A DNA stretch of 44,411 nucleotides from Eubacteriales bacterium (GTDB taxonomy: Bacteria; Bacillota; Clostridia; Oscillospirales; Oscillospiraceae): contig JAUNSH010000008.1 of the NCBI GenBank assembly GCA_030539285.1, positions 1 through 44,411 of the forward strand, read 5' to 3'. The position numbers and the translations under genes are program-made. Below the pieces are notes generated by a model. That model saw only the letters and a list, made by a program, of their open reading frames with translations. It searched no databases and was not told the origin of the DNA. Of the stretch, positions 1 through 44,411 are shown one piece after another (the stretch's first letter is position 1; each line of letters opens with the position of its first letter).

Positions 1-17
1 CGCCAAAGGCGGTGTCT

Positions 18-47
18 ACCTGATAAAACCAAATGGTTTTATCAGGT
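18..47. repeat. perfect 13-bp inverted repeat (hairpin) beyond rsmE
   Basis: The arms at 18-30 and 35-47 (acctgataaaacc and its complement) are perfectly complementary around a 4-nt loop. It lies just past the stop codon of rsmE. There is no T-run after it on the minus strand, so it is not a standard intrinsic terminator. It could be an RNA-stabilising hairpin or the end of a small dispersed repeat. A second small inverted repeat (cgcc-aaa-ggcg) occupies the first 11 bases. Confidence 0.5.
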
Positions 48-54
48 ATTAGTA

Positions 55-780
55 TCAGAATTCTCCCGCGTCGTACATCACGGCAGACAGGGCGCACAGC
101 GGGGCCGTCTCACAGCGCAGGATGCGCTTTCCAAGGGTGCAGACCTGTAGGCCCGCCTCCCTTGCCTGAGCCACTTCCGCTTCCTCCAAGCCGCCCTCCG
201 GGCCTGTCATCAGGCTCACCGTGGCGTAAGCGCCGACAGACAGGGCCATTTTCAGAGTAAGGGCTTCCTCATGCTCATAGAACATCAGGGCCTTGTCCGC
301 CTGGGCTGCCCGCTCCAGCGCTTCAGTAAAGCTGCCCAGCACCAGCACCTTGGGGATGCGCCCTCTGCCGGACTGCTCCGCCGCTGAGGCCGCGATCTTC
401 TGCCAGCGCTCCAGCTTCTTTTTCAGACTTTTTTCGTCCGGACGGGACACACAGCGCCCTGACGGAAACGTAACGATCTCATAGGCCCCCAGCTCCGTGG
501 CTTTCTGGATGACATGCTCCAGCTTGTCCGCCTTGGGCAGGGCCATGTAGACGCTGACCTTCACCGCAGTTTCCGACTGGGAATCCCGGCGCTGCAAGAT
601 CCGCAGGCACCAGTCCTCCGTGGAGACCACTTCACAAACGCCCTCGTGGCCTTCCCCATCGCAAAGCAGCACCCCCTCCCCGGGTTTGAGACGCAGCACC
701 TTGGCGTGCTGAGCATTTTCTCCGGTCAGGGACACTTCCTCATTTTCCAATTCCTCGGCGGATACAAAAAAACGAACCAT
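55..780 (-). CDS. rsmE: 16S rRNA (uracil(1498)-N(3))-methyltransferase RsmE
   Basis: The 241-aa product belongs to the SPOUT-fold RsmE family, which methylates N3 of U1498 in 16S rRNA using S-adenosylmethionine in the assembled small subunit. Visible hallmarks are an N-terminal PUA-like domain (MVRFFVSAEEL; HAKVLRLKPGE), the central KADKLEHVIQKATELG segment, the SAAEQSGRGRIP motif, and the C-terminal SAM-binding knot with TGPEGGLEEAEV and LGKRILRCETA. Length matches the family. I chose the ATG at 780, which follows GGAGGGAATAGAA, over an upstream in-frame ATG at 795. This is ordinary host core genome, next to a divergent tRNA-Leu gene, and it marks the left chromosomal flank of the prophages. 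Confidence 0.95.
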   Translation of the reverse strand: MVRFFVSAEELENEEVSLTGENAQHAKVLRLKPGEGVLLCDGEGHEGVCEVVSTEDWCLRILQRRDSQSETAVKVSVYMALPKADKLEHVIQKATELGAYEIVTFPSGRCVSRPDEKSLKKKLERWQKIAASAAEQSGRGRIPKVLVLGSFTEALERAAQADKALMFYEHEEALTLKMALSVGAYATVSLMTGPEGGLEEAEVAQAREAGLQVCTLGKRILRCETAPLCALSAVMYDAGEF

Positions 781-850
781 TTCTATTCCCTCCATTTCCT
801 ATAGTGTAGCAGACAGCACGCAGAATGGCAAGGGTTTTGCAGAAAAAGTA

Positions 851-879
851 TTGACAAATCCGCGACAAAAGGTTATAAT
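851..879 (+). promoter_or_regulatory. promoter of tRNA-Leu
   Basis: TTGACA (851-856) and TATAAT (874-879) are both perfect consensus boxes separated by 17 bp. Transcription would start about 8 nt before the first tRNA base, as expected for a strong stable-RNA promoter. Confidence 0.85.
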
Positions 880-893
880 ATCCAAGCACATTC

Positions 894-976
894 GCGAGAG
901 TGTTGGAATGGTAGACAAGCACGTTTGAGGTGCGTGTGGTTACGCCGTGGGGGTTCGAGTCCCCTCTCTCGCACCA
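894..976 (+). tRNA. tRNA-Leu (anticodon GAG)
   Basis: An 83-nt class II tRNA with encoded CCA. Acceptor GCGAGAG (894-900) pairs with CTCTCGC (966-972), followed by discriminator A and CCA. The anticodon stem encloses the loop TTGAGGT with anticodon GAG at 927-929, reading CUC/CUU leucine codons. A variable arm is present, and the T arm carries GGTTCGAGTCC. It has its own promoter and terminator. Phage-type DNA begins immediately downstream, so its 3' end is the probable attachment site of prophage A. The gene itself is intact. Confidence 0.95.
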
Positions 977-981
977 TAGCT

Positions 982-1016
982 AAACCGCTCTGAAAGTGAT
1001 TTCAGGGCGGTTTTTC
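982..1016 (+). terminator. intrinsic terminator of tRNA-Leu
   Basis: The arms 983-995 and 1000-1012 form a 13-bp stem with a single G-U pair and a GTGA loop, followed by a T-run ending at 1015. It lies 6 nt past the tRNA CCA end. Confidence 0.85.
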
Positions 1017-1142
1017 ATAGGTTTCTATACACTTTTAGTGTAAATTCGGAATATACATGGTTAAAAAGTTAATCAAATATTTGTTTGTTTAATCGCTTGA
1101 ACATCCGATTTGTGGTCAAAATTGGCAACGGATTGGCAATGA
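1017..1142. other. probable left attachment region; tandem attggcaa direct repeats
   Basis: This stretch has no gene. It lies between the tRNA terminator and the first phage-derived remnant. Two adjacent 11-bp repeats, attggcaacgg (1121-1131) and attggcaatga (1132-1142), resemble the tandem arm-type sites that tyrosine integrases bind next to the crossover core. The inference that this is the phage side of attL rests on its position behind an intact tRNA. The matching right-hand tRNA fragment is not in the window, so the core cannot be delimited. Confidence 0.4.
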
Positions 1143-1171
1143 AAAAAGAGGGCGCCTTGTTGGCACCCTCT
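1142..1171 (-). terminator. intrinsic terminator (minus strand) behind a holin remnant
   Basis: Arms 1048+100-1156 (gagggcgcc, 1148-1156) and 1162-1170 (ggcaccctc) pair with one mismatch around a 5-nt loop. On the minus strand the stem is followed by six T residues (1142-1147). It sits directly downstream of the degraded holin end at 1177, so it is probably the original end of a late lysis transcript. Confidence 0.65.
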
Positions 1172-1176
1172 TATCA

Positions 1177-1221
1177 TCACATATCCAACAACCCGCTTTC
1201 CTCGTGGTCAATGTATCCATC
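1177..1221 (-). pseudogene. remnant of a phage holin gene (last ~14 codons)
   Basis: On the minus strand this stretch reads DGYIDHEESGLLDM followed by TGA, with an in-frame TAG just before it. Its ending closely matches the end of the intact holin at 2835-3233 (DDGREESGLLD), and roughly 24 of 30 bases align. Like the intact holin it is followed at once by a hairpin terminator. I read it as the leftover 3' end of a second holin copy. The fragment is short, so the call rests on the combined protein, DNA and terminator match. Confidence 0.55.
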
Positions 1222-1260
1222 CTAATCAGATAAATCGTCATAAAATTGCAAATTTCCCTC

Positions 1261-1289
1261 TTGACATACCGCACAATGTGTGGTAGTAT
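1261..1289 (+). promoter_or_regulatory. promoter with overlapping palindromic operator, left cassette
   Basis: TTGACA (1261-1266), a 17-bp spacer and TAGTAT (1284-1289) form a strong sigma-A type promoter upstream of the gene at 1334. The spacer and -10 contain a near-perfect palindrome, taccgcaca-a-tgtgtggta (1267-1285, one mismatch), which is well placed for a small DNA-binding protein to repress the cassette. No regulator is proven; the HTH-like protein at 2453 is one candidate. Confidence 0.7.
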
Positions 1290-1333
1290 AAAGACACTTA
1301 AGGGAGATACCCAAACAGCAGGGAGGAAATCAA

Positions 1334-1654
1334 ATGACTATCATCAGCAGCCAGCAGTTTATTGATCCCGAAATCGTTGAGGAAAAGATGAAAGACATTT
1401 CCGGCGTGGCCGAAGTCGTTATCCCTTGCTACTATGTCGGCGAGATTGATGGGATTGAGTATGCGATGCAGGCCGATGGCCATCATACATTAGCAGCCGC
1501 CCGCGAGCTTGGAATCCCTTATTCTTTTGAAATCTCCGATGACCCTGAGGGCCTTTCCGGCGAAGAAATGCTCACGATCAGATGGATGGACGGAGACTGG
1601 TATGATGTCGAAAAAAGCGATCCGATGAATGACATCATCTGCACGGTATTTTAA
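1334..1654 (+). CDS. ParB-like domain protein (small, phage cassette)
   Basis: The product is 106 aa. Residues 30-65 carry the pattern of the ParB/sulfiredoxin-like fold: a strand (EVVIPCYYVGEIDGIEYAMQ) followed by DGHHTLAAARELGI, which matches the conserved (D/N)GHHRxxAAxxLG nucleotide-binding box, with His in the usual place. There is no HTH or dimerisation domain, so it is not a full partition protein; small stand-alone forms are common in Firmicutes mobile DNA with unknown roles. A good ribosome binding site (AGGGAGGAAATCAA) precedes the ATG. It is the first gene of a four-gene plus-strand cassette with its own promoter, transcribed against the neighbouring late operon. Confidence 0.6.
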   Translation: MTIISSQQFIDPEIVEEKMKDISGVAEVVIPCYYVGEIDGIEYAMQADGHHTLAAARELGIPYSFEISDDPEGLSGEEMLTIRWMDGDWYDVEKSDPMNDIICTVF

Positions 1655-1683
1655 TTAACCACCATATGACAGGAGGCAACATC

Positions 1684-1890
1684 ATGGCAACTTACATCTG
1701 CGAGGTCTGGAGCAACAGCAGCTACGGCAGCACCTACACCGTGGCCACTAAGAGCGCAATGCGCTGCGCCGCCGAGTACGGCAGAGCCGATGGCGGCGAG
1801 GTCGTCCAGGTACGGCGCAAAAACGGCACTGTCCTGTCCCGCGTCCAGTGGTCACCGGAGGAGCGCGGCTATATCCGGGTAGAGGTGTAA
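1684..1890 (+). CDS. hypothetical protein (68 aa)
   Basis: I do not recognise a family. The protein is short and polar, starts MATYICEVWSNSSYG, and ends in a beta-rich segment (EVVQVRRKNGTVLSRVQW). I chose the ATG at 1684 because AGGAGG lies 7 nt upstream; the in-frame ATG at 1666 has no such site. It is the second gene of the plus-strand cassette, 29 bp after the ParB-like gene and 3 bp before the zinc-ribbon gene, so the genes are probably cotranscribed. Confidence 0.55.
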   Translation: MATYICEVWSNSSYGSTYTVATKSAMRCAAEYGRADGGEVVQVRRKNGTVLSRVQWSPEERGYIRVEV

Positions 1891-1893
1891 CCC

Positions 1894-2463
1894 GTGCGGA
1901 CGATGGTATGCAAGCAGTGCGGCAGGCCCTTTGAAGCATCCGGCGGCAAGGATACCTATCTTTGCCCCGACTGCTCCGCCCGGTATTTCAGGGGCGCATC
2001 CATCAGAGACCGCATTTGCCGCCAATGCGGCAAGGTCTTCCCCGGCGGGCCTCGTGCCTGGTACTGCCCAGACTGCCGGCGGGAGCGGCAGCGGGAAGCT
2101 GACCGCCGGCACAAAAAGAACGGAACCGCCCGCCCCATCGGAAGCACAGATTTGTGCAAACACTGTGGGAGAGAGTACATTGTAAACAGCGCCCGGCAAA
2201 TGTACTGCCCGGAATGCAGCAAGATCGCCGTCACAGAAAAGACCCGCCAGCAAAGCCGGGAGTACAACGCCGCTCACAGGGAGACGCTGTCGCAGAATAA
2301 GACCGAATCCAGAAAAGGCCGAAATGTCTGCGTTGTATGCGGTGCTCTGTTTGATGCGAAGACCGTAACAGTCACCTGCTCCCCGGAGTGCGCAAGACTC
2401 AGAAAGCGGCAGACACAACAAAAGGCAGAGGCCAACAGGAGGAGAAATCAAAATGACAGATAA
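1894..2463 (+). CDS. multi-zinc-ribbon protein
   Basis: The 189-aa protein contains a series of CxxC pairs: CKQCGRPF with CPDC (residues 6-28), CRQCGKVF with CPDC (41-62), CKHCGREY with CPEC (88-110) and CVVCGALF with a final CSPEC (143-163). That makes four zinc ribbons separated by basic linkers rich in R, K and Q. Such proteins bind nucleic acid or act as protein-interaction modules; the exact role is unknown. The start is GTG at 1894, three bases after the previous stop, with an alternative ATG at 1903. The last 11 bp overlap the next gene, which suggests translational coupling. Confidence 0.65.
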   Translation: MRTMVCKQCGRPFEASGGKDTYLCPDCSARYFRGASIRDRICRQCGKVFPGGPRAWYCPDCRRERQREADRRHKKNGTARPIGSTDLCKHCGREYIVNSARQMYCPECSKIAVTEKTRQQSREYNAAHRETLSQNKTESRKGRNVCVVCGALFDAKTVTVTCSPECARLRKRQTQQKAEANRRRNQNDR

Positions 2464-2797
2464 GCAATACACCATTTGCGTCACCGAGGCGCAGAACTAC
2501 ACCAACCGGGATGCCTATATCTCTGATATGGCTCTCTCATCCGTGTGGGGCGACAGCCCTGATGCACAAACCCAGCAGGATCGACTGGATCAGCTTGGAT
2601 CCGTATATGATGCAGTGCACAGATCAGTCAAAGACGTTGCCGCCGCTGCCGGAATCTCCGTCCGGGCAATGGCTGTCCGCTTTTGTATCCCAATCCGGAC
2701 GGCCGAAAGCTGGTGTGGCACCACAGATGCCGGCAGGCAGTGCCCCTTGTACACCCGCCTCATGATGCAGGAGTGTCTGGGCCTGATAAAACGATAA
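2453..2797 (+). CDS. putative HTH DNA-binding protein (114 aa)
   Basis: The C-terminal half (residues 58-110) reads KDVAAAAGISVRAMAVRF, followed by a second helix pair around IPIRTAESWCGTTDAGRQCP and YTRLMMQECLGLI. This is the pattern of the small HTH proteins of clostridial mobile elements that end in YxRxMMxExLGL. It may regulate its own cassette through the palindrome at 1267. The start overlaps the zinc-ribbon gene by 11 bp with GGAGG upstream. It is the last gene of the plus-strand cassette, followed by a terminator shared with the convergent holin gene. Confidence 0.55.
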   Translation: MTDKQYTICVTEAQNYTNRDAYISDMALSSVWGDSPDAQTQQDRLDQLGSVYDAVHRSVKDVAAAAGISVRAMAVRFCIPIRTAESWCGTTDAGRQCPLYTRLMMQECLGLIKR

Positions 2798-2800
2798 AAA

Positions 2801-2826
2801 TCGCCCTCCCGAATCTGGGAGGGCGT
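2801..2826. terminator. bidirectional intrinsic terminator
   Basis: cgccctccc (2802-2810) pairs perfectly with gggagggcg (2817-2825) around a 6-nt loop. It separates the plus-strand cassette from the minus-strand late operon of prophage A. An A-run on the left (minus-strand T-run) makes it best for the leftward transcript. Confidence 0.7.
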
Positions 2827-2834
2827 CTCGTTTA

Positions 2835-3233
2835 TCAATCCAGCAAGCCGCTTTCCTCGCGGCCATCGTCTACAATCCGTCGGGTTGCATCAGCTGTGGT
2901 CGCATCCAACAGCGGCTTGTGAAATGCGTCGTTAAATTCGGATACCGCCGCCTCGATCAGAACCTTCATTTCCTCCGCGTCAAAGGCGACGCCTTTCTTT
3001 TTCAGTAGGGTCTCGGCGGTTTCCAATGCCTTATTCAGCTTTTCCTCCCCGTGGAGGGCATGCCAGGCCTGCTCCACGAACTGCACAACCACACGGGCGA
3101 CGGAGCGCTTCGTGTCGTCGTTTACGTGGTTAACATAAATCTTCTTTGCCACATGGCCCAGCGTGCCGAAGATGGCGCACAGGATGGTGATGGCCAGCGT
3201 GGGGCCATAGGTGTAGACGAAATAATCGAACAT
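2835..3233 (-). CDS. phage holin, LL-H family (prophage A)
   Basis: The 132-aa protein has one N-terminal membrane segment (residues 8-28, YGPTLAITILCAIFGTLGHVA) and a long charged, helical C-terminal half with KALETAETLLKKKG and EEMKVLIEAAVSEFND. This is the architecture of the LL-H holin family, which permeabilises the membrane at the end of the lytic cycle. It is the last gene of the leftward late operon, downstream of the tail genes. No endolysin gene sits beside it, which is unusual. The C-terminal EESGLLD tail recurs in the remnant at 1177-1221. Confidence 0.85.
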   Translation of the reverse strand: MFDYFVYTYGPTLAITILCAIFGTLGHVAKKIYVNHVNDDTKRSVARVVVQFVEQAWHALHGEEKLNKALETAETLLKKKGVAFDAEEMKVLIEAAVSEFNDAFHKPLLDATTADATRRIVDDGREESGLLD

Positions 3234-3247
3234 AGTATGTAACCTCC

Positions 3248-3469
3248 TCAGTGTTTATTGATTTCTTCCAAATCCTCAATCCGATGATTGATGACCTTGA
3301 TCTGCTCCTCCACCACGGGCATCCGCCGGGCGAAGTTGTTGTGCTCCCGGACTTCCCGTGTCAACTCGTCCAGCTTGGTTTCCGTGACGGCTTGGCTCTT
3401 GCCGTTTGCGATCAGGACGCCCAGCAGTGTAACGCCGCCGGTGATGATTGCTGTGATAATGCTTTCCAC
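3248..3469 (-). CDS. XhlA-like small phage lysis-associated membrane protein
   Basis: The 73-aa product starts with a hydrophobic segment (SIITAIITGGVTLLGVLIA) and continues as a charged amphipathic helix or coiled coil (TKLDELTREVREHNNFARR; VEEQIKVINHRIEDLEE). That layout matches XhlA/hemolysin-type proteins that accompany holins. I chose the GTG at 3469 because GGAGGTGAAACA precedes it; the longer reading frame would run into the tail gene. It lies 14 bp upstream of the holin. The role (modulating lysis) is inferred from size, topology and position. Confidence 0.6.
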   Translation of the reverse strand: MESIITAIITGGVTLLGVLIANGKSQAVTETKLDELTREVREHNNFARRMPVVEEQIKVINHRIEDLEEINKH

Positions 3470-3548
3470 TGTTTCACCTCCACCCGTTGCCAACGCAACC
3501 AGGAATTTTTTCCAAAATACGCATAAATGAACGTAAAATAGACGGGTA

Positions 3549-5474
3549 CTACGAAATATTTGTAATAATACCCTGCCGGATATCAAGTGTCTTTTTAGCG
3601 CCATCCACGCCCTGTAGTTCCAATGTAGCCCGATCCGCGGATGGGTCCCTCTTTACTGTACCAACATGATTGAAGTCAATTCTATCAACCCGTAGTTCGC
3701 TTTTCCAACTAAAAGAACTATTCGCGGAAGCGTTCAAATACGTTAAAGGGCTGACCGTTGAGTAACCATCATCCCACACAGCTATTCCATCGCGGTATAT
3801 TACTGTTCGCCTTTTATTCTCAGACCCGTCAGTTGTGACAATAACCTTTCCTCCAGCCGTAGCTGTAAGTGTCGGTATTTTAGTACCGTCATATTTATTA
3901 AGGCGTCCGTATGAAATAACGGGGTCATCCTCTTTCCATGATGTATTACCTGGGCAGTAGATATCGACATACCGCATAGAACCATCGTAATCCATTACAC
4001 CGTGCATACCGTCGGCATCTATCGTCCACCCTCCTAAGTCGTCGGATATGTCCGTAAGGTTTCCCACATTCAGCCACTTTGTATCAATACCAATAACGGA
4101 AAGCATATTAAGAACGGCGTTCCCATCCGCGTCTATACCGGAGCTCCAAGTCTGTCCACCATCCGAGGAAACTGAGAACACCCCCGCAGACATTCTCCAA
4201 ATGTTGGTGGACTCTTCCAGAGTCATTTTGTCGTGAAGGTAGTACACAGTAGAACCGTTTTCCGATACCTGTTCCGTCTTGAACACACCAAAGGAGCGGG
4301 CAATCAAAGAATCCAGCGATCCGCCTGACGAGGGTCCACCTCCTCCGCTTATACCGATGTTCTTAATACTTGTTTTCACCTTTGCAACTTCGGAAGCAGC
4401 CTTCGCGGACATAGCAGCAAACCCTGAATGGGAACCGCCGAGAACCACCGTGTCATTCTGCGGTTTCAGTATATCAAAGGTCATGCGGGTGCATAGAAGG
4501 GTCTCATAGAAATTGTGAGGAGGGCTGACAACCTTCACATAGTCGCCAATCCGAAAACTATCAATCGATCTGTCCAGAAGATGCAGGTCAACAGCATTCA
4601 GTTCCAACGTTATACCTTCACGAATACTTTTTTTCAGGTATGCGAGGGATTTCGCTTTGAGGTTTTCAGGCATGGTAACGTCGTCCCACTCGACCACCTT
4701 GAAAACCCATCCGTATAGTGCAACGGCGGCTTCATCGTACACATAGTCCACGCCGTCGTTGACCCCGGTAATCGTCAATCTAGTGCCGTCGTCCATCTTC
4801 GCCCCCAACGGAATAATAGCCGTTGCGATCTCCTTCCCGCTGGACTTCTTCACAAAATCCCGGAGGTTTTTCCCAAACTCGATTGTCTGTGTAGAAACCC
4901 GCTCAAAATCCGCCAAATAGTTCAATGTTGGTGCGGGGTCTGTGTCATCGTCCCCGTGGGTGATGTTAAAATATCCCCCCAAAGAATCCTCGATCAAACG
5001 ACTATTCATATTGCTGAGCGTAGTTTCATAGGCTGAATTACTTCTAGCTATGTAGTTATTCTGGTCGACGACGGTTACCTTGCCGGGCTTGAACTGCTTG
5101 AACTCGTCCACCTGGGCGTTATGCTCGTCAAGAAATTTCTTGAGCAAGAAAGCAGGTGCGCCGGAGAAGTCGTACGGGCGGATAATAGAATCCTGGAAGA
5201 ATCCCATTTCCCCCTCACAGGTCAGAATCTTCTCCTTCCAGTATCCAACCTGCTCGTCGAACACCCGGCCTCTGAAAAGGATACGACCGGACTTTTTCAC
5301 AACAATCACGGTTTTCAGCTTCACAAATCGGTCGTAGAAGAAATGGTCACTGTAGACGGAGAAGGTGAACGAGCCTGACTTGTTTACCTCCAAAGAACCG
5401 ACGCCCTTGCCGATTTTGTATTCCATGGTGCCGCTGTCATAAATCAGCTCGTCGTCTGCGTATATCTGGTACAT
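3549..5474 (-). CDS. phage tail tip protein (Tal / tail endopeptidase-like)
   Basis: The 641-aa protein follows the Dit gene directly, as tail-associated proteins do. The N-terminal ~370 residues (MYQIYADDELIYDSG; FRGRVFDEQVGYWKEKILTC; DSFRIGDYVKVVSPP) match the baseplate-hub (gp27-like) fold of siphovirus Tal proteins of the ReqiPepy6 Gp37 / prophage endopeptidase type. A short glycine/serine hinge near 385 (ISGGGGPSSGGS) is followed by a beta-rich C-terminal region that probably contacts the host surface. Residues 437-460 (WRMSAGVFSVSSDGGQTWS) look like a fibre-type repeat. Its start overlaps the last base of the Dit gene. Confidence 0.75.
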   Translation of the reverse strand: MYQIYADDELIYDSGTMEYKIGKGVGSLEVNKSGSFTFSVYSDHFFYDRFVKLKTVIVVKKSGRILFRGRVFDEQVGYWKEKILTCEGEMGFFQDSIIRPYDFSGAPAFLLKKFLDEHNAQVDEFKQFKPGKVTVVDQNNYIARSNSAYETTLSNMNSRLIEDSLGGYFNITHGDDDTDPAPTLNYLADFERVSTQTIEFGKNLRDFVKKSSGKEIATAIIPLGAKMDDGTRLTITGVNDGVDYVYDEAAVALYGWVFKVVEWDDVTMPENLKAKSLAYLKKSIREGITLELNAVDLHLLDRSIDSFRIGDYVKVVSPPHNFYETLLCTRMTFDILKPQNDTVVLGGSHSGFAAMSAKAASEVAKVKTSIKNIGISGGGGPSSGGSLDSLIARSFGVFKTEQVSENGSTVYYLHDKMTLEESTNIWRMSAGVFSVSSDGGQTWSSGIDADGNAVLNMLSVIGIDTKWLNVGNLTDISDDLGGWTIDADGMHGVMDYDGSMRYVDIYCPGNTSWKEDDPVISYGRLNKYDGTKIPTLTATAGGKVIVTTDGSENKRRTVIYRDGIAVWDDGYSTVSPLTYLNASANSSFSWKSELRVDRIDFNHVGTVKRDPSADRATLELQGVDGAKKTLDIRQGIITNIS

Positions 5475-6142
5475 TACAGAATTACCTCCCTGAATGTAAG
5501 CGTAAGCGTTCCACTGCCAGAAACGGTAATCACGTTATCCCCCGGGTGCAGCTTGAACGGGGCAACCAGGTACTCCCCCGCTGTGGCCTCGGAGGTGATA
5601 CCGTCATAGGTAAAGGAAATGTCGCCGGTAACAGTCAACTTCGGGCAAACAGATGCAGCGAACGTGCTGTGGAACTTCCATTCCTTCAACTCCCCATTCT
5701 CTACTGATACGGTACAGCTCCGCTCACTGCTCCCGTACCGCCACGGGTCACAGGTCGCCTCAATACTGAACTCAGCATAGGCCAGCGTATTTTTCACTGA
5801 GGTAACCCGAACCCGCCCAAGGAAATAATACCCGGGGCAGTCAGGCTCACAAATTTTCATCCGCTTCCCGTGGATACAATTTATGATGGAGCGAAGGGTC
5901 TGCTCACGGTCGTCATAGGTACCGTCGTCGCTCCAGAAGGTCGCCGTGATAACCCGGTCTTTATACGCCGGTTCACCGGTCAGCGCTTCGGACAGGTCAA
6001 TGGACCCGCTCACACCGCCGAGATCGACGTAGTTGGTTTTCAGCTCCGGGGGCTGAATGTTCTTTTTTGTCAAAAGGAAATGCCAGCCGAACCAGCTGTC
6101 GTACTGGTCAAACAGGAACGCCCGTTCTCCCCATTTGCTCAT
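5474..6142 (-). CDS. phage distal tail protein (Dit)
   Basis: The 222-aa protein has the size and position of Dit, between tape measure and Tal. Visible features are the N-terminal FDQYDSWFGWHFLLTKKNIQPPELK, the SGSIDLSEALTGEPAYKDR loop, and the central HGKRMKICEPDCPGYYFLGRV strand typical of SPP1 gp19.1-like Dit rings. The C-terminal galectin-like part (PGDNVITVSGSGTLTLTFREV) has strands ending in a conserved pattern. Dit forms a hexameric ring that joins the tail tube to the tip complex. The gene starts one base after the tape-measure stop codon, so the tail genes are tightly coupled. Confidence 0.8.
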   Translation of the reverse strand: MSKWGERAFLFDQYDSWFGWHFLLTKKNIQPPELKTNYVDLGGVSGSIDLSEALTGEPAYKDRVITATFWSDDGTYDDREQTLRSIINCIHGKRMKICEPDCPGYYFLGRVRVTSVKNTLAYAEFSIEATCDPWRYGSSERSCTVSVENGELKEWKFHSTFAASVCPKLTVTGDISFTYDGITSEATAGEYLVAPFKLHPGDNVITVSGSGTLTLTFREVIL

Positions 6143-6143
6143 A

Positions 6144-8624
6144 TCATGCCCCCCGCTCTGCCAGCCGCTGTTTTACAGCAAGGCCAGCGTCAATTTTTTC
6201 GATGGTCTCGCCAACAAGCGTTCCCGTGTCGAGGACGATCTGAAGGCGGGTCAGCCGGTCATAGATATTATCCAGCTTCCCAGCAAGCGTGGAAATGTCG
6301 GCTGTTCCCGTCCTGGGTTCCGCCGCGAAGGTAGCGGTTACCCGCCGTTCAATGGTTGCCGTGTTCAGGCCCTCCGCGCCGCCGGTCATTTCCTCAGCCA
6401 TGTCGATGACTGCCCGCTTCGCTACGCCGGTCTTGTCCTTCACGCCCTGCGCAACGCCCTCCGGGATTGCCACGCCTACCGTATTGGCAAAAACCTTCGA
6501 CGGGCTATTGATTCCAAGCACTCTTTTTGCGGCGCTCACAAGCCCGTTCAGGGCGTTGGATACGATGCTGTACAGTCTGCCGATTGCGCTATAGATACCC
6601 TGCGCGATACCGTCAATGATAGCAGATCCGATGGAAACGAACATAGCTGGTAGCTGCCGGGCGATATTCACAACGTGGTTTACAGCGTTGGAAATGGCAG
6701 AACCCATAACGGAAATCAGATTTGTACCCCAGCTTTTTGCAGCTTCCAGCGCGGTAGTCAGAGCGGACTGAATTTTACCGGGTAACGGACTTACAGCCTC
6801 GGCAGCTCTATCAACCATCTGACGAGCGGCAGACTTCGCCTCGCTGACCATCTTTGCCCCCCAGCTTTTCACGGACTGCACTGCTCTGGACCATGCTGAG
6901 CTGATCTTCCCAGGAAGCTCGTTAAAGAAGGTCACAAACGAGTTGACGGCTGATTTCAGCCCCTCCCATAGTCCGATCCAGAAGTTTCGGAATGCCTCGC
7001 AGTTGTTCCACAGCGTGACCAGCGCGGCAACGATAAGCCCGATCAACGCCACAACCAGAATGACCGGGAGGGCAACCATTGCCCCGCCGAGCGCCGTGAA
7101 GGCCGCGGACACGGCGGCAATGATACCTTGAATTGCCATTGCCAACGCAAGCACGCCAAAGGCGACCGCAAGGGCGAGAACGGCGGCAATCACCGTATAC
7201 AGCACCGCAGGGTGCTCCTTCAGCCATGTCAGAAGGTTCAGGAAAGCATCAGCAAGCGCCAGCACCAGCGGCGTAATTGCAATCAGAATCTGGGTTTTCA
7301 GCTCAGTAAGTACCGTGTTGACCGGGCGCATGGCTTCACCGAGGAGCGCTTGCGTGTTCCGCAGTTCAAGCTCAGCCCGGTTCTGTTCCACAATACTTCC
7401 GTTCAGGGAGTCGTAGATGGCCTTACTTTCGCCGTATGTGCTGTTAAGCGTATCCGCGATCAGCTTTGCCCGCTGCTGGGTGTTCATGCACTGGGAAAGC
7501 TGGGTGTTGAAATAGTCCTCACTGATTCCAGCCCAGTTCAGGGCGTCGGCGAGGTTGCCGGTCACCTTGCCAACCTGCGCGGTTTCGGTGATGCTTTCGG
7601 TCAGGGACTCAATTGGGATACTGTCACCGTAGGCAGACCAAACAGCGATAGCGGCACTGGCCAGACTGGAGGTGTCATCCGTCGCCCCGCCAAGAGCCAT
7701 CAGGTTTGTGATCGCGTTTGTCGCCATCTGGTCGTCTCCGACGTAGCTGTAGAACTCCGCGTACTTCTGCTTTGCGTAGTCAGCGGAGTAGCCAAATTCA
7801 CCGGCGGAACCCATGAGCTTTGCCTGCATGGTCTGGTATTCCTTGGTCGCATCGGACAGGTCAAACAGAGCGGAAATCAGGTTGCCGATAACCTCAATAG
7901 CCTTCTGGACGCCATTGGAAATCAGATCGGCAAGAGCGCCCTTCATAACGGTAAACCCATCAGAGCTTTGCTCGGAAGCGTCCCCTAAGTCCTCCATAGC
8001 GTTTGCGCTGTCGTCGGCTGCGTCACCGGCGCTCTCAATATCGGACTCGGTTCTCTGAAGTTCCGAGTTAAGGTCGCGGAGGTTACCCTCTGTATAGACG
8101 ATTTCCCGCTGGAAATCCCGGTACTGTTCATCGTTGACAACCTTCTTGGAAAGTTCACGCTGCTCTGTTTTCAGGGATTTCAGCTTGCCCTCACAGTCCT
8201 TAACAGCCTGGGTGATCTCCTTGTACTGCTCCTCGGAAATCTTGCCCTCCTCGAAGGCCTTGGCGGCTTCCTCCTGCTGCTGTTTCAGCGCCTTAAGCTG
8301 CTTTTCAGTATCAGCGATTTCCTTTGCGAGAGCCTCAAGCTGTGGCTTTGCCTCGCCGTATGCCTCCCATTTCTTCTGAACTTCCTCCTGAGCGCCTTTC
8401 AGGGTGTTCAGTTTCTGTGTGGTTTCGGCGATTGCCTCGGTCAAAAGCTGCTGCTTCTGCGCCAGAAGTTCCGTATTTCCTGGGTTCATTTTCAGCAGCT
8501 TTTCCACGCCTTTCAGTTCGGATTGCAAACTGCGCGTGTGCTTATTGACGCCCTCAAGCGCGTTTCCGAGTTTTGTGGTATCGCCGCCGATTTCGATTAC
8601 GATACCCTTTAACGAACCGGCCAT
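6144..8624 (-). CDS. phage tail tape measure protein
   Basis: The 826-aa protein has an N-terminal coiled coil of about 200 residues (LQSELKGVEKLLKMNPGN; KQLKALKQQQEEAAKAFEEGK), a central region with hydrophobic membrane segments (about 450-540, AVLALAVAFGVLALAMAI; LPVILVVALIGLIVAALV), and a C-terminal region of repeated Trp/Ser-rich amphipathic units (SAWSRAVQSVKSWG; TALEAAKSWGTNLIS). These are the classic tape-measure features that set tail length and are ejected into the cell. By the usual 1.5 angstrom per residue rule, the tail would be roughly 120 nm. The ATG at 8624 overlaps the stop of the frameshifted chaperone extension by one base. Confidence 0.9.
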   Translation of the reverse strand: MAGSLKGIVIEIGGDTTKLGNALEGVNKHTRSLQSELKGVEKLLKMNPGNTELLAQKQQLLTEAIAETTQKLNTLKGAQEEVQKKWEAYGEAKPQLEALAKEIADTEKQLKALKQQQEEAAKAFEEGKISEEQYKEITQAVKDCEGKLKSLKTEQRELSKKVVNDEQYRDFQREIVYTEGNLRDLNSELQRTESDIESAGDAADDSANAMEDLGDASEQSSDGFTVMKGALADLISNGVQKAIEVIGNLISALFDLSDATKEYQTMQAKLMGSAGEFGYSADYAKQKYAEFYSYVGDDQMATNAITNLMALGGATDDTSSLASAAIAVWSAYGDSIPIESLTESITETAQVGKVTGNLADALNWAGISEDYFNTQLSQCMNTQQRAKLIADTLNSTYGESKAIYDSLNGSIVEQNRAELELRNTQALLGEAMRPVNTVLTELKTQILIAITPLVLALADAFLNLLTWLKEHPAVLYTVIAAVLALAVAFGVLALAMAIQGIIAAVSAAFTALGGAMVALPVILVVALIGLIVAALVTLWNNCEAFRNFWIGLWEGLKSAVNSFVTFFNELPGKISSAWSRAVQSVKSWGAKMVSEAKSAARQMVDRAAEAVSPLPGKIQSALTTALEAAKSWGTNLISVMGSAISNAVNHVVNIARQLPAMFVSIGSAIIDGIAQGIYSAIGRLYSIVSNALNGLVSAAKRVLGINSPSKVFANTVGVAIPEGVAQGVKDKTGVAKRAVIDMAEEMTGGAEGLNTATIERRVTATFAAEPRTGTADISTLAGKLDNIYDRLTRLQIVLDTGTLVGETIEKIDAGLAVKQRLAERGA

Positions 8625-8902
8625 CAACCAGCCCCCTTTCCGAACTGCTCCCGTAGAGATTTCCTGTCAGGTTTTGTCTGCTCGAGCTGCCACGCATTAT
8701 CCAGATATTCCTGGCCCTTTTCTGTCTGGCTCATTCGGTGAATAAAGGCGTCACGCCTGAACAGCAGATAGTCCAAATAGTCAAGCTCCTGCACATCAAT
8801 CACCGAGATGCCAACATATCTGGCAACCAGGTACTCCCACTGGGTGTAAACGTGGTAATCGTGCCCCTCACTATCCTCGAGCGGATAGTAGGGCAGCTCT
8901 AG
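8624..8902 (-). CDS. tail assembly chaperone, frameshift extension (gpT-like, part of gpGT)
   Basis: In the -1 frame after the slippery site this stretch is open for 92 codons without a start codon or ribosome binding site of its own. It reads KLELPYYPLEDSEGHDYH, then WEYLVARYVGISVIDVQELD and FRRDAFIHRMSQTEKG. This has the composition of the gp15-like tail chaperone extension. Together with the 110-aa upstream protein it would give a 202-aa fusion equivalent to gpGT of lambda, which recruits tail tube protein to the tape measure. Its TGA overlaps the ATG of the tape-measure gene. A conventional gene finder would leave this 270-bp gap empty. Confidence 0.8.
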   Translation of the reverse strand, partial: LELPYYPLEDSEGHDYHVYTQWEYLVARYVGISVIDVQELDYLDYLLFRRDAFIHRMSQTEKGQEYLDNAWQLEQTKPDRKSLREQFGKGAG

Positions 8903-9231
8903 TTTTTTGAGCCAGCCACCTCATGCACGAACTCCGTATAGCCATGCAGGAACATGACGATATCCTCGAAGTCAAACAGGCTCTGAAGCGTCTCCACGGT
9001 CACCACATGGCCGGTCTTGTTTCGGCTCATAATCTTCGCGCTGACCTCGTACAGGTCGTTGATAGCCTCCGCGCTTTCCGTGTCGTCTCCCAAAGCGTCC
9101 TTGACAGCTACCAACTCATCAAACACCGCCTTGGTGGGGGTGCCAATGAGCAGTACGGTTTTCTTCTCGTCAGGGAGCGTTACCGTCCAAAAGCTCTTTT
9201 TGTTTTTATTGAAATCCATTGCCTTTGCCAT
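8899..9231 (-). CDS. tail assembly chaperone (gpG-like)
   Basis: The 110-aa protein (MAKAMDFNKNKKSFWTVTLP; TPTKAVFDELVAVKDALG; SLFDFEDIVMFLHGYTEFVHE) matches Gp14-type tail assembly chaperones of Gram-positive siphophages. It lies between the major tail protein and tape measure genes, the invariant place for this pair. The ATG is preceded by GAGGAGGATTCAAA. It ends TCA AAA AAC TAG, the frameshift site that produces a minor fused product. The unfused and fused forms together cover the tape measure during tail assembly. Confidence 0.8.
   Translation of the reverse strand: MAKAMDFNKNKKSFWTVTLPDEKKTVLLIGTPTKAVFDELVAVKDALGDDTESAEAINDLYEVSAKIMSRNKTGHVVTVETLQSLFDFEDIVMFLHGYTEFVHEVAGSKN
8902..8908 (-). 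promoter_or_regulatory. programmed -1 ribosomal frameshift site (A AAA AAC)
   Basis: On the minus strand the codons TCA AAA AAC TAG contain the heptamer A-AAA-AAC, a canonical -1 slippery sequence, immediately before the stop of the upstream chaperone gene. Slippage reads on as AAA AAA CTA GAG into the 92-codon extension. Position, sequence and the conserved tail-gene context all agree. Confidence 0.85.
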
Positions 9232-9248
9232 TTTGAATCCTCCTCATG

Positions 9249-9281
9249 TAAAAGCAGGGCGGAGGAAAACCGCCGCCCTGC
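9249..9281 (-). terminator. attenuating hairpin between major tail protein and chaperone genes
   Basis: gcagggcgg (9254-9262) pairs with ccgccctgc (9273-9281). On the minus strand a short T-run (CTTTTAC) follows. Partial terminators are common right after the abundant major tail protein gene and before the low-level chaperone gene. Readthrough is needed for the tail genes downstream. Confidence 0.6.
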
Positions 9282-9300
9282 ACTTCTTTTCATGCCAGCA

Positions 9301-9885
9301 TTAAGCCCCGGTGTTCTCGGAATTTGCAGGCGCAGACTGCTCGGCTTCCATCTGCTCCACATACTGAATCAGGGTGCCGTCATCGTCCTGGGGCAGGCAC
9401 TTGAATTCCGCGTCGACCACGGTTTCCTTGTCCTTTGCGAACGCCAGGGAGAAACCGTTCTGGTTCACGCCGCGAACGACAACCCACACATCACCGTCCG
9501 TTTTGTCGCTGTGGTGGAAGCACAGCGCGTAGGACTTGCCGTTCGCGTTGGCGATACCACCGATCTTGACGGTGCGGATATTGTCCTTCTCCGTGACACG
9601 GGCGGTGGAGCACAGCTTCTCCAGCGTATTGCCGTTCCAGGTCAGGACGCCGCTTTTCAGGGTCGCGTCTTCCTTGGTCAAAATGGTCTTGCAAACCTTG
9701 CCGGTGTCATCAGATACCTCATACCAGGTGCCCTTATACTCCAGCGTCGCCCCCTTGCTGATGTAACCCAGAAGGTCGGTTTTCGGGTCGAAATCCTTGT
9801 AGGCGGGGAAATTGATTCCGTCGTATTCCTTGACCATCAGGTCGCCGGAACCGAGGGTAATGGTCTTCTTATCGCGCTTAGACAC
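9301..9885 (-). CDS. phage major tail (tube) protein
   Basis: The 194-aa, beta-rich, soluble protein (TITLGSGDLMVKEYDGINFP; KGATLEYKGTWYEVSDDTG; AVTEKDNIRTVKIGG-like strands; GKSYALCFHHSDKTDGDVWV) follows the tail terminator gene and precedes the chaperone pair, as siphovirus tube proteins do. The start is GTG (MSKRDKK) with AGGAGGATTTTATAA upstream, a strong site for an abundant protein. The C-terminus (QYVEQMEAEQSAPANSENTGA) is a flexible acidic tail. Synteny carries more weight than sequence recognition here. Confidence 0.8.
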   Translation of the reverse strand: MSKRDKKTITLGSGDLMVKEYDGINFPAYKDFDPKTDLLGYISKGATLEYKGTWYEVSDDTGKVCKTILTKEDATLKSGVLTWNGNTLEKLCSTARVTEKDNIRTVKIGGIANANGKSYALCFHHSDKTDGDVWVVVRGVNQNGFSLAFAKDKETVVDAEFKCLPQDDDGTLIQYVEQMEAEQSAPANSENTGA

Positions 9886-10209
9886 TTATAAAATCCTCCT
9901 TTTCTCCGTGTAGCTGAAATCGTACACAGTTTGATAGAGCTGCTCGGTCTGAATCCAGTACCGTGCGCCCTTCTCCCACTCAAGCCCACGGAGACCAAGC
10001 TGCTGTTCAATCGCATCCTCGGACTGCGGGTCTTGCTTCGGGGAATAAAGCTCCAATGTGACGTCGTGCCGGAAGATCGACGGGGCTTGTCCGTCCGCGC
10101 CGCCAGCGGTCACATGGTCAAACCACACCGCGTAGGTTCCGGAAGGGGGCTTCGTGAAACGGCTCCCCCGTTCCTGAATACCCGCAGCTGTCAGCAGGTC
10201 TTTAACCAT
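9886..10209 (-). CDS. phage tail terminator / tail completion protein
   Basis: The 107-aa protein (MVKDLLTAAGIQERGSRFTK; PSIFRHDVTLELYSPKQDP; LGLRGLEWEKGARYWIQTEQL; QTVYDFSYTEKRR) has the length and strand pattern of minor-capsid/tail completion proteins in HK97-type head-tail modules. It lies between the gp10-like gene, which it overlaps by 8 bp, and the tail tube gene. Tail terminators cap the tube at the end facing the capsid. The assignment rests mostly on gene order. Confidence 0.6.
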   Translation of the reverse strand: MVKDLLTAAGIQERGSRFTKPPSGTYAVWFDHVTAGGADGQAPSIFRHDVTLELYSPKQDPQSEDAIEQQLGLRGLEWEKGARYWIQTEQLYQTVYDFSYTEKRRIL

Positions 10210-10594
10210 CTGAGCACGCCTCCTCTACTTTTTTATCGTAGTCCGGCAAAACCTCATTCAAAGCGTTCTCCAAAAACGGGTTTTTCCGGGTTCTGCCGCC
10301 GTTCTTGGTCTCGTGACCGTTTGCGATCAAATGGGTCAACCGATGATTTGGCGGCTTTACATACCAGGCGTACACGTTGCCACAGGGCCTGTTTTCAAGC
10401 ACCTTGGTTGCGATACTGTCCTTAAAATGAGGAGTATGCTTGCCGACAGGGGCAGTCGCACGGGTTATTTTGGCGATCTTCTTCACGGAATCGTCGCCGA
10501 GCTTATTGATTTTTTCAATTAACTCCTTGTGATACAAAGAGGTCTGCTCAGATACTGCATCAACAAGCTGATCGATTGAAACCACGTCAGCCAT
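10202..10594 (-). CDS. HK97 gp10-like head-tail joining protein
   Basis: The 130-aa, basic protein reads VVSIDQLVDAVSEQTSLYHK, then KINKLGDDSVKKIAKITRATAP, and PPNHRLTHLIANGHETKNGG, with a C-terminal PFLENALNEVLPDYDKK. The phrase H-x-[LIV]-x-x-G-H plus the later P-F-x-x-A is diagnostic of the HK97 gp10 family of head-tail connectors. It overlaps both neighbours by 8 bp, fitting a tightly packed structural operon. Confidence 0.8.
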   Translation of the reverse strand: MADVVSIDQLVDAVSEQTSLYHKELIEKINKLGDDSVKKIAKITRATAPVGKHTPHFKDSIATKVLENRPCGNVYAWYVKPPNHRLTHLIANGHETKNGGRTRKNPFLENALNEVLPDYDKKVEEACSDG

Positions 10595-10892
10595 AAGACT
10601 CCCCCAGAAGACGGATTACCCGGTGCTGCTCCATATAGTCGTCGTGGTCGATGATATTGAAGGTTCGTCCACGATATACAATCTGGAACTCCTGAGAGTT
10701 ATACGCCACTTTCTCGATAACATGGCTCCACCGCACGTCGAACCATAGGCGGATATGCCGCTGATCAGACCCGGCAGAGAAGGATTCTTTTCCTACGTCC
10801 TTGTTTACCTGAATGGCGTGACAGTAACAGTAGTCTACCCATTCCTCAGTCTCAGGGTTCTGCCGCTGAATGACAAATCGGATATACGCCAC
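10587..10892 (-). CDS. phage head closure protein (SPP1 gp16-like)
   Basis: The 101-aa beta-barrel type protein reads RFVIQRQNPETEEWVDYCYC, with WSHVIEKVAYNSQEFQIVYR and RTFNIIDHDDYMEQHRVIRL. The pattern of a central I-x-Y-x-G-R-x-F-x-I-x-x-x-D-D and a C-terminal strand matches head-tail adaptor (head closure) proteins. It sits in the expected slot between the gp6-like connector and the gp10-like protein and would seal the portal after DNA packaging. Confidence 0.65.
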   Translation of the reverse strand: MAYIRFVIQRQNPETEEWVDYCYCHAIQVNKDVGKESFSAGSDQRHIRLWFDVRWSHVIEKVAYNSQEFQIVYRGRTFNIIDHDDYMEQHRVIRLLGESYG

Positions 10893-10894
10893 AA

Positions 10895-11227
10895 CTACAC
10901 CCCCCGCAGCTTTAGCCGCAACTGCTGCTCCAGCCCATGAACCAGAAGGCGGGTCGCCCCGGACACCTTCGCGGAAACGCCTCGATTGTTGAAAAGGTCT
11001 TCCCCGTAGATGAACACCAACTCATCGTATCGTTCATCATCTCCCAGTGTGAACCCGGTTCCGACGGCTCCCTCTGCAAAACGGACGGCAGATTTCAAAG
11101 AACGTTCCGCGTTTTTCAGAATCATTTCGTCGTTTAAAATGAGTTCATGGTCATACCCGAGGTACAGTAAAAAGTTATAGACCCATTTACTCAAGAACGA
11201 TTCCTCGGACTGGACTTCATCAGGCAC
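10895..11227 (-). CDS. phage head-tail connector (gp6/gp15-like adaptor)
   Basis: The 110-aa, mainly helical protein contains SEESFLSKWVYNFLLYLGYD, NDEMILKNAERSLKSAVRFA, and YDELVFIYGEDLFNNRGVSA. Helical adaptors of this size follow the major capsid gene in HK97-like phages and dock under the portal ring. It ends 2 bp before the head closure gene. It is recognised by order and helical pattern rather than a strict motif. Confidence 0.65.
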   Translation of the reverse strand: MPDEVQSEESFLSKWVYNFLLYLGYDHELILNDEMILKNAERSLKSAVRFAEGAVGTGFTLGDDERYDELVFIYGEDLFNNRGVSAKVSGATRLLVHGLEQQLRLKLRGV

Positions 11228-11288
11228 TTAGCAGAACCCTCCTTTCTTGGTCAGTGCGCCGGGCGGGGGTTACCCGCCATGGCATGGG

Positions 11289-12425
11289 TTACGCGGCTGC
11301 CTTGCTGGAAATATCGAGGCTGCCGTAGATGTAGGCTTCCGTGTCGGTGCTGAAGGCGTCAAAACCCTCGATCACCCGCAGGCAATTCTGATTCTTGTTG
11401 AACAGGTAGTGCTCAGATACGGCGAACTCCAGAGCCTGATGCTCGACAAAGGTACATCCTGCCTTGGTGTCACCGTAGATGACAGGGGCGTGGGTGCCGT
11501 CGATGTTGGGCAGCTGGGCGTCTGGGAACACATGGACGACCATATTCTGGAAAAGCTTCTGGGTGGCGTTTGCGGGGTTGGGCTGGAGAATGGGGCGGCC
11601 GGTGGTGTCCTCCTCCTCGTCCAGATACGCCCAGCCGGACTGGTTGGTGATGATAACGCCGTCGATCTTGCAGGAAGGGTCAATGTCCTTGTTGATGGAC
11701 TTCTTCAGGGCCTTCCAGCCGGACAGCGCCTTGGGGGTTCCGCTGTTGTAGCCGGATTTCAGAACGGAGAAAATCTTTGCGTTCTCGGACAGAATCGCAT
11801 TGCGCACAAACCACCGATTCAGGTAGTTCATGATGCTGGCCTTCGCGGCGCTCAGCAGAATACGGGAAACGGGAATCAGCTTGCCCTTGAAGGCAATGGC
11901 GAACTTCTTCAGGACGAACTTGATACCGTCCTCCTCTGCGACCGCGTTACCGTCATCGAAGTCGGACAGGCCGGTGGGAGTGCCGTCCTCATAGGTCACG
12001 GAGCCGGACAGGGCGTCGGTGATCTCCACATTCACCAGACCCTTCGCGGAAACGTAGGTCTTGCGCAGCTCATTGATTTCCGCCCGCACATCCTCAGGAA
12101 CCAGGTAGGACTCGCCGCTTTCGGCGTTTTCGCCGGACACCAGAGCGGTTTTCTCCACCTCGTTCAGGGGCTTCTTGTGCAGCATCTTGGCAATCAGGGA
12201 AAAGCCATCCGCCTTTTTATCGGTGCCGACGGGAGCGGGGGGAACTTCCTCCTTGCTACGCTTTTCCAGCGCGTCCAGAACGCTCAGCTCCTTCTCCAGC
12301 TCGGTGATCTCGTCCAGCAGAGCCTGTGCCTTGTTGATGTCCTTAGTCTCGCCCTCGGTGTAGGAAACCGCCTCGGCGGACTTGCGCTGAATGGTGTTCT
12401 GAATTTCCCTCATACGTTTGTTCAT
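11289..12425 (-). CDS. phage major capsid protein, HK97 fold
   Basis: The 378-aa protein has an N-terminal coiled-coil delta (scaffold) domain of about 100 residues (IQRKSAEAVSYTEGETKDIN; EKELSVLDALEKRSKEEVPP), then the shell domain starting near VSGENAESGESYLVPEDVRA. Later parts include EEDGIKFVLKKFAIAFKGKL (E-loop/spine), KIDGVIITNQSGWAYLDEEE, and the C-terminal CTFVEHQALEFAVSEHYLFN. I chose the second ATG (12425), 8 nt after AGGAGG, instead of the ATG that nearly abuts it. The protease upstream would cleave off the delta domain during maturation. Large, highly expressed structural gene. Confidence 0.9.
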   Translation of the reverse strand: MNKRMREIQNTIQRKSAEAVSYTEGETKDINKAQALLDEITELEKELSVLDALEKRSKEEVPPAPVGTDKKADGFSLIAKMLHKKPLNEVEKTALVSGENAESGESYLVPEDVRAEINELRKTYVSAKGLVNVEITDALSGSVTYEDGTPTGLSDFDDGNAVAEEDGIKFVLKKFAIAFKGKLIPVSRILLSAAKASIMNYLNRWFVRNAILSENAKIFSVLKSGYNSGTPKALSGWKALKKSINKDIDPSCKIDGVIITNQSGWAYLDEEEDTTGRPILQPNPANATQKLFQNMVVHVFPDAQLPNIDGTHAPVIYGDTKAGCTFVEHQALEFAVSEHYLFNKNQNCLRVIEGFDAFSTDTEAYIYGSLDISSKAAA

Positions 12426-12437
12426 ATACATTCCTCC

Positions 12438-13193
12438 TTAGTTGATAGAAATATTTCTTGCACGGACGGCGGCTAACCTGGCACGCAGGGCCAACTCGTC
12501 CAGGCTATTGGTGGTGCTGGGGTCACCCTCATAGCTTCTGGACACACCCGCCGCTCTCTGGGCGGGAACAGCGACAAGGGAAAACTCGTAAGCATCCTCC
12601 GCGCCGTCCAGCGTAAAGGTGCATAGCTGGTTTTTCCCGTCCTTCTCGTACTTCCTACCGCGAACATGGCCGCATGGGCGGCTATTGATGTCCGCACCGC
12701 AGATACTGCACACACAGCGGGAAACAGAGCAGCCGATAGAACCCTCACGCTTGATTCCGCCCTTGATCTCTGCAATCAGGTCGGCGTTGCCGTTGGTTTT
12801 CACCGTGTAGCAATGGGCGACGAGCTGGGTGTACTTCTCACCGGGAACAATATCCCGGTCGCCGGTCACAAGCTCCGTATCGTAAATACGGGCTACCTGC
12901 CGGTCTGCGGCCCACTTGTGGTCTTTGATAACCGTTTTCCCCCGGAACAGCTTTTGCAGACCGTTCAGGGCATTCAGGCTGAACCGTTCAAAATCCCGGT
13001 CAACGTCGTTGTCGCACAGAACAGCCTTGAACACGAACACCTCCTCCGCAGTGAGCGGGGTCTGTGCGTATCGGTTGATTGCCTGCAAGTCCGCGTCCGT
13101 GACCTCCTGCCCCATCAGGGTTGCAGCCTTCTCGATCATTCCGGGGACGCCATAGCCTGCTTTATTGCCGCCGCCAGAATCGTGATTACCCAT
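12438..13193 (-). CDS. phage prohead (capsid maturation) protease with a cysteine-rich insert
   Basis: The 251-aa protein sits between portal and major capsid genes, as prohead proteases do. A His-containing strand (KTVIKDHKWAADRQVARIYD) and a Ser-containing one (IKREGSIGCSVSR) fit the His/Ser catalytic pair of the herpesvirus-type S78 fold, and YEFSLVAVPAQRAAGV matches the conserved end of the domain. Unusually, residues 158-182 carry CVCSICG and RPCGHVRGRKY, which look like a zinc-binding knuckle inserted after the catalytic serine. The ATG at 13193 follows a strong GGAGGAGGAAAAAGG and overlaps the portal gene by 58 bp. Confidence 0.75.
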   Translation of the reverse strand: MGNHDSGGGNKAGYGVPGMIEKAATLMGQEVTDADLQAINRYAQTPLTAEEVFVFKAVLCDNDVDRDFERFSLNALNGLQKLFRGKTVIKDHKWAADRQVARIYDTELVTGDRDIVPGEKYTQLVAHCYTVKTNGNADLIAEIKGGIKREGSIGCSVSRCVCSICGADINSRPCGHVRGRKYEKDGKNQLCTFTLDGAEDAYEFSLVAVPAQRAAGVSRSYEGDPSTTNSLDELALRARLAAVRARNISIN

Positions 13194-14464
13194 CCTTTTT
13201 CCTCCTCCTTCCTTGCAGAAATGTCAGTGTATTGAGTACCGGCGTACTGAACCGGGATACTCGCGCCGTTGCCGAGCAGCTGGTCGCCGCCTTCCTTCGC
13301 CGGAAGGTTCAGGTGCTCCCGCGCCTCGTTCGGGGTCATAAGGAAATTGGCTACCGCCGCGCTGAGCGTGTTGATCTGGGTCTGCTGGTCGGCCCGGAGA
13401 ATAACAGCGGTGTTGAATTTTACATGGTATCCGTTGGATACCTCGCTGTCTGTCAGGAGCTTGTACGCGATTTCCTCCTCGTACTGCTTGATAATAAAAA
13501 GCAGCGTATCAACAAGGAAGCTCAGCTGCTGCGCCTCCGCGCTGGCATAGCTGCTCTTTGTGTAGTCACCTACCTGGTAGGGCTTCACGCCGAAAGCGGA
13601 TGCAATCTGTAGGGCGGTGTACTGCTTGATCTCCAGGAACTGACTGTCGGCCAGTTTCATATTCAGCGGGGTCAGCGTCATGCCGACGGGCATGGGAATG
13701 ATATTCTCAATGCCTTTATCCTTCAGCTCACCCTTTGCATATGCCTCGATTCCTTTGGTCAGAATCTGGACGTTTGCGTCGCTCAGCCCGCCGGTATACT
13801 GCAAAACCGCTTTCGCCGTCATGCCGTTCTCATACAAACGGTTGATATACTCCTGCGCCTTCGCGCCGCCATGAATCGTGCTTGCCAGCTGCTCCCGTAC
13901 GCTGATACCAACCAGCCCGTCCAAGGTAAAGTGGCTTTTGAAGTGCAGGACTTCCTCAGACCCAAGGGTAAGCATCCCTTTCACGGTGCTGACCTGATAA
14001 TACACATCCGGGGCGTCTGCCAGAATACAGGCATTGTCATACCACACCCGAACCGATTTCGGGTCGATGGGCCACAGCTGCGGCTTTTTCGGGTTCCTGG
14101 TATCAATCCACGCGTAAGCGTTTCCGTAGTGGTTGCGGCAAAGCTCCATCGTGCTCCAGAAGGTGCTCGCTGTCATAAACCTGTTTGGACGCTGGTTCAG
14201 CATTCTGTAGTACGGATGCTCCCATACAACCCGCACGCCGTTGCCAGGCGTCGTCTGGTGAATTTTCAGAGGGAGCTTTCCAACGCCCTCGGAAAGCACT
14301 TTCAGGCAGGCAAAATACACCGCCTCCCGGGTCGCCTCGGTATCACCAGACCGGGCAATTCCGAGGAAGTCTAACAGCTGGTTCAGCTCTACATTCCGCG
14401 CCGCGTCATAGCCTTTCCCACGGAACACAGAAAACGCGGCCTTGAGCCTTTCAAAAACAGTCAA
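13136..14464 (-). CDS. phage portal protein (HK97 type)
   Basis: The 442-aa protein has the standard features of HK97-type portals: YFACLKVLSEGVGKLPLKIH near the start, YRMLNQRPNRFMTASTFWST, then HYGNAYAWIDTRNPKKPQLW, VLHFKSHFTLDGLVGISV, and QIASAFGVKPYQVGDYTKSS in the C-terminal stem/crown. The dodecameric portal forms the DNA channel and docking site for terminase. I favour the TTG at 14464 with AAAGGAGG 7 nt upstream. An in-frame ATG at 14524 would overlap the terminase gene by 47 bp and has no comparable binding site. Confidence 0.9.
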   Translation of the reverse strand: MTVFERLKAAFSVFRGKGYDAARNVELNQLLDFLGIARSGDTEATREAVYFACLKVLSEGVGKLPLKIHQTTPGNGVRVVWEHPYYRMLNQRPNRFMTASTFWSTMELCRNHYGNAYAWIDTRNPKKPQLWPIDPKSVRVWYDNACILADAPDVYYQVSTVKGMLTLGSEEVLHFKSHFTLDGLVGISVREQLASTIHGGAKAQEYINRLYENGMTAKAVLQYTGGLSDANVQILTKGIEAYAKGELKDKGIENIIPMPVGMTLTPLNMKLADSQFLEIKQYTALQIASAFGVKPYQVGDYTKSSYASAEAQQLSFLVDTLLFIIKQYEEEIAYKLLTDSEVSNGYHVKFNTAVILRADQQTQINTLSAAVANFLMTPNEAREHLNLPAKEGGDQLLGNGASIPVQYAGTQYTDISARKEEEKGWVITILAAAIKQAMASPE

Positions 14465-14477
14465 GGGCACTCCTCCT

Positions 14478-16223
14478 TTACGACCAGCCCATAATTCTGA
14501 AATAGGTTTCCAATTCATTCTCAATGTTGACAGGTTCCGTCTTGTTCAGCAGCATGAGGGCGTGGGAGTCTACAACTGCGTCCACCGGGTCGATTCTCTT
14601 GAATTTGGCTCCCGGCTTCTTATCCACCTTGATTTCCTCAAAGCTGTTTCTTACAATAGCGGCGTTAATCATAGACCACGTCAGCAGCTCATTTTTTCGG
14701 TCATACTCAAACGAATGACTCTTGGTCAGAAGCTGTACAGCTACTGTAGCGTCGTTCAGGCTCCGAGCCGACTGGGTGATAATCACAACGGGGCAGTCGA
14801 AGGTCTCCAAGTCCTGCATAACCCCTGCGGCGTTGTGCGGGTCGATACCGATGCCGAGGAAATTCAGATGATACCGCTCTTTCAGCTCCTTCAGGTAGGA
14901 AATGATGAACTTATAGTCGTTCATAAAATCCATAGAGCCGCCGGTCACGGTAATCAGTCCCGCCTGCTCCCATGTGTGATACGGGGCCAAGTCCGTCTCG
15001 ACGTGCTCCTCCAGCCTGCCACGGGGCATGAAGGAATGTGAATGCAGATAGTACCTGTCCTGCTCAAGCGGGAACTCAAAGGCGAGTGTCGTCAAGTCTC
15101 CTCCGCTTGATAAGTCCAGACCGACCCAGCAGTCACGATGCCCCGCCTCTACGATATCCGAAAGCGTACGGTCAGAGCCGCATGCCTGCCATGCGTCCGG
15201 GTCTATGAACTGGTCATCAGTGTTCTTCACCCACATATTGAGGGACTTGCACAGGAAGTCTGCAAGCTCCATCCCACCCATGTCCCGGGCAGTCTGTGCG
15301 TCCTTCCGCAGAACCTCCAGCCTTTCAGGGTCTGAACAGGTATATGGGCAGGACTTCGACCAGTTATCCTCATTGAACGGGTCGTCACCGTCGTTCATGC
15401 AGTAGATATCAACAAAAAAGTCCTCTGCCGTGGACAGACCACGCAGAACATCCTGCGCGTACTTGTCCATCTCGTAGCAGAAGCTGTTCAGCTTCTTGCC
15501 CCGCGTGGTAATCATGGAAATCAGCGTCTCTGGAAGCGACCGGGTACCGTTGTACATGGCTTTGTAAATGCTGTTGTCCGGGTGCTGGTGTATCTCATCC
15601 ACGGAAGCATAGATAGGCCGAAACCCGTCGTCCAGACCAGCCTCACGGCTCAGCGCTTCGATTGTGCACTCTGTTTCTGTTGCGATAATGAAGCTTTTGT
15701 AGTCCTTTACCTGGAACAGTTCGCTTAAGTCCGGGTCTGCTTTTATGAACCGGGACATTTCCTCCCACGCAAGGCGTGCCTGCCGCTTTTTGGTCGCGGT
15801 AGTGAACAGCTTGCCGTGCTTGTACCCCGAAAACCCGGCAACGTATGTGCCCATAACGCCGTTTTCCATCGTCTTTCCCTGCTGCCGGGATATGGATTTA
15901 TACCGGCGGCGAAAGCGGCGGCAGCCATTCACGCTCTTTTTCCACCCGAAGGTACAGCCAATGTCAAAGGCCTGACATCCCATCAGCCGAAGAGGACGCG
16001 GCTCATTGCCCTCGGACAGAGTCAGCGATTCGCTGAACTCGAGAACCCGTTCAGACGCGTCAGTGTCCCAGTAGTACGGAAACTCTTTCGTGTTCTGACG
16101 TTCCAGGTCACGCAGATGGCGCTTGCAGGCAAGAATGTGTAGGTCACCGCATAGCTGCCCAGTGTCCGGGTATCTGCCGGACTTGACCACCTCTTTTGCG
16201 TAGGCGGTAACGCGGTCGGTCAT
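14478..16223 (-). CDS. phage terminase large subunit
   Basis: The 581-aa protein matches the family that packages DNA into proheads. The ATPase part includes KSISRQQGKTMENGVMGTY (Walker A-like, R-Q-Q-G-K-T near residue 115) and FRPIYASVDEIHQHPDN (Walker B/catalytic E in VDEIHQ). The nuclease part includes CWVGLDLSSGGDLTTLAFEF, with its conserved LDLSSGGDLT Asp, and IDPVDAVVDSHALML near the C-terminus. The ATG overlaps the small-subunit stop (ATGA). The end (FRIMGWS) lies just before the portal ribosome binding site. Confidence 0.93.
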   Translation of the reverse strand: MTDRVTAYAKEVVKSGRYPDTGQLCGDLHILACKRHLRDLERQNTKEFPYYWDTDASERVLEFSESLTLSEGNEPRPLRLMGCQAFDIGCTFGWKKSVNGCRRFRRRYKSISRQQGKTMENGVMGTYVAGFSGYKHGKLFTTATKKRQARLAWEEMSRFIKADPDLSELFQVKDYKSFIIATETECTIEALSREAGLDDGFRPIYASVDEIHQHPDNSIYKAMYNGTRSLPETLISMITTRGKKLNSFCYEMDKYAQDVLRGLSTAEDFFVDIYCMNDGDDPFNEDNWSKSCPYTCSDPERLEVLRKDAQTARDMGGMELADFLCKSLNMWVKNTDDQFIDPDAWQACGSDRTLSDIVEAGHRDCWVGLDLSSGGDLTTLAFEFPLEQDRYYLHSHSFMPRGRLEEHVETDLAPYHTWEQAGLITVTGGSMDFMNDYKFIISYLKELKERYHLNFLGIGIDPHNAAGVMQDLETFDCPVVIITQSARSLNDATVAVQLLTKSHSFEYDRKNELLTWSMINAAIVRNSFEEIKVDKKPGAKFKRIDPVDAVVDSHALMLLNKTEPVNIENELETYFRIMGWS

Positions 16224-16792
16224 TCATCACCAGCCACCTTCAGGAACTTTGAGAACTTGTTCGTTTTGGGAGGCTCCTGCTTGCCCGGTACAACAAGTCT
16301 GCATCGGTCAGAAATCGTCAAGCCCATTTTCCCAGCCGCAGTGGTCGCCTGCTTGAAATACCGATCAAGCCGCTTGTCCAGCCGGTCGAGCCTTTCATCC
16401 GCATATCCCAAAGTGGTGTAATACAAACCCATACTCTCCCGGTACTCTGCGTCATCGGCGTAATCCTCCGGCTTTGGCTTGTCTTTTACGATGGAGCGTT
16501 TCTCCTTTTCGGCCTCCCGTATCTCTTTGAGCGTTTTCACATACTGCTCCTGAGAAACGATGTACCGGGCAAGGGTATCGCAATCCGTTTCACCCATTAT
16601 TTTCAGGGTCTGGAGCTGATCCGCGATCCTGTTAAAGTCCTTTTTCTGAGCAGCAGACAGGAAAGAGGGGGCGACAATGCCGTCCGTAACCGGCTGCACC
16701 TCGGAACTCTGACGATCCGCAATCTCTGCCTTGGTCATATGGGCGCTGCCTCGCGCAAGTACTAAATTCACGGGCTGCCTTGGCCCTGACAT
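16220..16792 (-). CDS. phage terminase small subunit, P27 family
   Basis: The 190-aa protein begins MSGPRQPVNLVLARGSAHMT, followed by helical stretches (LSAAQKKDFNRIADQLQTLK; DCDTLARYIVSQEQYVKTLK) and a C-terminal oligomerisation part (LDRYFKQATTAAGKMGLTIS; DRCRLVV), the standard ending of P27-family small subunits. It recognises the packaging site and hands DNA to the large subunit. I place the start at 16792, where AGGAGGGTGACGAT precedes the ATG. A longer open frame to 16924 exists but has low-complexity, unlikely coding sequence. Confidence 0.85.
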   Translation of the reverse strand: MSGPRQPVNLVLARGSAHMTKAEIADRQSSEVQPVTDGIVAPSFLSAAQKKDFNRIADQLQTLKIMGETDCDTLARYIVSQEQYVKTLKEIREAEKEKRSIVKDKPKPEDYADDAEYRESMGLYYTTLGYADERLDRLDKRLDRYFKQATTAAGKMGLTISDRCRLVVPGKQEPPKTNKFSKFLKVAGDE

Positions 16793-16920
16793 ATCGTCAC
16801 CCTCCTCTCTGTCATCCGAGCTGGGCCGTTTTACAGCCCGTGGGGAATTTTTGCTACAAAGACTTCCCCTTGTGGTCGTTATTCCCCGAAGGGCCGTACT
16901 TTTCGCCCCACCCCCTGGGG

Positions 16921-17373
16921 TCATCGCAAAAGTTTCCGAATGTCGATCACTCCAGGCTCATCCTTCTGCTTATACTTCTCAGGGTGCCGGTGGTTATGGC
17001 AGGATGTGCACACCGCTTCAAGGTTTGTCCACTCCAGCCGCAAGTCCCAGCCTTCCGGCGTCTGAATCGGTTTGATGTGGTGCACCTCAACTGCCAACTT
17101 TGTACAGCCTTCCAGCTTCGCCTCGCACTTATAGCCAGCGTCCTCGAGCTTCTTCCTACTGGTCATCTTCCATGGCTTCGAGGCATAGAACGTCGTATAC
17201 TTCGGGTCACGCTTACTGTTGTACCGACTATTCCGTTTCCGGCGGAGGCACTCTGCGCGGTGTTCCTTCAACGCCTGCCGGTTCTGCTCAACAATTGGTG
17301 CACAGACTTCACAGTATTGCAGACCCTGCGGTATGAGCCGCTTGCACCTTGGGCACGCTTTATAAAGTGACAT
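16921..17373 (-). CDS. HNH endonuclease next to terminase
   Basis: The 150-aa protein starts with a zinc-ribbon-like CPRCKRLIPQGLQYCEVC (residues 8-25), then carries the HNH core: a CEAKLEGCTKLAVEVHHIKP strand with HH, the N of LRLEWTNLEAVCTSC, and CHNHRHPEKY. Phage HNH proteins adjacent to terminase cut or nick at cos during packaging in HK97-like phages, suggesting cohesive-end packaging here. It is the first structural/packaging gene of the late operon, with a candidate promoter and terminator just upstream. Confidence 0.9.
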   Translation of the reverse strand: MSLYKACPRCKRLIPQGLQYCEVCAPIVEQNRQALKEHRAECLRRKRNSRYNSKRDPKYTTFYASKPWKMTSRKKLEDAGYKCEAKLEGCTKLAVEVHHIKPIQTPEGWDLRLEWTNLEAVCTSCHNHRHPEKYKQKDEPGVIDIRKLLR

Positions 17374-17414
17374 ATCGTAAACCTAAATCAATATTTTCGA
17401 ACATCAGTTTGCTT

Positions 17415-17443
17415 ATTATATAAATCTAATAATTCGTCGTAAA
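17415..17443 (-). promoter_or_regulatory. candidate promoter of the packaging/structural operon
   Basis: On the minus strand TTTACG (17438-17443), a 17-bp AT-rich spacer and TATAAT (17415-17420) precede the HNH gene, with a start about 35 nt before its ATG. The -10 is perfect and the -35 weak, which would suit an activator-dependent late promoter. The cos site may also lie in this AT-rich gap. Confidence 0.5.
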
Positions 17444-17457
17444 GAATAATATGTCGC

Positions 17458-17498
17458 ACAAAAACACGCACGAACATCAAATGACATTCATGCGTGTA
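17458..17498 (-). terminator. intrinsic terminator upstream of the packaging operon
   Basis: acacgcacgaaca (17464-17476) pairs with tgttcgtgcgtgt-type sequence at 17485-17497 on the minus strand, followed by a run of five T residues. It lies just past the stop of the gene at 17509 and would separate that transcript from the late operon. Confidence 0.65.
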
Positions 17499-17508
17499 TG
17501 TAAATCAT

Positions 17509-17850
17509 CTATTCACTTGTTACATCAAACATGCTCGGCCATTCTTCCGGGGTCTTTCCTTCCCGAATCGCATCGCAGTACAGCACGAGCGGACATCTAT
17601 CTTCCATGCACTCTTCCGAAGGAACAGAAACACAGTACTTCCGCATACTCTCAGCAAACGAAACAGGGCTTTCCTGTTCGGATACTTCCGTATCAACGTC
17701 AGAAACCAACTCTGCGTAGAAGAAAAAGAACTTGCCTTTTTCTTCCCAGAAAATATCCCGGCGCGTAAGAATATACCCACTGCTTAAGTATTGGTTTACT
17801 TTGCTGTCAAATCCAGATTCTGTTTTGTCAGTAACGGTTTTAATCATCAT
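17509..17850 (-). CDS. hypothetical phage protein (113 aa)
   Basis: I do not recognise a family. The N-terminal half reads KTVTDKTESGFDSKVNQYLS, then GYILTRRDIFWEEKGKFFFF, a pattern seen in short sequence-dependent beta-sheet proteins of DUF1737-like type, but this is only a resemblance. The C-terminal half holds three spaced cysteines (YCVSVP; ECMEDRCPLVLYCDAIREGK). It lies between the late-control region and the packaging genes and ends at a terminator. Confidence 0.5.
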   Translation of the reverse strand: MMIKTVTDKTESGFDSKVNQYLSSGYILTRRDIFWEEKGKFFFFYAELVSDVDTEVSEQESPVSFAESMRKYCVSVPSEECMEDRCPLVLYCDAIREGKTPEEWPSMFDVTSE

Positions 17851-17866
17851 ATTGAAAACCTCATTA

Positions 17867-18178
17867 TCATATCATGTCTTTTTCCGCCATTGCTTCAATC
17901 CGCTTGCAAATCTCGGCCATCTTCGGCGATGTAAAGAACTGCATATCCTTTAGCGTCAGGCCGGTTGCCTTGTATTTGTCCAGCTCCGCTTCCAGCTGCG
18001 CAATCCTGAGCGCCATGTCAGGATCGGGAATCCCGGGCAGAGAATAGCCGTGGTCATTCAGGTATTGGCAGAAGACAGCATAGAACAGATCGCAGCGCAA
18101 ATCATCAATCGAATGTACAAGCCCGGCTTTTTTCAGGGCAAGACACGCAAGCCCTTTGGGTGTGATTCTCAGATCCAT
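17867..18178 (-). CDS. hypothetical phage protein (103 aa)
   Basis: No family is recognised. The start MDLRITPKGLACLALKKAGL resembles winged-helix-like openings (ITPKG-x-A-x-L-A-L), and residues 60-80 form a short coiled coil (ALRIAQLEAELDKYKATG). The gene begins immediately downstream of the run of hairpins at 18197-18338, so its expression may depend on that leader. The ribosome binding site (AGGAGG) is unusually close to the ATG. Confidence 0.5.
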   Translation of the reverse strand: MDLRITPKGLACLALKKAGLVHSIDDLRCDLFYAVFCQYLNDHGYSLPGIPDPDMALRIAQLEAELDKYKATGLTLKDMQFFTSPKMAEICKRIEAMAEKDMI

Positions 18179-18194
18179 ATCCTTCCTCCTTCAA

Positions 18195-18340
18195 ATGCAC
18201 GAAGTGCTGCAGCTTTCCCGCAAAGGGAAATCTGGGGTTTCAGGGTGTCTCCCTGACAAGGATTTATCCAGCGAGTGGGTCACCACACGCATTGCTTGCC
18301 AGTTTTGTGCTGTCCGCAGAACGCGGACATACTGGCAAAC
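18195..18340 (-). ncRNA. candidate structured leader RNA (five consecutive hairpins)
   Basis: Reading on the minus strand, five hairpins follow one another: an outer 8-bp stem (18331-18338 with 18296-18303) enclosing a 7-bp stem (18323-18329 with 18311-18317); then GTGG/CCAC (18275-18286); TCAGGG/CCCTGA (18240-18256); TTTCCC/GGGAAA (18214-18230); and GCAC/GTGC (18197-18207). No convincing protein is encoded. The element lies between the late-regulator gene with its terminator and the first late-side gene. It could be a leader, an antitermination (put-like) element or a small RNA. Function is inference. Confidence 0.45.
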
Positions 18341-18382
18341 CGTCCAGGTGCTACCGGGACACTGCTTGCCACGATGACTGCA

Positions 18383-18413
18383 CGAAAAAGAGGCCGGTGT
18401 TTCCACCAGCCTC
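18383..18413 (-). terminator. intrinsic terminator after the late regulator gene
   Basis: gaggccggtg (18390-18399) pairs with caccagcctc (18404-18413), 10 bp with one G-U pair, around a 4-nt loop. On the minus strand it is followed by TTTTTCG. It ends the long early transcript about 65 bp past the late regulator gene. Confidence 0.8.
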
Positions 18414-18476
18414 TGTGCTTCATTCAGTTTCCCATGCTGCACATGATACAGCAGAATAAAGTGGCACGGTACGCAA

Positions 18477-18974
18477 TTACAAAAGATTAAGCCTGCGTGC
18501 AATATCAAAAAGGAACATTGAACGGCGGGTGTAAAAGTCCGTTCTTCCGATTCCTTCCACGTCCTGAATCTCATATCGGTATTTCTTCCCGGACTTGCAC
18601 GACAGCATAATAGCATCCGCCAGCTTCCGGCGCATGGCGTCTGGAAGGTCTGCGCCGATTGCGGCTCTTGCGTCCTCGACGGCCCGCATCCGCTTTGTGT
18701 CCGGAAGTTCTTCCAAACCGATCAGGCGCATGGCCTTATCCTCACCGACGCGGGAGGCACCATGGCAGACCGGCGAGAAAACCCTTGAATCCTTCCGCCA
18801 GTCCTCCGGGTGTTCAGGATCCGGCATGACGGAATAGTTCTGACCTGTGCCGTCGATAATCTCCCGGCGGCGGTTATAGTATTCTCTGACCCGCCGGTCA
18901 TACCCACGGACGATCTGAATGCAGGTAGCCCGCACATCATCCGGCATCAGCTTCGGTCTGCTTATAATTATCAC
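18477..18974 (-). CDS. phage late-gene transcriptional regulator (RinA/ArpU-like)
   Basis: The 165-aa basic protein ends with IGRTDFYTRRSMFLFDIARR, the C-terminal HTH seen in RinA/ArpU-type late activators (G-x-x-x-x-F-Y-x-R-R-x-x-F-L-x-x-[IL]-A). The N-terminal part (YDRRVREYYNRRREIIDGTG) is typical of clostridial members, and a middle segment (DARAAIGADLPDAMRRKLAD) is helical. It is the last gene of the early operon, immediately before the late region, the position expected for the late switch. The start is GTG at 18974 with a weak site; an ATG ten codons in is possible. Confidence 0.65.
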   Translation of the reverse strand: MIIISRPKLMPDDVRATCIQIVRGYDRRVREYYNRRREIIDGTGQNYSVMPDPEHPEDWRKDSRVFSPVCHGASRVGEDKAMRLIGLEELPDTKRMRAVEDARAAIGADLPDAMRRKLADAIMLSCKSGKKYRYEIQDVEGIGRTDFYTRRSMFLFDIARRLNLL

Positions 18975-18984
18975 CTCTACTTGC

Positions 18985-19365
18985 TCATTCGATCAACGGA
19001 AGATCTTCTGCTATGTCATCAGGAATATTTCCGTCAAAAACGTAACTGTTTTTAAGAAAATACTCGTTGTATGTAACCGCCGCCTTGTTCGCCCGCATTT
19101 TCGCCGCGTCAGCCCACCCGCGTTGCTCATCACTGTCGCTGTCCTTATACTGCTCCCACGTCAGCCGGTCGGACTGATAGCTGACAATCGTAGCCCGGCA
19201 GGTGTCCTCAACCTTCTTTCTTGTACTATACCGCGTGGTATCATCTGTCTTTTTGATTTCGTGAACCCACTGGTTGAAACCCCCGACCACTTCTGCGCAC
19301 CCCGTCAGCAGGCTGGACAGAACAATCAGAGCCGCCAGAACTGCCGCAAGTTTCTTTTTGACCAT
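18985..19365 (-). CDS. small prophage lipoprotein
   Basis: The 126-aa protein has a lipoprotein signal peptide: MVKKK, a hydrophobic stretch and lipobox LLTGC with Cys near residue 23. The mature part is charged (VHEIKKTDDTTRYSTRKKVE; DEQRGWADAAKMRANKAAVT). It has no recognised domain. AGGAGGGATAACTGT precedes the ATG at 19365. Small lipoproteins encoded in prophages can block DNA entry of related phages (as Ltp of phage TP-J34 does), so superinfection exclusion is a reasonable but untested idea. It lies beside a second lipoprotein gene. Confidence 0.6.
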   Translation of the reverse strand: MVKKKLAAVLAALIVLSSLLTGCAEVVGGFNQWVHEIKKTDDTTRYSTRKKVEDTCRATIVSYQSDRLTWEQYKDSDSDEQRGWADAAKMRANKAAVTYNEYFLKNSYVFDGNIPDDIAEDLPLIE

Positions 19366-19369
19366 ACAG

Positions 19370-19948
19370 TTATCCCTCCTTGAAGCTGACAACCGGCGTA
19401 TCCACCTCAAACGGAATGTCGCTGTACAAATAAGTCCCGTTCCACTCAACATACTTTCCGTCAATGGTAAAGAAGAAAATACCATTGTCGTTCTCTCCGT
19501 AACTGCCGTCGATATCTGCAATCCAATTGTTTCTGCACGAAAATTCTCCTGCAGAGTACTCATAGTATTCACTGTCCGGGGTCAGAAAACTGTTCAGACT
19601 GGAAACCTTTCCATCTACCGTGAACTTCCCTACAACGCTGCCGCTCTCTGTCATAAGGACGACATAGCCGAGTGGCTTTGCAATCTCACAGGGAAGGGCG
19701 TTTGCCTTCTCTCTCTGGCCGTTCACCCAGTACGCCCGGCGGATCAGGTTGTACCGTTCCAGGCTGTAGTCAATATCGGTCGGAGTCGGCTGGTTGGTCT
19801 GGAGCCGGTCTGCTGCGGCCTTCGTGTTCGTAGCGTCATAACTGGAACCATCAGCCTCCACGGAGCAGGCGCAGAAGCTGAAAATAATGATTGCCAGCGT
19901 AACCACCATCGCAATGCAGACCATAAAACGGGAAATATACTTTTTCAT
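19370..19948 (-). CDS. membrane-anchored or lipoprotein of unknown function
   Basis: The 192-aa protein starts MKKYISRFMVCIAMVVTLAI and continues to FSFCACS, a signal-anchor with a plausible lipobox-like Cys near residue 26-28. The extracellular part is beta-rich (GYVVLMTESGSVVGKFTVDG; DNGIFFFTIDGKYVEWNGTY). I know no function. It sits directly upstream of the small lipoprotein gene, 4 bp apart, so the two may act together at the cell surface. The ribosome binding site AAAGGAGTAACAA supports the start. Confidence 0.55.
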   Translation of the reverse strand: MKKYISRFMVCIAMVVTLAIIIFSFCACSVEADGSSYDATNTKAAADRLQTNQPTPTDIDYSLERYNLIRRAYWVNGQREKANALPCEIAKPLGYVVLMTESGSVVGKFTVDGKVSSLNSFLTPDSEYYEYSAGEFSCRNNWIADIDGSYGENDNGIFFFTIDGKYVEWNGTYLYSDIPFEVDTPVVSFKEG

Positions 19949-20007
19949 TTGTTACTCCTTTCAAATTCTGTTCGGTTTTTTCAGAAACTATTTCATAGAT
20001 ACCGATA

Positions 20008-20376
20008 TCACCTCCACTTCCGCGTCCTGTAATCGAACTGCTTGACAACCTCATATCGCTCCCGGAAGGAAAAGAACCCGTCCCGGATTTCGCTGCCGTA
20101 GGCTTCCCGCAGGAGGCTGTCCAGCTTCTCCTGATAGTAGTCCGCCTCATCGCACATGTCGAAGGCCGGGTAGAACTCATCCATCAGGCTGTCGATTTTC
20201 TTAAGTACCCGGATGATCCGGGTGCCGCTGAAGGTATCCTTCCCCATGGTCTGCGGATCGCGGAGGGCAAGGGACAGGTAATCAAGAATCTGCTGCCGGC
20301 CGAACTTCACGCCGATGTCAAATACCAGCTGATCCCGCTGCCTCCGCTGGGCCAGGTAGTTGTTCTGTTTCTGCAT
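20008..20376 (-). CDS. hypothetical phage protein (122 aa)
   Basis: The protein is charged and helical (YLAQRRQRDQLVFDIGVKFG; QILDYLSLALRDPQTMGKDT; RIIRVLKKIDSLMDEFYPAF). The opening M-Q-K-Q-N-N-Y-L-A-Q-R-R-Q-R is common in small early proteins of clostridial phages, but the function is unknown to me. Its ATG overlaps the stop of the gene upstream (TGATG), so translation is coupled. It precedes the pair of lipoprotein genes. Confidence 0.5.
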   Translation of the reverse strand: MQKQNNYLAQRRQRDQLVFDIGVKFGRQQILDYLSLALRDPQTMGKDTFSGTRIIRVLKKIDSLMDEFYPAFDMCDEADYYQEKLDSLLREAYGSEIRDGFFSFRERYEVVKQFDYRTRKWR

Positions 20377-20681
20377 CAGGCATTCTCCTTCGGATGTTCA
20401 GCGCTTTCCATAAGCGTTGTTCGCTTCCCCGTGTACATGCAATAGTCGTATTCCAGTCTAGCCCCCAGACTCTGATTGTAATCCGGAAGGAATACAACAA
20501 CATCCGCACAATCAATCATGGCAAAGCAGATGCGCATATAGTCGGAGCTATTCATCCCCTCTGGCAATTCTGCCGGATTCAGGACAATAAATCCTACTGC
20601 CTCGAATACCTTTTTCCATATCTGGAATTTTTCTCTGTACGTGCTGTCCCCGGTAATTTTACCGGCTATGTAGGCTTTCAT
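20376..20681 (-). CDS. DUF4406 protein (nucleoside 2-deoxyribosyltransferase-like)
   Basis: The 101-aa protein begins MKAYIAGKITGDSTYREKFQ and contains NPAELPEGMNSSDYMRICFA, IDCADVVVFLPDYNQSLGAR, and EYDYCMYTGK. These are the marks of the DUF4406 branch of nucleoside 2-deoxyribosyltransferase-like folds: an AG-x-I-[TS]-x-D-x-x-Y start, the A-D-x-[VI]-x-[FL]-L-P-x-W/Y strand and an ARLEY-type helix. Phage members may act on nucleotides, but the reaction is not established. It overlaps the neighbouring gene by 4 bp. Confidence 0.8.
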   Translation of the reverse strand: MKAYIAGKITGDSTYREKFQIWKKVFEAVGFIVLNPAELPEGMNSSDYMRICFAMIDCADVVVFLPDYNQSLGARLEYDYCMYTGKRTTLMESAEHPKENA

Positions 20682-20971
20682 CTGTCATCAACCTCCTTCG
20701 GCTTTTCTGCCGGTTGCTGGAGCCATTCAAGCCAACAAGCAACGCAATCACCGCAAAACTTTGCACATGCGCTGGTTGGAGGGCAAATGCACTTGTCGCC
20801 AAGAATCTTAGCCAACTCCTCATCAGTCATGGAGCGGATGCGGTCGGCGTTGGTACGCGGTGCAAAATCTGTGCATCCATGTTCTCCATCGTAGTTGGGG
20901 TCAAATATTTGCCCCAAACAGTCGGCTTGCGCCATACACACGGTTATGTATTTGCATTGCTCGCAAGTCAT
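20678..20971 (-). CDS. cysteine-rich phage protein
   Basis: The 97-aa protein has an N-terminal CEQCKYITVCMAQADCLG and a C-terminal CICPPTSACAKFCGDCVACW cluster, 13 cysteines in all, suggesting one or two zinc or metal sites. The central part (TNADRIRSMTDEELAKILGD) matches a helix often found in small phage proteins (NADRIRAMTDEELAxFL). The second ATG is 7 nt after AGGAG and is preferred. Function unknown. It overlaps the deoxyribosyltransferase-like gene by 4 bp. Confidence 0.6.
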   Translation of the reverse strand: MTCEQCKYITVCMAQADCLGQIFDPNYDGEHGCTDFAPRTNADRIRSMTDEELAKILGDKCICPPTSACAKFCGDCVACWLEWLQQPAEKPKEVDDR

Positions 20972-20973
20972 AA

Positions 20974-21300
20974 TCATTCTCCTTTCGGCGGCTGTGGCAA
21001 AATTGCAATTCTTCCATCTTTCTCAAGCTCAAGCAACCGGACAATGTGTGCCTTTACTTTTTTACTCGATGCATAGCCATGGAAATCTGCATATTCTTCC
21101 ATATAGCGAATACAGAGTTTTGCTATTTCTCCTCCCATCCAAGGAAGTTCAGCTTGCGGAATCCACTCCTGCACCGTTACGCCGTTGGTGATAAGATAGT
21201 CGGCAAGATTTTCATATCCATAGGGTGGTGTAATATCTGATACGGTCAAACCGCCGCAAAACCTACAAATCAGCCCCACCAGCTTCCCCCTAACATCCAT
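20974..21300 (-). CDS. hypothetical phage protein (108 aa)
   Basis: The protein starts MDVRGKLVGLICRFCGGLTV, and contains ENLADYLITNGVTVQEWIPQ and LCIRYMEEYADFHGYASSKK. The phrase I-T-N-G-V-T-V-Q-E-W-I-P is shared by many small early proteins of clostridial phages and mobile elements. Function is unknown. The ATG at 21300 follows AAGGAGGCATAACA. The gene lies between the cysteine-rich protein and a DUF551 protein in the early operon. Confidence 0.6.
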   Translation of the reverse strand: MDVRGKLVGLICRFCGGLTVSDITPPYGYENLADYLITNGVTVQEWIPQAELPWMGGEIAKLCIRYMEEYADFHGYASSKKVKAHIVRLLELEKDGRIAILPQPPKGE

Positions 21301-21302
21301 TG

Positions 21303-21647
21303 TTATGCCTCCTTCGGCGGTTCCTGGATCGGAAGAAGAACAGGTGCCCAATGTGTAATTTCCTCGCCCTCAGCGTCCCAGAATCCAAATGGGCCAATCC
21401 AGCCAGTGCCGTCATAAATTGCTGTAATCACTTTACGGCCAGATGTCAGTACATTCACCGCTTCGGAGTATGCCGTCCCTGCTCCGCACGGAATCAGCTT
21501 CGGCAGCCTATCCTCCACCGGAATCCACCGCCGTTTCTCCTGCTCCCGGAGGGCGGCGGCTGCCAATGCGTAAAATTCCTTCACATCTTGCGTTTTTGCC
21601 ATGTCCTGCGCGTAATTTGCAAATCTAATTGCTTCTTCTCTGGTCAT
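21303..21647 (-). CDS. DUF551 domain protein
   Basis: The 114-aa protein carries the DUF551 core: EKRRWIPVEDRLPKLIPCGA near residue 40 (W-I-P-V-x-D-R-L-P), VITAIYDGTGWIGPFGFWDA, and ITHWAPVLLPIQEPPKE (T-H-W-x-P-[LM]-P-x-P-P). DUF551 proteins are frequent in phage early regions with no known activity. The start overlaps a 47-aa gene read in another frame by 23 bp. Confidence 0.8.
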   Translation of the reverse strand: MTREEAIRFANYAQDMAKTQDVKEFYALAAAALREQEKRRWIPVEDRLPKLIPCGAGTAYSEAVNVLTSGRKVITAIYDGTGWIGPFGFWDAEGEEITHWAPVLLPIQEPPKEA

Positions 21648-21768
21648 TTCTTTTTTCTACTTCCACTGTATTCTTATTTCTCAGATACGCCTTCTTCCGA
21701 AACCGCATATCCGCCTTTCGGTTCGGAACCATCATAGACCGCATCCCGCCGATTGCGTGTTTTCCCAT
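21625..21768 (-). CDS. small basic protein (47 aa)
   Basis: This gene is too short for usual length cut-offs. It starts MGKHAIGGMRSMMVPNRKAD and ends VEVEKRNDQRRSN, with many K and R residues. It is supported by a strong TAGGAGGTCACA just before the ATG, and by filling the 130-bp gap between the cytosine methyltransferase and DUF551 genes. Its end overlaps the DUF551 start by 23 bp, which suggests coupling. It could bind nucleic acid. Function unknown. Confidence 0.5.
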   Translation of the reverse strand: MGKHAIGGMRSMMVPNRKADMRFRKKAYLRNKNTVEVEKRNDQRRSN

Positions 21769-21777
21769 TGTGACCTC

Positions 21778-23292
21778 CTATACCGCCACAGCATTATCCA
21801 GCTGTTCCATTGTCGTGATTTTCTCGCCGCACCACTCCGGCAGATTGGCTCTGACCATAGCCTCTGCCAGCGGCGGGCATACCGCATTGCCGCATCGGGC
21901 GACCTGCTTTGTTTTCCCATAGGCGTTGCCCATGTAGTCATGGTCGATGATGTAGTCCGGCGGAAATCCCATAGCGTTGTACAGTTCCCGTGGCGTCAGC
22001 ATCCGCAGGGTGATGTCCGCGATGTAGTAGTACGCGCCGCCTATCAGCAGTAGAATCACTTCATCATCCGCAAGATGATAACCGCAATGCCGGTTCAGAA
22101 GCTCCCGGATTTCCGGCCAGTGTCCGAAGGCGCCGCCGGATTTTACCAGAACCGCGCTGCATTCTGCGAACTCTCCCGCACTGGAAGTGATGGTACGAAG
22201 CGGTGCCGTCACACGCTGTCCGATATCCTGACCCTTGAACTCTACGATGTGCGCCGCTGTCAGCGCTTCTCTGTCATGGGCCGTCACCGTGTGCATCGGT
22301 TCCGAAATATCCAGCGGAACACCGTTCCCGTAATACTCCACCAGATTGGCACAGGTCAGGCCGTAGCGGTTGGAAGCGTCCACGGTGTTGATTGGAGCGC
22401 CAAGCCCTGCCGCCCGGACATTCTCCGTCTGCTCTGTGTGGTACTGAATCAGGTTCGCGGCATTCCTGGAAACGATAAACGGCTTCCCACTTCGGATTGT
22501 GAACTTGTCCACGCCCCGTATTACCCGGCGCATGGTGTTCTCCGCCAGGGGCCTCACCACCTTCCCACCGTACTGCTCCATGATTTTCTGCTTGCTCTCA
22601 AAAATGGAGTATCCGGGTATCGTCCAGTCGATGATCTCCGCAGCAGACCGCCATGGCAGGCACTTCCCGGACTTGACTTCCTCGCTGTCCCGTGGGGCGT
22701 GTGTCCGCTCAGGCCATCGGTTAGGCTTTCCGTCGCACCGGGCCACCAGCACGAACCGCTTCCGGGTGGTGGGAGCGCCGTAGTCCGCCGCCACCAGCTC
22801 CCGGTGGTCGATGGTATATCCCAGATCAGAAAGCTGTTGTTTCCACTTTCGGAAGGTCTGCCCTGCCTTGGATTTCACAGGCTTTCCCTTTCGCACAGGC
22901 CCCCAGGTCTGGAACTCCTCTACATTTTCCAGCATGATGACCCGTGGGCGAACCAGCGCCGCCCACCGAAGGACAATCCACGCAAGTCCCCGGATATTCC
23001 GGTCAACCAGCGCGGCCCCCTTGGCCTTGGAAAAATGCTTGCAGTCCGGGGAGAACCATGCCAGACCAACAGGACGGCCCCGGCAGACCGCCACAGGGTC
23101 AACGTCCCACACAGAAGCCTGCAAATGCTCCGTATAGGGGTGGTTCGTCTTGTGGAGCAGGATTGCATCCGGGTCATGGTTGATAGCAATCGCCACCGGC
23201 CTGCCTGCGGCAAGCTCAATCCCCGTAGACGCCCCGCCTCCCCCGGCGAAATTGTCCACAATGATCTCATCAAAAATATCTATCTGGCTCAT
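21778..23292 (-). CDS. DNA (cytosine-5) methyltransferase
   Basis: The 504-aa protein is a C5-type enzyme. Motif I is DNFAGGGGASTGIELAAG (residues 15-32), motif IV is LAWFSPDCKHFSKAKG with the catalytic Cys in S-P-D-C rather than the common P-P-C, motif VI is MLENVEEF, and motif VIII is TTRKRFVLVA. The C-terminal end has RMLTPRELYNAMGFPPDY and GNAVCPPLAEAM (motifs IX-X). It overlaps the adenine/cytosine-N methylase gene by 4 bp (ATGA). Phage methylases usually protect phage DNA from host restriction; no partner nuclease is seen. The target sequence cannot be read from the protein. Confidence 0.92.
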   Translation of the reverse strand: MSQIDIFDEIIVDNFAGGGGASTGIELAAGRPVAIAINHDPDAILLHKTNHPYTEHLQASVWDVDPVAVCRGRPVGLAWFSPDCKHFSKAKGAALVDRNIRGLAWIVLRWAALVRPRVIMLENVEEFQTWGPVRKGKPVKSKAGQTFRKWKQQLSDLGYTIDHRELVAADYGAPTTRKRFVLVARCDGKPNRWPERTHAPRDSEEVKSGKCLPWRSAAEIIDWTIPGYSIFESKQKIMEQYGGKVVRPLAENTMRRVIRGVDKFTIRSGKPFIVSRNAANLIQYHTEQTENVRAAGLGAPINTVDASNRYGLTCANLVEYYGNGVPLDISEPMHTVTAHDREALTAAHIVEFKGQDIGQRVTAPLRTITSSAGEFAECSAVLVKSGGAFGHWPEIRELLNRHCGYHLADDEVILLLIGGAYYYIADITLRMLTPRELYNAMGFPPDYIIDHDYMGNAYGKTKQVARCGNAVCPPLAEAMVRANLPEWCGEKITTMEQLDNAVAV

Positions 23293-24221
23293 ACACACTC
23301 CATCAGATCAAACAAGCTGGTCTGCTCCGTATTTCCTTCCGTCGCCTGTTTTTCTGCTTTCCGGCAATTCTCCACGGCCAGATTGAAATAGCTTTCCTTC
23401 AGCTCGATTCCGATATGCCGCCGCCCCATGAGCAGGGACTGATATCCAGTAGAGCCAATCCCATCGAAGGGGTCTAGAACAATATCGCCGGGGTTGCTCC
23501 ACAGCTCCACACACCGCTCAATCACAGGAAGCTGTAGCGGGCAGATATGCCGCTCGTCCTTTTCTTCTCTGGCAGCAGTCCGATTCAGCGTGTCGCTCTG
23601 GTTGATATCCCACCAGGTAGGACTGGCGTATTCTTCCCAGATGGGAGAAGCTACCTTCTGCCAGTGTGAAACGGGATAGCTTTCATCTGTATGCGTGACC
23701 CGCTCCGGGTTTTCACCCGGCTTTCGGAATGTCACCACATAATCCGGGATCCCCTGACGGCTCATACAGGAATCCTTCTTGATTTGTTTGTGCAGCAGTC
23801 CAAGCGCTTTTGTCCGCTGCATGGCGGTGACCGGGTTCTTCCAGATGCAGACCTCGGAATGGTAGATAAATCCAAGTGCCTGCATCCATCGGATCACGTC
23901 TCCACGGAAGTCCCGGATTCCGATGTACCCATCCCGTTCCTTGCTTGTAGGAAGGTTCATGCAGTGGATGCTTACATTTCGCCCGGGCATCATTACCCGG
24001 AACCACTCCCTGCCAAGGAACATATACTGCTCTGCAAATTCCTCATAGGATCGGCAGTTGCCCATGTCCCGGTCGCTGTTTGAGTAGGTGTACAGGCTTG
24101 CAAACGGAATAGAAGTAACGCTGTAATGGATGCTGTTGTCCGGGATACCTTTCAGCACCTCGCAGCTGTCACCGTGATAAATGGCGAAGTTCTTTCCGAT
24201 CGCCTGATTCAATACTTTCAT
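23289..24221 (-). CDS. DNA methyltransferase, N4-cytosine/N6-adenine type
   Basis: The 310-aa protein has the beta-class order. The catalytic motif IV comes early, as HYSVTSIPFASLYTYSNSDR (a variant of S/D-P-P-Y/F: S-I-P-F). Motif I comes late, as LDPFDGIGSTGYQSLLMGRR with the following IGIELKESYFNLA. It transfers methyl groups from SAM to an exocyclic amino group. I place the start at 24221, after AAGGAGCGAGTC, where ATG overlaps the helicase stop (ATGA). It is tandem with a C5 methyltransferase, so the phage probably modifies two kinds of sites. Confidence 0.88.
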   Translation of the reverse strand: MKVLNQAIGKNFAIYHGDSCEVLKGIPDNSIHYSVTSIPFASLYTYSNSDRDMGNCRSYEEFAEQYMFLGREWFRVMMPGRNVSIHCMNLPTSKERDGYIGIRDFRGDVIRWMQALGFIYHSEVCIWKNPVTAMQRTKALGLLHKQIKKDSCMSRQGIPDYVVTFRKPGENPERVTHTDESYPVSHWQKVASPIWEEYASPTWWDINQSDTLNRTAAREEKDERHICPLQLPVIERCVELWSNPGDIVLDPFDGIGSTGYQSLLMGRRHIGIELKESYFNLAVENCRKAEKQATEGNTEQTSLFDLMECV

Positions 24222-25606
24222 GACTCGCTCCTTAACCACGAAGGAATCAGCATATCCACCTGCGGATCGTAAGGAATCACGATTCTTACCGTTCCCCGGA
24301 TATCCTGTTCCAGAATCTCTTTTGTGTGCTGTACCATGTTTTTCTTCATGAGTTCCGCCTGCGCTTCCTTGCGCTCAATATTGCCCTTCACGGCTCCCTC
24401 TGCGGCGGAAGTGACGATATGTACATGAACGGAATGATTTTGACCGAACCTGTAGCACCGCCGTATAGCCTGATACATGGCTTCATAGCTGTCTGACAAT
24501 CCAACGAAAATCATGTTATGGCAGTTCTGCCAGTTCATTCCGAATCCCGCGATGGATGGTTTCGTTACCAGATACCGCACGGAACCATCCGCAAATCCAC
24601 GCAGGGATTTTGCCTTATCGTCCGGCTTGTCGCTCCCGCGCACCTCAACAGCGCCCGGAATCAGGCTTGTGAGCAAAGCGCTTTCATCGTTCAGGTCGCA
24701 CCAGATAACCCACTGCTCTTCCGGCTCCGAAGAAACAATCTCCGCTGCCTTTTCACAGCGTTCACGAAGGCTCATGCGTCTTGCGTCCCTGCGCTCTGTG
24801 AGCGTCTTGGCAACCCACCCGAACAGGCTATCGTCCATGGATGTGCTTGCTTCCACAAGATGCTCGTGCATTACCAGCTCCGGGAGAATATAGCCATCAT
24901 TCGGATACCCAAGATCACCGGGGCAAGTCAGCACAACCGCCCAGGTTGCCACCCACTCCCAGAACCGATCCTCCGCGTGACCTTTCAGCCGCCACTTGCT
25001 GGTATCGGAACCGTCATGGGTGAAGTATGTTGCCAGCATCTCCGTCCGGCTCATAATCCCGAGAAACTCCACCTGATTGCCAAGCTCCATGTAGTCGTTC
25101 GGGGAAGGCGTAGCCGTGCAGGACAGTCTATACGGTACATTTCGGAACATCTCAATGATCTGCGTTCTGACCTTTCCCATGCAGTTTTTCAGAATGCTGG
25201 ATTCATCCAGAACCACACCGCCGAAGGAATCCGGGTCGAAATGATCCAGCATTTCGTAGTTCGTGATATTGATTCCCGGCTGTACATCTTTCTGCGTGCG
25301 GCACAGTGCTGCCGTATACCCGAATTTCTCCGCTTCCCGCTTTGTCTGCTCTCCAACGGTCAGCGGGGCGACAATCAGAGATGGCATCCCGGTGTGTTCG
25401 CACACGGCTTTACAGAACTCCAACTGCTGAATTGTTTTCCCGTTTCCGCAGTCCTCGAAAAGAGCGGCCCTGCCTTTACGAAGTGCCCATCGGGTAATAT
25501 CCTTCTGCCATTCAAACATCATGGGATTCATCCGATCTTTCGGCATTTCAAACCCGCACGCCGGAGGAATCCGCTGCTTGCTGTGTAAAAAATCATCGTA
25601 GTTCAT
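24218..25606 (-). CDS. SNF2/DEAD-type DNA helicase
   Basis: The 462-aa protein has superfamily 2 motifs: ALFEDCGNGKTIQQLEFCKA (Walker A variant GNGKT), MPSLIVAPLTVGEQTKREAE (motif Ia), FGGVVLDESSILKNCMGKVR (motif II, DESS), YRLSCTATPSPNDYMELGNQ (motif III), and MYQAIRRCYRFGQNHSVHVH (motif VI with R-x-G-Q, as in SNF2-like proteins). It is likely involved in phage DNA replication or recombination. The ATG (MNYDDFLHSK) overlaps the stop region of the upstream gene; an earlier in-frame ATG at 25621 is possible. Confidence 0.9.
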   Translation of the reverse strand: MNYDDFLHSKQRIPPACGFEMPKDRMNPMMFEWQKDITRWALRKGRAALFEDCGNGKTIQQLEFCKAVCEHTGMPSLIVAPLTVGEQTKREAEKFGYTAALCRTQKDVQPGINITNYEMLDHFDPDSFGGVVLDESSILKNCMGKVRTQIIEMFRNVPYRLSCTATPSPNDYMELGNQVEFLGIMSRTEMLATYFTHDGSDTSKWRLKGHAEDRFWEWVATWAVVLTCPGDLGYPNDGYILPELVMHEHLVEASTSMDDSLFGWVAKTLTERRDARRMSLRERCEKAAEIVSSEPEEQWVIWCDLNDESALLTSLIPGAVEVRGSDKPDDKAKSLRGFADGSVRYLVTKPSIAGFGMNWQNCHNMIFVGLSDSYEAMYQAIRRCYRFGQNHSVHVHIVTSAAEGAVKGNIERKEAQAELMKKNMVQHTKEILEQDIRGTVRIVIPYDPQVDMLIPSWLRSES

Positions 25607-25607
25607 G

Positions 25608-25922
25608 TTAATCCATCCCATCTAATACCGCCACCAGCCGGTTTGCGTTCTCTATTGTCGGATTCTTTTTGTACTCGGCCCGGGCAAGGTCTGTTTTGAT
25701 CAGCACCTGCGCCCAGTGATTCCCCATTTCCCAGTTCTGCTTGTATCCGCGGTAATCGTCCAGATACGCTTTCTTCTCCATCACCGCGGTCTCCTTGTCA
25801 ATTTTTCCGTTCCGAAAGCGGTCGTACAGATCACGGAGAAAAACGTAGAGAATCTGATCCGGGTAATCCAGTCCCTTAGGCATTTCCTCGCCCCGGATCG
25901 CCGCCTGCTCATAGGGGAGCAC
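25608..25922 (-). CDS. hypothetical phage protein (104 aa)
   Basis: The protein reads VLPYEQAAIRGEEMPKGLDY, then YPDQILYVFLRDLYDRFRNG and ENANRLVAVLDGMD. It belongs to a class of small helical proteins that accompany VRR-NUC and helicase genes in clostridial phages (the LRxLYxxFRxGxIxxExA pattern), with unknown role. I choose the GTG at 25922, whose GTG shares bases with the TAG of the nuclease gene (TAGTG), preceded by GCGGAG. A longer frame upstream would overlap the nuclease gene fully. Confidence 0.6.
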   Translation of the reverse strand: MLPYEQAAIRGEEMPKGLDYPDQILYVFLRDLYDRFRNGKIDKETAVMEKKAYLDDYRGYKQNWEMGNHWAQVLIKTDLARAEYKKNPTIENANRLVAVLDGMD

Positions 25923-26302
25923 TACTCCGCTTGACTGTTCAGATTTAGGTACCACAGCAAGGCCTCCTTTCCGGCTTCCCAGCCTTTGCAGATCACACAG
26001 GCATAGCCGTTTTCCGTCAGCTGCTCCTTCCACCATTTTTGGTCGTCGGAGACAACGCCGCCGGATGTCCGCTTCATTTCGATGTACAGCCCGTGATACC
26101 GCCCACGGGCTACCGGCAGGCACAGGTCAGGAACACCCCGCTTGACGCCCATCTGCTTCAGGATCGCCGCCTGCCGTTTGTCTGACCGCTCGTTTGGAAT
26201 GTGGTACAGGAATTTAAGGCTCGGGTACTGCCGACGTACAGAGGGCTGCTGGCCCCACTGCATGAGCCATATCTGCTCCTGGGTTTCGGTTGGAACCGTC
26301 AA
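25922..26302 (-). CDS. VRR-NUC domain nuclease
   Basis: The 126-aa protein is a stand-alone VRR-NUC (PD-(D/E)XK superfamily) nuclease: YPSLKFLYHIPNERSDKRQA at the start, then GVKRGVPDLCLPVARGRYHG (catalytic Asp in G-V-P-D), LYIEMKRTSGGVVSDDQKWW (catalytic E-x-K), and ALLWYL. Family members resolve branched DNA (as in FAN1). Together with two helicases it makes a replication/recombination module. Its start overlaps the DEAD helicase stop by 4 bp and its stop overlaps the next start. Confidence 0.9.
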   Translation of the reverse strand: MTVPTETQEQIWLMQWGQQPSVRRQYPSLKFLYHIPNERSDKRQAAILKQMGVKRGVPDLCLPVARGRYHGLYIEMKRTSGGVVSDDQKWWKEQLTENGYACVICKGWEAGKEALLWYLNLNSQAE

Positions 26303-27822
26303 TGGCTCACCTTCTTTCCGTTCAGCACCCGATTCAGAATGCAGCTGGCCTGCATCCTTGTGAGCGCCCCGGTGTCAATGTCCAGCTTTCGCCGCTGGAT
26401 CATGCGAATCTGGCTCTCTGTGGCCGGTTTATCGCCCCACCGCTTCGCAATCTCCAGATCCCAGATACGGCGCTGCTCCGGGTAGCAGGTTTCCAGCATC
26501 CTGTACGCCCGGTCAAGGGCCTGCTGGTAGTGCATGGTTTCCCCGGAAACGCAGACATTGCCAAGCGCGTCAGGGCACGGTATCATGACCTTCTTCCTGT
26601 CCGGCAGGGAGCACACCAGAGAACCGTCCGGCATTTTGAAGTAGTTCACATTGTGGGTTTCGTATTTCATGCTTTTTGCCCACAGGTCAACCACCTGCAC
26701 GTTCCGAATCCAGCTTTCCGGGCAGTCCGCAGCCATAGCGGCCCGCTCAGGCAGCTCGAACAGCGGCCCCTGAACCTCCTGCCGACGCTTCGCCGGGATA
26801 TCGACCATGTCAACGCCCAGCAGGGACGGAGCCGTGCAGAGACTGGCTTTCCCGGTCACGCCGACGCAGTCAATCAGGATCAGCCGTTCCTTCTCCGGGT
26901 GCGGACGCAGGCCCCGGCCTACCATCTGGCTGTACAGGCTGTCCGACTTCGTAGGGCGCGCCACAATGACCGTCTCCACCAGCGGAATATCCGTGCCCTC
27001 GGTGAACACCATGACGTTGACGATACAGGGAATCTCCCGGTTGGAAAAGCGGCGGATGATCTCGGCCCGGTCTTTGGTTTTCCCCGTCACCACCACCGCG
27101 CCAGGAATGCGCTTCGCGATTTCCTCCGCCTGATGGACGGATACGGCAAAGATCAGTGTTGCACCCTTTGCGTGCTCACGGTAGGCCTGAGCAACGGCAT
27201 CCGCTGTGCCGTCCATGGCTTCGTCCAGCTCCCCGGGGGCATAGTCGCCGTTTCGGACGGTTACCCCGGTCAGGTCGTAGCCGATATCCACGCGGAGGCA
27301 GTAGATATCGCACAGGAAACCATTTTCGATTGCCCAGCGCAGGTCACGCTGGAAGATGATCTCGGAATACACATCATCCAGCCTTGCCTTGTCTCCACGG
27401 TTTGGGGTAACGGTGAAGCCGATGTGCTTTTCCGGGGCGAAGTGACGATAGATCGCTTTGTAGGTACCGGCGGCAGCGTGGTGGGCTTCGTCGGTGATGA
27501 TCAGATTGAATTCCTCCGGGTCAAATCGGTCAAGCCGCCTGACAAGGGATTGGACGGAAGCAATGACCACATCCTCCCCGTGGCTGTGCTCTGCCGCGAT
27601 TTCAAAGCCAACCGGGCAGTCGTAGTATCTGGCAGGCTGCCGCACCAGCTCCTCCCGGTGGGCCAGCACCAGCACCCGCCCGTCTCTTGGAATGTGGGTG
27701 AAGGTCGCGGTCTTGCCGCAGCCGGTTGGCATCTGCACCAGATAGGAACCCGGCGGCATGGACTGTATCTTGGCGATACATTCTTGTTGGTAATCTCGTA
27801 ATTGGATAGATTTAGTCATCAC
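26299..27822 (-). CDS. DEAD/DEAH box helicase (ResIII/UvsW-like)
   Basis: The 507-aa protein carries SF2 motifs: RDYQQECIAKIQSMPPGSYL (Q-type motif), LVQMPTGCGKTATFTHIPRD (Walker A), FNLIITDEAHHAAAGTYKAI (DEAH), KHIGFTVTPNRGDKARLDDV (motif III), GTDIPLVETVIVARPTKSDS and YSQMVGRGLRPHPEKERLIL (motif VI, Q-x-x-G-R-x-x-R). The C-terminal part is less conserved. Phage enzymes of this type remodel forks or recombination intermediates. It sits just past two small genes and the repeat cluster of the candidate origin. Confidence 0.9.
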   Translation of the reverse strand: MMTKSIQLRDYQQECIAKIQSMPPGSYLVQMPTGCGKTATFTHIPRDGRVLVLAHREELVRQPARYYDCPVGFEIAAEHSHGEDVVIASVQSLVRRLDRFDPEEFNLIITDEAHHAAAGTYKAIYRHFAPEKHIGFTVTPNRGDKARLDDVYSEIIFQRDLRWAIENGFLCDIYCLRVDIGYDLTGVTVRNGDYAPGELDEAMDGTADAVAQAYREHAKGATLIFAVSVHQAEEIAKRIPGAVVVTGKTKDRAEIIRRFSNREIPCIVNVMVFTEGTDIPLVETVIVARPTKSDSLYSQMVGRGLRPHPEKERLILIDCVGVTGKASLCTAPSLLGVDMVDIPAKRRQEVQGPLFELPERAAMAADCPESWIRNVQVVDLWAKSMKYETHNVNYFKMPDGSLVCSLPDRKKVMIPCPDALGNVCVSGETMHYQQALDRAYRMLETCYPEQRRIWDLEIAKRWGDKPATESQIRMIQRRKLDIDTGALTRMQASCILNRVLNGKKVSH

Positions 27823-28027
27823 AAATCACATCTGTTGTAAGGATAGAGAAAATATTTCTCTTTGGAACATACATTGACCGAAACATGGGGAGGTTCAGCT
27901 CCACCAGATCGTTTTGGCCAGCCTTTGCATAACGTTCAAGCAAATCATATTCACTATGTTCGCACGGTTCGGAGTGGTCGACCTTTACCCCATTGGTCAA
28001 TGTGATTTCGTATACTTGAATTGGCAT
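27812..28027 (-). CDS. hypothetical protein (71 aa)
   Basis: I do not recognise the family. It starts MPIQVYEITLTNGVKVDHSE and contains LPMFRSMYVPKRNIFSILTT, a beta-strand-rich mini protein. It overlaps the helicase gene by 11 bp, which supports it being translated. It lies in the early operon downstream of the candidate origin. Confidence 0.5.
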   Translation of the reverse strand: MPIQVYEITLTNGVKVDHSEPCEHSEYDLLERYAKAGQNDLVELNLPMFRSMYVPKRNIFSILTTDVICDD

Positions 28028-28034
28028 TTCTTTA

Positions 28035-28247
28035 TCACTCCATAAGTTTTCGAATGTCAGAAAGGAGTAGTCTTAATTTTCCAGACATTTTGTAAGCTTC
28101 CCACAACTTAGCAGCCTTTGCATCTTCAATAACAGTCAGCGAACATTTGGTGTTCGTACAGGCATCACAGTAATAACCGCAATCAGTAGTACAATAAACG
28201 TCTCGTTTCTCCATATCGGACTTGATTTTGCAAATCTTGTTTTCCAT
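28035..28247 (-). CDS. small cysteine-containing protein (70 aa)
   Basis: The protein reads MENKICKIKSDMEKRDVYCT, then TDCGYYCDACTNTKCSLTVI, with four cysteines in C-x3-C-x2-C-x4-C spacing that could bind one metal ion, followed by a helical tail (AKLWEAYKMSGKLRLLLSDI). AGGAGGAAATTTT precedes the ATG. It is the first gene after the repeat cluster at 28282-28597. Function unknown; a role with the origin would be speculation. Confidence 0.5.
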   Translation of the reverse strand: MENKICKIKSDMEKRDVYCTTDCGYYCDACTNTKCSLTVIEDAKAAKLWEAYKMSGKLRLLLSDIRKLME

Positions 28248-28281
28248 AAAATTTCCTCCTGTTTATTGCTGTGCGGAACTT

Positions 28282-28597
28282 GAGGAACAGGTGAGGTACT
28301 GTAAGTTCCTCAAAATTCCAACGTGAATAGTTGATAATTTTTGGTTTATTGTTCGTAAAATCAGATATTTGCAGATTCAATAATTATTCATTTTTTTAAC
28401 GAGGAACTGAGGAACCATTTCGCGCATTTTTCTATATAGGGAGAAATACATACCGTTTCTAGATACTCTTTTATTTCCTTATATAGTGTTGTTTTTGGAG
28501 TTCCTCAGGTTCCTCGGTTCCTCAAACGCAAATAGTCGTTGCGCCGCAACATCTTTTGTGAGGAACTTATGAGGAACTTAGTACCTCATTGAGGAAC
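28282..28597. repeat. cluster of ten TGAGGAAC-type repeats; candidate phage replication origin
   Basis: This 350-bp gap without a gene holds ten exact copies of GAGGAAC or its complement, at 28282, 28305 (rc), 28401, 28409, 28500 (rc), 28509 (rc), 28517 (rc), 28560, 28571 and 28591. In eight of the ten the preceding base is T (TGAGGAAC). About 0.04 copies would be expected by chance. Between the groups are AT-rich stretches (28312-28400, 28416-28499) suited to strand opening. It lies beside the DUF927 ATPase, near SSB and helicase genes. Iteron-type origin is the best reading; a regulatory array is an alternative. Confidence 0.6.
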
Positions 28598-28598
28598 A

Positions 28599-30488
28599 TC
28601 AAAGCGGGTTGCCGTCAAATTCTGAGTATTCATCGTCAGAAGCAAGCGTCAACACGACGCATTCCGTCAGAACACCACCCAAACGCTTGCACTTCGTATA
28701 GCCCTTCTTCTTTGTTTCGATCAGGCAGTTCGATTTCAGATAACTAAGTGTAGCAGAGCTTGAAAATCCGGCATCGGAAACAGCCTTATTGAACACTCCC
28801 CGGTTGATATAGGCCCGGCTTCCTTCCAGAACCCCGTACACGTCGCAGTTTGGCACGAACTCCCCGGAATAGAAGTGGTTCACATTCGCCGCTACCCAGT
28901 CGCACAGCCAGTCGTATGCCCGCCTGCCGGCGGAAACGGAATCGTTGGACGCAAGGAACCTGGCAATCTCGTCAACGGTCAGAATCGTTTCCTCGTCTTC
29001 GAAAATCCACATACAGGCAAAGAAGTCCGCCGTCAGGATGGCAGCGGCTGCCATGGCCTGCTTCTCCGTGGAATCGCCCTGCCGAAGGTCTTTGAAGTTC
29101 TCGTTGTAAATCTGCCGAACCATTTCCTGCATGTCATTGGATTCATACAGCTTCCTGACGAATATCTGCCCGGCGAAACCGTAGTTTTGTTTCAGGGCAT
29201 TGGAAATCCGCTGCCCGTCCCTGATCACCGCATCCCCGGCGGTACACTCGATGTCAATGACACGGTTCACAGCGCCAGCGCCTGCGGAGTTTCCGAAAAT
29301 CGGAGATTCCCCGGTGGTCAGGAAGCAGCATGACCATGTTGGTGTCATCTCAATGCCGCCGGTGCGCTTTCCTCTGGCACGGCCTACGCCCTGTGCCAGC
29401 TGGTACACGTCAAAGCTGGAGCGCCCGTGGCTGTCTTTGGTAAGCTGCAGCTCGTCGATGCACAGCGGCAGTTGGTTCAGGAATGCGGCCGTCCGCTCCT
29501 GACCAACCTGGGTTGCGTTGAAGGTCTGCACAAAGCTTCCAAGGGCCGGGTTGCCCCACACGGAAGCCGCCGCCATCAGCGCCACGGTTTTGCCGGTGCC
29601 GGAATCCACGCCCCACAGGTGGACGAAAAACGGAAGCGCACCGACGATGGACAGGATCGGGGAGGCAAAGCTGGCGGCTATCATGATCTTCGCCGTGACG
29701 GACATCCTCCGGCACTCCATGATGGTGTCGTACCAGCAGGTTATTGAGCCGTATGAACGGATGGTATCGTACAGGTGCTTAAAGGAGGCGTCCCCGTCGA
29801 ATACAAGCCCGTCCACATAGGGGGAAAAGCCTTCCCCTGGTATGTAGCCAAGCCGCCCGATGGATTTGCTCTCCGGGATCAGGTCGTAGTTCAGGTTCTC
29901 CATATCGTTCAGGTAGTCCACCAGCGTTGATGCCGTGGAGCTGGTGACCGAAATGCCCTGTGAGGACAGTGCCGTAATGGATCGGGCGGTGGAAATCACG
30001 TCCTTCCCGACGATTGTGGTCAGCCACTTCTTGTCCTTCCCGGAGCGCTTGTAGGCAAGCTTCACTTTTACCTCGTCGGTGTCAATGTTCACCAGCCGCT
30101 CCACCGGCATGATCGGGTGGGCGCAGGCATACTCCCGTCCGCCCATGGGCGTTTCCCGATAGATACCCCAGTCCGTGGATTCCCAGATACCGCAGTTCAG
30201 CTCCATGGCCTGACCGTCAAATTCCGTCTGGTTCGGAACCAGATTCTTTCTGCGCTCCGACTGCTGCGCCTCCATGAAGCGTTTGAGCATATCCATGAAG
30301 CCAACGAACTTCACTTCCTTCGCCCTGGCCTTCATTTTCAAAACCGCCGTCTGAAACAGGAATGGTGAGCCGTGCAGATCGTAAAGCCTCTCATAGGGCG
30401 TTGCGGTCAGGAAATCGTCATAGCTGTATTCATACTTTTCCGGCAGAAACACCAGCTCCGGGTTTTTTGCCTCGTCCTCTGAAAGCAT
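28599..30488 (-). CDS. DUF927 domain ATPase (phage replication helicase-like)
   Basis: The 629-aa protein has an N-terminal region of about 230 residues, then the DUF927 core: LSIVGALPFFVHLWGVDSGT with GVDSGTGKT as Walker A (near residue 292-300), NATQVGQERTAAFLNQLPLC leading to LCIDELQLTK (Walker B), and SCCFLTTGESPIFGNSAGAG with sensor-type residues. DUF927 proteins are AAA+-like and take the place of replicative helicases or primase-helicases in many Firmicutes phages. The C-terminal ~100 residues (AVSDAGFSSSATLSYLKSNC) look like a winged helix, so it could bind DNA at the repeat cluster that starts 2 bp past its stop. Confidence 0.85.
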   Translation of the reverse strand: MLSEDEAKNPELVFLPEKYEYSYDDFLTATPYERLYDLHGSPFLFQTAVLKMKARAKEVKFVGFMDMLKRFMEAQQSERRKNLVPNQTEFDGQAMELNCGIWESTDWGIYRETPMGGREYACAHPIMPVERLVNIDTDEVKVKLAYKRSGKDKKWLTTIVGKDVISTARSITALSSQGISVTSSTASTLVDYLNDMENLNYDLIPESKSIGRLGYIPGEGFSPYVDGLVFDGDASFKHLYDTIRSYGSITCWYDTIMECRRMSVTAKIMIAASFASPILSIVGALPFFVHLWGVDSGTGKTVALMAAASVWGNPALGSFVQTFNATQVGQERTAAFLNQLPLCIDELQLTKDSHGRSSFDVYQLAQGVGRARGKRTGGIEMTPTWSCCFLTTGESPIFGNSAGAGAVNRVIDIECTAGDAVIRDGQRISNALKQNYGFAGQIFVRKLYESNDMQEMVRQIYNENFKDLRQGDSTEKQAMAAAAILTADFFACMWIFEDEETILTVDEIARFLASNDSVSAGRRAYDWLCDWVAANVNHFYSGEFVPNCDVYGVLEGSRAYINRGVFNKAVSDAGFSSSATLSYLKSNCLIETKKKGYTKCKRLGGVLTECVVLTLASDDEYSEFDGNPL

Positions 30489-30522
30489 CGCATCACTTCC
30501 TTTCCGCTAATATTCGGTAAAC

Positions 30523-30942
30523 TCAGAATGGAAGCTGGGCATCATCATCGTCCAGAAGGGCGTAGTCGTTCGCATCCGGCTGAACCGGCGGAATAAAGCC
30601 GGAATCATCGGAAGCGTCCTTTTTCGAATCGCCGAAATATACATGCTCGGCAATCACCTCCGCGCTGTAGCGGTTGTTTCCGTCCTTGTCCTGCCATTTC
30701 CTGATCTGAAGCCGCCCGTCCACCACCGCCATGCGGCCCTTGGCGAAGTACTTGGAGACGAACTCGCCGTTCTGCCGCCAGGCAACACAGTCGATGAAGT
30801 CAGTTTCCCGTTCGCCGCCGTCCTTTGGAGAGAAGTCCCGGTCAACCGCAAGGCAGAAGCTTGCCACAGCGGTTCCGTTTCCAGTCCGGCGAAGTTCTGG
30901 GTCACGGGTCAGGCGGCCCATGATGGTAATGTGATTTAACAC
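30523..30942 (-). CDS. ssb: single-stranded DNA-binding protein
   Basis: The 139-aa protein has the OB-fold: LNHITIMGRLTRDPELRRTG, VASFCLAVDRDFSPKDGGER, TDFIDCVAWRQNGEFVSKYF, then KGRMAVVDGRLQIRKWQDKD. The acidic tail DDDDAQLPF is the standard protein-interaction tip. It coats single strands during phage replication and recruits partners. The start is GTG and shares bases with the stop of the nuclease gene (TAGTG). Confidence 0.95.
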   Translation of the reverse strand: MLNHITIMGRLTRDPELRRTGNGTAVASFCLAVDRDFSPKDGGERETDFIDCVAWRQNGEFVSKYFAKGRMAVVDGRLQIRKWQDKDGNNRYSAEVIAEHVYFGDSKKDASDDSGFIPPVQPDANDYALLDDDDAQLPF

Positions 30943-31787
30943 TAAAAAAGTACCTCCGTATCCTCTGAAATGTCATTGTATGGGTAAATTCCAGTCAGTT
31001 CCTTCGTTGCACGGCAGTAGGCGCACCGTCCGCACCGTCTCGGCTGGATCCTGCCCTCCTTGATTGCTTGGTATCGAGGCGCGTTGTCCTCAATCTCCGA
31101 AAGTTTTTCCCGCAGCACATCCTCCGGCACATAGAATGCCCCCAAATCCGGGGAATCCTCCTTGGTCCCGGCTGCGATGATAAACGGAAGCATATTCCCT
31201 TCTATCTCCTGATAGATCGCGCCCTGAATGTCATATCCCCACGCTTCCACAAAGGAAACACGCTCATGGGCATCTTCTGACCATACCGGGAGGAAATCCC
31301 GGACAACCTTCTGATCTACGATAGCTCCATCACACAGTCCCATGGATTTTGCGGCTTGCGGGAACTCCCGGACGATCTGCGTGCAGGTATCCCCGTCCAG
31401 CAGGCTGTCAATTCGGATTTTGAAGGGAACGCCGGCAATAAAGCCGGATCGGATCACCTGCTTCTGGCCGGACATCAGGAGCATATACAGCCTGTCCCGC
31501 TCCATTGCGCGGATGATTTCATCTGCCCTTTGGAAATCCGCTTTCAGGCTGCCATCCCGCCGGAACATCTCCGGGTGCCGCTCCATGTACGAATACCACT
31601 CGCCGGAAAAGAAAGCGTCCACATAGCCGCCGATCAGCAGTGCGGAGGTAACGGGGCTGCGGTATTCTCCGCGCAGTTCAGCCAGCGCAGCCGCCTCGCA
31701 TTTCTGGAAGGCTTTGTACTGGGTGGAACCCATGTAAGCCATCTGCATTTCCGGGGAGTAGTAGTTCTCCTGCGTCACCTCGGTCAT
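30942..31787 (-). CDS. RecE/PDDEXK-type exonuclease
   Basis: The 281-aa protein is a PD-(D/E)XK nuclease of the YqaJ/RecE-like group with a Cas4-like cysteine cluster. Features are KAFQKCEAAALAELRGEYRS at the start, LLIGGYVDAFFSG (G-x-x-x-D), FIAGVPFKIRIDSLLDGD (catalytic Asp in the RIDSL strand), GAIVDQKVVRDFLPVW (D-x-K), and a C-terminal RCGRCAYCRAT with clustered cysteines. Such nucleases make 3' single strands for annealing recombination. It is followed by SSB and preceded by an unknown gene that may be its partner. Confidence 0.8.
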   Translation of the reverse strand: MTEVTQENYYSPEMQMAYMGSTQYKAFQKCEAAALAELRGEYRSPVTSALLIGGYVDAFFSGEWYSYMERHPEMFRRDGSLKADFQRADEIIRAMERDRLYMLLMSGQKQVIRSGFIAGVPFKIRIDSLLDGDTCTQIVREFPQAAKSMGLCDGAIVDQKVVRDFLPVWSEDAHERVSFVEAWGYDIQGAIYQEIEGNMLPFIIAAGTKEDSPDLGAFYVPEDVLREKLSEIEDNAPRYQAIKEGRIQPRRCGRCAYCRATKELTGIYPYNDISEDTEVLF

Positions 31788-32327
31788 TTACAGAACCTCT
31801 CCCTCCGCCGGCTGGGACGCTTCCGCCGCCTGCTTCCGCTTCTGTGCGCAGGCTGCGCACAGCGGGACACCGTAGTGCTTCGTCGTGTATGCCGCCATCC
31901 ATTTGGCATCCTTTCCCTGCGGGGGAACCAGATCACCGCCGCAGTCGGTGCATTTCGGAATCGGAGTCTCCGCCTGCACCCTGGGCTTGTACGGACGCAC
32001 CCGAACGGCGTTGACCGTGTCGCCGAAGGCTTTGATACCCTTCTTGATGTACAGCTGGAAGGACACGCCAGCCCAGTCCTCAAAGTAAGGGCTTCCGGCA
32101 ACCTTCTCCATCGCCTTCGACCGCTCCACGTTCAGAATCATGGGCTTGTTTCCAGGTTCCTTCCAGTGGGCCACAGCCTTCTGGGACTTTCCCTCGGCGG
32201 TGGTGATGGTCTCTGAACAGTTGACATAATCAAGTGTCAGTACCTTTTCCTCACCTTCCCGGAAGTCAGCCTCGCCGATGAAGTTGGGATCAGATACGAT
32301 TTTCTTCCAATGTGTTTTCTCTGCCAT
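31788..32327 (-). CDS. phage protein next to RecE-like nuclease, C-terminal zinc ribbon
   Basis: The 179-aa protein reads MAEKTHWKKIVSDPNFIGEA, with EKVLTLDYVNCSETITTAEG and MILNVERSKAMEKVAGSPYF in a compact N-terminal domain of about 115 residues. A C-terminal ribbon (KCTDCGGDLVPPQGKD with CAACAQ) has four cysteines. Homologues commonly sit beside PDDEXK nuclease and SSB genes in clostridial phages, so a part in DNA recombination is likely, but I know no activity. I choose the ATG at 32327 with GAGGACAAC upstream. Confidence 0.6.
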   Translation of the reverse strand: MAEKTHWKKIVSDPNFIGEADFREGEEKVLTLDYVNCSETITTAEGKSQKAVAHWKEPGNKPMILNVERSKAMEKVAGSPYFEDWAGVSFQLYIKKGIKAFGDTVNAVRVRPYKPRVQAETPIPKCTDCGGDLVPPQGKDAKWMAAYTTKHYGVPLCAACAQKRKQAAEASQPAEGEVL

Positions 32328-32346
32328 GTTGTCCTCACTTTCTAAA

Positions 32347-32679
32347 TCATGCTCTGTAGCGGATACCAACCCATTCCGCCTCGGTGCTGTCCAGTTCCGC
32401 CTTGCAGTCGAGGCAGATGGTCAGCTCCTCCATGTGCAGCGCCTTCAAAAGGCCCATACACAGCTCCAGCCGGTAAAACCGATCTCCGCGCTGAATCAGG
32501 TGCCCGCAGCAGTCGCAGCGGCCCGGGAAGGTCTCCCGCTGCTGCTGGTCGAATAAATAATCCTTGTCAGGGTCGATTCCGATTGTATTACCCATTGACT
32601 TTACCTGTCTTTCAATGTAAGATTGGATTGTAGTAACCCATTTTCCGCTTTCCGGCGCTGCAACGCCGGGAGGCGGCAT
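32347..32679 (-). CDS. small zinc-finger-like phage protein
   Basis: The 110-aa protein has a cysteine arrangement CDCCGHLIQRGDRFYRLELC and ICLDCKAELDSTEAEWVG, which could bind zinc. The start is uncertain: an ATG at 32679 lies next to the upstream stop (TAAAATG) with a weak site, and ATG 32595 (MGNTIGIDPD) would make an 82-aa protein that begins nearer the recognisable part. Function unknown. Confidence 0.5.
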   Translation of the reverse strand: MPPPGVAAPESGKWVTTIQSYIERQVKSMGNTIGIDPDKDYLFDQQQRETFPGRCDCCGHLIQRGDRFYRLELCMGLLKALHMEELTICLDCKAELDSTEAEWVGIRYRA

Positions 32680-32680
32680 T

Positions 32681-33169
32681 TTAATTCCGTTTCATCTGCT
32701 CCCGCACAACATTGGACATCCTGGCAATAAATTCACCGTTGGTTGCCTTTCCCCGGTTGGGGTCGATGGTGTTGCCGAAGTAGCGGTACAGGATATCCAT
32801 GTCACAGTTCATGAAAACCCTGTCCACAACGAATCGGATTCCACGTTCCGCTTTCGAAGCGGTTACGTCGTTTTTACTTCCAACCCGCAGATACAGGCCG
32901 TTGCCGGACAGCCTGTTGATCAGCTTCGGCTCATCAACCACCATCAGAACGGCGTCAATGATGTACTGGTATCCAACCAGACACTCCGGAACGCCGAGTT
33001 CAAACAGAATACGCCTGATCATCTGCTCGGCGGTCTGAGCCGGATTGGAAGTGCGCGATTGCAGATCCAGAATCTTCTGTTCCGCCTTGCTGCGTTCCTG
33101 CTGGGTGGTGGCCAGTTCGAAATCAATGATTGCATTGACCTTCTCGGTCAGAAGTTCCATATCTGTCAT
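32681..33169 (-). CDS. stand-alone Spo0A C-terminal (sporulation regulator DNA-binding) domain protein
   Basis: Residues ~48-160 match the Spo0A effector domain along its length: MIRRILFELGVPECLVGYQY, then IIDAVLMVVDEPKLINRLSG, VTASKAERGIRFVVDRVFMN, and GNTIDPNRGKATNGEFIARM (compare G-Y-T-I-N-x-N-x-G-K-P-T-N-S-E-F-I-A in Spo0A). The phospho-receiver domain of host Spo0A is absent; instead a short helical N-terminus of ~45 residues (VNAIIDFELATTQQERSKAE) precedes it. In host Spo0A this domain binds 0A boxes when the receiver is phosphorylated. Without a receiver it may act constitutively, on phage or host promoters. It is an early gene behind the phage operator region. Confidence 0.85.
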   Translation of the reverse strand: MTDMELLTEKVNAIIDFELATTQQERSKAEQKILDLQSRTSNPAQTAEQMIRRILFELGVPECLVGYQYIIDAVLMVVDEPKLINRLSGNGLYLRVGSKNDVTASKAERGIRFVVDRVFMNCDMDILYRYFGNTIDPNRGKATNGEFIARMSNVVREQMKRN

Positions 33170-33510
33170 TTTGCCACCTCCGAAGGAATCTTAAGAAGCA
33201 GAGGGATCAGCATGACCTCAAATGCAAAGAGGTACAGAGACGGATTTCCGATACCCATAACGAACGAGAGGAAACTGCAAACCAGAAACAGCGAACACAG
33301 CGCCACACGCACAGCAGTCACCATTCCATGGAGCACATTTTTCCATCTGGTAACGTCGGACTTCTTTACCAGATAAGCGCCGCTCTTGTCCTGAACGAAC
33401 AGCATTTCGTTTAGAACGGTCTGGCGGCTTCTCGGGAACATCCGCATCAGTTCCCGGTCTTCGTCATCCATACTGACCTGCACATCCAGCAGGTCGGTTA
33501 CTTGCTTCAT
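33166..33510 (-). CDS. small membrane protein (114 aa)
   Basis: The N-terminal half is soluble and acidic (LLDVQVSMDDEDRELMRMFP), the C-terminal half has two membrane segments (ALCSLFLVCSFLSFVMGI and LYLFAFEVMLIPLLLKI). No family is recognised. AGGAGGATCCATC precedes the ATG. It overlaps the Spo0A-like gene by 4 bp, so the two are cotranslated; whether they work together is not known. Confidence 0.55.
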   Translation of the reverse strand: MKQVTDLLDVQVSMDDEDRELMRMFPRSRQTVLNEMLFVQDKSGAYLVKKSDVTRWKNVLHGMVTAVRVALCSLFLVCSFLSFVMGIGNPSLYLFAFEVMLIPLLLKIPSEVAK

Positions 33511-33521
33511 GATGGATCCTC

Positions 33522-33746
33522 CTATAAAGTCAGCACTTTCCGTTGCCGATTGAAATACGTTTCATCATTCAAGATATCCGCGCAGGTCTGGTAAGCGTAA
33601 CGGTATGCTTCAGAAATACGGGACTGGTCTAATGCCCACAATTCACCAGTATCTTCATACTGCTTTCTGTAATCAGCAGATTGCTCTGCGTGAATACGTG
33701 CCATCCGTTCAAATAAATCGATGCTTTTCTTTACATGGTCACTCAT
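33522..33746 (-). CDS. hypothetical phage protein (74 aa)
   Basis: The small helical, charged protein reads MSDHVKKSIDLFERMARIHA, with DQSRISEAYRYAYQTCADIL. It has no recognisable domain. The ATG at 33746 follows AAAGGAGTATTCAAC and overlaps the end of the gene upstream. It lies early in the leftward early operon. Confidence 0.5.
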   Translation of the reverse strand: MSDHVKKSIDLFERMARIHAEQSADYRKQYEDTGELWALDQSRISEAYRYAYQTCADILNDETYFNRQRKVLTL

Positions 33747-34030
33747 GTTGAATACTCCTTTGCTAATTTTTTGATGTCCTGCGTGGTGTAGCCCAACGCC
33801 TTCAAGAGAATGCCCGGGTCTGGTTTTACAGCCTTGACGATGGCGCGGAGAACGCCGAATGGAATCGTTTCCGGGTTTCGAATGTAGTTGCCAGCCGTCG
33901 CCTGACACACGCCAAGGACGGGGGCCAGGGAACGCTGGGTGTCATATCCGAACCGCGCCCGCTGGGCGTTCAGTTCACCCATGAAGTCCGCCATCGCGTC
34001 CCTATCTGCATTCTGACGAAGTCTTGGCAT
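33743..34030 (-). CDS. putative HTH DNA-binding protein (95 aa)
   Basis: Residues 18-65 (AQRARFGYDTQRSLAPVLGV; CQATAGNYIRNPETIPFGVL) form a helix-turn-helix of XRE-like shape, with RSLAPVLGV as helix 2 and QATAGNYIRNPETI as recognition helix and tail. The following IVKAVKPDPGILLKALGYT matches small phage regulators. AAAGGAGGCTATTTC precedes the ATG. It is the second gene of the early operon and could be a second regulator or an excisionase-like protein. Confidence 0.6.
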   Translation of the reverse strand: MPRLRQNADRDAMADFMGELNAQRARFGYDTQRSLAPVLGVCQATAGNYIRNPETIPFGVLRAIVKAVKPDPGILLKALGYTTQDIKKLAKEYST

Positions 34031-34074
34031 GAAATAGCCTCCTTTCAGTGCCGGTTTATTGGACTGTTTCTTTG

Positions 34075-34302
34075 CTATGATGATTCTGATACAGATTCCG
34101 AAATGTTCAGAATCTCGCAAATTGCGCTCACGATTTTCGGTGCTTTCCGCTGACCAGTAAGGATTTTGTACATATACCCATTGTCAATGGAAAGCCCCGT
34201 CTTCTGCGTGACGGATTCTTCCAGCCACTTCTGTGTTTTTCCGCGCTTTAACAATTCTGTCTTAACGCACAAACCGAACTCTGTGAATTTGCAGAAATTC
34301 AC
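34075..34302 (-). CDS. Cro-like phage regulator (75 aa)
   Basis: This is the first gene of the leftward early operon, divergent from the repressor. It reads TEFGLCVKTELLKRGKTQKW, then GLSIDNGYMYKILTGQRKAP and KIVSAICEILNIS, an XRE-type HTH of a sort common in Firmicutes prophages (VKxELxxRGKTQKWLxEx, followed by Y-x-x-K-I-L-x-G-x-R). I choose the GTG at 34302, after AAGGAGGTACTTTTTC. It is expected to bind the same operators as the repressor and favour lytic growth. Confidence 0.7.
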   Translation of the reverse strand: MNFCKFTEFGLCVKTELLKRGKTQKWLEESVTQKTGLSIDNGYMYKILTGQRKAPKIVSAICEILNISESVSESS

Positions 34303-34331
34303 GAAAAAGTACCTCCTTCCGAAAAAATGTG

Positions 34332-34360
34332 TTGACAAGTACACATTGGAGTACTAAAAT
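34332..34360 (+). promoter_or_regulatory. promoter of the repressor (lysogeny) operon
   Basis: TTGACA (34332-34337), a 17-bp spacer, and TAAAAT (34355-34360). The first operator (34339-34354) fills the spacer. The start would be near 34367, giving a leader of about 130 nt before the repressor ATG. The transcript runs against the leftward early promoter. Confidence 0.7.
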
Positions 34361-34465
34361 AAGAGTACCACCAATTACATTAGATACTCGAATGGGTACT
34401 TGCTATGTCTGCATTATAGTACCTATTTGAGTACTTGTCAAGCGCCAAAATACTTTTTGCAGTAC
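34339..34465. promoter_or_regulatory. four 16-bp phage operators (RTACNY-N4-NRGTAC)
   Basis: Four imperfect palindromes share the half site RTACNY and its complement around 4 bp: 34339-34354 (gtacacattggagtac), 34384-34399 (atactcgaatgggtac), 34419-34434 (gtacctatttgagtac) and 34450-34465 (atactttttgcagtac). A further half site is at 34364-34369 and another (gagtactc) lies in the repressor ribosome binding region. Spacings between starts are 45, 35 and 31 bp. They occupy the divergent region between the Cro-like and repressor genes, as repressor binding sites should. Confidence 0.75.
34413..34441 (-). promoter_or_regulatory. early (lytic) leftward promoter
   Basis: On the minus strand TTGACA (34436-34441) and TATAAT (34413-34418) are perfect consensus boxes with a 17-bp spacer. 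The third operator (34419-34434) lies within the spacer, so repressor binding would exclude RNA polymerase. It drives the early operon starting with the Cro-like gene at 34302. Confidence 0.85.
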
Positions 34466-34499
34466 TTTGGTTATTTGTAACAAAGTAAGGAGTACTCAT

Positions 34500-34859
34500 A
34501 TGGGAACTTTGTACGAGAACATTACAAGTTTGTGTAATGAGCGAGGCATCAAAGGCGGAAAGATGTGTACCGATATCGGTATCAGTAAGGGTCTGCTTAC
34601 GGATTTGAAGATGGGCAGGCGTACAGGTGTAAGTGCTGTAACGGCTCAGAAGATTGCTGATTATTTTGGCGTTTCTGTTGCGTATCTTCTTGGAAAAGAA
34701 ACAGAAAAAGCGCCCACCGATAGCGGTGAGCGCAAGGATGTACTGGACGATGTAGATATTGCGTTTTACGGAGAATACAAGGAACTGACCGAGGAAGACC
34801 GGGCCACGATCCGGGACATGGTATCTGTCATGCGAAAGAGAAGGGCTTCGGAAAAGTAA
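34500..34859 (+). CDS. phage repressor, XRE family (CI-like)
   Basis: The 119-aa protein has an N-terminal HTH: MGTLYENITSLCNERGIKGG, then CTDIGISKGLLTDLKMGRRT with QKIADYFGVSVAYLLGKETE. It is typical of short CI-like repressors (XRE) with a C-terminal helical tail (TEEDRATIRDMVSVMRKRRA) and no protease domain. The neighbouring ImmA/IrrE peptidase would therefore supply repressor removal. I choose the ATG at 34500, 8 nt after AAGGAG. It would bind the RTACNY operators just upstream and hold the lytic promoter shut. Confidence 0.8.
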   Translation: MGTLYENITSLCNERGIKGGKMCTDIGISKGLLTDLKMGRRTGVSAVTAQKIADYFGVSVAYLLGKETEKAPTDSGERKDVLDDVDIAFYGEYKELTEEDRATIRDMVSVMRKRRASEK

Positions 34860-34874
34860 ACAGGAGCTACGAAC

Positions 34875-35297
34875 GTGTTTGAATTATCCCATTTTTACGA
34901 CTACTGCAAGGGTCATAACATTCTGATCCTACCATTTGCCGGTATGCCGTCTGCCGGGGCCACCATTCGTGACGGGTCAGACTATGGCATTTTTCTGGAC
35001 TTCACGAAGATCATGACCACCCGCCAGCTGCGTGGTATCTGTGCCCACGAACTTGGCCATGTCTCCACAGGGGCACTGCACAAAGTCAGCAGCCCGTTCG
35101 AGACCGTGGAACGCAGTGAGCACCGGGCCAGCCGCTGGACAGCGGAGAATATCCTGACAGAAGCAGATTTCCGGGAAGCCTTTGCAGCCGGATACACAGA
35201 GCCATGGCAGCTTGCGGAATATTTCGATCTGCCTGAGCAGGATATTATGAAGGCGTATGCCTACTGGAGAGACTGCCGAGGGGTACGTTTTGTATAG
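34875..35297 (+). CDS. ImmA/IrrE family metallopeptidase
   Basis: The 140-aa protein carries the zinc site RGICAHELGHVSTGALHK (H-E-x-x-H) near residues 56-60, a third ligand region after it (VERSEHRASRWTAENILTEA) and the family's end (LAEYFDLPEQDIMKAYAYWR). In ICEBs1 and many phages ImmA cleaves the repressor to start induction. It follows the repressor gene by 15 bp with AGGAGCTACGAAC before its GTG start, so the two form a repressor/anti-repressor pair. Confidence 0.9.
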   Translation: MFELSHFYDYCKGHNILILPFAGMPSAGATIRDGSDYGIFLDFTKIMTTRQLRGICAHELGHVSTGALHKVSSPFETVERSEHRASRWTAENILTEADFREAFAAGYTEPWQLAEYFDLPEQDIMKAYAYWRDCRGVRFV

Positions 35298-35329
35298 AAT
35301 AATCCGAATGACAATTATGGAGAGATAAT

Positions 35330-36133
35330 ATGCTGGAAAAGATATGTTTGATTGTGAAGAAATTGCTTATTTTCTCTGCTGTTTATGTTGCTTCATTGTT
35401 TACGCTTGCCCTTATCCTCGGATTGGCAAACGTTATGGGGAAAAGTGACACTATTGACACAGTCGCCGTGTTATCGATGATGATACTACCCATCGTTGCA
35501 GGTGTTGTAGTGGTACGAAACAAATATCCAAAATCAAAGACCGACAAGCATGTCACGCCGCAAAATGTCCCTGCATCGTCAGATACAAATACATCTCCTC
35601 GCGTAAATCAGGCACTCAATGCACAATCTGCTGGAAGTGCGAAGGAACCGAAGAAAGCAGCATCCGTTTCTTCGATCGTACCAGTCGAAAAAACATACCG
35701 GGTCGCTGGAACAAGTTTCTACACGGAAAACATTATGACGCTTGCGTATGAAAACCCAGATTATGAAAAAACAAAGCAAGAAATCATTGACGACGGAATG
35801 ATTGATGAAAGGATCTGGAAATACGGGTTTTACACACCTTGCGCAGATCTGGTTCCAGAGCCTGACAATCCGCATGACAAAAATGCAATTCAGGTAATCG
35901 TCAGCGGACTTCTGGTTGGATATATTAAGGCTGGCTCCTGTGCGCACCTTTTGAAGGTGATTGACGGTGGCCGTATACGAGGCGTTGACTGCGAAATATA
36001 TGGCGGCCCTTTCAAAATTGTAACCGAGGAATACGGCAGCGAGAACGAGTACGAGGAAACATACACGCTTAAACAGGAGGACAGAAATTTTTCTGTTATC
36101 CTGCATGTATACGAAGAACCAGAAAAAAAGTAA
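35330..36133 (+). CDS. membrane protein with HIRAN-like domain
   Basis: The 267-aa protein has two N-terminal membrane segments (LLIFSAVYVASLFTLALILG; VAVLSMMILPIVAGVVVV), a 50-residue polar linker, then from about residue 120 a domain with YRVAGTSFYTENIMTLAYEN, and from about 165 GFYTPCADLVPEPDNPHDKN followed by AIQVIVSGLLVGYIKAGSCA. The L-V-x-E-P-x-N-P-x-D-x-N-A-I-x-V and V-G-Y-I pieces are the HIRAN fold, which in other proteins binds DNA 3' ends. Here it is anchored to the membrane and lies in the lysogeny operon, so it is expressed in the lysogen. Function unknown. Confidence 0.7.
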   Translation: MLEKICLIVKKLLIFSAVYVASLFTLALILGLANVMGKSDTIDTVAVLSMMILPIVAGVVVVRNKYPKSKTDKHVTPQNVPASSDTNTSPRVNQALNAQSAGSAKEPKKAASVSSIVPVEKTYRVAGTSFYTENIMTLAYENPDYEKTKQEIIDDGMIDERIWKYGFYTPCADLVPEPDNPHDKNAIQVIVSGLLVGYIKAGSCAHLLKVIDGGRIRGVDCEIYGGPFKIVTEEYGSENEYEETYTLKQEDRNFSVILHVYEEPEKK

Positions 36134-36154
36134 ATACGAAAAGAGGTGGACAAA

Positions 36155-36337
36155 ATGCTGTGGTTAGCCATCATTGTCACTGCAATCATTCTGTACTATT
36201 TCACCAAGATAGACGAGAAGCAGGACAGCAAGTGCCAATCTGCCGCAGAACGCAGACGCGGCGAAGAAATCCTCCGGGCCAGAGCCGAACGAGCCGCCGA
36301 GGAGCAGAACGCAGACAATCAGCAGAATAACGTATAA
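36155..36337 (+). CDS. small membrane protein (60 aa)
   Basis: One membrane segment (MLWLAIIVTAIILYYFTK) is followed by a highly charged helix (ERRRGEEILRARAERAAEEQ). AAGAGGTGG precedes the ATG at 36155; a GTG at 36146 is possible. It is the last complete gene of the prophage A lysogeny operon. Similar short anchor proteins are found beside HIRAN or repressor genes, but I know of no function. Confidence 0.5.
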   Translation: MLWLAIIVTAIILYYFTKIDEKQDSKCQSAAERRRGEEILRARAERAAEEQNADNQQNNV

Positions 36338-36342
36338 ACAAA

Positions 36343-36380
36343 GCAAAAACCGCCCCGGCGTTACCAGCACCGAAGCGGTT
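36343..36380 (-). terminator. intrinsic terminator (minus strand) before the integrase
   Basis: Read on the minus strand, the 13-bp arms (36368-36380 and 36348-36360) pair fully when G-U pairs are allowed, around a 7-nt loop, and end in TTTTTGC. Read on the plus strand three pairs fail. It would stop leftward transcription entering the lysogeny genes from the att/IS side while letting plus-strand transcription pass. A similar hairpin precedes integrase genes in related mobile elements. Confidence 0.65.
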
Positions 36381-36499
36381 GAAGCGATTGGAAATGTTAC
36401 CAGCACGTCCAATCAATACAGAACGCACCCACAAACGACTACAGGGGCAGTCTGCCTATTTATGATACCAGATTTGCCCCGGAAAGGCAAGGCAAAAAG
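36381..36499 (+). other. non-coding leader of the truncated integrase
   Basis: This 120-bp stretch carries no gene. It includes a second gttaccagcac copy (36398-36408, compare 36361-36370) and ends with gGAAAGGCaaggcaaaaag directly before the TTG of the integrase fragment, which may act as its ribosome binding region. Confidence 0.35.
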
Positions 36500-36526
36500 T
36501 TGAAAAAATCCAAGGACGGAAAAGTC
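36500..36526 (+). pseudogene. 5' fragment of a phage tyrosine integrase gene, cut by IS30
   Basis: A TTG start is followed by codons for KKSKDGK, after which the frame reaches a stop at 36533-36535 in IS sequence. Tyrosine integrases of clostridial elements commonly start M-K-K-S-K-D-G-[KL]-Y-R-A-K-V, behind the type of leader and hairpin seen here. The place, just after the repressor operon and before attR, is where an integrase belongs, and no other integrase occurs in the window. The remainder is not found on the far side of the IS. The fragment is very short, so this is a reasoned identification. Confidence 0.5.
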
Positions 36527-36635
36527 AAGCATTAAATGCGCACAAATTTCCCGTTTCTTTTTTGTCTAATTTTAACATGACAACATGGCCGCCGTCAATT
36601 ACCTTGGTCGGCAGCCTGCGCTTTCCTCTGTTCAT
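36525..36635 (-). CDS. possible small ORF inside the IS (36 aa)
   Basis: The frame reads MNRGKRRLPTKVIDGGHVVM and ends NLCAFNA. It is basic at the N-terminus and lies between the transposase stop and the left end of the IS, on the same strand. A weak purine-rich site (GGGAGAAGTGAGAAA) precedes the ATG. It could be a passenger of this IS or a chance frame; its last bases run to the IS boundary. Confidence 0.3.
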   Translation of the reverse strand: MNRGKRRLPTKVIDGGHVVMLKLDKKETGNLCAFNA

Positions 36636-37854
36636 TTTCTCACTTCTTCTCCCGATTTCTCTCCTTTTCGTATTCTTTATACGCCTGTATCTTCTTACGC
36701 AATAACTCCCAGCTCCCGCAGGCAGGCCCGGAACATGACCTCGCTGCTCATGTACCCCAGTATCTTCCGGGGGTAGTTGTTTATCCACCGCTCCGTGTCT
36801 GCGATCTCCGCTGCGCTCACCTTGGCAAAGTTGGTGCCCTTTGGGTGCTTTCTCCTAATCATAATATTGGCATTCTCATTGCTGCCCCGCTCCCAGGAGG
36901 AATAGGGGTGGCAGAAATACACCTTTGTCCGGGGGATGGTCTTGTTGATGGCGCTGCGCTCCAGCTCCTCCGCCGCCGAAAACTCCGACCCGTTATCTAC
37001 TGTAATGGACTTGAAAATCTTTCTGAATTTTGCTGCGCCGATCTTCCGCTCCAGCGCGTCGATTGCCCGTACAATAGTCTCTGCCTTGCGGTTCGGCACC
37101 AATATGATGATCTCCCGCCTCGTCTTGCGCTCTGTCAGCACCAGCAGCGCCTTTGTCGTGCTGTTCTTTCGACTGTAAACGGTGTCCATTTCCCAATGCC
37201 CGAACTCCTCTCGGTTCTCGACTTCCTCCGGCCTGCGCTCGATGCTCTCACCAGCGGACGCTCTGGCCTGGTCTTTCTTGGTCTTTACCTTTTTGTACCC
37301 CTGCTTTTTCTTGCCGTGTCTCGGTAAGTCCACCTGTGTAATGCGCAGGAACAGGCCCTTTTTGATGTAGCTGTAAATGGTCGCAACCGAAACGGAGGTT
37401 TTGAACTTCCGGCCCTCCATCAGTGCATAACCCAGCACGGCGGCGGGGCTACACTCTTTGGTAATGATCGTCTCCTCGATGTATGCTGCCAGCTCATGGT
37501 CATTCCCGATTTTCAGATCAGGGCCTTTCTCTCGCAGGTTCGCTTGATACCGCTCCTCCGCGATGTCCGGGCTGTATGCCGTCACCATTTCCCAGGTATC
37601 GCCGTCCAGCCTTTCATACTGCCCCCGCTTCAATTCCCGGTATATGGTGGAAATATGTACCCGCATCTTGTCTGCGATCTCCTGCGGTTTCAGTCCCCGG
37701 CGCAGCCACCTTTCAATCCGCAGCCTGTCGTTCTTGGTCAGGTGCTTAAAGGTTCGTTTCTTTGTTTGCACTGTAAAGCCTCCTTTCGGCTCACCCACGG
37801 CGGGCGGCGGTCGTCTCCAGCCCCTCCGCCTGTCTCACTTTGTCGCATTATTGC
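36529..37854 (-). mobile_element. IS30-family insertion sequence (about 1.33 kb)
   Basis: The element surrounds one IS30-type transposase gene. Candidate ends are imperfect inverted repeats: gcattaaatgcgcacaaa starting at 36529 and, on the other strand from 37854, gcaataatgcgacaaag, which agree except for two single-base gaps. The left end falls inside the integrase gene and the right end falls about 60 bp before the terminator of prophage B. No clear target duplication is visible, as expected if DNA next to the IS was deleted. The exact ends are uncertain. Confidence 0.55.
36695..37771 (-). CDS. IS30 family transposase
   Basis: The 358-aa protein has the N-terminal HTH (FKHLTKNDRLRIERWLRRGL; KPQEIADKMRVHISTIYREL), a second HTH-like part (TSVSVATIYSYIKKGLFLRI), and the DDE integrase core: GHWEMDTVYSRKNSTTKALL (first D), KSITVDNGSEFSAAEELERS (second D), and YSSWERGSNENANIMIRRKH (E), closing with RWINNYPRKILGY. 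All three catalytic residues are present, so it may be active. I choose the GTG at 37771, after AAAGGAGGCTTTACA, over an ATG at 37798. Confidence 0.93.
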   Translation of the reverse strand: MQTKKRTFKHLTKNDRLRIERWLRRGLKPQEIADKMRVHISTIYRELKRGQYERLDGDTWEMVTAYSPDIAEERYQANLREKGPDLKIGNDHELAAYIEETIITKECSPAAVLGYALMEGRKFKTSVSVATIYSYIKKGLFLRITQVDLPRHGKKKQGYKKVKTKKDQARASAGESIERRPEEVENREEFGHWEMDTVYSRKNSTTKALLVLTERKTRREIIILVPNRKAETIVRAIDALERKIGAAKFRKIFKSITVDNGSEFSAAEELERSAINKTIPRTKVYFCHPYSSWERGSNENANIMIRRKHPKGTNFAKVSAAEIADTERWINNYPRKILGYMSSEVMFRACLRELGVIA

Positions 37855-37911
37855 CCCTACATGATAATCAACTTTTTTATATTTCGCAAGATCGTTTCTC
37901 TCCTGCAGGCA

Positions 37912-37960
37912 CAAAAAATCCCCCGGCCTCTGCTCGCGGTGTGCAGTGGCCGGGGGATTT
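37912..37960 (-). terminator. terminator of the prophage B late operon
   Basis: Arms 37918-37928 and 37948-37958 (atcccccggcc / ggccgggggat) pair perfectly around a ~19-nt loop. On the minus strand the stem is followed by TTTTTTGTG. It begins 5 bp after the holin stop and closes the rightmost phage operon. Confidence 0.85.
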
Positions 37961-37965
37961 CACGA

Positions 37966-38358
37966 TTAAGTATTCTCGTTTACAGTGGTTTCAGTCTGGC
38001 CGGGAAGCTCCTCTACAAAAATATTTCCCAGCGTGCCCAGCGCCCCATCAATGGCGATGTCCAAATCCTGCACGGCGGCCTCGATCACAGCCCGTACTTC
38101 CGGGGTGATTTTGATACCCTTTGCTTCAAGCATCTGCTCCACATAGTCCAGCTTTGGGATGGTCAGCGAACCGGCACTTGCCATCTTCTCCGCCGCCTTG
38201 ACAAAGGTGCTGACAATGGTGTACAGGTGCTTTTCTTTCAGCCAGGGAATGCCGGTCTTGACCAGCCAGGGGATAAATACCCCCGTGAAGATCAAGCCAC
38301 AGATGGTGATGATCGCGTCAACGACCACGCCGGTGATGTCGGGAATAAGCTGTGTCAT
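37966..38358 (-). CDS. phage holin, LL-H family (prophage B)
   Basis: The 130-aa protein has one N-terminal membrane segment (VVVDAIITICGLIFTGVFIP) and a helical, charged C-terminal half (FVKAAEKMASAGSLTIPKLD; VEQMLEAKGIKITPEVRAVI), the same family and layout as the holin of prophage A but with little identity. It releases the endolysin encoded 13 bp upstream. It is the last gene of the prophage B late operon. Confidence 0.85.
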   Translation of the reverse strand: MTQLIPDITGVVVDAIITICGLIFTGVFIPWLVKTGIPWLKEKHLYTIVSTFVKAAEKMASAGSLTIPKLDYVEQMLEAKGIKITPEVRAVIEAAVQDLDIAIDGALGTLGNIFVEELPGQTETTVNENT

Positions 38359-38371
38359 AGTGTGTTCCTCC

Positions 38372-39940
38372 TTACACTTTCGTCAAATATTTCTGATTGA
38401 CCGCTCCGGTAACAGCCCCGCTTTTCAGCGTGGAGACCACAATGCGGTCGCCGTCGATCTCCCGGACATACAGCTTGGCAGCGTACACCCAGGACAAAAA
38501 CTTGCGTGTGGTGCCGTAAACAGTGGCCGCCGCATCCATTTTTACCTGGTCGCCCACGGCCAGGCTGCCGGTGGTACCTGCGGCAATGTCAGCAGCATCC
38601 ACCCATCCATACACTGTACTTCCGCCGCCGGAGACTGCGACAAGGTGATAGGGGTGCTTGGCCTTGTCCGGCTGGTATATCTGCGTAACCTTGGCTTTGC
38701 CTGGCTTGCAGCTCGGGCCGCTGGCGGTGTTGGCGCTGGCATAGTGCTTTGTTCCAATGAACTCCACGATGTCGCCCACCTTGCAGGCAGCACCGCTCGT
38801 GGATTCCGCCTGGGGTGGTGTCGTGCCGGGCTTTTCCGCATTCCCGTCATAGGTCACATAGGGGAGCTTCCCGTGCTTCGTCCACTGTCTGGCATTGTAC
38901 CCAGCCTTGGTGCCGATGTTCTTGACAGCGGTGATCTGCACCTTGTTCTCCCACGCAGGTGTACACTCCACAGCCAAACCGCCGCCGATGTACAGCCCAA
39001 TATGCCCGGAACACCAAAGGGCTTCGCCAACCTCCATGCTGTTCCAGCCGGTCACGGACACACCGGAGCATTTAGCGATCATATCGTCCGCGCCGATGTC
39101 CGGCACGCCGTTGGATGCGTATGCAGCGCCGCCGTGGCTTTTGGAGCTGTCGCCGCTCCAGCCCCACAAAATGCCCTTGATAAGGCACACGCAGTCAAAG
39201 CCAAAATAGCCCTTGCCGATCAGCTTGCGGAAGGCAGCCTGTTTTGATGCAGTGTACCAGCTTGGGTACTGCTTTGCTTTGCTCGCGATTACGCTTTCCG
39301 TAACGGGAGCGCCGAACACGCCCCACATATAGACTGTGTTGTGGTTTTTGGCAATGTCGATTGCCTTTTCCACGAGTTCCTTTGCCGTCATTTTCTTACC
39401 TCCAGAAACGGCGCTGGCAGCATTGCCGCCAGCATACTTGCTGTAATACTTCTGGCCGAACCCGGCCCGTTTTGCCTGTACCGTCGTCCCAGTGTCCGCC
39501 GGGCGCTCAAAGTTCAGCAGCACCGCGTCCGATGCCGCCCGGATGCTGCCCGCCGTTTTCAGGGTGGACAGCACTGCCTGATAGCCCTCCCGCAGCTCTT
39601 TCATCAGAAAGTCGAGTTGCATCTCCAGGTCTCCAATGCTCCGCCCCTGGCTCTTTGCAAACTCCAGCAGGCTTTGCTTCCTGCTCCAGAATGTCCACTG
39701 AGCAAGGCCATATCCGGCGCAGTCCTTCACGAAATTGGAATAAGCCCCGCTGTCCACCGCCGCCGTGTAGGTCTCGTCGGTGTACCCCAGCTTCTTCTCG
39801 TAGGTGTTTTGCAGATTGTCCGGGCGCAGCCCGCTTTCTGCATACAGGTTTCCCATCAGGCCAGCGGTGCCGCAGTCACTTAGCCCCGCGCCTTTCAGGT
39901 AATTCCAGATTTTTTCCTCGTTGTTCTTGCCTGTCAGCAC
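38372..39940 (-). CDS. two-domain phage endolysin (lysozyme-like + NlpC/P60) with SH3-like repeats
   Basis: The 522-aa protein is modular. Residues 1-165 form a phage-tail-lysozyme-type domain (KIWNYLKGAGLSDCGTAGLM; GNLYAESGLRPDNLQ with the catalytic Glu; GYGLAQWTFWSRKQSLLEFA). Residues ~190-345 form an NlpC/P60-type peptidase with Cys in GYFGFDCVCLIKGILWGWSG and His in ALWCSGHIGLYIGGGLAVEC. The end holds two SH3-like units (CKVGDIVEFIGTKHYASANT; LAVGDQVKMDAAATVYGTTR), which bind cell wall. It would cut glycan and peptide bonds at lysis. It lies next to the holin gene. Confidence 0.85.
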   Translation of the reverse strand: MLTGKNNEEKIWNYLKGAGLSDCGTAGLMGNLYAESGLRPDNLQNTYEKKLGYTDETYTAAVDSGAYSNFVKDCAGYGLAQWTFWSRKQSLLEFAKSQGRSIGDLEMQLDFLMKELREGYQAVLSTLKTAGSIRAASDAVLLNFERPADTGTTVQAKRAGFGQKYYSKYAGGNAASAVSGGKKMTAKELVEKAIDIAKNHNTVYMWGVFGAPVTESVIASKAKQYPSWYTASKQAAFRKLIGKGYFGFDCVCLIKGILWGWSGDSSKSHGGAAYASNGVPDIGADDMIAKCSGVSVTGWNSMEVGEALWCSGHIGLYIGGGLAVECTPAWENKVQITAVKNIGTKAGYNARQWTKHGKLPYVTYDGNAEKPGTTPPQAESTSGAACKVGDIVEFIGTKHYASANTASGPSCKPGKAKVTQIYQPDKAKHPYHLVAVSGGGSTVYGWVDAADIAAGTTGSLAVGDQVKMDAAATVYGTTRKFLSWVYAAKLYVREIDGDRIVVSTLKSGAVTGAVNQKYLTKV

Positions 39941-39952
39941 GATCTATCCCTC

Positions 39953-40261
39953 CTATTCTGTAAAAATCACTTGGGCCAGGTTGGTTACAGCCTCTATGCC
40001 GTACTTCTTTTCCCACTTGGCCGCCATGCGTTCAAAAAGTTCCAGCTTCTTTTCCGCCTTGGCTTTCCAGAAATAGAAGCCGGTCGCCGTGCCGGTCACG
40101 GCGCTGTCCGCGCCTAACACGATGGTCAGTGGTGTCATATCCCGCTCCGTGCAGAACAGTCCATAAATCAGCGCCGCCAACAGTAGGATGAACACGCACC
40201 ACGCCGACAGCACCACTTTCTTGGAGCAGCACAGGCTTGTCCGCTTTTTTCTCCTCGCCAC
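39953..40261 (-). CDS. small phage membrane protein (102 aa)
   Basis: A basic N-terminus is followed by one clear membrane segment (VVLSAWCVFILLLAALIYGLF), a second weaker hydrophobic stretch (MTPLTIVLGADSAVTGTATG), and a charged helical end (AKAEKKLELFERMAAKWEKK). Proteins of this kind lie in lysis cassettes of clostridial phages and may assist the holin. I choose the GTG at 40261, which follows GGAGGGCTGAT at the end of the gene upstream. Function not established. Confidence 0.5.
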   Translation of the reverse strand: MARRKKRTSLCCSKKVVLSAWCVFILLLAALIYGLFCTERDMTPLTIVLGADSAVTGTATGFYFWKAKAEKKLELFERMAAKWEKKYGIEAVTNLAQVIFTE

Positions 40262-40262
40262 A

Positions 40263-40547
40263 TCAGCCCTCCGGCACATGGGGGTGTGCGCTTTTGTTCA
40301 GGTGCTTGTCCAGTTTATCCAGCGCATCCTTGCATGGGCCGTTGCACCCCTGCTCGATTAGCCCCTGCAAAGCGCCCCGCAGTCCGTAGCAGATCAAGGT
40401 CTGTTCCTCCTGCATGGCGTTGATGATCTCGGTCTGCTTGCGGTTTATATCCACTACCTTGTATACAGCGATAACCGCCGCCGCAAGTGCGCCCAGCGCT
40501 CCCAAAAGGCTGGCGGCCTTGATGATGGTGTCTGCGTCGATGTACAT
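40263..40547 (-). CDS. small membrane-anchored phage protein (94 aa)
   Basis: One hydrophobic segment (IIKAASLLGALGALAAAVIA) precedes a helix (DINRKQTEIINAMQEEQTLI), a conserved-looking CYGLRGALQGLIEQGCNGPC and an HLNKSAHPHVPEG tail. This set is common in lysis cassettes of clostridial phages (branch with XhlA-like topology). AGGAGGAAAGCAA precedes the ATG at 40547. The two C-terminal cysteines could pair outside the cell. Confidence 0.55.
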   Translation of the reverse strand: MYIDADTIIKAASLLGALGALAAAVIAVYKVVDINRKQTEIINAMQEEQTLICYGLRGALQGLIEQGCNGPCKDALDKLDKHLNKSAHPHVPEG

Positions 40548-40578
40548 TTGCTTTCCTCCTGCCGTCCCCGGCACTGTA

Positions 40579-40761
40579 TCAGCCCGGCCACTCGTCGCCG
40601 CCGATGGCTCTGCGGTAAGCCTGGTCGGCCTCCGCGATTTCATCCTTGCCGGTTTCGGTGTCCCCCAGCTCCGCAAGGCGTGCCGCCAAAACCTTGATTG
40701 CCCGAGCCTGGATTTCGGTCACGCTCTCCAGGTCTGCGATGATCTGCAAATGACTGCTCAT
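40579..40761 (-). CDS. small acidic phage protein (60 aa)
   Basis: The protein reads MSSHLQIIADLESVTEIQAR, with AIKVLAARLAELGDTETGKD, a single long helix with a short polar end. Short helical proteins of this type often follow tail-fibre genes and may act as chaperones or as a link to the lysis genes. The ATG overlaps the upstream stop (ATGA), so translation is coupled. It is not similar to Avd proteins, which are about twice as long with a four-helix bundle. Confidence 0.5.
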   Translation of the reverse strand: MSSHLQIIADLESVTEIQARAIKVLAARLAELGDTETGKDEIAEADQAYRRAIGGDEWPG

Positions 40762-41405
40762 TCCGCAACCTCCGTCCAGCAGGCCACTCCAGGCTCCCAC
40801 ACATTCCCGTCCGCGTCGCTCGTCCAGTGCTTCCCGTTGTGGCTCACCTTGGCCCCGACGGCATAGGCATCGTGTGCCCCCGTCGGCTGGCTCCAGGCGG
40901 GCCACTCCTCCGCCGGGTCTGCGGCAATGGCCCACAGGCTGGCGGCATTGTTCGGCTCCCATCCCTCCTGCGAGGTGTGTGCCTGCACACAGCGGTATAG
41001 CTTGTCCCCGTAATTGCGATACTGGCCCACGGCGTAGCTCACCCCGTCTTTCCACTCGGCAAACATCTCCTTGTGTTCTCCGGCGGTCGTCTCGTCAATG
41101 CTGCCGTTTTCCGCCATGGTCACAAATGCGATCTCCACCGCCTCCCGCGTGCCGTTCAGCGTCTTGGTGCGGTCGATGTAACGGTAATGCTCCGTGATGG
41201 TGTAGAAGTCATACTTCACCCCGTCCTCACCCACAACGCCGTCATAGTGCCGCTCAATGCGGCATCGGTCGGTAATCGTGCTGTCGTCGTACTCCCGCAC
41301 GGTGGTGAAGTATTCTCCCTCCGCCAGCGCCGGGCCTCCGCCCACAATTTTCAGGTTTTCCCGCGTCACGCCGTCAATGGCAACGGTTCCGTACACATAT
41401 TCCAT
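40758..41405 (-). CDS. phage protein with two carbohydrate-binding (CBM5/12-like) modules
   Basis: The 215-aa protein has an N-terminal part resembling tail-fibre accessory domains (EYVYGTVAIDGVTRENLKIV; FVTMAENGSIDETTAGEHKE), then two chitin-binding-type modules near the C-terminus: VSYAVGQYRNYGDKLYRCVQ followed by WEPNNAASLW, and DAYAVGAKVSHNGKHWTSDA followed by WEPGVACW. Aromatic pairs (Y/W) form the sugar-contact face in such modules. It probably binds host surface glycans. The AAAGGAGCTGGCAAA site supports the ATG at 41405, which overlaps the reverse transcriptase gene by 40 bp. Confidence 0.7.
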   Translation of the reverse strand: MEYVYGTVAIDGVTRENLKIVGGGPALAEGEYFTTVREYDDSTITDRCRIERHYDGVVGEDGVKYDFYTITEHYRYIDRTKTLNGTREAVEIAFVTMAENGSIDETTAGEHKEMFAEWKDGVSYAVGQYRNYGDKLYRCVQAHTSQEGWEPNNAASLWAIAADPAEEWPAWSQPTGAHDAYAVGAKVSHNGKHWTSDADGNVWEPGVACWTEVAE

Positions 41406-42469
41406 TTTGCCAGCTCCTTTCTCGAATGCTCTCTTACCACGAGCTTTAATTTTCGTTGCAGCCCCTTTTCCACATACCGCTCAAAGAAGTGTACATGGTT
41501 GCAGTGCTTCATCTGGCCCAGCCTGGAAAGCAGCCCCTGCGCCAGCGCGGGCCTGATCTTGCGGTGCCGTGCCATGACCCGTCGGCACTCCGCCAGCGCC
41601 TTTTTCAGCCGCACCAGATTTCGCTTCCGCAGCACGGTAAAGCCGTGGCCGAACCGATAGCCCAGCGCCGCCACCGTCCGCTTGGCGGTGGGGTATAGCT
41701 GCCATTTTCCGTTCAGCTTTAGGCCCCGCTCTGCCAGCCATTCTTCCACCAGCGCCCGCAGCTTTCGCAGTTTCCGCTTGTTCCTGCCGAATATGGTAAA
41801 GTTGTCCATGTACCGCATATAGTGGTCGCACAGACCGCTTTTCCGTATCAGTTGGTCGAGTGGCTGCAATACCGTGTTGGCGAACCACTGGGAGAAATAT
41901 GCGCCAATCAGCACGCCGTACTTCATCAGCCGCTCGCACACCTCCAGCATCCGCCGGTCTTTGATAAGCTGCCGTAGCCTTGCCATTACCGTTTCCACGG
42001 TCAGGCTGTCGTAAAAGTGGTGGATGTCCAGCTCCTCCGCATACTTGGTGCCTTTCGGGTCAGTACGCATCCACCGCTTGATAGCTTTCATGCCATAGTG
42101 GATGCCCCTGTCTTTGATGCTCCCGCAGCAGAACTTGTCCATGCCCCGCATCAACACCGGCTCCAAAACCTGGACGACTGCGTGATGCACATATTGGTCG
42201 GGCCATAGCCTCGGCTCCGAGATGTCCCGGAACTTCCCGGCGCTCTTGTCCCACCGGGTCGCCAGGCGCGGGGCTGTGGCCTCATATCCGTTGTTGAAGA
42301 TGTCCCGCAGCTGCTTCACATATCCGTCGATGTCCGCCTCCACCCGCAGCACCGTCTTGTTCGCCTTGTGGTGTGGGTGCCATCGGTGCGAGGCGTTCAC
42401 GGCCAGGATTGCCCGCCGCAGGTTTTCTTCCGAGATCAGTTTTTCATAGAGGTGGTTTGCGCGTTTCAT
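41366..42469 (-). CDS. DGR reverse transcriptase
   Basis: The 367-aa protein copies the template repeat RNA into adenine-mutated cDNA. RT features are visible: finger region RLATRWDKSAGKFRDISEPR; catalytic motif A in YAEELDIHHFYDSLTVETVM (Asp in L-D-I); the DGR-specific motif in KYGVLIGAYFSQWFANTVLQ (I-G-x-x-x-S-Q in place of Q-G-x-x-x-S-P); and the catalytic box in CDHYMRYMDNFTIFGRNKRK, where YMDN replaces YxDD. The C-terminal thumb (ALAECRRVMARHRKIRPALA) is highly basic. I choose ATG 42469 (MKRANHLYEK); the open frame extends upstream to 42499. It lies 3' of the template repeat on the same strand. Confidence 0.92.
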   Translation of the reverse strand: MKRANHLYEKLISEENLRRAILAVNASHRWHPHHKANKTVLRVEADIDGYVKQLRDIFNNGYEATAPRLATRWDKSAGKFRDISEPRLWPDQYVHHAVVQVLEPVLMRGMDKFCCGSIKDRGIHYGMKAIKRWMRTDPKGTKYAEELDIHHFYDSLTVETVMARLRQLIKDRRMLEVCERLMKYGVLIGAYFSQWFANTVLQPLDQLIRKSGLCDHYMRYMDNFTIFGRNKRKLRKLRALVEEWLAERGLKLNGKWQLYPTAKRTVAALGYRFGHGFTVLRKRNLVRLKKALAECRRVMARHRKIRPALAQGLLSRLGQMKHCNHVHFFERYVEKGLQRKLKLVVREHSRKELAKWNMCTEPLPLTA

Positions 42470-42645
42470 CAGGATAAATGTCCCTCCTTTTAGTCTCACG
42501 GTCTTTCCACCGCTCCCGCAGGCGGCGGGAGTGTACTAAACCGTGTCCTGATGGCTTATCTGCACCAAGGGGTGCCGAAAAAGATCGCGCCCCGGCCTTG
42601 GGTCTTGCTGTGCCGGGTGTGGAGGTGGGTAGCCAGTCCGTAAAA

Positions 42646-42788
42646 GGACGCGGCAGCCGATGTTCGCGTTGGCGTTGGACGCGCCATTGTAGTTCACATA
42701 GAAAAGCCCGTGGTTCCCGTTCTGGTTATAGTTCCCGCCGAAGTGCAGGCACGGGTTGGAAGCGTTGAAGTTCCAGTTATCCGACGAG
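42646..42788 (-). repeat. DGR template repeat (TR), 143 bp
   Basis: This non-coding stretch repeats the end of the target gene (VR, 42978-43120) at an offset of 332 bp with 14 differences. Read in the VR frame it encodes NASNPCLHFGGNYNQNGNHG then LFYVNYNGASNANANIGCR, unusually rich in AAC codons, the codon type that adenine mutagenesis changes most usefully. Its transcript should serve as template for the reverse transcriptase 177 bp downstream. It has not been seen to encode a needed protein, though an open frame runs through it. Confidence 0.92.
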
Positions 42789-42883
42789 CCACGAAACAAG
42801 GCACCGACTGCATGCGCGATCTTCCCCTGTATTTTCACGCCGCCTTTGCGGCGGAAAACCCGTTAGGTTTTTGTTTAGCCCGG

Positions 42884-42940
42884 CCCCGCCCGCGCGAATG
42901 CGGGCGGGGAGTATGCAGGAGGGAGGGGGCTGCGGCCCCC
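42884..42940. other. GC-rich hairpins between VR and TR
   Basis: Two hairpins lie just downstream (minus-strand sense) of the target gene stop: gggggc/gccccc with a 4-nt loop (42925-42940) and a perfect 10-bp stem ccccgcccgc/gcgggcgggg with a 6-nt loop (42884-42909). There is no T-run, so they are not standard terminators. Known DGRs carry a GC-rich hairpin shortly after VR that helps target recognition; these are candidates, though further from VR (about 38 bp) than the few bases known in the Bordetella phage. Confidence 0.5.
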
Positions 42941-42963
42941 GTCCCCCTGCACCCCCTCCCCCA

Positions 42964-44411
42964 TCAGGGGAGTTTTTGGAGGCGGCAGCCGATGCTCGCG
43001 TAGGCGCTGGACGCGCCACTGTAGTACACATAGAAAAGCCCGAGGTACCCGTACTGGCTATAGTACCCGCCGAAGAACAGGCACGGGTAGGAAGCGTTGA
43101 AGTTCCAGTTATCCGACGAGTAGGTGCTTTCGCTGCCACCCGTTGCGGTGGGGTAAATGACCCATTCCAGGCCCGTTACCGTTGCCACCGCAAAGGCGCT
43201 GGGCCACCCGCTGGACGGCACACCCACGGCGGTTCCGCCGCTGGTGTCGCTGAAATTGCTTGGGTTTGTGATGATGTTAAGGCCGCTGCTGTTGTAATAG
43301 CAGCCGTCGCCCCAGTCGTACACATTGTCCCACAGACCTTCGATGTTCCGGTACTGCGTACCCAGACCGTAGGTGTCCCGGCTGCTCTGCGTGGTGCCCG
43401 TGTGATAGGGCATACTGTCCGTATAGCCCATATTGCCGGGGGCGCTGTTGTCTCCGCAGCCCTTGCCGATGGTCTTTTGCGTGTTCCAGTCCGCAAATTC
43501 CACCAGATAGAGCATCCACAGTGTCATGCGCATTTGGATGTCGCTCTGCCAGATCGTGCTTCCCAGGCTGTGGATGCCGCTTCGCGCCGCGCTCCGGGTG
43601 ATGTTTGCCTTGGGCTTTCCTCCCGTCTGGCTCTTATAGTTGCTGGTGTGGCAGTGGTATCGCCCGATGTACACGACATCCCGCTCGCCCTTTCCATCGC
43701 CACGGTTGGCGTGGGCCGGAGACACATAAAATCCCGTCGTTTCCTTGTCCGCGATCTGGAGCTTTAGGCTGTTGCCGTTCTTTGTCCACTTGTACCAGAA
43801 TTTGGGGATAGCCACCAGCACCCCCGCCTCGCTGTCAGTGCTTTTCACCATCCCGCTCCAGGGGGCCAGGTCATCAAAGGGACTTCCGTAGCTGGTCGCC
43901 CCCGCCACATAGGGCACAGGGTTGGCAAAGCCCGCCGCCTCGTCCGTGCGGCTCCAGACTGTGGTGCTGGTGCCGTCCCACTCCACGCCGTAGATGTGCG
44001 GCAGGCTCACCGTCACGGCGCAGGTCTTGGCGCTCGGCGCGGTATAGTTGGTGTCCGCCGCTGCCTGCACTGTCACCGTGGCGCTTCCGTCTGCCACCGC
44101 CGTCACCGTGATCTCGTTCCCGTTCACGCTCACCGTCACAATGCCGCTGGGGCTGGCGGTGGCGGTGATGGCTCCGGTGCCGCTCCGGGTCACGGTGATG
44201 ATCTTGCTTTTCGTGCTTGCGTTCAGGCTCATGGAAGTGGGGGAGAGGGCCAGGCTTCCCGCCGCCTTTTGAATGGCCCACGCCACATTTTTTGCGCTCA
44301 CGCTCCCGCCGTCCCACTGATAGTTGGCTTTCGGCGTGAATGTGGCCGCGTAGCTCCCGGCATCGGTTCCGCTGGTGGTGCCGCCCAGGGTCAGCTTTGC
44401 GCTGTCATAGT
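42964..44411 (-). CDS. DGR target: Ig-like / C-type-lectin-like phage tail (receptor-binding) protein, partial
   Basis: At least 482 residues are visible; the gene runs off the right edge without a start. The visible N-terminal side carries bacterial Ig-like repeats (KLTLGGTTSGTDAGSYAATF; LALSPTSMSLNASTKSKIIT; VNGNEITVTAVADGSATVTV). Then comes a globular part (YGVEWDGTSTTVWSRTDEAA; VLVAIPKFWYKWTKNGNSLK; QMRMTLWMLYLVEFADWNTQ), and the C-terminal lectin-like segment with the variable repeat (NFNASYPCLFFGGYYSQYGY), ending GCRLQKLP. Variable residues are placed as on a C-type lectin surface, as in other DGR targets. It is probably displayed at the tail tip to bind variable host receptors. Confidence 0.85.
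   Translation of the reverse strand, partial: YDSAKLTLGGTTSGTDAGSYAATFTPKANYQWDGGSVSAKNVAWAIQKAAGSLALSPTSMSLNASTKSKIITVTRSGTGAITATASPSGIVTVSVNGNEITVTAVADGSATVTVQAAADTNYTAPSAKTCAVTVSLPHIYGVEWDGTSTTVWSRTDEAAGFANPVPYVAGATSYGSPFDDLAPWSGMVKSTDSEAGVLVAIPKFWYKWTKNGNSLKLQIADKETTGFYVSPAHANRGDGKGERDVVYIGRYHCHTSNYKSQTGGKPKANITRSAARSGIHSLGSTIWQSDIQMRMTLWMLYLVEFADWNTQKTIGKGCGDNSAPGNMGYTDSMPYHTGTTQSSRDTYGLGTQYRNIEGLWDNVYDWGDGCYYNSSGLNIITNPSNFSDTSGGTAVGVPSSGWPSAFAVATVTGLEWVIYPTATGGSESTYSSDNWNFNASYPCLFFGGYYSQYGYLGLFYVYYSGASSAYASIGCRLQKLP
42978..43120 (-). repeat. DGR variable repeat (VR), 143 bp
   Basis: This is the 3' end of the target gene. Compared with the TR it has 12 substitutions at template adenines (8 A-to-T, 4 A-to-G in the coding sense), changing N to Y six times, N to S four times, and altering two H codons to F and L. 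One further change is C-to-T next to a mutated adenine (the H-to-F codon), and one is a G/C difference at the far 3' edge, where the initiation-of-mutagenic-homology element is expected. Everything else is identical. Confidence 0.95.

What the first reader, a model, noticed from the sequence alone, without database searches (positions are those of the whole stretch)
41366..44411. Complete diversity-generating retroelement in a prophage, acting on an Ig-like/lectin-like tail protein
Target gene with VR, TR and a DGR-type reverse transcriptase lie in order on one strand within 3 kb. The TR/VR pair, the I-G-x-x-x-S-Q motif of the enzyme and the AAC-rich template are directly visible. This is a known class of system; what is of interest is its particular target (bacterial Ig-like repeats plus a C-type-lectin-like end), its location in the tail/lysis module of a tandem prophage, and its odd parts listed below. 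The protein would let the phage change its receptor specificity.
Basis: partly seen in the sequence, partly recalled or inferred. Interest (0 to 1): 0.85.

Follow-up and report, generated by a model that had tools for sequence, protein, structure and literature searches.

The report
Phage tail-protein mutator with unusual enzyme
This is a real DNA-rewriting cassette that probably lets a gut-bacterial prophage vary the tip of its tail fibre; the cassette type is known, but its copying enzyme lacks a catalytic residue once reported as invariant in this family and belongs to a lineage whose mutations are of a narrower kind.

Summary
On the minus strand lie a target gene with VR (42978-43120), TR (42646-42788) and a DGR-type reverse transcriptase (41366-42469). 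TR and VR differ at 14 of 143 positions, 12 at TR adenines. Some near-identical relatives share TR and RT but differ in VR almost only there. This prophage itself was not seen varying.

Corrections: no recognisable Avd; an assembly gap cuts the target; the lectin fold is not shown (prediction tool off).

(2) The TR-RT spacer is Rfam's RT-18 RNA; a covarying helix brackets TR. (3) A-to-C is 57 of 1091 changed adenines in the clade, 283 of 1169 in 79 distant xxDD elements; synonymous Ser codons agree. My idea that Asn in the box causes this failed a held-out test.

Verdict: known kind, new variant.

The parts
42964..44411 (-). 3' part of the DGR target gene (481 aa visible; 5' end cut by the 100-N scaffold gap). 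Beyond the gap the same repeats and a tail-fibre N-terminus continue to about C97:46202; that both sides are one gene is inferred
   Evidence: phrog_5302 tail protein and phrog_37900; part beyond the gap phrog_37900 and phrog_7037 tail fiber
42967..43998 (-). C-terminal domain that carries VR, conserved in the clade's targets (43-71% identity to the window; window plus 49 of the 59 relatives listed); fold not shown
42978..43120 (-). variable repeat VR
42956..42972 (-). hairpin just after VR, over the target's stop codon; 57 of 66 clade loci have a perfect hairpin of 6 bp or more within 75 nt after VR, 11 of 66 when each is shuffled once
42914..42951 (-). second strong hairpin after VR (-31 kcal/mol)
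42814..42823 (-). 5' arm of the long-range helix that brackets TR (10 bp perfect; 6 of 2000 shuffles reach it)
   Evidence: covariation of this helix in relatives
42646..42788 (-). template repeat TR, 34 adenines, 13 Asn codons in the VR frame
42581..42590 (-). 3' arm of the TR-bracketing helix
42484..42574 (-). RT-18 RNA (RF03021), structured RNA between TR and RT
   Evidence: 73.6 bits against gathering 41.3; 13 of 13 clade loci tested also hit
41366..42469 (-). DGR-type reverse transcriptase, 367 aa, start ATG 42469-42467 (my choice of start within the open frame)
41801..41806 (-). Asp-Asn of the YMDN box: Asn where BPP-1 RT has the second Asp of YMDD
40758..41405 (-). protein after RT with a carbohydrate-binding module 5/12; overlaps the RT 3' end by 40 nt; no match to BPP-1 Avd

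Best explanation
It is a diversity-generating retroelement of the myovirus-type prophage that fills the right part of contig C97. The TR transcript, held as a loop by a long-range helix and followed by the RT-18 RNA, is copied by the adjacent RT with errors almost only at adenines; the cDNA replaces VR at the 3' end of the tail-fibre-like gene, probably using the VR end and the hairpins behind it as landing site. It does so without a cassette-encoded Avd and with a YMDN active site. Shown: TR/VR pattern, RT family, RNA conservation, VR variation among close relatives of relatives, absence of recognisable Avd. Inferred: transcription, cDNA synthesis and homing in this prophage, and that the varied residues bind a host surface receptor.
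For: Adenine-only pattern. In 66 of 66 clade loci with a detected pair the order is VR, TR, RT, with TR 117-319 nt before RT. Same TR and RT with different VR in contigs whose names bear different IMG sample numbers: L096/L097 14 of 15 and L104/L106 20 of 21 VR differences at TR adenines, with 0 TR differences. RT best matched by phrog_1423 and by solved structure 8ub7. RNA structure: 97.1% of 871 cells paired, 23 of 25 pairs with changes on both sides, 0 of 500 shuffles reach the covariation score. Gene order resembles BPP-1 (endolysin, RT, TR, target) and Faecalibacterium phage FP_Epona (baseplate, target, RT, lysis genes), apart from Avd in BPP-1. Paper: Avd homologs were found in only 2 of the Faecalibacterium type phages, not in Epona, whose target is of the superfamily that includes Mtd (PMC5883640, passages).
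Against: No strain of this prophage with another VR was found, so activity here is by analogy. YMDN departs from the 2012 survey, in which both Asp were conserved in all of 155 elements (PMC3521204, passages). Two VR mismatches are not at adenines. Of 17 near-identical locus pairs only 5 showed VR differences; 5 were identical and 7 not measurable. The target gene is interrupted by a gap in the assembly.
Confidence: 0.9

Rival explanations
1. A decayed DGR: the RT lost activity through the Asp-to-Asn change, and the VR is a frozen relic.
For: YMDN departs from YxDD; D211N in yeast Ty1 RT lowers kpol 223-fold and abolishes transposition (PMC2148107, abstract and passages).
Against: All 78 leaves of the clade have xxDN. 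YMDN relatives with 100% and 99.8% identical RTs and identical TRs differ in VR at 15 and 21 places, 14 and 20 of them at TR adenines. TR/VR here has only 2 non-adenine mismatches, and the RT frame is open.
Confidence: 0.05
2. The low A>C share in the clade is selection on the tail-fibre residues, not a property of the enzyme.
For: VRs are survivors of selection; the clade's targets share one domain. The 2012 survey found C the rarest substitution in general and argued against a strong enzymatic bias (PMC3521204, passages). Sister xxDD elements show no TCC either (AGC:TCC 30:0, P 1 against the clade), so the codon test separates the clade only from the more distant set.
Against: Among in-frame AAC codons that became Ser, AGC:TCC is 164:2 in the clade and 56:12 in the more distant xxDD elements (Fisher P 9e-6). 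C at the second A is 4 of 725 against 63 of 450 codons (sums over), although it would give four different residues.
Confidence: 0.3
3. Avd is supplied in trans by an unrelated host four-helix protein (PF05635), so the system is Avd-dependent after all.
For: One PF05635 gene lies in the own genome at C46, and PF05635 hits occur in 4 of the 7 cellular genomes searched.
Against: G363, G406 and G711 (97-99% complete) carry clade DGRs and have neither PF22296 nor PF05635 hits. The C46 gene stands beside a tRNA and host genes, not beside a DGR. A protein too diverged for these models is not excluded.
Confidence: 0.1

Closest known systems
DGR of Bordetella phage BPP-1 (brt, TR, avd, mtd)
   Same: Order endolysin, RT, TR, target on one strand; RT homologous over 214 residues of the BPP-1-type chain; adenine-biased VR changes.
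   Different: No recognisable Avd gene; YMDN instead of YMDD; A>C changes rare, whereas BPP-1 RT misincorporates G often at adenines followed by C (PMC12875486, passages); target domain not detectably related to Mtd.
Avd-less DGRs of Faecalibacterium phages such as FP_Epona
   Same: Baseplate genes, target, TR, RT, then lysis genes on one strand; no Avd homolog reported for Epona; target weakly related.
   Different: RT only 31% identical with YMDD; its TR-RT spacer is RT-4 RNA, not RT-18.
Gut phage contig MT838586.1 (L020)
   Same: RT 51% and target domain 69% identical, YMDN, TR/VR pair, RT-18 RNA.
   Different: A 5-kb unannotated fragment; only 5 mismatches between TR and VR.
Rfam RT-18 RNA (RF03021)
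   Same: Window spacer matches over the whole model, above gathering score.
   Different: The Rfam match covers 42484-42574 only; both arms of the TR-bracketing helix lie outside it. How its authors interpreted it I could not read (paper not held).

Membership tests
Diversity-generating retroelement | TR/VR pair whose differences face TR adenines | tested here: met
   12 of 14
Diversity-generating retroelement | VR at the 3' end of a coding gene | tested here: met
   11 nt lie between VR and the stop codon
Diversity-generating retroelement | RT of the DGR kind with (I/V/L)GxxxSQ | tested here: met
   IGAYFSQ; phrog_1423 and 8ub7 best. By scores only: no tree with group II or retron RTs was made.
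Diversity-generating retroelement | One-way transfer TR to VR: TR constant, VR varies | tested here: inconclusive
   Met in some pairs of relatives; no second copy of this prophage to test
Typical DGR RT as in the 2012 survey | Both Asp of YxDD conserved (155 of 155 there) | tested here: not met
   YMDN; descriptive in that survey, not a criterion of the family
BPP-1-type, Avd-dependent DGR | Avd gene in the cassette | tested here: not met
   bAvd PF22296: BPP-1 control hit, 0 of 21 other genomes or records; BPP-1 Avd phmmer: 0 of 78 clade loci, 1 of 213 in all, BPP-1 itself
C-type lectin fold DGR target | CLec fold with variable residues on one face | tested here: inconclusive
   No Pfam match for the window or PDB sequence match for the profile; weak hhalign to Epona target, none to Mtd; structure prediction switched off
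Rfam RT-18 RNA | Covariance-model score above gathering | tested here: met
   73.6 against 41.3 bits

The most novel reading that the evidence does not exclude
A lineage of DGRs works without Avd, with an RT whose second metal-binding aspartate is asparagine, and with a polymerase-level error spectrum almost free of A>C changes, so that AAC codons sample mainly Tyr, Ser, Gly and Asp. DGR error spectra would then be an evolved, lineage-specific trait and not a fixed property of the mechanism.
Probability: 0.55. Interest if true: 0.65.

Novelty: new variant of a known kind. Interest (0 to 1): 0.45.

Why it matters
DGRs are a main known targeted hypermutation system of phages and bacteria, and it is open how their RTs err at adenines. 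A natural clade with an altered catalytic box, no recognisable Avd and a different error spectrum gives material to separate what is essential (the second Asp apparently is not) from what tunes the errors. It also ties Rfam families named only RT-4, RT-17 and RT-18 to DGR loci.

Tried and rejected
Asn in the box as the cause of low A>C: formed, where phylogenetic regression gave P 1e-5 for Asn at either place, but 0.03 for xxDN alone and 0.10 for NxDD alone (post hoc, same data). On 23 held-out elements (RT under 95% identical to the first set, new VR; from 113 new loci, 111 with RT, 77 with a pair) NMDD held (2 of 43 A>C, 3 elements), but 7 YMDN elements, 6 of them fetched with the L031-type query, had 26 of 95, YADN 4 of 14 and LVDN 3 of 13; 10 other xxDD elements had 32 of 176, and 1 without a readable box 4 of 16. 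xxDN as a general cause is therefore rejected. Asn at the first position rests on few elements. The held-out set holds no new element of the window's clade, so the clade's own low share has no independent replicate.

A TR-bracketing helix special to this clade: rejected; helices reached by 5 or fewer of 100 shuffles occur in 28 of 66 clade loci and 33 of 78 distant xxDD loci.

The first grouping by HMM score (A>C 65 of 1110 against 48 of 241) was replaced by the tree-based one. In one search, 12 of 78 clade leaves and 24 of 103 distant xxDD leaves were dropped for want of a detected TR/VR pair; the pair finder demands at least 70% of mismatches at A, so it cannot show that a lineage lacks the bias. 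In alignment A7 the window row is misaligned in the bracketing helix; its helix was found separately. A7 holds 35 of the 55 loci listed; A6 holds the window and 46 of the 72 listed. The clade was fetched partly with a peptide pattern containing MDN, so the share of xxDN in nature is not estimated; the 6 clade relatives found through genome searches without such a pattern (L003, L026, L027, L028, L121, L122) are xxDN as well.

The own-genome search for bAvd alone had no ringing control, so searches were added. Literature: YMDN with reverse transcriptase as whole words, 0 papers, and 0 uses in the 30 listed of 41 papers. Two key papers, the 2017 structured-RNA paper and the 2018 DGR survey, are not held, so I do not claim that YMDN, or RT-18 as a DGR RNA, is unpublished. 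An earlier count said that 12 of 13 clade loci hit RT-18; the call says 13 of 13.
Full report
What is there. The window is bases 1-44411 of a 75,514-base contig of a draft genome (2.78 Mb, 98 contigs, 84% complete). Two prophages of different build lie side by side: on the left one with portal, terminase, major head protein and tape measure, and on the right, continuing beyond the window, a myovirus-type prophage with terminase, portal, tail sheath, tape measure and baseplate wedge genes, then the target, the DGR, endolysin and holin. The window ends at a 100-N scaffold gap inside the target gene, among near-identical Ig-like repeat units; beyond the gap lie more such repeats and a tail-fibre N-terminus. 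That the two sides are one gene is inferred from the shared repeats.

TR and VR. The 143-nt repeats differ at 14 places, 12 facing a TR adenine (8 A>T, 4 A>G); 13 codons change. TR has a single VR in the genome held. Two hairpins follow VR; a perfect hairpin of at least 6 bp within 75 nt after VR is found in 57 of 66 clade loci, against 11 of 66 after one shuffle each. The G>C mismatch lies in the last bases of the repeat, where VR reads CTCC in 9 of 9 loci printed and TR in 1 of 9, as expected for a fixed difference between target end and template end (the comparison with BPP-1 IMH/IMH* is recalled).

Relatives. One scan of reference genomes gave a single locus, 58% identical; a scan of viral contigs with the window RT alone gave none. 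Searches of 136 genus, 300 family, 394 order and 391 class genomes gave 3, 12, 8 and 4 genomes with a match at their thresholds, the own genome counted each time. A profile search of viral contigs gave 136 relatives, 80 kept; two further searches gave 80 rows each as controls, from 552 and 592 relatives. Of 267 loci, 266 had an RT, 211 a TR/VR pair, and 213 non-redundant RTs entered the tree, rooted on BPP-1.

Is the lineage active? Among 17 locus pairs with RTs over 90% identical (loci), 5 had VR differences. L096/L097 (RT 100%, TR 0 of 142 differences, 300 nt upstream 100% identical) differ at 15 VR positions, 14 at TR adenines; L104/L106 at 21, 20 of them; L046 against L047 and against L048 (whose repeats are identical to each other) at 23, 22 of them; L117/L118 at 28, 21 of them, with 9 TR differences. 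Five pairs were identical, 6 could not be measured, 1 was unreliable. The differing contigs bear different IMG sample numbers. So close kin with this RT type rewrite VR in nature; this prophage itself was not observed doing so.

The enzyme. The window RT has YMDN where BPP-1 RT has YMDD. In the tree the window sits in a clade of 78 leaves, all xxDN, local support 0.94. In an alignment of the window and 46 relatives D221 and N222 are invariant. Part of the clade was fetched with a pattern containing MDN, but the 6 relatives found without it are xxDN too. Eleven xxDN leaves lie in the sister group and 4 in a distant place of the tree, the last enlarged in the held-out set; those with a pair show the adenine pattern, which the pair finder itself requires. 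The 2012 survey reported both Asp conserved in all 155 DGR RTs (PMC3521204, passages). In Ty1 the same change leaves weak polymerase activity with a preference for Mn2+ (PMC2148107, abstract and passages). A review says that DGR-RT errors go with low catalytic efficiency (PMC8867640, passages); that Asn might suit such an enzyme is my inference.

Avd. bAvd (PF22296) is found in the BPP-1 control and in 0 of 21 other genomes and records, among them 6 genomes at least 96% complete that carry clade DGRs; 14 of the 21 are virus records that may be fragments. BPP-1 Avd finds nothing in 78 clade loci, nor in any other of the 213 loci but BPP-1, so it is a blunt probe. The gap between VR and TR is 266 nt or less in 60 of 66 loci and exceeds 384 nt in 2 (407, 598), and that between TR and RT is 117-319 nt, against 128 codons for Avd. 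The PF05635 protein at C46 stands beside a tRNA and host genes, and three near-complete genomes with clade DGRs have no PF05635 hit. DGRs without detected Avd are in print (PMC5883640, passages).

The RNA. The spacer between TR and RT is RT-18 RNA (RF03021, 73.6 bits, gathering 41.3); 13 of 13 clade loci tested have it. Of 18 loci with DGR-type RTs outside the clade (one, L030, without a detected repeat), 11 have RT-18, 2 RT-4, 2 RT-17 and 3 none. In 35 clade loci RNAalifold finds, besides stems in the spacer, a long-range helix joining the sequence just before TR to the sequence after it. On a 25-pair structure 97.1% of cells pair, 23 pairs change on both sides, and the covariation score is 0.680 against 0.218 shuffled (0 of 500 reach it) and at most 0.155 when slid; on the number of further pair types 5 of 500 shuffles reach the observed value; the bracketing helix pairs in 96.4% of cells, all 8 pairs with a change on both sides, one of them in a single sequence. 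The structure was derived from this alignment, which favours it on cells paired. In the window the helix is 10 bp, AAGATCGCGC with GCGCGATCTT (6 of 2000 shuffles). Such helices are as frequent in distant DGRs, so this is probably a general feature.

The error spectrum. In the 66 clade elements with a pair, A>C makes up 57 of 1091 changed adenines; in 79 xxDD elements outside the wider 106-leaf group 283 of 1169; per-element Mann-Whitney P 6e-18 (65 against 79 elements with 6 or more changes, treated as independent). At the second A of AAC it is 6 of 331 against 65 of 221. C is the rarest substitution in the 2012 survey too, which saw no strong enzymatic bias (PMC3521204, passages); here the size of the difference is the point. 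BPP-1 RT shows the opposite tendency at this place: G misincorporation, i.e. A>C, is raised when C follows (PMC12875486, passages). Selection on residues is unlikely to be the whole cause: Ser by AGC or TCC is 164:2 against 56:12. In the sister group xxDN has 9 of 113, NxDD 12 of 154 and YMDD 13 of 50, which suggested that Asn in the box matters; 4 distant YMDN elements had 15 of 52 already then. Held-out data confirmed low A>C for NMDD (2 of 43) but not for YMDN (26 of 95); other xxDD had 32 of 176. What sets the spectrum is thus open; that it differs by lineage is the better supported part, without an independent replicate of the clade itself.

The target. The domain carrying VR is conserved across the clade (window and 49 relatives) and has no Pfam match for the window sequence and no solved-structure match by sequence profile. 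It is weakly related to the Epona target by profile, not detectably to Mtd. The 2021 survey described phage tail fibres with Ig-like domains next to an uncharacterised, non-Ig VR domain and thought such uncharacterised domains probably variants of the lectin fold (PMC8144416, passages), which fits this protein.

Verdict. A genuine DGR, a new variant of a known kind. The finding as given is ordinary for gut prophages; the RT box, the missing Avd and the lineage-specific spectrum make it worth a specialist's look.

Noticed in passing
L036 4412-4511 (contig C97 44412-44511): A 100-N scaffold gap lies inside the target gene among near-identical Ig-like repeat units; repeat number unknown.
   Followed up: partly
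clade loci, in-frame AAC codons of TR: AAC to TGC (Cys) occurs 1 time in 725 codons, although T at the first and G at the second A are both common (about 72 expected if independent, my arithmetic); rare in distant xxDD DGRs too (4 of 450). Counter-selection of Cys or coupling of neighbouring errors.
   Followed up: no
L031, L033, L277, L281 and held-out L342, L346, L349-L351, L354: A second, unrelated group of YMDN reverse transcriptases with TR/VR pairs and an ordinary A>C share.
   Followed up: partly
L022, L208 (RT-4) and L025, L035 (RT-17): Other Rfam RT-n RNAs also lie in DGR loci; in L022 and L025 between TR and RT.
   Followed up: partly
L032 (G220): A relative RT is broken into pieces in different frames, with one TAG inside a matched stretch, and no TR/VR pair was found: apparently a dead copy or an assembly fault.
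   Followed up: no
window 40758-41405: Protein directly after the RT with a carbohydrate-binding module 5/12, perhaps a further fibre or accessory part.
   Followed up: no
window 34467-37798: Between the two prophages: Cro/C1-type regulator, M78-type peptidase and HIRAN-domain protein on the plus strand, then a phage-type transposase with an rve domain on the minus strand.
   Followed up: no
G000:C46 20238-20531 (L039): A PF05635 four-helix gene just after a tRNA gene (my reading of the sequence), apparently unrelated to the DGR.
   Followed up: partly
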